28,345 nucleotides of DNA from a virus. Shown here piece by piece: positions 1-28,345 of this stretch (position 1 is the stretch's first letter; every line of letters begins with the position of its first letter). Under the pieces are notes generated by a model that did not search any database, had not been told where the DNA came from, and saw only the letters and a list, made by a program, of their open reading frames with translations. The stretch lies in the IMG/VR virus record IMGVR_UViG_3300033145_001481, positions 1 to 28,345 of that record. The stretch is one strand, 5' to 3'. Position numbers and translations under genes: made by a program.

Positions 1-213
1 TCATGGATAATTCCTACTTATACAACTGGCTTATATGATTATTTAGAATATTATCAAACTGGCGGTTTTAGAGATTTTGATTCAGAAGGTTCATTTGATT
101 GCACACATGGGTTTGACTTAGTTGAAATAACAATTGAAGATGTACAAGATTTTCTACTACAAGAGGATGCATTTAAATTAACACAAGAAGATGGTTCTGG
201 AATTTTTCTATAG
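1..213 (+). CDS. C-terminal end of an unidentified protein (cut by window edge)
   Basis: Reading frame 1 is open from the first base to a TAG at 211-213 and gives 70 residues. The piece is acidic and aromatic-rich (LYDYLEYYQTGGF; ITIEDVQDFLLQED) and codes cleanly in the same strand as the genes that follow. The start lies outside the window. I recognise no domain, so no function is given. About 150 bases without a gene separate it from the next start at 362, and these contain a promoter-like motif. Confidence 0.6.
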   Translation, partial: SWIIPTYTTGLYDYLEYYQTGGFRDFDSEGSFDCTHGFDLVEITIEDVQDFLLQEDAFKLTQEDGSGIFL

Positions 214-292
214 CATTAAATGCTCTATCTAGTTTATATCTCAATGAAATAATATTTTTTCTTAAATTATAAATAAGATGTTTGTCTGTGCA

Positions 293-311
293 TTTAGAAC
301 AAAATACAAAT
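293..311 (+). promoter_or_regulatory. Recurring promoter-like motif (copy 1)
   Basis: TTTAGAACAAAATACAAAT lies 51 bases before the phosphoesterase start at 362. Near-identical sequences stand upstream of genes at 2099, 3010 and 8902 on this strand and at 22964 and 24241 on the other. The repetition at gene starts is seen directly; a promoter role is inferred. Confidence 0.5.
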
Positions 312-361
312 TATTCTATTAGTTCAGTACAAATTTAAAAAAAATTTTTGGGAGATTATTT

Positions 362-1279
362 ATGTCACAGTTTGAGAACGAAATCTTAAAATTGGCAGAG
401 TCAACTCTTTTAACAAATAAAGAGATTGCAAGGATTGTAGGGTGCACGCCACGCACAGTAAATAAGTATGCCGGATCTTATGTTAGCCGGTGTAGATTAA
501 AAGTATCTGCAGAAGAAGATGCATTTGAAATTCAAAAAACAGTTTTACTCCCTGATATACATTATCCTCATTATGAACTGAGAGTGATGGATGCTGTTGA
601 AGAATTTATTATAGATTATCAACCAAATGAAATAGTTTATATGGGAGATCAACTTTCGTTAGATTGTATTTCCGGATGGAATAAAAGAAGACCTTTATTG
701 AAAGAAGGACAACGATTATTAAAAGAATATGATTTATTCAATGAAGATATATTAGATGTTCATGAAAATATTACAGAGTCAAATACTCGTCGAACTTTTT
801 TGATGGGTAATCATGAACAAAGAATTAAATGGTATTGTCAAGAACATCCAGAGTTAGATGGTTTTATAGACCTTGAAAGACATCTACAATTAAAAGAAAG
901 AGGGTATAATATTGTTGAATATAATGGTATCCATAAAGTTGGTAAATTAAATGTCATACATGGTTTTTATTGGAATAAGTATCATGCAGCAAAAACCCTT
1001 GAAGCTTTTGAAGGTAATGTAGTTTATTCCCATGTTCATAATCCACAAATGTATGCCAAGGTTACTCCAGTAGATCGTAAAGGTTATCATATGGCTACAT
1101 CATTACCTTGTTTATGTAATATAAAACCAGAGTATAAACAGAACGCACCCAATTTTTGGATAAATGGCTTTGGTATTGTAGAACATCTTCCAGCAACAGG
1201 ATTTTTCAATCTTTATACTATTATTATAATTGAAGGATCTTTTATGTTTAACGGTATTTATTATGGGAAAACTCTCTAA
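362..1279 (+). CDS. HTH-containing calcineurin-like metallophosphoesterase
   Basis: A 305-residue protein. Residues about 8-40 look like a helix-turn-helix (LTNKEIARIVGCTPRTVNKY). The rest carries the metallophosphoesterase signature in order: D65-x-H67 (LPDIHYPH), G95-D96-Q (YMGDQLSLD), G149-N150-H151-E, H200 (VIHGF), and H224-x-H226 in YSHVH, where the family usually has GHxH. This predicts a two-metal phosphodiesterase or phosphatase; the substrate (nucleic acid, nucleotide or phosphoprotein) cannot be told. GGGAG stands before the ATG. The last 17 bases overlap the homing endonuclease start, so the extreme C-terminus may have been altered by insertion. The HTH suggests DNA binding or self-regulation (inference). 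Confidence 0.85.
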   Translation: MSQFENEILKLAESTLLTNKEIARIVGCTPRTVNKYAGSYVSRCRLKVSAEEDAFEIQKTVLLPDIHYPHYELRVMDAVEEFIIDYQPNEIVYMGDQLSLDCISGWNKRRPLLKEGQRLLKEYDLFNEDILDVHENITESNTRRTFLMGNHEQRIKWYCQEHPELDGFIDLERHLQLKERGYNIVEYNGIHKVGKLNVIHGFYWNKYHAAKTLEAFEGNVVYSHVHNPQMYAKVTPVDRKGYHMATSLPCLCNIKPEYKQNAPNFWINGFGIVEHLPATGFFNLYTIIIIEGSFMFNGIYYGKTL

Positions 1280-1997
1280 AACATATAAAAAAAGTGGCAA
1301 TAGAAATGGGATGTATGGGAAAAAACATTCTGAAGAAACGAAAGAAAAAATGAGAAATAAACAAATAGGAAAAAGGCCAATGCTAGGAAAAAAGCATTCT
1401 GAAGAAACCAAAGAAAAAATTAGTATTTCAAAACTTGGTAAAACTATTTTAACAATAGAAAAAATAAAAGAAAAATTTCCAACGTTTTATAAAGAAGAAG
1501 AAATGAGATATAATACAGACAAACCAGGAGAAAAAGAAATACAAGTACATTGTAAAAATCATGACTGTGAAAATTCAAAAGAAAAAGGCGGATGGTTTAT
1601 TCCAACAGCAAGTCAATTTAAAAGCAGAAAAGATCATATAGAGCATGATGATGGTAACGGTGGATGTTATTTATATTGCTCACAAGAGTGTAAAGATGAA
1701 TGCGTGTTATATAATATAAAATCTGATCCACATAAGGAAGAAACTGAAAAATTATATACTGATTCAGAATATGATGTTTGGAGACAAACTGTGTTAGAAC
1801 AAGATAATTATGAATGTCAAAAATGCGGATCAAAAGAAGATCTACATTGCCATCATATTCAACCAGTTAAACTTGACCCAATGTTGGCATTAGACCCAAC
1901 TAATGGAATTGTTTTATGTCAAAAATGTCATTACGAAATTGGACATAAAACGGCCACAGAATGTTCTACTGGAAATTTAGCAAATCGAGTTTGTTAA
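1263..1997 (+). CDS. NUMOD3/HNH homing endonuclease
   Basis: A 244-residue protein from the ATG at 1263. A TTG at 1230 would add 11 residues, but the family-like sequence starts at MGKLSKTYKK. Two near-identical NUMOD3 DNA-binding repeats lie at residues 16-30 and 39-53 (core GKKHSEETKEKM). A Cys-rich middle follows. A C-terminal HNH nuclease has C185-x2-C188, H197-H198 (LHCHHIQPV), N214, C219-x2-C222-H and H228. Such free-standing enzymes cut sites in related phages and spread themselves. It overlaps the phosphoesterase 3' end, which is probably its insertion point. It has no clear ribosome site of its own, so translation may be coupled. It is Lys/Glu-rich compared with its neighbours. Confidence 0.9.
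   Translation: MGKLSKTYKKSGNRNGMYGKKHSEETKEKMRNKQIGKRPMLGKKHSEETKEKISISKLGKTILTIEKIKEKFPTFYKEEEMRYNTDKPGEKEIQVHCKNHDCENSKEKGGWFIPTASQFKSRKDHIEHDDGNGGCYLYCSQECKDECVLYNIKSDPHKEETEKLYTDSEYDVWRQTVLEQDNYECQKCGSKEDLHCHHIQPVKLDPMLALDPTNGIVLCQKCHYEIGHKTATECSTGNLANRVC
1317..1422 (+). repeat. Tandem NUMOD3-coding repeats in the HNH gene
   Basis: Two copies of about 38 bases (near 1317-1354 and 1385-1422) encode the motif GKKHSEETKEKM/I. They differ at only a few bases and are separated by about 30 bases. The repeat is coding and part of the NUMOD3 DNA-binding modules. Confidence 0.7.
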
Positions 1998-2000
1998 ATT

Positions 2001-2019
2001 TTTAGAACATAAATATGTA
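2001..2019 (+). promoter_or_regulatory. Recurring promoter-like motif (copy 2)
   Basis: TTTAGAACATAAATATGTA directly follows the endonuclease stop and lies 80 bases before the zinc-ribbon gene at 2099. It keeps the TTTAGAACA core and has a more diverged AT-rich tail. Its 3' end overlaps the left arm of the inverted repeat at 2017. Confidence 0.4.
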
Positions 2020-2029
2020 AACTTACCTA
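2017..2029 (+). repeat. Left arm of 13-base inverted repeat around the zinc-ribbon gene
   Basis: GTAAACTTACCTA here is the exact reverse complement of TAGGTAAGTTTAC at 2917-2929. The two arms enclose the gene at 2099-2905. The match is seen directly; its meaning (cassette border, regulatory site or chance) is open. Confidence 0.5.
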
Positions 2030-2098
2030 TATGATTACCAACTGACTTTAAACTAAAATTTGAGGTCTCAGTCAGTGACCTATAAAAGGAGAAAAATC

Positions 2099-2905
2099 AT
2101 GACTTATAAAGAGCAGTTCGTTACAGAAGTAAAAGTAGATGGCGCAATACTTAGAGTTAAAGATGGAGCAGTATACTTACCTTTTGGAAGTGAATATTCA
2201 ATACTTCTAAAAAACCTCAATTCAAGAAAAGCATCTGTAAAAATCTCAATTGATGGTGAAGATGTTCTCGATGGCAATTCTCTAATTCTTGATCCAAATG
2301 CAAGTACAGAATTGGAAGGTTTCCTTAATGAAACTACAGCTAAGAATCGTTTTAAGTTTATTCATAAAACAGAAAAGATTCAAGAACATCGAGGCGATAG
2401 AGCAGATGATGGAATGATTAGAATTGAGTTTGCATATGAGAAAGATAAACCTGAACCTCTAATTAAAAAGGCTATTGAAGAAGTTCATCATCATTATTAT
2501 TACCATAATCCAATTACATTTGATTATTATAAAGGTATGGATTGGTCATATACGAGTGATCAGCAAACTATATCTAGCGATACAATGAAAAACTATTCTC
2601 ATAACACAGTATTGCAAAACGGACCTTCAATGGATTATCTTGGAGTACAAGGATGTTCTGATCCATTAGATGACGAAGGAATTACTGTTAAAGGAAACGA
2701 AATACATCAACAATTCCAATATGGTTCAATTGGTGCATTAGACAAATCTGAGGTTATTGTAATTAGATTAAAAGGTTTAACACAAACCCAAAATACAGTT
2801 CAAAACCCAATTACTGTTAAGACAAAACTAACATGTTCAAGCTGTGGTACAAAATGTAAATCATCATTTAAATTTTGTCCCGACTGTGGAACTTATTTAG
2901 AATAA
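2099..2905 (+). CDS. Phage protein of unknown function with C-terminal zinc ribbon
   Basis: A 268-residue protein. The ATG at 2099 follows AAAGGAG closely and is preferred over a start at 2060. The N-terminal third looks beta-rich (LKNLNSRKASVKISIDGEDV). The middle has a His/Tyr cluster (EEVHHHYYYHNP) and DEGITVKGNEIHQQF. The C-terminus is a zinc ribbon with C246-x2-C249 and C260-x2-C263, as in many zinc-binding tails. I associate the ITVKG...QQF segment with uncharacterised proteins of large tailed phages, from memory only. It is a single-gene unit with a promoter-like motif before it and another after it, like a moron. A virion or host-interaction role is possible but not shown. Confidence 0.75.
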   Translation: MTYKEQFVTEVKVDGAILRVKDGAVYLPFGSEYSILLKNLNSRKASVKISIDGEDVLDGNSLILDPNASTELEGFLNETTAKNRFKFIHKTEKIQEHRGDRADDGMIRIEFAYEKDKPEPLIKKAIEEVHHHYYYHNPITFDYYKGMDWSYTSDQQTISSDTMKNYSHNTVLQNGPSMDYLGVQGCSDPLDDEGITVKGNEIHQQFQYGSIGALDKSEVIVIRLKGLTQTQNTVQNPITVKTKLTCSSCGTKCKSSFKFCPDCGTYLE

Positions 2906-2916
2906 CCAAAAACTTG

Positions 2917-2929
2917 TAGGTAAGTTTAC
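2917..2929 (-). repeat. Right arm of 13-base inverted repeat
   Basis: TAGGTAAGTTTAC, the exact reverse complement of 2017-2029, begins 11 bases after the zinc-ribbon gene stop. Confidence 0.5.
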
Positions 2930-2960
2930 TTATTCTTTAAAATCTAAACGAGGTATAAAA

Positions 2961-2980
2961 TCAGAACAAAATATAAAGAT
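2961..2980 (+). promoter_or_regulatory. Recurring promoter-like motif (copy 3)
   Basis: TCAGAACAAAATATAAAGAT lies 29 bases before the ATG at 3010. It shares AGAACAAAATATAAA exactly with the copy at 8852. A TATAAA core with a short untranslated leader fits a promoter for the structural gene that follows (inference). Confidence 0.5.
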
Positions 2981-3009
2981 TATACTCCTATTAGAGAAGG
3001 AAATAGATA

Positions 3010-3723
3010 ATGACTAAAATAAAGGATACCATTATAGAAGCTAGAGATTTTTATGGAGATAAATGTCTGGTAGATCAGGTTAATTCTAACAGTTCACAAT
3101 CCAGGCGACCACAGGGTGAAGTTCAGGTTTATGAAGAAACTGATGATGGTCGTAAAAAAATTATTCATAAAAGCAACCTAATTGTTTATCTGGGACGAGA
3201 AATGTTAGCGCAAAGATTAGTCAATTTGGATAATGCATTTTTAACCACTCCTACAAAAGATGAATTTGTTTCATGGTTTGGTTTGGGTGATGGTGGAGTA
3301 AGACCTGCAGATCCTTTGGATCCAGTGCCACCCATTAATGATGATGAATATTTAAATTCACCAATACCTGTAAGTGATTCAACTGGAGGTCTTTACGCAG
3401 ATTTTCATACAGCTGGGGATGCATATCCACCTGGTGGGACATATCCGGCAACTGGATCATATGTTAAAAGTTTTGATGTTGGTGGTATTGAATTTGAGCC
3501 AGACGTCTTAAATGATAATAAACAATTAATAATTAAAATTACAACTACAATTGGAGTTAATGATGCAAATGGTTATCAATTAAGTGAAGCAGGTTTATTC
3601 TCTGCTGAAAGTAATTCGGGAGGGTATAGTGGTAATTTTACATTATTTGCAAGAGTTACATTTCCATCATTAATTAAATCATCAGAAAGACGATTAATTT
3701 TTGTTTGGTATTTATATGTTTAA
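3010..3723 (+). CDS. Virion/tail structural protein, candidate
   Basis: A 237-residue protein. The N-terminus is polar. The middle is Pro/Asp/Gly-rich (LGDGGVRPADPLDPVPPIND). The C-terminal half is beta-rich and ends in YQLSEAGLFSAES...LFARVTFPSLIKSSERRLIFVWYLYV, a pattern I associate with phage tail or fibre-type structural proteins (NEAGLF...ARVTF...WxIxF). No catalytic motif is visible. The ATG follows GAGAAGGAAATAG. It sits directly before the sheath gene and behind its own promoter-like motif, which supports a virion role. The exact part (baseplate, fibre or connector) cannot be assigned. Confidence 0.6.
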   Translation: MTKIKDTIIEARDFYGDKCLVDQVNSNSSQSRRPQGEVQVYEETDDGRKKIIHKSNLIVYLGREMLAQRLVNLDNAFLTTPTKDEFVSWFGLGDGGVRPADPLDPVPPINDDEYLNSPIPVSDSTGGLYADFHTAGDAYPPGGTYPATGSYVKSFDVGGIEFEPDVLNDNKQLIIKITTTIGVNDANGYQLSEAGLFSAESNSGGYSGNFTLFARVTFPSLIKSSERRLIFVWYLYV

Positions 3724-3836
3724 ATGAAATATTTATTAAGACAAATTATATACAAAGGGGATACATTTAAAGATTGATATAGAACAATCTTTACTAATTA
3801 GAAAATTGAAAACTATAATTTATGGAGGGTATAACA

Positions 3837-4097
3837 ATGGCAAATGTTTCCCCAGGAGTTTTTACAAAAATAATAGACTTGTCGTCATTTATTCAAGCAG
3901 TGCCATCGACGATAGGTTTTTTAACAGGATTTACACGAAAAGGACGAGACAATGAATTAGTATTGGCGAACCAAATATTACAGACTTTGGCAAGAATTAT
4001 GGTCAAGGGCCATATATCGCTTATAATCATCTGGGTGAATCAGGAGCATTATATTGGATGCGATTATTACCAGATGATGCTACATATTCAAATATAA
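3837..4097 (+). CDS. Tail sheath protein, N-terminal part (frame-broken)
   Basis: The ATG at 3837 follows GGAGGG. The first 42 residues (MANVSPGVFTKIIDLSSF...FTRKGRDNELV) are a typical sheath N-terminus. After about base 3962 this frame turns into non-sheath sequence and stops at 4095. The same bases read one base back give GEPNITDFGKNYGQGPYIAY, which is genuine sheath sequence and continues without a stop to 5785. The break therefore lies in 3954-3966. Only about 42 of the 86 residues here are real sheath. See the next entry for the remainder. Confidence 0.75.
   Translation: MANVSPGVFTKIIDLSSFIQAVPSTIGFLTGFTRKGRDNELVLANQILQTLARIMVKGHISLIIIWVNQEHYIGCDYYQMMLHIQI
3954..3966 (+). other. Frame break in the tail sheath gene
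   Basis: Coding switches from the ATG-3837 frame to the -1 frame between GAATTAGTATT and GGCGAACC. Upstream of this point the downstream frame is closed by TGA at 3953-3955. No classical slippery heptamer is present. T4 gp18 has about a dozen more residues between the equivalent points (before FGQPT), so a short deletion whose length is not a multiple of three fits best. Confidence 0.65.
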
Positions 4098-5785
4098 GAA
4101 TTGATTCACAATTAGCAGCTGGAGATGCAACTGCAAGCATCTCGATTACATATGTAGAGAGTTTAAATACACATAGTGAAATTCAAACCAACCTGGCAAT
4201 AGCAGGTGACACTAAACCAATTGCTTTTTTAACACCAATTGGAAGAGGTGACTTTTATAACAGTCTAGGTATTAGAATTACCGAACACTCAAATCCAACA
4301 CTATCGGGCGTTTATGTGCTTGATATATATGAAAAACAATCAGATGGTGATGATGTAATTATTGAATCATTTGATGTTTCATTTGATCCATTATCAGTTG
4401 ATAGTGCTGGAGATTCAATTTTCATTGAAAGTATTCTTGAAACATATTCAACTGTTTTAAGAGCACAAATGGTTTTAGCAAGTGGAGATTATACTTCAGG
4501 ATATGAACTTGTTGCTAAAATTTATGATAATGACATTGGAACAGTTACTGTTAATCTAACATCAGGATCAGCAACAATTAAAGATAATAAACAAGACTTC
4601 TCTGATTGGGAAACAGATCCAGAAACAGGCAATGCAGCATATGTTGTAGTTGCTAAAGATGCCAAAGGAAATGAGATTTGGGGTTGGATGGGTATCTCAG
4701 ATTCTGCTGAAGATGATGATATAGTTAAGGTATTTCCAGATAGAAATTTAACAGGCGGAACTCAAGGATGGAATGGAGCTGTTGCTAATTTTGACGTTAA
4801 TTCAACAGTTACATATCAAGTTAGAGAATCACACGCAAGTGTTGCATCAGCATTTTCATCTTCTGAACCTGTTCCATTAAAGAAAGGTTCCGAAGGTTCA
4901 TTACGCACAGTTACAGGTACCTTAGATACAGCCGAAGCTGAAACTCTATTAGAGCAAGGTTATAGTGGTATTATAACAAATCCAATAACTGGTAATGCTG
5001 AAGATTCTATTCTTGATACAGAAAGTGTTTATTTTACTTTAGTTTATGATGCAGGATACCCTTCTGATGTTAAGATTGCAATTAGCACTCTTTGTCAAAC
5101 AAGACGGGATTGTGTTGGTATACTTGATAATGGTGATAATAACACAGTTGCTGCAGCACTTACTGCTAGAGATAATACAAATACATTCAATAATTTTTAT
5201 GTTGCTTTATATGAATCATATAATAAAGTAGCAGATGCATTTACAGGGGAAGATGTATGGTTCTCACCAATTTATCATATGTCATACTTAATTCCTAGAA
5301 ATGATAATGTTTCTGAGATTTGGTTTGCTGCTGCAGGATTTAATAGAGCTTCTATTGATTCAATTAAGGAATTGAGATATAATCCAAGATTGGGACAAAG
5401 AGATCAGCTATACTTAAAACAACTAAACCCAATTGTTAAATTCAGTGCAGGTTATGTTGTTTGGGGACAGTTGACATCTCAAGCGAAACCAAGTGCTCTT
5501 CAAGATCTTAACATCGTTAGACTTGTTCTATATAGTAAGAGAGCTATTGAGCAATTTTGTAGTTTCTTTATCTTTGAACAAAATGATGCTATTACATGGG
5601 GTGAAGTATCAGGTGCAATTGTAGAATTTCTTGAAATAATAAAGAGCAAACGAGGACTTGATAATTATTCCGTAGAAGTTAGTGCAACTGACTATGAGAA
5701 GAAAACTAAGAAATTCCATGTCAATATTATTTTACAACCAACTAGAGCTGTAGAGCAAATTGAATTGAATTTCTTTATTCAGTAA
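4058..5785 (+). CDS. Tail sheath protein, main part (gp18-like; start lost through frame break)
   Basis: A 575-residue open frame from the first ATG; the true coding extends back to about 3965 and joins the N-terminal fragment. Sheath hallmarks are ESHASVASAFSSSEPVPLKKGS, RRDCVGILD, YLIPRNDNVSEIWFAAAGFNR, LGQRDQLYLKQLNPIV, and the terminal VNIILQPTRAVEQIELNFFIQ, which parallels the T4 gp18 end (FYIQPARSINYITLNF). The joined product would be about 649 residues against 659 for T4 gp18. The sheath forms the contractile outer tube. No ribosome site precedes 4058, so as written this part would be poorly translated. Sequencing error or recent mutation is likely. A terminator follows 16 bases after the stop. 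Confidence 0.85.
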   Translation: MRLLPDDATYSNIRIDSQLAAGDATASISITYVESLNTHSEIQTNLAIAGDTKPIAFLTPIGRGDFYNSLGIRITEHSNPTLSGVYVLDIYEKQSDGDDVIIESFDVSFDPLSVDSAGDSIFIESILETYSTVLRAQMVLASGDYTSGYELVAKIYDNDIGTVTVNLTSGSATIKDNKQDFSDWETDPETGNAAYVVVAKDAKGNEIWGWMGISDSAEDDDIVKVFPDRNLTGGTQGWNGAVANFDVNSTVTYQVRESHASVASAFSSSEPVPLKKGSEGSLRTVTGTLDTAEAETLLEQGYSGIITNPITGNAEDSILDTESVYFTLVYDAGYPSDVKIAISTLCQTRRDCVGILDNGDNNTVAAALTARDNTNTFNNFYVALYESYNKVADAFTGEDVWFSPIYHMSYLIPRNDNVSEIWFAAAGFNRASIDSIKELRYNPRLGQRDQLYLKQLNPIVKFSAGYVVWGQLTSQAKPSALQDLNIVRLVLYSKRAIEQFCSFFIFEQNDAITWGEVSGAIVEFLEIIKSKRGLDNYSVEVSATDYEKKTKKFHVNIILQPTRAVEQIELNFFIQ

Positions 5786-5801
5786 TTCTAACCAAAAAAA
5801 A

Positions 5802-5836
5802 GAGATGTTGGGCATTATACCCAGCATCTCTTTCTT
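5802..5836. terminator. Bidirectional intrinsic terminator
   Basis: GAGATGTTGGG (5802-5812) pairs with CCCAGCATCTC (5820-5830) in an 11-bp stem with one G-U pair and a 7-base loop. TTTCTT follows on the + strand, and the run of A at 5793-5800 gives a U-run on the - strand. It sits between the convergent sheath gene and the accessory cassette and can stop transcription from both. Confidence 0.85.
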
Positions 5837-5856
5837 CCGTCGTTACGGTTATTCTC

Positions 5857-6453
5857 CTAATCTAAATTTGGAATTGTTTTAAGTTCATCATTCATCTCTA
5901 TCTGATACTGCTGAAGATTTTGTGCAATGGTCATGGACTCATCAATAATATCTCCACTCATCATTGGAAATATATTCACAATAATAAAGTTTAGGCGATC
6001 AACACTTTGACCACGAATATATGCACCATGCCCTTTTTCATATTCCTCAATGAAGTTTTGATAATCATAAGATGTCTTCCTCATTGGATTGTGTATTGAT
6101 TTCAAAACCAATCCTAATTCATTAATTATAGATAAAAAGTACATACAGGACGAGGGTGATAATAAGGAATTATTCATTACAGCAAAGACCGGGGAATGTT
6201 GTACACCCATAGCGATTTTTTTCACTTGACTTAAATTAATATCTTTAAACTTAAATATACCGGCCTGTTCTCTCATTGATAGAAAACTACTTAAATTAAA
6301 GTTAGGTGGGATAGCAACAAACTCAACTGAAAAATAATTCTCGATGTGTGGAGTTTGTTCATCCATTCTTTCTTCCATATTTTCTTTGATCCTTCGTAAT
6401 TGTTTAATGTTTGCTGACTTGGATTCCGTGTAGTTTTCTGAAGGTGCTGCCAT
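5857..6453 (-). CDS. Unknown protein, last gene of the radical SAM cassette
   Basis: 198 residues from the ATG at 6453 (MAAPSENYTESK). The frame is open further upstream, but that part lies inside the preceding gene and reads like shadow sequence. The chosen start overlaps the previous gene by 50 bases and has no clear ribosome site, so it is uncertain. The protein has a charged helical N-terminus (IKQLRRIKENMEERMDEQ), a mixed middle (EFVAIPPNFNLSSFLSM; GVQHSPVFAVMNN) and an acidic C-terminus. It has no recognisable motif, signal peptide or membrane segment. Its position suggests co-transcription with the radical SAM gene. Confidence 0.55.
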   Translation of the reverse strand: MAAPSENYTESKSANIKQLRRIKENMEERMDEQTPHIENYFSVEFVAIPPNFNLSSFLSMREQAGIFKFKDINLSQVKKIAMGVQHSPVFAVMNNSLLSPSSCMYFLSIINELGLVLKSIHNPMRKTSYDYQNFIEEYEKGHGAYIRGQSVDRLNFIIVNIFPMMSGDIIDESMTIAQNLQQYQIEMNDELKTIPNLD

Positions 6454-6919
6454 GTTCCAAGTCAGAAAAGAACGAACCATCTTCATCGCCATAGTGAAAT
6501 ATGTATATAAAATGTTCATCTGATAGTTCCTCCAAAAATGTACGTGTATAAGCAATACATGCTTCTTCAACTTTTTTTTCTCTTTCTCTCCAGCATTGAT
6601 CAGACCATATCTCATGTTCTCTTAACTGTTGTATGGTTATCCCTTCTCTTTCACAAAACACATCTTCATACTCCCATATGTCAGGTATTTTGTGATTAAA
6701 TGTGACATATCCTTCTTCAAATTGCTCAGTTATTAGGTTGTTAGCGTTTTCATTACTTACTCTAATAGGTGTTTGGACAATAGCATCATTAAATATAACT
6801 TTGACGAATCTTTTTTCTATGAATTGTTTTACATCTTCAATAGTTTTAATCTCAAATGGCCATGCTACAATAAATGATGAACTTGATGAATTTGTAATAA
6901 AACCCGTTTTTATTTTCAT
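6404..6919 (-). CDS. FITNSSSSSF-motif protein, paralogue 1
   Basis: 171 residues beginning MKIKTGFITNSSSSSFIVAW. The ATG at 6919 overlaps the stop of the upstream paralogue (TAATG) and follows GGGAG, so the two are translationally coupled. The first 20 residues are nearly the same as in paralogue 2 while the rest is unrelated or strongly diverged. The body is acidic and aromatic (WEYEDVFCEREGITIQQLREHEIW), with helical stretches and an end YGDEDGSFFSDLEHGSTFRKL. I have seen similar N-termini in uncharacterised Bacillota proteins but know no proven function. The conserved head with a variable body beside a radical SAM enzyme resembles a recognition leader; this is inference. Confidence 0.7.
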   Translation of the reverse strand: MKIKTGFITNSSSSSFIVAWPFEIKTIEDVKQFIEKRFVKVIFNDAIVQTPIRVSNENANNLITEQFEEGYVTFNHKIPDIWEYEDVFCEREGITIQQLREHEIWSDQCWREREKKVEEACIAYTRTFLEELSDEHFIYIFHYGDEDGSFFSDLEHGSTFRKLHGIQVSKH

Positions 6920-7296
6920 TAACGATTCTCCCAACATTCTTCGATATGACTTGGATTTAATTCTATTTTAAAAATGTCTTCGAGTTCTTTTTTAACTCTT
7001 GATGTAAATGTTTTTAAAGTTTCATTGTCTCTCATTTCAGTATATGGTATTCCTACCATAATATCATCTTGATATGGCATACGAGAAAATCTTAAATCTG
7101 TTCCTTGAAAAAGATAATCAATATAATAACTTAAATCGTCTTGAACATCTTCTAATGATATATTTTTTTCATTTGATATTTTTTCTTGAATCATTTTAAT
7201 CTGTTCTTCTGTTATAAAACTTAAATCTATATAAGCTCCGATTACAACAAAAGATGAAGAACTTGAATTAGTTATAAAATCTGCTTTTATTTTCAT
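6919..7296 (-). CDS. FITNSSSSSF-motif protein, paralogue 2
   Basis: 125 residues beginning MKIKADFITNSSSSSFVVIG. The ATG at 7296 follows AAGGAGG. The sequence just before this start (GATCGTTA) nearly repeats that before paralogue 1 (AATCGTTA), a sign of duplication. The body is helical and acidic (EEQIKMIQEKISNEKNISLEDVQDDL) and ends ELNPSHIEECWENR. It has no catalytic motif or membrane segment. It lies 12 bases downstream of the radical SAM gene in the same operon. The function is unknown; it could be a substrate, partner or self-standing factor of the enzyme. Confidence 0.7.
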   Translation of the reverse strand: MKIKADFITNSSSSSFVVIGAYIDLSFITEEQIKMIQEKISNEKNISLEDVQDDLSYYIDYLFQGTDLRFSRMPYQDDIMVGIPYTEMRDNETLKTFTSRVKKELEDIFKIELNPSHIEECWENR

Positions 7297-7308
7297 TAAC
7301 GATCCTCC

Positions 7309-8355
7309 TTACAAATTTAGTGGACATTGATTTTGATTTTTTTCTAATAACGTTCTGAATGTATTAAAAGGTGGAGAATTTTGCCATAATGTAGTGATTG
7401 ATTTTTTATCTGTTATAGGTCTTGACCAAAAAACACGATCTGCAAAACTACAAGGCATAAAATGCATATCGGGTGTAATATATGCTGACATTCTTGCGCC
7501 TTCACATGTATCAATGGATAATTGTTGTAATTTATTACCCTGAGAATATTTAGTTGTATGATTAACCAAACAGCTATCCATACCAATTTTGAATTTACAT
7601 TTTGGTTTGAATATTAATTCTGAAAACTGTTGTAATTGATTGATGGTTGGGATTTTTGAATACATATATTTTGCTGCACCCTGTGGTTTAAATAAAAGAA
7701 AAATTACAGCATTTAACTTATCAATATCAACTTTTTCTTTCCATATATCTTTTCCTTCAAGCATATTCATTGCTATATTATGTGATATTCTAGAATAAAT
7801 AAAATGGATATTAGTTTTTATCCCAGCATTAATAAATTTTTCTATGCTAATATATGTATTATCCATTGTTTTTAATGTTATTTTATCATCTATTATTTCT
7901 TCATAAAAAATTTGGCTTACAGCTACAGCACCACAAAGTTTTGATAATTCAATTTCTTCTTCTGTTAAATTGATACCGCTTGTTGTATAATTAGGAACGA
8001 CTCTATTTTCTCTACAGTATTCAAGAATTTCTTTGAAGTTTTCATGCTTATTTGGATCACCCCTTCCACCCAATGCAACCTGATTAACATGATGCTTGAC
8101 CTCATCAATAATTTCTTTGAAGTTTTCCAATAACATATTGGGTTGATTTATATGTCCTTGATAGCAAAATTTACACTTGTTTTCACATGTACCCATTATA
8201 CCGATATCCAATAAGGATGGTAATTCTAATACAAAAGGATCTTCATTTCCATTAATTCCTTGAGTAATTTCCAGACCGGTTTTACTATTGAATAATATTG
8301 AATATTTATCATTCTGAAACCTCTTATCAAATATTTTCTCTAAATTTTTAAGCAA
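7309..8355 (-). CDS. Radical SAM enzyme with C-terminal cysteine-rich (SPASM-like) region
   Basis: 348 residues from a TTG at 8355, chosen because AAGGAG lies 6 bases before it. An ATG at 8406 would overlap the upstream gene more and lacks such a site. The cluster motif C57-x3-C61-x2-C64 (CENKCKFCYQG) binds the 4Fe-4S cluster and S-adenosylmethionine. GGRGDP at about 96-101 stands where the GGEP-like loop is expected. C-terminal cysteines at about 253, 262, 284, 302 and 344 (CEGARMSAY...MPCSF...CPLNL) suggest one or more auxiliary clusters of the SPASM/Twitch type used on peptide or protein substrates. The substrate is unknown. The gene sits in an operon with two proteins sharing a fixed N-terminus. 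Confidence 0.85.
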   Translation of the reverse strand: MLKNLEKIFDKRFQNDKYSILFNSKTGLEITQGINGNEDPFVLELPSLLDIGIMGTCENKCKFCYQGHINQPNMLLENFKEIIDEVKHHVNQVALGGRGDPNKHENFKEILEYCRENRVVPNYTTSGINLTEEEIELSKLCGAVAVSQIFYEEIIDDKITLKTMDNTYISIEKFINAGIKTNIHFIYSRISHNIAMNMLEGKDIWKEKVDIDKLNAVIFLLFKPQGAAKYMYSKIPTINQLQQFSELIFKPKCKFKIGMDSCLVNHTTKYSQGNKLQQLSIDTCEGARMSAYITPDMHFMPCSFADRVFWSRPITDKKSITTLWQNSPPFNTFRTLLEKNQNQCPLNL

Positions 8356-8361
8356 TTTAAT

Positions 8362-8367
8362 CTCCTT
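8362..8367 (-). promoter_or_regulatory. Ribosome binding site deciding a TTG start for the radical SAM gene
   Basis: AAGGAG on the minus strand is 6 bases from TTG at 8355 and overlaps the stop codon (8366-8368) of the upstream membrane-anchored gene, so translation of the two is probably coupled. Confidence 0.6.
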
Positions 8368-8602
8368 ATAACTTTTTAAAGGTTGATTGTTTGTCTGAAC
8401 TTTCACCTAATTTTTTAATATTAGATTCTTTATTATCTCCTTTTGGTTGTATTTCTGTTGTTTTCTCATCTTTTTCTTCTTTTGAAATTGGCAATTTAGA
8501 TTGGTTTTTTGGTTGATTTAATTCTTCTTTAATAGTTTCAATCTGCACTTTAACAGCTTCTACTGTCTTTTGTAATTCTTTCTTAATATTAGAAGTTGAA
8601 TC
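8366..8602 (-). CDS. C-terminal part of frameshifted membrane-anchored Lys/Glu-rich protein
   Basis: This frame is open back to about 8605 and ends at TAA 8366-8368. It reads DSTSNIKKELQKTVEAVKVQ... and then a low-complexity tail rich in Lys, Glu, Ser and Gln (KEEKDEKTTEIQPKGDNKES). Heptad-like hydrophobic spacing at the start suggests a short coiled coil. A GTG at 8548 could give a 60-residue protein, but there is no ribosome site, so it is read here as the continuation of the 8589-8759 frame. Joined across the five-base run at 8603-8607, the product is about 130 residues. Confidence 0.5.
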   Translation of the reverse strand, partial: DSTSNIKKELQKTVEAVKVQIETIKEELNQPKNQSKLPISKEEKDEKTTEIQPKGDNKESNIKKLGESSDKQSTFKKL

Positions 8603-8759
8603 TTTTTACTTGTTTAGTTATAGTTGATTGTTGCTGAGTTTCAATTGCCATTTCACCTTTATCTTTGTTATCATCATCGTTAAAAATTATATTATACATG
8701 AAGATACAAAAGATAATGGTTCCAATTCCGAATCCTCCACTACTGCTTTTACTTGACAC
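8589..8759 (-). CDS. Small membrane protein, N-terminal part (frameshifted)
   Basis: 56 residues from a GTG at 8759 with GGAGG nine bases before it. The order is a Ser/Gly-rich start (SSKSSSGGFG), one hydrophobic segment (IGTIIFCIFMYNIIF, residues about 12-26), then an acidic turn (NDDDNKDKGE) and a Gln-rich stretch ending at TAA 8589. Deleting one A from the run at 8603-8607 keeps the frame open into the Lys/Glu-rich tail, so the intact gene was probably about 130 residues. This predicts a single-pass membrane protein with a long charged cytoplasmic tail. It is the first gene of the minus-strand cassette. Function unknown. Confidence 0.6.
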   Translation of the reverse strand: MSSKSSSGGFGIGTIIFCIFMYNIIFNDDDNKDKGEMAIETQQQSTITKQVKRFNF

Positions 8760-8819
8760 TATTATACCTCCTTAAAAAAATTAGATAAATACTTTATTCA
8801 ATAATTAATATATATAGTT

Positions 8820-8837
8820 GTCAATTTATTAATTGAC
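8820..8837. promoter_or_regulatory. Palindrome in the divergent intergenic region (operator candidate)
   Basis: GTCAATT-TATT-AATTGAC is a perfect 7-bp inverted repeat between the divergent genes starting at 8759 (-) and 8902 (+). Read on the minus strand it includes TTGACA, a possible -35 box, with AT-rich sequence after it. A regulator binding here could control both directions (inference). Confidence 0.4.
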
Positions 8838-8851
8838 GATATCCTCTAAAA

Positions 8852-8870
8852 TTTAGAACAAAATATAAAT
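8852..8870 (+). promoter_or_regulatory. Recurring promoter-like motif (copy 4, best match)
   Basis: TTTAGAACAAAATATAAAT lies 31 bases before the HAD gene start at 8902 and is the fullest version of the repeated motif. The TATAAAT core resembles the T4 late promoter TATAAATA. It could drive the whole tube-to-wedge operon. Confidence 0.55.
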
Positions 8871-8901
8871 CTTAGTGTATGTCTTTCACGGTAAGGATAT
8901 T

Positions 8902-9423
8902 ATGAATCTTGAAAAATATTTACTTAAAGTACAATCTAAAGAGGCAGTAGGTCCTTTTGCGATAGATTCTTTCCCGCAAAAAAAGAAGAAAAGAAAAAAA
9001 CAAATAATTCGATCAATTTACCCAAATGAAAACTGGATCGCTATTGAGGAAAGAAGGGCTATGATCGACCTCGATGGAACTATCCATAAATATTCAAAAG
9101 GTTACGCTGATGGTCAAATTTATGATGATCCATTTGCAGGAGCAAAAAAAGTTATTGATTGGTTAAAAAGCAAAGGATATGAAATAGTTATATTTACTAC
9201 TAGAGCATCAAAAGAAAATGCTAAAGATGTTGGCGGTGATCATGAAACAGAAATTGCTAATATTGAAAATTGGTTATCGGATAATGATATTTATTTTGAC
9301 CGAGTGACTGCTGAGAAACTAGCTGCTGATTTTTATATTGATGATAAAGCAATATTCATTAAAAATGGAAATTGGGATGCAGTTATGAAAACAATTAAAA
9401 TGAGGATGAAATATAGCCTTTAA
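8902..9423 (+). CDS. HAD-superfamily phosphatase
   Basis: 173 residues from ATG 8902 (TAAGGA before it). The N-terminal 45 residues end in a strongly basic stretch (KKKKRKK at 27-33). The HAD core follows: motif I MIDLDGT with D56 and D58, motif II Thr at 99-100 (IFTTRAS), Lys near 139 and motif IV DFYIDD with D147/D148. This predicts a Mg-dependent phosphohydrolase acting through an Asp-phosphate. Phage relatives include polynucleotide-kinase 3'-phosphatase-like and nucleotidase-like proteins; the substrate cannot be fixed here. There is no kinase domain. The gene lies between the sheath and tube genes and is first in the operon that includes the tail tube. Confidence 0.8.
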   Translation: MNLEKYLLKVQSKEAVGPFAIDSFPQKKKKRKKQIIRSIYPNENWIAIEERRAMIDLDGTIHKYSKGYADGQIYDDPFAGAKKVIDWLKSKGYEIVIFTTRASKENAKDVGGDHETEIANIENWLSDNDIYFDRVTAEKLAADFYIDDKAIFIKNGNWDAVMKTIKMRMKYSL

Positions 9424-9440
9424 ATTGGAGGAATAAAGTA

Positions 9441-10163
9441 ATGGCAATAAAAAATTCTTTTACAAATGTGCCAAATAACAGATTAACTCGTAACTTTGGT
9501 GGTACGGTTGCTGGAGTTGCTGATCCATACGTTACTGGGTATCATTTTATTTATTTTGCTAAACTACCACCAGCATTACCTGATTATGCACAATTACCAG
9601 ATAATGGTACAATCAAAAATCTTTTGGCTGGTGCATGTTTATCAGTTACTCCACCAGGTGGAACTCTAAATAAAGTAGAATTTACTGGATTGGGTGGAAT
9701 TAAATGGGCGGTTCCAGCAAATATTGATTATGGAAATTCTGTTTCAGTTAAATTCTTGGAATTTAATGGGATACCTATTTTAAATATTTTCCATGGTTGG
9801 ATGAAAATGATAAGAGATTATAGAAGTGGCACAACAGGTCTTACTGATAACGCCGATGGTCTTGGTTATACAAAAGCTACATATGCGGGAATTATGTATT
9901 ACTGGACTACAGCACCTGATGCAAGAACTGTTGAATATTATGCTGCATATGATGGCATATTTCCAACAAAAGATCCACAAGATTTATTTACGAGTGATGT
10001 TGAAACCATAGGCAGATTAGACACAGAAATTGAATTTAATGTAGATTACATCTGGCACGAAGCTTGGACGAAAGAGAAATGTCAAGCTCTAGCTGAAGAA
10101 GTATATGGTATTAAAGAAAGTGTTATTGATGTTTATGGTACAAGAGTTGATGAAGCTACATAA
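9441..10163 (+). CDS. Tail tube protein (gp19-like)
   Basis: 240 residues; ATG after GGAGG, 17 bases downstream of the HAD gene. Recognisable tube features are PPGGTLNKVEFTGLGGIKWAVP, the helix region HGWMKMIRDYRSG, and the C-terminal part GIFPTKDPQDLFTSDVETIG...EIEFNVDYIWHEAW, which matches the tube-protein pattern of distant T4-like phages. It is longer than T4 gp19 (163 residues). Hexameric rings of this protein stack to form the inner tail tube through which DNA passes. The position before the assembly and wedge genes fits. Assignment is from pattern recognition. Confidence 0.8.
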   Translation: MAIKNSFTNVPNNRLTRNFGGTVAGVADPYVTGYHFIYFAKLPPALPDYAQLPDNGTIKNLLAGACLSVTPPGGTLNKVEFTGLGGIKWAVPANIDYGNSVSVKFLEFNGIPILNIFHGWMKMIRDYRSGTTGLTDNADGLGYTKATYAGIMYYWTTAPDARTVEYYAAYDGIFPTKDPQDLFTSDVETIGRLDTEIEFNVDYIWHEAWTKEKCQALAEEVYGIKESVIDVYGTRVDEAT

Positions 10164-10209
10164 TTGAAAAATTTAAAATTAAAACGTGAACAGAAAGGAG
10201 ATAAAATAA

Positions 10210-10995
10210 ATGTTTAAAGGATTTGATATTAAGTATCCGGAATATGAGGTTCACACACCTCACACTAATTTGTCTTATAATGTAAGATCTTTAAATGTTC
10301 AAGAAGAAGAAAGGTTAAAAGGAAGTTTACTTTCTGCAATTAAAGTTAATGAACATTTAAATAAATGTATTTATGAGGCAATTACAAAAAAGCCAGAAGA
10401 AATTAAAAACTATGATACATTTTTAAAATCGACTACACTTAAAGATAGAGATGCATTGTTATATGGTCTTTATCATATTACTTATGAAGAGATCAGAAAT
10501 TATGATGTTTCATGTTCCTCATGTAGAAAGGAATATCCTGTAACAGTTAAAGCATCATCCACATTTAGTATGAATTCTTACCCTCTTACTGATATCTTAA
10601 CAAAAGAAATACAAGTTGAACTTCCTATATCTAAAGGTGTTTGTGCTGTTATTAAACAACCAACTTTATTTGATGAGATGACTGCATTAAAAAGTATGGG
10701 TGTTGTTTCTGGAGTTAATATGGATATATTAACAGAAACTCTCATACTCAGCAAATTTCAACAAAATCCTGAGTCAGGTGATACCATAATTTATTCAGAA
10801 AGAGATGATATTATGGATGCATATATGAGTTTGCCATCTAAGGATAAAAGAAAAATATATAAAGAATATAAAGAGGAATTTGGTCAATATGGCATTTCTT
10901 TAAAAATGCTTAGCACTTGTATTCATTGTGGTGCTCAAGATGAAATTGATATTGACCTTGTGGAAAACTTTTTTCGTATGGTGCACTCAATCTGA
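10210..10995 (+). CDS. gp26-like baseplate/tail assembly protein (likely frameshift donor)
   Basis: 261 residues; ATG after AAAGGAG. The N-terminal region is helical (LNVQEEERLKGSLLSAI). DRDALLYGLYHITYEEIRNYDVSCSSC resembles the T4 gp26-type baseplate protein family, where an aromatic helix precedes a zinc-binding insert. C102/C105 and C237/C240 can form the zinc site. In T4, gp26 acts in building the baseplate hub. Here the gene follows the tail tube, the usual place of tail assembly chaperones. At TTTTTTC (10969-10975) a +1 shift would replace the last residues (RMVHSI) by a 66-residue helical extension, giving about 321 residues. Confidence 0.65.
   Translation: MFKGFDIKYPEYEVHTPHTNLSYNVRSLNVQEEERLKGSLLSAIKVNEHLNKCIYEAITKKPEEIKNYDTFLKSTTLKDRDALLYGLYHITYEEIRNYDVSCSSCRKEYPVTVKASSTFSMNSYPLTDILTKEIQVELPISKGVCAVIKQPTLFDEMTALKSMGVVSGVNMDILTETLILSKFQQNPESGDTIIYSERDDIMDAYMSLPSKDKRKIYKEYKEEFGQYGISLKMLSTCIHCGAQDEIDIDLVENFFRMVHSI
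10969..10975 (+). other. Candidate programmed frameshift site (TTT TTT C)
   Basis: In the gp26-like frame the codons are TTT TTT CGT. A +1 slip lets Phe-tRNA re-pair from TTT to TTC and enters the downstream frame (GTA TGG TGC), which stays open to 11176. Tail assembly genes of many phages use such shifts, mostly -1, with some reported +1 and -2 cases. A simple indel is the alternative. Confidence 0.5.
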
Positions 10996-11176
10996 TCAAT
11001 TAAATAAATATAGAGACACTCTTGAGAAGAATATTTTTTCATGCATGGAAATGAGTAAGCAGTCTTATGCAGAAACAATGTCAATGCCTGTTAAAAGATT
11101 TTATAATTATCTTAAATGGAAAACAGACTTAGAAGAAGAAAAACAAAAAATGATTCTCGAAGAAGTGGCTAAATAA
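10976..11176 (+). CDS. Frameshift extension of the gp26-like protein
   Basis: 66 residues in the +1 frame, from just after the slip site to TAA at 11174-11176: VWCTQSDQLNKYRDTLEKN...SCMEMSKQSYAETMSMPVKRFYNYLKWKTDLEEEKQKM. It is helical and charged. The S-x-x-E...MPVxRFxxYL pattern resembles C-terminal parts of tail assembly chaperones. No start codon with a ribosome site lies at its beginning; the first in-frame ATG is at 11045. Translation by frameshift from the upstream gene is therefore more likely than independent initiation. The next gene starts 16 bases later. Confidence 0.55.
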   Translation, partial: VWCTQSDQLNKYRDTLEKNIFSCMEMSKQSYAETMSMPVKRFYNYLKWKTDLEEEKQKMILEEVAK

Positions 11177-11192
11177 TATTGGAGGATATAAT

Positions 11193-11756
11193 ATGGGTGC
11201 AGTTGTCGACTATTTACAAGAAAACTATTTACATGAACAAATTATAGTTCTAGATGAGAGTATTGCGTCATGGTTAAAAAATTTTAACATAAAAAATCTT
11301 ATTAATAAATTTGATTCCGCAGTAAAAAAGAAGGATCCTGCAATGATTGAGACATTGCTTAAAGTAATACCAAAAACTGATTTTAGAACACTATATACAA
11401 TAGGTTCAAAAGTTGATGAAAACTTTTCTGCTGCGTTTGATGCAATAAAAAAAGAAGCTGGAACTAAATTTTCTACATTAAAAGGAATGAAACTTGATTT
11501 GTTTTCTTTAATAATTTCTACTACAATTGTTATGAAACCAGATCTTAAAAAAGCATCAAAAGATGTTATTAATGATATAAGTACAAAACTTAAAAAAGTT
11601 GGAGTTAAACATTTTAGCGGTGACGCTTTAGTTGGTCTAACATTATTAATACTATCGGGTGTATTAGTTTCTGCTACTTTAGCGAGTTTAAGTATGGATC
11701 CATTGATATGGAGTATTGCTATAGTTGGATTAGCAATGCTTGTTTTTATGAGATAA
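11193..11756 (+). CDS. Unknown protein with two C-terminal membrane helices
   Basis: 187 residues; ATG follows GGAGG. Residues 1-125 are soluble and helical with many Lys (LKNFNIKNLINKFDSAVKKKDPAMIE; KKASKDVINDISTKLKKVGVKH). Residues about 145-166 (ALVGLTLLILSGVLVSATLASL) and 169-186 (DPLIWSIAIVGLAMLVFM) form a membrane hairpin. There is no signal peptide and no enzyme motif. It sits between the tail assembly genes and gp25, so a virion or tail-tip protein that meets the host membrane is possible. A holin is less likely because of the long soluble part and the location. Confidence 0.65.
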   Translation: MGAVVDYLQENYLHEQIIVLDESIASWLKNFNIKNLINKFDSAVKKKDPAMIETLLKVIPKTDFRTLYTIGSKVDENFSAAFDAIKKEAGTKFSTLKGMKLDLFSLIISTTIVMKPDLKKASKDVINDISTKLKKVGVKHFSGDALVGLTLLILSGVLVSATLASLSMDPLIWSIAIVGLAMLVFMR

Positions 11757-11769
11757 GGAGATTTAATTT

Positions 11770-12222
11770 ATGGCCAGTCTGTTAAGAAGATTCGATAAAC
11801 AAGTTATTGGATCCGATGGTAATATTTATGATTATTTGGCCAAGATTACTGCAAGTGGAGATTTTAAACGAGTTCATGATTTAGATGTTATTATTACATC
11901 TTGGAATAATATTTTATTAACTCCAAAAAGGACTTATTTACATGATCCACAATATGGTAGCAATCTTCATAAGTTAATTTTTGAACCTGTCGATGATACA
12001 ACAATCGAATCAATTAAATCAGAACTTGTAGATACTTTAATGTTTTATGATGATAGAGCAACTATCGAAGACATTGATGTTATAATAAATGCAAATGGCA
12101 AAGGATATAATTTGAATATTTATGTTGCTTATGAAGGTTCATCAGGAACATTGTCTGTTTCATTTGATGACAGTACAGTGCTTGCACAACAATCAGGTTC
12201 TGGAGGCGATCCAATACCATGA
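11770..12222 (+). CDS. Baseplate wedge subunit, gp25-like
   Basis: 150 residues; ATG after AAGGAG. The GPW/gp25 family core is clear: ITSWNNILLTPKRTYLHDPQYG at about 42-63, then LHKLIFEPVDDTTIESIKSELVDTL. T4 gp25 is 132 residues. The protein links the inner baseplate to the sheath and is thought to start sheath assembly; members share the gp25 fold despite the old lysozyme label. The stop overlaps the next start (ATGA), so the two genes are translated together. Confidence 0.9.
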   Translation: MASLLRRFDKQVIGSDGNIYDYLAKITASGDFKRVHDLDVIITSWNNILLTPKRTYLHDPQYGSNLHKLIFEPVDDTTIESIKSELVDTLMFYDDRATIEDIDVIINANGKGYNLNIYVAYEGSSGTLSVSFDDSTVLAQQSGSGGDPIP

Positions 12223-12893
12223 GCACTCAAAAATATGAACGTATATATGACTACATACATGAATATCAACAATTAGTTTATGATTTTTATAGTAAAGATG
12301 TAGTCGCTTTTCTTACAACATATTATCATATAGATACAACCAATACAGTTTGGGATGATGAAAATCTTATGGGTGGTTCATATGATAGGATAGGTGAGTT
12401 TTCAGGTTTGCGTTTTAATAAAATTTTATTATTACCTGTTTATTATTCAGAAGAAATGTCAACAACATATGACGCTCAAGATATTGGTTATATTAAAGAT
12501 GGAGATACATCGTTTGTAATACCAAGTACATATGGATTTGTTCCACTACCGGGAGATAAACTAAAATTAGAACAAGAGTATTTACGACCAACAAATAATA
12601 TATATCCAATTTACTATGTTGGTGGTGTTGAAAAAACATCAAATACAGATAGAATATTCTATCGACTAAAACTTCATGTTGAACAAAGCGTGACTGAAGT
12701 TCAATTAGATGAACAAGTATCAGAGCCTGTCTATACATTTTTTGAGTATGATAAGCAAATTCATACTCTAAGTGATGCACAATTTATGACACAACTTTTA
12801 TCTAAAAATGAAGATCTAAAAGAATGTATTAAAAATAATTTGTATGATAAAAGAAGTGGATACTATTTTGATCATGGTGTAGGCCCATGCTAA
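12219..12893 (+). CDS. Virion protein between gp25 and gp6, unassigned
   Basis: 224 residues; the ATG overlaps the gp25 stop by 4 bases. It is rich in Tyr, Asp and Glu, with a helical start (YERIYDYIHEYQQLVYDFY) and then a beta-rich body (GEFSGLRFNKILLLPVYYSEE; STYGFVPLPGDKLKLEQ; DRIFYRLKLHVEQSVTEVQ). The end contains GYYFDHGVGPC. There is no catalytic motif, signal or membrane helix. It lies between two baseplate wedge genes in a tightly packed operon, which makes a baseplate or neck role likely. It does not look like T4 gp53. No symbol is assigned. Confidence 0.65.
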   Translation: MSTQKYERIYDYIHEYQQLVYDFYSKDVVAFLTTYYHIDTTNTVWDDENLMGGSYDRIGEFSGLRFNKILLLPVYYSEEMSTTYDAQDIGYIKDGDTSFVIPSTYGFVPLPGDKLKLEQEYLRPTNNIYPIYYVGGVEKTSNTDRIFYRLKLHVEQSVTEVQLDEQVSEPVYTFFEYDKQIHTLSDAQFMTQLLSKNEDLKECIKNNLYDKRSGYYFDHGVGPC

Positions 12894-12905
12894 ACGAGGA
12901 ATAAA

Positions 12906-15380
12906 ATGGCACAAATAACAGAGACCCCTGTTTCAAGTCAGATTTATAAATCAAGAGATCGGATAAGAAACGAAATTATTGAGAAGCTAAAAGAATATTT
13001 AGAACTTGAGAATGTAGATCTTACGAAATCATCATTTTTGTCATTCATGATTGAAATCTTATCAACTAATACAAGTAACTTATTATTCTATCAGATTTCT
13101 GCATATAGAGAATTCTTTTTAACAAAAGCTCAATTACCAGAATCAATTTATAATTTAGCAGCATTCTTAGGTTATAATCCACAAGATGCAACACCAGCAG
13201 AAGCTAATATTTTATTTACTGTTCCATTTGGTTTTACAGATGCAAATACCCAATTTGTTCTTGATGAAGGGTTTAAGTTAAACGCTGAAGGTGGTATTGA
13301 ATTTGCAACATATTATACCACAACAATTACAGTTACAAATAATTCGCAGGTATCAATTGTTGTTAGAGAAGGTAATAGAACTTATATTATGCCTGTGACA
13401 ATAGAGTCAAATCAATTTTTATTTGTATTACCATTTAGACAATATTCTATTTCTGTTCAAGAATTTCAAATCTCAGAAGATTTACAACAATATCAATTTG
13501 TTTCAATTGAAGTTCCATTTGATGGTCAGATTTCCTCTCAAGTAGTTGAAATTAAACCACCGGGATCTGCGGCTTATGAATTATATACCGAAGTTTCTAG
13601 TTTGTTTTTAATGGATGCGGCAACTAAAGGATATGTATCTAGGAGAACAGATGAAGGGATTATGCTACAATTTGGTAATGGTTTAATCGGATATCAGCCA
13701 GAGCCGGGGTCTACAGTTCAAGTAACATTAAATTTAACTGATGGTGCTGATGGAAATGTAATTACTGGATCTATACATTCTGGAGATAGAATCTACAATA
13801 CTACATTAGCTGGTATAACACAAATTGTTGAATATGATGTCGTAAATACATCTCCAGCATTTAATGGTGAAGATGAAGAATCTCTTGAAGCTGTAAGAAG
13901 AAACGCGATCACTAACCTTACTGCTCTTGAAAGAACTGTAACCGAGAATGATTTTATAAATGCAAATATAATTATTGATGATTCGCCAATTGGACAAAAC
14001 TCATTACCAGTATTAAAAAGATCTGACATAAAAATAAATGAAATTGCTTTATTTTCAACTATTTTATTTGGTGAAGATTTAGTACCTACAAGAGATTTAT
14101 TTGAAACATTTACAGACACATATATTCCAAGACAAACTGTTTTGACTCAAGATGGGATTGATTACTATACAGTTTTTGATATGGACATTGATGCATTAAA
14201 TAGTTCTGCAAGTTATGTTTATATAATGTATGAAATTGAACAATTACCAGCTCTAGTGACAAGTTATGGATCTGACTATGACTTATATGCAAGCAATTTA
14301 ATTGTCAGGAGAGATGGTTTACAAGCAACATATGAGTTACAATTTGTTACAACAGAAATTGACGCTTCGCTTGCATCATGTCAAATGGAAATTTCGGAAA
14401 CTGGCGCAACTTATAATATGGCAACAGATAGTACTTCATTTACTCTTATTTTTCCAGATAATAGAATTATTCCAACAGGAAATTTAACATACTTTTTTAC
14501 AATTCAACATTCAACTGAAGGTTTGATTGGTCAATATACTAATCAATTTATTTTTAGACTTTCATTAGATGATTTTACAACATCTAATGCTTTAGCAACA
14601 GATGGAGATAGTACAGCATATATTGTTTATGATATACCAACAGTTCGTAAAGATTATTATGATAGTATTAATCAACGAGATTTTGAATTGCAAGTAATGC
14701 AAACCCTTCTTACAACAATGACATTTAAAGATTATAGGATGTTAACTGATTTTATTAATTTTAAGTTTTCTAATACTACCGGCACTCTAAATAATATGCA
14801 ATTGAATGATGTTGATCTCCAAGCCGTTCTAGGAATAGAATCCATTCCTCCGGCAATTGGTTCAGTTGGAGAACGATATATTGTACTAAATGGAACTGGA
14901 GCTTGGTTGGATCATGATAATGATATTGCTGTATCTTCGCTTGATGGTACTTCATATATATGGGTATTTGTTGTTCCTAAGTCAGATCAGATGGTATATG
15001 TAACAGATGAAGGTCTTAAATATATATATAGTGAAACAGGTTGGGTTGTTCCTGCGTATGATATTCCATTACAAATTTCTTTGGATGTTTTTATTACTGA
15101 TACATATACTGGAACTATTGGGAATCTTACTCAAGCGATTCGAGAGGCACTTATTACGGCATTTGAAGGTAGATTTGGCATTAACTCTACTCTATATCGC
15201 TCAGAAATTATCGACGTAGTACAAGAAGTTGAGGGGGTTGATCATTGCCGTTTAATTGATCCAGTATCAAGTATTTTCTTTAATTTTAATATTGATGATT
15301 TTACACAACAGCAATTATTAGAATATGCACCAGAGTATGTATATTTTACAGAAGATGATATTGCTATTAGGGTATTTTAA
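12906..15380 (+). CDS. Baseplate wedge protein, gp6 / baseplate J-like
   Basis: 824 residues; ATG after GAGGA. The N-terminal region (RDRIRNEIIEKLKEYLE; LPESIYNLAAFLGYNPQDATPAEANILFTVPF) is typical of gp6/J proteins, and the middle has RRTDEGIMLQFGNGLIGYQPEPGS. LEAVRRNAITNLTALERTVTENDF at about 330-353 is the usual J-family signature. It is longer than T4 gp6 (660 residues), with a beta-rich insert in the second half. The C-terminus (ITAFEGRFGINSTLYRSEIIDVVQEVEGVDHCRL) again fits the family. Copies form the ring of the baseplate wedges that opens on contraction. Confidence 0.9.
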   Translation: MAQITETPVSSQIYKSRDRIRNEIIEKLKEYLELENVDLTKSSFLSFMIEILSTNTSNLLFYQISAYREFFLTKAQLPESIYNLAAFLGYNPQDATPAEANILFTVPFGFTDANTQFVLDEGFKLNAEGGIEFATYYTTTITVTNNSQVSIVVREGNRTYIMPVTIESNQFLFVLPFRQYSISVQEFQISEDLQQYQFVSIEVPFDGQISSQVVEIKPPGSAAYELYTEVSSLFLMDAATKGYVSRRTDEGIMLQFGNGLIGYQPEPGSTVQVTLNLTDGADGNVITGSIHSGDRIYNTTLAGITQIVEYDVVNTSPAFNGEDEESLEAVRRNAITNLTALERTVTENDFINANIIIDDSPIGQNSLPVLKRSDIKINEIALFSTILFGEDLVPTRDLFETFTDTYIPRQTVLTQDGIDYYTVFDMDIDALNSSASYVYIMYEIEQLPALVTSYGSDYDLYASNLIVRRDGLQATYELQFVTTEIDASLASCQMEISETGATYNMATDSTSFTLIFPDNRIIPTGNLTYFFTIQHSTEGLIGQYTNQFIFRLSLDDFTTSNALATDGDSTAYIVYDIPTVRKDYYDSINQRDFELQVMQTLLTTMTFKDYRMLTDFINFKFSNTTGTLNNMQLNDVDLQAVLGIESIPPAIGSVGERYIVLNGTGAWLDHDNDIAVSSLDGTSYIWVFVVPKSDQMVYVTDEGLKYIYSETGWVVPAYDIPLQISLDVFITDTYTGTIGNLTQAIREALITAFEGRFGINSTLYRSEIIDVVQEVEGVDHCRLIDPVSSIFFNFNIDDFTQQQLLEYAPEYVYFTEDDIAIRVF

Positions 15381-15382
15381 AT

Positions 15383-16495
15383 ATGGATGAACTATTAAGT
15401 AAAATAAAACCAGATATTCCAAAGCTAAAACGATTTATAACCACTAGTGCAGCAAGAGAATTATCTGCATTATCAGCACCATGTTACTATCCGAAGACAA
15501 AACGATTCTACTTTGAAGTTCTAAATTTATTACGAATAACAAAAAAAGACTTTAAAGATTTTGTAAAAAGAAATTATAAAGGAACAAAAGCAGAAAAATG
15601 GAATTTATGGAACGATCCAGGAACTAATATGTTGGTGTTTGTTATGTATTTATTTTTAAAGAAAAGAGATCAGAGAGCATTTTCTTCTACTATGGTTTAC
15701 TACATGATTATTCAATATGCAAGATTAATGAATAAACAAATGAAATATTGCTATGAAGATACATTCAAATATACTTTAGATAATTTAACACGAACTCATT
15801 TATTTTTTAGAGAAAAAACTATACCAAACAGTTTGTTTTATTTATCAACCGTCATACAGAAAACTTATAAACAATCTATTGCTGAATGGGACCTTGAAAA
15901 AATTATAGCTTTTATTGGAGTTGCTCGTCATAGGATTTCACAAAGTGTAAAAAGTTTTGCTAAAAATTATTATAGATATCGAAAAGAAGGGGAAGGTATT
16001 AAAACACAAAATGAAGAAACAGATGATGAAGCAAATACTTATCAATATAAAGTTTTACAACGTGGACAAAAAATAGTTGATGAAATAACAAAGAAAATAA
16101 CCACATATAAGGTTATTGATCGAAAGGCATTTGACGAAGCGAAAAAAATCAGTAAAATTAAAACATCAATTGCAACACTGATTGTAGATAAAATTACCAA
16201 CGAAACAAACTATAATAATATAAAAATTTTATTACAGTTGTTTATTAAAGATTTAAAAGATGTAAGTATGATTTGTGGAAGTGGATATGTTCCTTCCGTA
16301 AAAAAATTAATGGCAGTTAAAAGAACAACTGCACAATTATATTTTAAAGCACAAATAAATATTCTTCTAATGGATATTCTTAAAGATATGAAATTTCTCG
16401 ATGTATATGAGAGATACACATCCCAAACTCAATTCATTATTAATTCATTTCTAGCATTCTATATAACAGGAATTATGAAAACTAATTTATGCTAA
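15383..16495 (+). CDS. Unknown basic helical protein at the end of the tail operon
   Basis: 370 residues; the ATG is two bases after the gp6-like stop, so translation is probably coupled. The sequence is Lys/Arg-rich and mostly helical (KKDFKDFVKRNYKGTKAEKWNLW; YYMIIQYARLMNKQMKYCYEDTF; YRYRKEGEGIKTQNEETDDE). It ends with a more hydrophobic stretch (INSFLAFYITGIMKTNLC). I see no enzyme motif. Its 3' end overlaps the convergent gene by 14 bases without a terminator. Location suggests a virion or assembly role, but nothing in the sequence proves it. Confidence 0.6.
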   Translation: MDELLSKIKPDIPKLKRFITTSAARELSALSAPCYYPKTKRFYFEVLNLLRITKKDFKDFVKRNYKGTKAEKWNLWNDPGTNMLVFVMYLFLKKRDQRAFSSTMVYYMIIQYARLMNKQMKYCYEDTFKYTLDNLTRTHLFFREKTIPNSLFYLSTVIQKTYKQSIAEWDLEKIIAFIGVARHRISQSVKSFAKNYYRYRKEGEGIKTQNEETDDEANTYQYKVLQRGQKIVDEITKKITTYKVIDRKAFDEAKKISKIKTSIATLIVDKITNETNYNNIKILLQLFIKDLKDVSMICGSGYVPSVKKLMAVKRTTAQLYFKAQINILLMDILKDMKFLDVYERYTSQTQFIINSFLAFYITGIMKTNLC

Positions 16496-17792
16496 TACTT
16501 ATCAGGCCAGCAGGAGTTCGGAGTTCTAAGTTTGCTGAAATTTGTTTGGCAGAAGATGAAACCCTATCTGGTGGATTATTAATTTCCTCTGTTGTTAATT
16601 CTTCTGTAGTTGGTGCTTGAGCTTTTGTTATTGTTTTAGGCAATGCCAATGCTTGATTTTTATTCTTTTGATTTATTTCAATTTCTTCTTTAGTTTGTCC
16701 TACGCTACTGAAATTTTGTATTCCAAATTTTTGTGAGTTAGGACCTGATATCCCTTTAATATAGCTTTTCAATGTAGGTCTTGTGGTTATATCTAGTTTT
16801 GTAGCTAACATACTACTATACAAACTTCCAAAGTCAATTCTTACATCAACTATTCCAAGTCTTTGATTATAAGCAATTTGTTGTTGATCTCCACCTTTTA
16901 TTATAGTAATATTTGAAATATATGCCGGATCTAAATCATATATTCCAGGAGACCAAATTCTATGAATAAAAGGCCAGCTATATGTAGATCCACTCTTATC
17001 TGCAGAAATTGGCATACCCAAGAGCATTATAGCAGCTATTGGACCAGCAATATATCTATTAGTAGCTTCTTGACTTCCTGGATATGGATTATATAATCTA
17101 ACTGTCATTGTATATGATGGTTGAAAACCGCTTGCTTTCCAAACCATTGGAAAATCTAATCTAGCACCGGCTGCTAATGAAGATACTATATTTGTTCCAC
17201 CAGCGATTGGTAATGCCTCAAGAAACTTCCCAACAGCTCCGGCACCTTTTTCTACACCTGCTGCTCCCAACTCAAATATACCACCAGCCTTTTTTGCTGC
17301 CTTTGTAACTTTACCAAGAGCTTCTTTACCTGTTCTGACTCCAAACATCTGAGCTAATGAAGATACTGTTGTTGATGAAATGTCTGTAAGACCTTGTAAA
17401 AAGTTTTCTCCATATTCATTTGTAAAACTATCTGTTGGAAAACTATCTGCTAAATATGCTAAAGTCAAATGATTTTTATGAAAGTTGCTACTTAATGAAA
17501 AACCATGAGAGTTTAATAGATCCTTATATGATAAATAATTTGTTTCTGTACCTTCAACTTCAGCTTCAAAGAAAGGTTTTCTTGTAAAAATTGATGCCCC
17601 TTTTGTAAACGAAGGTATTCCAGGATATATTCTGACCAATGGCATTGAATTTTTTACTACCGTATTAGTTTTATCTCCTATGCCCTCAACAGGACCATCC
17701 GGACCAACATAGATATCATCCATTGGTTGCGCAGGTGGCATACCAGGAATAAAATCAATTTGAGTTTGATTTATAGTGTTTTTTGTTGCCAT
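16482..17792 (-). CDS. Tail structural protein, candidate tail-tube initiator (gp48/gp54-like)
   Basis: 436 residues; ATG two bases after the tape-measure stop, with GAGG inside that gene's end. The protein has a Pro-rich start (GMPPAQPMDD), an Ala/Gly-rich helical middle (KAAKKAGGIFELGAAGVEKGAG) and a beta-rich part with the sequences LDFPMVWKASGFQPSYTMTV, YIAGPIAAIMLLGMP and IWSPGIYDLDPAYISNITII. DVRIDFGSLYSSML then loosely recalls the end of T4 gp48 (a pattern of short strands before an LY step). T4 gp48/gp54 cap the baseplate and start tube growth. Being next to the tape measure fits. The tail is low-complexity. Assignment is tentative. Confidence 0.5.
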   Translation of the reverse strand: MATKNTINQTQIDFIPGMPPAQPMDDIYVGPDGPVEGIGDKTNTVVKNSMPLVRIYPGIPSFTKGASIFTRKPFFEAEVEGTETNYLSYKDLLNSHGFSLSSNFHKNHLTLAYLADSFPTDSFTNEYGENFLQGLTDISSTTVSSLAQMFGVRTGKEALGKVTKAAKKAGGIFELGAAGVEKGAGAVGKFLEALPIAGGTNIVSSLAAGARLDFPMVWKASGFQPSYTMTVRLYNPYPGSQEATNRYIAGPIAAIMLLGMPISADKSGSTYSWPFIHRIWSPGIYDLDPAYISNITIIKGGDQQQIAYNQRLGIVDVRIDFGSLYSSMLATKLDITTRPTLKSYIKGISGPNSQKFGIQNFSSVGQTKEEIEINQKNKNQALALPKTITKAQAPTTEELTTEEINNPPDRVSSSAKQISANLELRTPAGLISISIN

Positions 17793-17794
17793 AT

Positions 17795-20410
17795 TTAAGC
17801 CTCACTCATGTTTCCTTGTAATACATCTCTAGTTTGTGGAGATAATTGAGATGTATCCCCACCATTATTATTTACAAGATTACTTATATTTTGTACACTT
17901 GAAGATACAGAATTACTTGTTTGTATAAGACCTTGAGTCGTTGCTGCTGCTAAACCTTTAGTACCTTCCAAAGCAGCTTTCCCCTGTGCCTTAAGTTCAT
18001 CTGTTATTATTTTACCTTGAGCTGTTGCTGCTGCTGCACCCGCCATTGCTATTTCAGGTGCATTTTTAACAATACCCACAAATTTATCTGTTACTATAAT
18101 AGCTGCTTTATTATCTTTAAGCCAATTTGGATTAGGTAGTAAGCCCCCAGTTATTTTTTTGAAATTTGCAATTTGTTGTTTTCTAAATTCAGGCATTTTA
18201 TCTTTAACAACATCTATTTGTTGTTTACTAAATTCAGTCATTTTATCTTTTACAGATTTAGTTTTTGGCGTTTTGCCTTTAACAACATCTCTACCTATTA
18301 GACCAGCATCTATTGCTACACTAGCTGCTGTACCAAGACCAGGAACTAAACTAGCTGCACCAGAAGCAACTTCTAAACCAGCACCAAGAAAATCACCCTT
18401 CATTATTCTATGAGCAGCAAATCCAAGACCAGCTAATAAACCAATAACAGGTATTTTTTTAACTAACATTTTTAAACCAGCTTTACCAGCTAGTTTTGAT
18501 AATCCTTTTGCCGCTCCTTTTTTTGCTGATTCGATTGCTGTCTTTGCTGCTACTCCTTTTGCTACTCCTAGTCCTAAGAATCCCATAAGTCTCTTAAGCA
18601 TTGGGATAATTTTAGAAAATACTGAACCAATTTTAGCAAATATACCTTTTGTGAAAAGACCTTTTAAGCCAGTTTTTATTGCTCCAGTTATAAATCCTTT
18701 TTTAACTATTGATTTTATACCAGTTATTAGTGCTCCAGATATAAACTTACTGGCCATTTTTCTGAATCCACCCCCAAGTAGAAATGGTATAAATGTCATA
18801 GCAACAGATAGTAATGATTTTATAGCACCAAATGATCCGCTAAATACATTAAACATACTTTTTATTTTTTGCCTTAAATTAATTTTCTTTTGAATCTCAA
18901 GATCTTCTTCATTGACTTTAGATATGTTTTTTGTATATCCGAGCAGTTTTTTCTTATCAGCTTTTTCTTGTTTTTTCCATTTCTTCATTTCTCTTAAAGT
19001 AGCATCTGCAGATTCAGGTGATATTCCTGGAGAAAGCTCGGGTGATAATCCTGAGTAAAGACCACGCAATTCTTTTTTACGACTTATACGTTTTTTACCT
19101 TTGTCACCAACTTCAAATCCCAACTTAGCTAATCCACCACGAAGAAGGCTGAAAAATGACCATCGTCCTTTTGATATTCCAGGTATTGCTGAATATTGTG
19201 CACCTGTAAGAAATGAAGATATATCTCTTGTTGCTTCAGCTGAAGCTTTTGTAAATAATGCAATATTATCAAGGCGCCACATTCCTTCTGTATAAACAAG
19301 ACCAATATTGTGTGCAGCAGCTTCAGCTGGATTTTTGCTTCTTGATAAATGCCTTTTATATCCACCTCTAGATTTAAAAATTTGATATACAGCTTTAAAT
19401 GGCATACCAGCGATATTTTTTATAGATTTCAATGAAAACATTATATTTCTAAATGTTGGATGTTGAACCAACATTTTCTGCCATACTTGTTCCCATGTAC
19501 CAATTTGTGCACCCATAGAATCTTGTATTGCAAGTACAGCTCTTAACATTCTGACGTTTGAGGGTTCAGTATGTCTGGAATATGTCTCATTTAATGCTCG
19601 TGTAAATCCTTTAAATATACCAACCTTTTCCAAATGCTCAACGCTTTGAACATATGTACTCATTTTGGCCATTGATTTTAACTGTGCTTTTCTGGATATT
19701 TGTACTAGATCTTTAGTTGTTGAAATACTATCATCAATTTTAGAAAGAATTTTGTCAATCGGTACTACAATTTCAGCTGGGTGAAGAAAAGCAAGACCTG
19801 CTTTCTCAACAAAACCACCCTTCTGCATTTTTGGTATGCCACCGGCGCTTTCATGAATTGTTTTGATGGGTTTTTCTTTTTTACTTTTTGAAAAAAGCCC
19901 ACCTAGACCATCTCTAAATTTAGATGTAATTTTGCTAAATGCTCCACCCAAAGTTTCAGCAATATTAGCTTTCATTTTTGCTGCTGCTGATTTAAATACA
20001 TCTGTCTCCATAAACTTTGAAGCAAAATAACCAAAAATTGGTGTACTTTTTGTTAAAGCCATTGCTACAATATTTTGCTTGTTAAAACTAATATCTTGTG
20101 AAATAGCTTTTCCATATTGTGAGATTACGTCTTTACCTGCTTTAGCTGTACCAGCAGCAACGTTTACAAAACCACGTCCGACCTGATCAACTGTATGCGC
20201 TAATGAACTAAGAACTTTAATCATTGAATTTTGAACTTTTTCGATATGTTCAAAATCTCCAACATTAAGATTAGCTTCTACAATTTCTTGATCGACTTTT
20301 TTCTGCATTTCGTTAATCGTACGACTTACATTACTGACTTCAGCTACACGTTCTTTATTGGCATCAGCCTTTGAGGTTAGACCGCCTGGTTCTGTTGTTT
20401 TATCAACCAT
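17795..20410 (-). CDS. Tail tape-measure protein (gp29 role)
   Basis: 871 residues; ATG after GAGG. Helical N-terminal half (VSRTINEMQKKVDQEIVEANL). The segment 190-218 (GGIPKMQKGGF...LAFLHPAEIVVP) is the Gly/His-Pro-Glu motif common in tape measures. Long hydrophobic helices alternate with Lys-rich ones (about 545-720: IPFLLGGGFRKMASKF; GLLAGLGFAAHRIMKGD; GLEVASGAASLVPGLGT). A duplicated motif (VKDKMTEFSKQQI / VKDKMPEFRKQQI) lies near 730-757. The C-terminus is Ala/Gln/Asn-rich. The protein fills the tube and sets tail length; at roughly 1.5 Angstrom per residue this means about 130 nm (estimate). Hydrophobic segments may act in membrane passage. It is on the opposite strand from the tube gene. 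Confidence 0.75.
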   Translation of the reverse strand: MVDKTTEPGGLTSKADANKERVAEVSNVSRTINEMQKKVDQEIVEANLNVGDFEHIEKVQNSMIKVLSSLAHTVDQVGRGFVNVAAGTAKAGKDVISQYGKAISQDISFNKQNIVAMALTKSTPIFGYFASKFMETDVFKSAAAKMKANIAETLGGAFSKITSKFRDGLGGLFSKSKKEKPIKTIHESAGGIPKMQKGGFVEKAGLAFLHPAEIVVPIDKILSKIDDSISTTKDLVQISRKAQLKSMAKMSTYVQSVEHLEKVGIFKGFTRALNETYSRHTEPSNVRMLRAVLAIQDSMGAQIGTWEQVWQKMLVQHPTFRNIMFSLKSIKNIAGMPFKAVYQIFKSRGGYKRHLSRSKNPAEAAAHNIGLVYTEGMWRLDNIALFTKASAEATRDISSFLTGAQYSAIPGISKGRWSFFSLLRGGLAKLGFEVGDKGKKRISRKKELRGLYSGLSPELSPGISPESADATLREMKKWKKQEKADKKKLLGYTKNISKVNEEDLEIQKKINLRQKIKSMFNVFSGSFGAIKSLLSVAMTFIPFLLGGGFRKMASKFISGALITGIKSIVKKGFITGAIKTGLKGLFTKGIFAKIGSVFSKIIPMLKRLMGFLGLGVAKGVAAKTAIESAKKGAAKGLSKLAGKAGLKMLVKKIPVIGLLAGLGFAAHRIMKGDFLGAGLEVASGAASLVPGLGTAASVAIDAGLIGRDVVKGKTPKTKSVKDKMTEFSKQQIDVVKDKMPEFRKQQIANFKKITGGLLPNPNWLKDNKAAIIVTDKFVGIVKNAPEIAMAGAAAATAQGKIITDELKAQGKAALEGTKGLAAATTQGLIQTSNSVSSSVQNISNLVNNNGGDTSQLSPQTRDVLQGNMSEA

Positions 20411-20422
20411 TTATTAATCCTC

Positions 20423-21310
20423 TTAAGCAATAATTTGGAAAAGTTTTTTAATGCTTGAATCTTTTGGTTTCATTTCTGCTAGCACACAAGCAACTTCAGA
20501 TAATGATACCATTTCTTGAATTGGAGTAGTATATTTATTTTTTTCTCCAAACGCTTTTTGATATGCTTGATTTAAAGATGTAAAAACCATCGAAAATCTT
20601 CTAGCATTTTTCATTAGCGATGGCATACTTACAATAAAAAGTTTTGCTGCTACAATTAAATTTGTTAATCTTATTTGAAAGTCTTGATTATTTAAATGAG
20701 AATTTGATATAAATAAAGATTCAATTAATCTATATAAATTTGCTAAATTCTTATTTGCATACATGGGACCACGTTTTTCAAACTGTACCATATACTTAAT
20801 AAACTCGTCTACTTTTTTTGGTTGTTTGGATTTTAGTTTTAAATAATCTGTAAAAAATTCTGAGTAATAAGCTCTTAATTTAGGCAGGAATACTTGAACA
20901 AATTTTGGTAAATTTCTTCCTGCGATTAAATGCATACACTCATGCATAGTCGTTGATGTTATCTCATTATTTGATGAACTTCCAAAAACAGTTGCACTAT
21001 TATCAATTATCACAATGACCTTTTTATCTTCAATAGTATAAAAAGCCATAATAAATTTATGTGCCCCTTTTGTTAATTTATGTTTAATAAACGATAAAAT
21101 ATTCTTACTTTTATAGCATGGTATAATAATATCCTTTTCAACTAACTTTTGAACTTCAGGAAATATATGTTTCCCCTTTGACGATTTTTTAAATGCAAGT
21201 ATAAATTTCTCTTTTAATTTATTGGATGAATAAAAAGTTATACCATCTATATTATAAGCAGGATCAAGACCAATAGGTGGTGCAAATAACTCATCTAAAT
21301 ATTTATCCAT
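20423..21310 (-). CDS. Putative zinc metalloprotease-like protein (HExxH)
   Basis: 295 residues; ATG after AAGGAG. H123-E124-C-M-H127 in EITSTTMHECMHLIAG is a typical zinc-protease active-site helix, with small and hydrophobic neighbours as expected. A third ligand could be E151 in RAYYSEFFTDYLKL, 24 residues after the second His, as in gluzincins; this is a guess. Before it lie beta strands (KFIMAFYTIEDKKVIVIIDN), which also fits a minimal metallopeptidase. The C-terminal half is helical. No signal peptide. It sits between the terminase and tape-measure genes, so a virion-borne or assembly protease is possible. HExxH alone is not proof of activity. Confidence 0.6.
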   Translation of the reverse strand: MDKYLDELFAPPIGLDPAYNIDGITFYSSNKLKEKFILAFKKSSKGKHIFPEVQKLVEKDIIIPCYKSKNILSFIKHKLTKGAHKFIMAFYTIEDKKVIVIIDNSATVFGSSSNNEITSTTMHECMHLIAGRNLPKFVQVFLPKLRAYYSEFFTDYLKLKSKQPKKVDEFIKYMVQFEKRGPMYANKNLANLYRLIESLFISNSHLNNQDFQIRLTNLIVAAKLFIVSMPSLMKNARRFSMVFTSLNQAYQKAFGEKNKYTTPIQEMVSLSEVACVLAEMKPKDSSIKKLFQIIA

Positions 21311-21317
21311 TAATTTA

Positions 21318-22964
21318 TTACTCCTTAAAAAATTCTAAAGTATCTACAAAACCTACATGATCATTATAGTTGTCTTTAACAGCTTTCATAATATCTCTAT
21401 TATTAAATCCAACTTCAATATCTGTATTCATATTAACAATATCTGACATTTCATTCGTAAGGTTACTATATCGTTTTGTATCTATCATTACAGGTGGATC
21501 ATATTTTCTTACATACATACAGCATGCAGCCGAAAGAGCAATATCATCTGTACAACCAGTATCAGCTTCTACTTTCCCGCTTGTTTTACTGACAAGACCA
21601 GTTAACTCAAGAGCAAGTCTTTGTGATTTAATTGACTCAGGATATTGTGTAAAGTATGAATAAAGAGCATCAATCATTAAAGGTCTTGTTTTAGAATTAG
21701 TTGATAGCCCAGGAATATATGTATTTTTTCCCCTTTTTTCTTTATAGAGCATGTAAGAATATTCACTTGCATTTAAATGTTCAACAACTTGATTACCATA
21801 TGAATTTGATTCTACAACAATCAAACCAGGGAATTCTGTTGAAGCAACTTTAACAACTTTAACAAAATCAAGAACTTTACATTTACCTTGATATTCCCAT
21901 ACTTGTTCAAGGGTCTCATAATCAAAAACGGAAATAGCTGATTTATCAGATCCATGTTCAGGAGCTGTATCAACTCCTATTATATAATATCTGTCTTTAA
22001 CTGGTTGAGAGAATTTCCAAATTTCCCCATTATAAAGTTTAATTTTTTCAATAGGTTCTACACAAGCATTTTGCATTGCCTCAACTGTATCAGATTCAAA
22101 AAATGACCCCTCTGTTGGCAAGAATTTTAATTCCAACTCTTGAGCGATTTTTTTCATATCATAATCAAAAAGAGCACATTGTGTATTATACCAGTCAGGA
22201 TCATTTGCTAACTCAGGAATCATTTTCCAGTGAATTACAAATGGTTTAAAAATATCATCATTAGAAATCGACTTAAGATATCTTTCAAAATACCATTGAC
22301 CAATACCAACAGTTTTATTGGGTGTTGAAAGAACAATAGTACCAAATGGAATACCAAATTTTTTCGCCTGCATTTGATTAGTGCTAAGTGCTGGCACAAG
22401 TGAAGTCCAAGCAGAACTTATATAATTAACAAATGCTGCTTCATCAATTACCAAAAAAGTGATAGCTTTACCACGAAGAGTTTTATCAGGAGCATTTGGA
22501 TTCACAGGTGATGCATAAACTTTACTTCCATTTGTTAAAATAAATGACCGTTCAGTTCTTTTTGCAAAACCACGACCTAATAAACCACCAAGAGGTTTCA
22601 TCCAATCAGGTAATTTTTCAACCATACCCCTTATAACTCTTGCAAAATCAGTAGCTTCAGCTCCATCTTTTGAAATAATCCCAATGACAACATTATTATA
22701 AAAAACTGTTAACCATGCTGCATATGCTTGGATAATCGTCGATATACCTATTTGTCTGCTCTTTAGGACCAAAGCATATTTCCATTGTTCGATAACATCA
22801 ATTAATTCTGTTTGTTTTGCATATGGTGTAAGAAGTACATCTTTACCTGGCAATTCTATATAAATATATGTTCGACAAAAATACTCGAATTGTGCTCTAC
22901 ATTTTAGAAATTCCGCAACATATTTATTGGCTAATGATTTCAATTGGAATGGTTTTTTTGCCAT
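21318..22964 (-). CDS. Terminase large subunit (gp17-like)
   Basis: 548 residues. The ATPase has a phage-type Walker A (K68-SRQIGIST, LVLKSRQIGIST at 65-76) and Walker B with catalytic Glu (FLVIDEAAF, D174-E175); VLSTPN near 211-216 is the coupling motif. The RNase-H-like nuclease has D332 (IIGVDTAPEHGSDKSAIS), E385 (IVVESNSYG) and D473/D474 (TDDIALSAA). The enzyme packages DNA into the prohead and cuts the concatemer. T4 gp17 is 610 residues. A promoter-like motif ends about 14 bases before the start. No small subunit is seen beside it. Confidence 0.95.
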   Translation of the reverse strand: MAKKPFQLKSLANKYVAEFLKCRAQFEYFCRTYIYIELPGKDVLLTPYAKQTELIDVIEQWKYALVLKSRQIGISTIIQAYAAWLTVFYNNVVIGIISKDGAEATDFARVIRGMVEKLPDWMKPLGGLLGRGFAKRTERSFILTNGSKVYASPVNPNAPDKTLRGKAITFLVIDEAAFVNYISSAWTSLVPALSTNQMQAKKFGIPFGTIVLSTPNKTVGIGQWYFERYLKSISNDDIFKPFVIHWKMIPELANDPDWYNTQCALFDYDMKKIAQELELKFLPTEGSFFESDTVEAMQNACVEPIEKIKLYNGEIWKFSQPVKDRYYIIGVDTAPEHGSDKSAISVFDYETLEQVWEYQGKCKVLDFVKVVKVASTEFPGLIVVESNSYGNQVVEHLNASEYSYMLYKEKRGKNTYIPGLSTNSKTRPLMIDALYSYFTQYPESIKSQRLALELTGLVSKTSGKVEADTGCTDDIALSAACCMYVRKYDPPVMIDTKRYSNLTNEMSDIVNMNTDIEVGFNNRDIMKAVKDNYNDHVGFVDTLEFFKE

Positions 22965-22977
22965 ATATATTATATTC

Positions 22978-22996
22978 CTTTATTATTTGTTCTAAA
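22978..22996 (-). promoter_or_regulatory. Recurring promoter-like motif (copy 5)
   Basis: On the minus strand TTTAGAACAAATAATAAAG precedes the terminase. Compared with the plus-strand copies it has AAATAATAAA in place of AAAATATAAA, the same variant as at 24265. The motif is so close to the start codon that transcription would have to begin within or just after it, leaving a very short leader. Confidence 0.45.
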
Positions 22997-23005
22997 AAAG
23001 ATTCT

Positions 23006-24241
23006 TTATGTTAGTGTCCTATTTGATCTAATTAAAAATATAACTGCTGATGTTTCCCAGTCTTTTACTTTATTAAATCGTATTTCACTTGTTTTGAGAA
23101 TATATCTTCCTGCTAGTTGGTTTGAATCTACTGAAGGAGATGTTACTTCTACTGATTCTCCAACACTCATCAAATTTAATATTTTAATACTTCGTTCAAT
23201 AACAATAGACATATCACTTATATTACTAATTTTTTTGGAATCATTTGCATTAATAAATGTTTGCGTTAATTCATATCCTGTTTGATCTTTATAAATAGTC
23301 TTTCTGGTATCACTTGTGATGGCTGATTTGTCAAAAAATATTTGATCGCTTTTTGAGATCAATCCATATGTTTTTGTGAATGTTTCTAGATCAATGGTTA
23401 ACATTTGTTCTAATCTGTCACGTGGTTTTACAACATATATCATTTGAGGAGCAAGAAAAGCGAAAACAGAGTTACCGTGATAATTTGTATTAATATCACG
23501 TATTGTATAATAATGTTTTCCATCATTACATTTTTCAAATACTTTTTCATTATTGACATCCATTGCTAATTGATATACTGTAAATGTTTGAGCTTGTTTC
23601 ATTTTGTTTGTTAAATTTTTAATATAAACTACATTATCATAAGAACAATAGAATGCAGGCAAACCTTCAAATATGCCAAAAGTTCTATTAATATAATGTA
23701 GATTTTTATATAAGGTACTTGGAGGCACTAAAATCTGATCTATTTTTCTTGCATTTTGATTATTAGTATCATATTTTACTGTTGCTTCTGTTTTTGTTAT
23801 TAAATCATCAATTGCAGATTTAACAGTATTGCCTTGGTAAATGTTATTAACATAGGTATTCATCGTTTTATAAGCTTTTCTGGCAACTGCACTAATTGTA
23901 ATTGGGATTCTTTCTTTTTGAACTTTATCTGGGATTTGTACTTCTTCAATCATTTGCATATCAGAGGTCAAATACATTAACTCAAATTCAGTTGACTCTA
24001 AAGGATATTGTTCAGTTGCAAGCAGATTAACTGTAACTTTTATTGGATGTTGACCATATATTTTTTGTACTATTATATCATTTGGATCAAGAAAGAATTT
24101 CAATATAAAAGTTTGATATGGAAGGTCTATTGACGTAATGATCGTAAATTCCATTAGATCCGGAGTCAAATCTACATTTCCAATTTTTAATACCAATTCA
24201 TAAGTTCTACTGGGCGACCAATATCTACTTTTTTCTGCCAT
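23006..24241 (-). CDS. Baseplate hub protein (gp27 / gpD-like)
   Basis: 411 residues from ATG 24241 (MAEKSRYWSPSRTYEL). AAGGAG lies 14 bases upstream, further than usual; a GTG at 24256 touches the ribosome site and is less likely. The beta-rich N-terminus (LVLKIGNVDLTPDLMEFTII) and the middle with a small helical domain (NNIYQGNTVKSAIDDLI; PPSTLYKNLHYINRTFGIF) match hub proteins of gp27/late-control-D type. The C-terminus (VGESVEVTSPS...AGRYILKTSEIRFNK) is a typical hub end strand pattern. A trimer would form the central hub that joins the tube to the spike. Identification by pattern, moderately sure. Confidence 0.65.
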   Translation of the reverse strand: MAEKSRYWSPSRTYELVLKIGNVDLTPDLMEFTIITSIDLPYQTFILKFFLDPNDIIVQKIYGQHPIKVTVNLLATEQYPLESTEFELMYLTSDMQMIEEVQIPDKVQKERIPITISAVARKAYKTMNTYVNNIYQGNTVKSAIDDLITKTEATVKYDTNNQNARKIDQILVPPSTLYKNLHYINRTFGIFEGLPAFYCSYDNVVYIKNLTNKMKQAQTFTVYQLAMDVNNEKVFEKCNDGKHYYTIRDINTNYHGNSVFAFLAPQMIYVVKPRDRLEQMLTIDLETFTKTYGLISKSDQIFFDKSAITSDTRKTIYKDQTGYELTQTFINANDSKKISNISDMSIVIERSIKILNLMSVGESVEVTSPSVDSNQLAGRYILKTSEIRFNKVKDWETSAVIFLIRSNRTLT

Positions 24242-24264
24242 TTTATTATACCACACTCCTTTTA

Positions 24265-24283
24265 TTTTATTATTTGTTCCAAA
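24265..24283 (-). promoter_or_regulatory. Recurring promoter-like motif (copy 6)
   Basis: Minus-strand TTTGGAACAAATAATAAAA lies about 24 bases before the hub gene start, directly downstream of an intrinsic terminator. One base (G for A) differs from the core TTTAGAAC. Confidence 0.45.
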
Positions 24284-24295
24284 AAAAAGTTAACC

Positions 24296-24326
24296 AAAAA
24301 AAAAAATGAGGGACCGAAGTCCCCCA
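24296..24326 (-). terminator. Intrinsic terminator with UUCG loop
   Basis: On the minus strand TGGGGGAC-TTCG-GTCCCTCA forms an 8-bp stem (one G-U pair) closed by the very stable UUCG tetraloop, followed by 11 T. It lies 25 bases after the stop of the gene at 24351-25277 and ends that operon before the promoter-like motif of the hub gene. Confidence 0.9.
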
Positions 24327-24350
24327 CTTCTAAGGATATTAACATGGAAA

Positions 24351-25277
24351 TTATGATGATTGAAGTCTTTCTAAAACTTCATACATCCGTGTGGGAATAA
24401 CAAGAACGTTTTCCGCAGCATTTTCAAGCATTCTTTTTACATTAAGATTTGGTTCAAAGCTACTATACCTGACAATTGCTAAAAACATTTGCCATGCTGA
24501 AGGTAAAGGTAACCCCTCACCTTCAGATTCTACGTTCATTTCACCTAACATAGCTGAGATTTCTTCTCTACGCTTTTTACCAATTTTTTCAATAACATCA
24601 AGAGTGCCAAGCATTTGATCTTCAGTTAATGTACTGTTAAAACTGTTGGATATCATTTCAAGAATACTTCCTGAAAATACTTGCATATAGGATGCAACTG
24701 CTGATGCCATTTCAGTATTTGAATTAGCAATATGAACTTGTCTCATTTCTCCTAGTTTGAATCCGAATACAACTCTCCCGGCGTTTACATATGTTGAAAT
24801 ACCAAAAGATAAGGTTGCAGCTTTGGTACCATCATAGCTATTTTGAACAATCATAACTGGAAGCACATCTCCTACATTTGGTATATGTTGACAACTCTGA
24901 ATGATTAATTCGGTTCTCATTTTTGTAAGATCATAACTTAAAATTGTATTCTCATTTAAAACCGGCATGCCAACTTCTTGGACAGCAGCTCGTATTCTTT
25001 GATTTAAAACATCATGACCCATGAACTGATAATAATCAGAAACGATGCCGCAATATAGATAACCATCATCCGATTCAGATTTTCTCGTAAATATTGCAAT
25101 TATTGGTAATGGGAGTCCATCTGTATCATGTTTTAAATTAGATGCTTCATTAGTAAACATTGGTGCAAGCTGTCTATAAACAACTTCAGAATATCTATCA
25201 GCATATTTATAATATCCCTTGTATGCTAGAGATTCCAGACCCATCATTTCCGCTCTTTCGCTAAATGGTGTTCGCAT
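24351..25277 (-). CDS. DUF932-like phage protein, candidate
   Basis: 308 residues; ATG after GGAGG. GIVSDYYQFMGHDVLNQRI, then LPVMIVQNSYDGTKAATLSFGISTYVNAGRVVFGF, follows the pattern of the DUF932 family (SDxYxxIxN..., NSHDGSxA..., xRLVCxNG), widespread in phages and plasmids, with no proven function. The family-typical Cys-Asn is not kept (NAGRVVFG). The C-terminal 100 residues are helical (TLTEDQMLGTLDVIEKIGKKRREEI). It contains no catalytic motif, signal or membrane segment. It is the last gene of a run ended by a strong terminator. Assignment is tentative. Confidence 0.5.
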   Translation of the reverse strand: MRTPFSERAEMMGLESLAYKGYYKYADRYSEVVYRQLAPMFTNEASNLKHDTDGLPLPIIAIFTRKSESDDGYLYCGIVSDYYQFMGHDVLNQRIRAAVQEVGMPVLNENTILSYDLTKMRTELIIQSCQHIPNVGDVLPVMIVQNSYDGTKAATLSFGISTYVNAGRVVFGFKLGEMRQVHIANSNTEMASAVASYMQVFSGSILEMISNSFNSTLTEDQMLGTLDVIEKIGKKRREEISAMLGEMNVESEGEGLPLPSAWQMFLAIVRYSSFEPNLNVKRMLENAAENVLVIPTRMYEVLERLQSS

Positions 25278-25305
25278 TTTATTCGCCTCCTTTCATTGTC
25301 AATTA

Positions 25306-25935
25306 TTATATTCTCTTAACATAGAATCTCAAATAAATATTACGCCCGTCAAAATTAAATTTTTTATCAATATTTACTACTTCAAATCTTTTTTCAAGCT
25401 CCCAAAACATCTTTGCTCTTAGAGGAGTCCAAATTGAAGCATGCGGACATGATGGTTCATTTAACAATTCGGTTGTTAACTCAATATTCCATCCTTCAAA
25501 ACTGTCATACTTATCATAGTCATTCTTTTCAAATCGTGTTTCTTCCTCAAGAATTTTTTGAGCCAAAACTTCATAATTTGGTACTATAACATCAACCATA
25601 GAATCCCTTCTTGTAATCGTTGACACCAAATATATAAAATAATTTAATTGTGTGAAAGATATGTGCTCAAGGAATCTATATATTGTAATATGATCAAATT
25701 GAAGTATAGTTCTTTCCATAAATTCAAATATATCTATATTACAAAATGCTTGTTTAGAAGTTCTGTTTTGATTATTTGACCAATTAAATACATCTGTTTC
25801 AATAGATATTGGTTTAGTTTCTGAATAATATGATGTATCAATATTTAAAGTATAGACTGGATTTATTTCCTCGTCGTCATCATATATAGTTTTTAGTGGA
25901 AACATCTTGCCGCCTGCTATATTTAATGTTAGCAT
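25306..25935 (-). CDS. Unknown protein, acidic and aromatic
   Basis: 209 residues; ATG 25935 after GAGG, two bases downstream of the preceding gene's stop. An acidic N-terminus (IYDDDEEINPVYTLNIDTSYY) precedes a helical middle rich in Phe/Ile (IDIFEFMERTILQFDHITIYRFLEHISF). Then come an Asp/Glu-rich stretch and a beta-like end (RNIYLRFYVKRI). CNI and SCPHAS each have one Cys; no metal site is evident. It is probably in one operon with the gene before it. Function unknown. Confidence 0.6.
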   Translation of the reverse strand: MLTLNIAGGKMFPLKTIYDDDEEINPVYTLNIDTSYYSETKPISIETDVFNWSNNQNRTSKQAFCNIDIFEFMERTILQFDHITIYRFLEHISFTQLNYFIYLVSTITRRDSMVDVIVPNYEVLAQKILEEETRFEKNDYDKYDSFEGWNIELTTELLNEPSCPHASIWTPLRAKMFWELEKRFEVVNIDKKFNFDGRNIYLRFYVKRI

Positions 25936-25937
25936 TA

Positions 25938-26672
25938 TTAAATCCTCACATTCTCGAACGTGATACTTTTTGTAAATGGTTCGATATAAAATTTGAAATA
26001 TCTTTCACGATCAATGTCTTCAGTATCCATTATTCTTAAAGTTGAAGGGGAAATTTCAATTTCACCATACCCTTTTAAAAATATTGCTAATTTATTATTT
26101 TTTGTTGGTATGCCAAATAACTCTGGATCTTGTGAATTAAAAACTTCATCCCTTATTTTTTGTAAATGATGAAACATTCGGTCTTTGCTAAAATCTGATA
26201 GTTTGCACAACCGAATATATATTTTATCCATTTTTTTATATCTATGTGAGATTCCTTTAATAGAAACCTCAAAATTATTATCAATTGCGATATATTTTCT
26301 TCTATCAATTGATGCGATAAATTTTTGATAACTCTTTCTTCTTTCTAATGGAATGTGACCAATATTTGTATGTTGAAGTAATCTTGTAAGAATCATTCCA
26401 TCATATTGTCTAATTACAATTTCATCTTCTTTAATATTATTTTTTAATATATAATCATCAATGACTGCTTCTGTTGTAGTTCTTAATAGAGATGTTATTC
26501 TTGGATTATCACGCATCATTTGACCAATTTTTATATTTCTTCCCAATTTATCCTCTGGATCTATGCCTTCTAAATTAAAACCTAAGTTGCTCATAATCGT
26601 ATAATGACACGCTTTAATATCATATAAGTGTAAATCTCTTAATATTAATCTTAAGTTTTTATTTATTTCCAT
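25938..26672 (-). CDS. Unknown protein; polymerase-like motif pattern possible
   Basis: 244 residues; ATG 26672 without a clear ribosome site. LRDLHLYDIKACHYTIMSNLG near the start, GRNIKIGQMMRDNPRITSLLRTTTE in the middle, and IVIRQYDGMILTRLL later form a strongly patterned N-terminal 120 residues. An Asp after a strand (LYDIKACH) and a later strand with Asp-Gly (RQYDGMI) faintly recall palm-domain motifs A and C of polymerases, but the spacing and the missing fingers are against a full polymerase. The C-terminus is beta-rich and basic. The function is not established. A strong 11-bp hairpin lies just upstream. Confidence 0.55.
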   Translation of the reverse strand: MEINKNLRLILRDLHLYDIKACHYTIMSNLGFNLEGIDPEDKLGRNIKIGQMMRDNPRITSLLRTTTEAVIDDYILKNNIKEDEIVIRQYDGMILTRLLQHTNIGHIPLERRKSYQKFIASIDRRKYIAIDNNFEVSIKGISHRYKKMDKIYIRLCKLSDFSKDRMFHHLQKIRDEVFNSQDPELFGIPTKNNKLAIFLKGYGEIEISPSTLRIMDTEDIDRERYFKFYIEPFTKSITFENVRI

Positions 26673-26690
26673 AATTAAAGTTTTGTGACT

Positions 26691-26720
26691 AACCTGTTAG
26701 ACTTATGTATCTAACAGGTT
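26691..26720 (-). other. Strong intergenic hairpin without U-run
   Basis: AACCTGTTAGA (26691-26701) pairs perfectly with TCTAACAGGTT (26710-26720) around an 8-base loop. It lies between the stop at 26736 and the start at 26672. No T-run follows on either strand, so it is not a standard terminator. It could be an operator, an mRNA processing or stabilising element, or control the poor ribosome site of the next gene. Confidence 0.6.
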
Positions 26721-26735
26721 GCCACTATAAACCCC

Positions 26736-27467
26736 TTATGATAAAGTGTCGATAATCACATTATCAATTTGAAGATGATGATTAATATCTTCAATGCTAC
26801 CTTGTTTTTCTATCAACCATTTAACAGCATCCAGTTTTGTTGTTAAATTCTCTGATTTTGCGCTTTGTTTATAGCGTAATTGTAGAGCTTCAAAATCTAA
26901 TGTTTCTGCCAATTTGACTCTTGGTATTGTTGAATCTGCAGGCAATATAGTAATTTCAGTATCACTTTTCTTTACCCGAGAAACTTCATATGGAATAAGT
27001 AGATCATCAATATCGTTACAAAATACAGTGATTAACCCTTTGCGGACTCCATAGCTTTTTATGAAAACTCCATTACCCAAATCATATATTATTCTGAAAC
27101 CGTTATTATAAATTTGCATATCTATCGCTGGAAGGTTTAAAACAGGAACCACATGGGCATCATCGAAGACAACCATCTTGCATTTTTCTTCCCCTTCATT
27201 ATTTGTATTAACCACAATAACAATAAGTTGTTCATTTGGATCAACTCCTTGAATAGATACAGTGGGTTTTCTTAAATTTGGAAAATTATCAACATTTCCA
27301 TCGAACCAGTCTGATAAAGACACGATTCCGATTTTATCATTGCTTTGTTCTTCAGTTTGTTCCTCAGTAGTTGTAGATTCAAGATCAGGGATATCGAGAT
27401 CAGTTGCAGAAAATACGCTCTCCTGTACTTGTCCTTCTTTAACCATTTGTGATAAATTTTCTGACAT
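26736..27467 (-). CDS. Unknown protein with acidic N-terminal tail
   Basis: 243 residues from ATG 27467 (MSENLSQMVKEG); AAAGGAG lies 11 bases before it. An upstream in-frame start at 27539 would overlap the previous gene. Residues about 15-45 are acidic and Thr/Gln-rich (LESTTTEEQTEEQSND). The middle is beta-rich (QLIVIVVNTNNEGEEKCKMVVF; VFIKSYGVRKGLITVFCND), suggesting a small beta domain, and the C-terminus is helical. There is no catalytic or metal motif. Its function is unknown. Confidence 0.65.
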   Translation of the reverse strand: MSENLSQMVKEGQVQESVFSATDLDIPDLESTTTEEQTEEQSNDKIGIVSLSDWFDGNVDNFPNLRKPTVSIQGVDPNEQLIVIVVNTNNEGEEKCKMVVFDDAHVVPVLNLPAIDMQIYNNGFRIIYDLGNGVFIKSYGVRKGLITVFCNDIDDLLIPYEVSRVKKSDTEITILPADSTIPRVKLAETLDFEALQLRYKQSAKSENLTTKLDAVKWLIEKQGSIEDINHHLQIDNVIIDTLS

Positions 27468-27493
27468 AATATAAAATTCTCCTTTGTCTTTTT

Positions 27494-27850
27494 TTATTCT
27501 TTCCACTTGCGGCCATCTCGTTCTGGGTCTGGTCTCCATTCATATGGATTTAGATCCGAAAAAGTTTCTAAAGCGGCGCCGGCCAACGCCATAACTTTTA
27601 TTAATTCTGCATATGCTTCATATGGTGTTGAACCTTCTTCCATTTCTTTACAGTCGTTTAACCAAGGCGGAAATGACCTTTTCCAAGGACCACAATATGC
27701 AGCTTTTGCTCTTCTTAAATATTCTTCAATAAACTCAAGAAAACTTGCAAAGTTTAAAGATTTTATATCCGAATATTTACCAAAGCAACACCTTTGATAC
27801 TCTCTTTCTTTTTTATATATTTCTATAACTTTTTCTTCGCTCATATTCAT
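27494..27850 (-). CDS. MazG-like all-alpha NTP pyrophosphohydrolase family protein, candidate
   Basis: 118 residues; the ATG at 27850 overlaps the upstream stop (ATGA). Pattern: YKKEREYQRCCFGKYSDIK, then NFASFLEFIEEYLRRAKAAY, then AYAELIKVMALAGAALETF. Several phage proteins of this length share this layout (ExExQ...FxxFIxxYxxxA...LxxxALAxxALE) and are usually labelled MazG-like. The strict MazG metal motif (ExxE...ExxD) is only partly visible (E40-E41 helix; E after ALAGAAL). If active it would hydrolyse a nucleoside triphosphate to the monophosphate, cleaning or shifting nucleotide pools. The C-terminus is charged (EWRPDPERDGRKWKE). Confidence 0.5.
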   Translation of the reverse strand: MNMSEEKVIEIYKKEREYQRCCFGKYSDIKSLNFASFLEFIEEYLRRAKAAYCGPWKRSFPPWLNDCKEMEEGSTPYEAYAELIKVMALAGAALETFSDLNPYEWRPDPERDGRKWKE

Positions 27851-28308
27851 ATGAGTACCTCACTTATTTTGTTTTGAAGTGTTTCTATAAATAATGTTCT
27901 TGCTTCTGGAGTATTTCCATGTTTTGAATGTAATTCTTTTGGTAAATCTATAACACCAAGATTAGAAAATATGTTCTTAACAGTCTTAGGAAGTTTCACA
28001 TAAGGAAATGTAGAAACAAGCTTATATGGCTGTGAAGAAAAACATTTCTTTAATCTTCCTGGTTTTGTACCAGATATAAACATAACATGAGAGCCATAAT
28101 CTCTAAAAGTAACATATTTATATTTTGTTACTCTATATCTACACATTAATATAGCATACTGATGTTCTGCATATTTTGGTACGTGTGGCTTTTTTGGCCA
28201 AAATTTCTTTTTATCTTTTCTTGAAATTAAAAACCAATCCCTCCAGTCATTAAATTTTATTTCATAATAACTAGATGGAAATTTTATTATGTCACCACGT
28301 TTCCACAT
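27847..28308 (-). CDS. Unknown basic protein (start uncertain)
   Basis: 153 residues from ATG 28308. The frame stays open upstream to the window edge (KCVKEPIEDTLTMWKRGD...), and no good ribosome site precedes the ATG, so the true start may be outside. The N-terminal half is basic and aromatic (WRDWFLISRKDKKKFWPKKPHVPKYAEH; YRVTKYKYVTFRDYG) and the end is helical (EARTLFIETLQNKISEVL). Its stop overlaps the MazG-like start, so the two are co-translated. No motif was recognised. Confidence 0.55.
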   Translation of the reverse strand: MWKRGDIIKFPSSYYEIKFNDWRDWFLISRKDKKKFWPKKPHVPKYAEHQYAILMCRYRVTKYKYVTFRDYGSHVMFISGTKPGRLKKCFSSQPYKLVSTFPYVKLPKTVKNIFSNLGVIDLPKELHSKHGNTPEARTLFIETLQNKISEVLI

Positions 28309-28345
28309 TGTTAAGGTATCTTCAATTGGTTCTTTAACACACTTA

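Follow-up and report, generated by a model that had tools for sequence, protein, structure and literature searches.

A phage radical SAM enzyme and a predicted system for recognizing a short N-terminal tag on otherwise unrelated proteins

What does a radical SAM enzyme do in an operon set among the tail genes of a virus, beside two proteins that have little more than their first residues in common? The question is raised by a stretch of viral DNA of 28,345 nucleotides (IMG/VR record IMGVR_UViG_3300033145_001481, here called the window), in which a minus-strand operon occupies positions 5857 to 8759. An earlier note, made from the letters alone, had described this cassette, and our ORF and gene calls found its reading frames in the same places. 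We consider it likely that the cassette belongs to a dedicated radical SAM system for recognizing an N-terminal tag on proteins, a tag that the enzyme would probably also modify.

A minus-strand cassette among tail genes

The cassette lies next to the tail sheath gene (3822 to 5785, plus strand), which is frame-broken into ORFs 3822 to 4097 and 4058 to 5785 and matches Pfam Phage_sheath and phrog_19666 (9e-55). At this border a terminator scan recovered the bidirectional terminator noticed before (5796 to 5836), with 20-nt arms at 5796 to 5815 and 5817 to 5836 that are 85% complementary. The opposite border had been described as a divergent promoter region with a palindrome; a repeat search did find AT-rich inverted repeats there (8791 to 8837), but promoter-like sites in this region did not exceed those in shuffled sequence. 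The cassette had also been said to separate the sheath gene from the tube gene, and its position agrees with this, but a HAD-type phosphatase gene identified by profile matches (8875 to 9423, plus strand) also intervenes before the gene for the tail tube or virion structural protein (9441 to 10163, plus strand; phrog_21400, 2.7e-11; phrog_45 tail tube, 4e-4).

Within the cassette, a small membrane-anchored protein (8366 to 8759, minus strand) is interrupted in the contig by a frame break near 8600 that leaves ORFs of 56 and 60 aa. What the earlier note listed as a membrane-anchored protein is the 56-aa front of a product of ∼130 aa, and two related loci (L002 and L003) have a single 138-aa ORF in its place. 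The gene left as "one unknown" is a 252-aa ORF (5857 to 6615, minus strand) whose start is probably internal, since it overlaps the gene for tagged protein 2 (below); it is present as described, but it belongs to a family ("REQAGI") that turns up repeatedly in the same slot without the tag, and in one locus (L064) a possible relative bears the tag. No exporter or protease gene was seen within the cassette, and no kinase gene is present among its ORFs.

Between these genes and beside the enzyme lie two tagged proteins. Protein 1 (125 aa, beginning MKIKADFITNSSSSSFVV; 6919 to 7296, minus strand) belongs to a body cluster of 13 members (cluster 1), and protein 2 (171 aa, beginning MKIKTGFITNSSSSSFIV; 6404 to 6919, minus strand) matches phrog_7397 (2.9e-12). 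The part common to both is the first 16 residues only, encoded on the minus strand at 7249 to 7296 in protein 1 (MKIKADFITNSSSSSF) and at 6872 to 6919 in protein 2 (MKIKTGFITNSSSSSF). The stop codon of protein 1 and the start codon of protein 2 share bases (TAATG), and a Shine-Dalgarno sequence lies directly upstream of MKIK in both genes (AAGGAGG ahead of the ATG of protein 1, GGGAG for protein 2), so that 7296 and 6919 are the likely starts rather than a longer ORF form beginning MLGESL. The two FITNSSSSSF proteins described earlier are real, with their likely starts at these positions.

The radical SAM enzyme

The enzyme gene (7309 to 8406, minus strand; 365 aa, GTG start as called) matches phrog_7293 (4e-26). 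It had been recognized from a CxxxCxxC motif and late cysteines, and both features hold: Pfam Radical_SAM (PF04055) scores 39.2 bits against a cut-off of 29.5, which places the protein in the superfamily, C74, C78, and C81 of the CX3CX2C motif (CENKCKFC, residues 74 to 81) are invariant among relatives, and so are C279, C301, C319, and C361. These four late cysteines are consistent with one SPASM-type auxiliary cluster and do not amount to the two-cluster set; the SPASM profile itself (PF13186) stays below its cut-off at 14.8 bits versus 21.5. Three bacterial relatives clear the cut-offs of both PF13186 and TIGR04085, and the full auxiliary cysteine set is retained in the bacterial enzymes. 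Judged from its sequence, the phage enzyme looks SPASM-derived with a single cluster.

In an AF2 model of the enzyme (pLDDT 93.6), the nearest structures are the radical SAM/SPASM maturases SuiB and SkfB. Structural alignment gave Z scores of 25.6 for SuiB, 23.5 for SkfB, 20.1 for PqqE, 19.9 for anSME, and 19.3 for viperin. As regards an RRE, the winged-helix leader-binding domain of RiPP systems, the segment ahead of the barrel is modeled as a single helix and three strands, and the SuiB and SkfB alignments start at residues 18 to 26 (that of SuiB at residue 18) and continue to the end. This fold supports the earlier suggestion of a peptide-modifying enzyme. A PDB sequence search with the enzyme or protein 2 returned no match.

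Could the enzyme instead have an auxiliary metabolic role, or act on nucleotides in the manner of viperin? Its viperin Z score and a weak match to pVip (22 bits) would fit such a role, and radical SAM gene clusters in Campylobacter phages have been read as metabolic (PMC2853527). We find this hardly credible here, as SuiB and SkfB clearly outscore viperin over almost the whole chain, the four late cysteines are a SPASM-type set, and the recurrent partner gene encodes a tag protein. An identity as viperin itself was rejected on the 22-bit score, the better scores of SuiB and SkfB, and a cassette devoid of a kinase gene.

A tag that accompanies and follows the enzyme

The earlier proposal depended on radical SAM genes of this kind tending to sit beside FITNSSSSSF proteins, and such a tendency is seen in phages and in bacteria. 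In 80 viral loci found through the enzyme (1.03 Mb), all 78 tag genes lie on the enzyme strand and 77 of them at most 2 kb downstream; 28 of the 80 loci have no tag nearby, and the no-tag records checked in full are all fragments of ≤52 kb. Starting from the tag, 20 of 24 virus records also carry one enzyme (E values of 1e-41 to 1e-152); the remaining four (56 to 122 kb) may be incomplete, but one of them, G404, is no contig-edge case. Seven complete genomes of phage isolates encode the enzyme, and each of them carries two to five tags, compared to none for a control pattern, and in T4-like phages enzyme and tag are 20 kb apart.

The same pairing is found in bacteria, on chromosomes and plasmids outside phages, which makes the two genes standing neighbors in both settings. 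In a set of 394 genomes from a single bacterial order, strong tag matches occur in eight; each of these also carries the enzyme, every strong match adjoins it, and 385 of the 386 others lack it (Fisher 7e-16, a value that, like every pairing and covariation statistic given here, is inflated by kinship between sequences, i.e., phylogenetic nonindependence). When a looser DNA pattern was applied at class level to 391 genomes, most hits were due to chance; no more than three were true tags, and each of these lies next to the enzyme. Seven operons (L123, L256, L257, and L264 to L267) combine the pair with STAND/Avs-like defense ATPases, and these STAND-associated pairs occur in Bacillota and on alphaproteobacterial plasmids.

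The tag has the form MKIKxDFVTNSSSSSF over 16 N-terminal residues, with a broader consensus of M-K-I-K/R-x-D/G-F-V/I-T/S-N-S-S-S-x-x-F/Y, and is near-invariant over 202 distinct proteins in ∼60 body clusters. The proteins range from 48 to 882 aa, most of them above 100 aa, and include BspA-LRR and BRCT bodies; no common core beyond the tag was found across the clusters, and Pfam and PHROGs searches with 60 representatives revealed no shared function, with one phrog_132 match. In 87 tags, N10, S11, and S12 are invariant and S13 is present in 85. Their serine codons are mixed, switching between TCN and AGY, which indicates that the tag is selected as protein. DNA-level accounts (a homing target, gene conversion) were ruled out by this codon diversity, as the codons are not homogenized.

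Tag sequence varies with the enzyme and not with the body (Mantel r of 0.45, 0 of 2,000 permutations, p of 5e-4): tags on unrelated bodies within one record are 83.6% alike, compared to 72.4% for tags on the same bodies with diverged enzymes. This, together with the strict co-occurrence and close, conserved pairing and the presence of the pair in bacteria outside phages, argues against a localization signal, such as a capsid-targeting sequence like that of T4 internal proteins, with the enzyme as an incidental neighbor. A short N-terminal tag common to diverse small proteins in tandem arrays would be in keeping with such a signal, which we nevertheless regard as highly improbable.

It is also very unlikely, in our judgment, that the tagged proteins are stable adaptors or regulators of an enzyme whose true substrate is another molecule. 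Adjacency by itself suits partners and substrates equally, but a single enzyme in phages that encode as many as nine different tag proteins suits substrates better. So does a flexible, exposed tag, as predicted for protein 2, in whose AF2 model (pLDDT 91.8) residues 1 to 10 have a pLDDT of 55. The candidate substrates suggested by these data are thus the tagged proteins, and nothing that we gathered supports the earlier idea of host or virion proteins as targets.

SuiB and SkfB, the nearest structures to the enzyme, modify residues outside the leader. The tag could likewise be a recognition element at which the enzyme docks to modify body residues, and bodies do have conserved positions, which in the phrog_7397 family include E155 and H171, the latter at the C terminus. 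We consider this rather unlikely, given that the ∼60 clusters offer no common core and the strictest conservation lies within the tag, at N10 to S13. Protein 2 gave no significant Foldseek match (best E of 0.44) and VIA Z scores of at most 4.6, so that no function can be assigned from its fold.

In the mechanism that we favor, the radical SAM enzyme would recognize the flexible N-terminal tag common to two otherwise unrelated proteins and alter tag residues by radical chemistry, most likely inside N10-S11-S12-S13. No tag cysteine is conserved (Cys occurs at position 14 in 5 of 87), and a thioether product is therefore unlikely; the sactipeptide/ranthipeptide type was rejected on this ground, an argument that presupposes modification of the tag itself. 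The bodies would be interchangeable effector or sensor modules rendered competent by the common modification. More tentatively, the system may be a horizontally spread one of phage-host conflict, in which one enzyme makes the same modification on arrays of otherwise unrelated phage proteins, bacteria use the pair within anti-phage STAND operons, and tags so modified act on both sides as sensors, decoys, or counterdefense elements.

Comparison with known systems

RiPP radical SAM/SPASM maturases (SuiB, SkfB, PqqE, CteB, and ChlB) share with this enzyme the fold, auxiliary-cluster cysteines, and a dedicated ribosomal partner encoded alongside. They act on short precursors with an N-terminal leader and a variable C-terminal core, whereas the partners here are proteins of 48 to 882 aa with unrelated bodies; the phage enzyme also appears to have lost the second auxiliary cluster, and its cassette shows no exporter or protease. 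The anaerobic sulfatase-maturating enzymes (anSME), also of the radical SAM/SPASM type, recognize a short motif within a large protein but serve one protein family, while here the motif is the N terminus itself and is shared by ∼60 body clusters.

In vWA-MoxR/FtsH ternary conflict systems, a radical SAM gene predicted to modify peptides stands beside a "peptide-effector" (PMC7159879); the description given there mentions no common N-terminal tag, phages, or STAND ATPases. Avs/AVAST defense systems include MBL nuclease-trypsin pairs (PMC12799240), and bacterial relatives of our cassette share operons with genes of the MBL, trypsin-like, and Avs2-like STAND types. Those operons add a gene of ∼125 aa, a tagged protein, and the radical SAM enzyme, and the text of that paper does not contain the word "radical"; in the window cassette, ORFs and Pfam revealed no STAND ATPase, which sets it apart from Avs/AVAST.

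The PHROG families of the enzyme and protein 2 (phrog_7293 and phrog_7397) are both annotated as unknown function with no mutual link recorded, a literature search for NSSSSSF returned no paper and one for SSSSSF unrelated papers only, and the family libraries and papers searched held no description of the enzyme-tag system, which looks like an undescribed protein-tagging system. It offers a testable function for hundreds of unannotated phage proteins, and it may represent both a new chemistry and, in named strains (Agrobacterium tumefaciens Ach5 pAt), a new class of anti-phage operon. Radical SAM enzymes paired with a target peptide are already known; what the searched sources do not describe is a dedicated enzyme for one short N-terminal tag carried by dozens of unrelated proteins, in phages (isolates such as RB16 and Matisse among them) and in bacterial STAND-type defense operons alike.

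Layout of the cassette

The window, a 28,345-base IMG/VR virus record, carries a contractile-tail structural module, and its cassette is a minus-strand operon with the sheath gene on one side and the HAD-phosphatase and tube genes on the other. The earlier note had described an inverted minus-strand operon with a radical SAM gene, and five genes were indeed found in the 5857-8759 region, encoding a small membrane-anchored protein (8366-8759), a 365-aa radical SAM enzyme (7309-8406), tagged protein 1 (125 aa, 6919-7296), tagged protein 2 (171 aa, 6404-6919) and a 252-aa ORF of the "REQAGI" family (5857-6615), all on the minus strand. The bidirectional terminator proposed at one border lies at 5796-5836 and ends the operon. 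The cassette does sit between sheath and tube as the note had it, but does not part them alone, since the HAD-phosphatase gene is also there, on the tube side.

The small membrane protein is split by a single-frame break near 8600 into 56-aa and 60-aa ORFs, while it is a single 138-aa ORF in the related loci L002 and L003. The sheath gene (3822-5785) is also frame broken and lacks part of its N-terminal region, its relatives being single ORFs of 644-678 aa; this is either an assembly error or real decay. At 362-1997, a phosphoesterase-like ORF precedes one that contains GKKHSEETKEKM repeats and whose C-terminus is HNH-like, an arrangement resembling a homing-endonuclease insertion. In three related loci (L004, L090, and L091) the sheath-to-HAD slot also holds nucleotidyltransferase-like genes, and the slot is a variable cargo site in the window's phage lineage. 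L090, with at least six tag genes, and L091 are filed as Lokiarchaeota and Thermoplasmatales MAGs and are contigs of this lineage, with sheath, tube, and HAD genes; the filing reflects either the true host or mis-binning.

The radical SAM enzyme

The window enzyme scores above the Pfam cut-off for Radical_SAM and below it for SPASM, the domain that the note had suggested searching for. In structure comparisons its AlphaFold2 model (pLDDT 93.6) most resembles two RiPP maturases, SuiB with Z 25.6 (rmsd 3.5 over 312 residues) and SkfB with Z 23.5, followed by PqqE (20.1), anSMEcpe (19.9), viperin (19.3), and CteB (19.1). C279, C301, C319, and C361 are invariant among relatives and, as we read the alignments, would match the first of the auxiliary clusters found in SPASM enzymes, whereas the cysteines of the second cluster are kept in bacterial relatives and absent from the window enzyme. 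Every NCBIfam match was far under the cut-off, which places it in no named NCBIfam maturase family. In several bacterial enzymes (L095, L092-L094, L122, and L251) the cysteines of the radical SAM motif are widely spaced (about CX7CX6C), a possible reason for their weak or missing Pfam Radical_SAM matches.

A shared tag that accompanies the enzyme

Proteins 1 and 2 start with MKIKADFITNSSSSSF and MKIKTGFITNSSSSSF, the shared head noticed before, each immediately preceded by a Shine-Dalgarno sequence, while their bodies fall in different BLAST clusters with no match beyond this 16-residue tag (MKIKxDFVTNSSSSSF). Across 87 different tag proteins, residues N10, S11, and S12 are kept in all, S13 and F7 in 85 each, and position 16 is F in 81 and Y in 6; positions 14 and 15 are variable. 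The tag serines alternate between TCN and AGY codons at every position in this set. Such a switch takes two nucleotide changes, which argues that the tag is selected at the protein level. Codon agreement at identical tag residues is only 47.6% within a record versus 43.3% between records, so the tags were not copied as DNA.

A wider set of 202 distinct tag proteins forms 60 BLAST body clusters, some of which may be distantly related. The shortest body has 48 aa (a fragment at a contig edge) and the longest 882 aa, and BspA leucine-rich repeats and a BRCT domain occur among them. The protein 2 model has a flexible tag (pLDDT 55 over residues 1-10) ahead of a well-ordered body, for which structure searches gave no significant PDB match. 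The protein 2 family has an invariant C-terminal His and E155 and near-invariant D145 and H156, possibly a metal or catalytic site in this fold. "REQAGI" bodies are untagged in most relatives; a possible relative at L064:13218-13574 is tagged (BLASTP 3e-6 over 63 residues), suggesting that this family gained or lost the tag.

Starting from the enzyme, we found tag genes in 52 of 80 viral loci. All 78 tags are encoded on the same strand as the enzyme, 77 of them no more than 2 kb downstream of it; among phages of the window's lineage, the first tag gene commonly begins 0-20 bases past the enzyme. Starting from the tag, exactly one enzyme was found in 20/24 virus records, many with tandem arrays of 3-9 tag proteins. 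Each of seven enzyme-bearing complete isolate genomes (Matisse, RCIP0008, RB16, CfP1, GAP161, Margaery, and Vibrio D479) carries 2-5 tags, and a reversed control pattern gave no matches in them. In T4-like phages about 20 kb separates enzyme and tags, and action of the enzyme in trans is therefore possible. The best candidate exception is a 122-kb record (G404, locus L180) in which no enzyme was detected and none of the four tag genes is close to a contig end.

In four bacterial genomes, every occurrence of the tag pattern adjoins the enzyme. Across 394 genomes of the order of a Ruminococcus flavefaciens assembly (G004), the enzyme profile matches nine (E<=1e-30), and strong tag matches (E<=1e-9) occur in eight, all among these nine (Fisher p 7e-16, uncorrected for shared ancestry). 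All 12 strong tag matches lie less than 3 kb from an enzyme; in the ninth genome the enzyme is stop-interrupted, with a weak, stop-interrupted tag 4.4 kb off.

Over 93 records the identity of tags, scored for protein pairs with unrelated bodies alone, is correlated with that of the enzymes (Mantel r 0.45; none of 2000 permutations as high), a correlation to which common phage ancestry can contribute. The ten variable tag positions agree at 83.6% for unrelated bodies within one record, at 72.4% for bodies of the same cluster with enzymes <40% identical, and at 64.2% where body and enzyme both differ. These comparisons indicate that the tag tracks the enzyme rather than the body, as expected of a recognition element.

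STAND operons, predicted chemistry and known systems

Seven bacterial loci (L123, L256, L257, and L264-L267) share one layout: a defence-type STAND ATPase with effector (MBL/trypsin, SMEK, or TM), a ~120-140-aa protein (without an annotated gene in L265), a tagged ~131-aa protein, and the enzyme. L123 and L257, from Bacillota, have an added MBL gene (PADLOC Avs1a 2.8e-79; LmuA 1.7e-53) and a trypsin-like domain, with ATPases that match Avs2 (2e-24 and 1.9e-16); the L256 ATPase is Avs2-like (1.9e-22). L264 and L265 (Agrobacterium), L266 (Rhizobium), and L267 (Rhodobacter) are alphaproteobacterial plasmids with SMEK-domain ATPases (PF21941 as low as 3e-42, Avs2 as low as 1.5e-21) and the tag MKxKxDFVSNSSSTSF. 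By homology these operons are putative defence systems; they may be an anti-phage system not yet described, occurring in Bacillota and on alphaproteobacterial plasmids, and they suggest a conflict setting for the tagged proteins that phages carry in arrays. The enzyme tree places window-type phages in a single supported group and interleaves the remaining phage lineages with bacterial and STAND lineages, fitting repeated transfer of the enzyme-tag pair. A radical SAM protein of Methylobacterium indicum plasmid pVL1_2 (L268:7584-8909), adjoined by an AAA+ ATPase, itself begins with the tag-like RIGHATNSSSSHSIV, possibly a tag-enzyme fusion or a sister motif, NSSSSHS.

On the simplest reading, the enzyme would bind the exposed tag and then modify it, probably at N10-S13 because conservation is strictest there. 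That the tag is a leader only, with the chemistry falling in the body, seems to us unlikely. If the tag itself is modified, thioethers are disfavoured because it has no conserved Cys; epimerisation, oxidation to an aldehyde, and ether or carbon-carbon links are possible.

The tag motif was absent from the literature searched, which left out most subscription papers, and an earlier description may exist there. For Slopekvirus enzymes, existing annotation goes no further than a predicted peptide-modifying radical SAM protein (PMC9960720). The nearest published idea concerns vWA/FtsH conflict systems, where a peptide effector is proposed to be modified by the product of a radical SAM gene (PMC7159879). 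We rate a radical SAM enzyme with a dedicated ribosomal target as a known kind of system, and the tag's occurrence on unrelated proteins, in phages and in STAND operons, as new.
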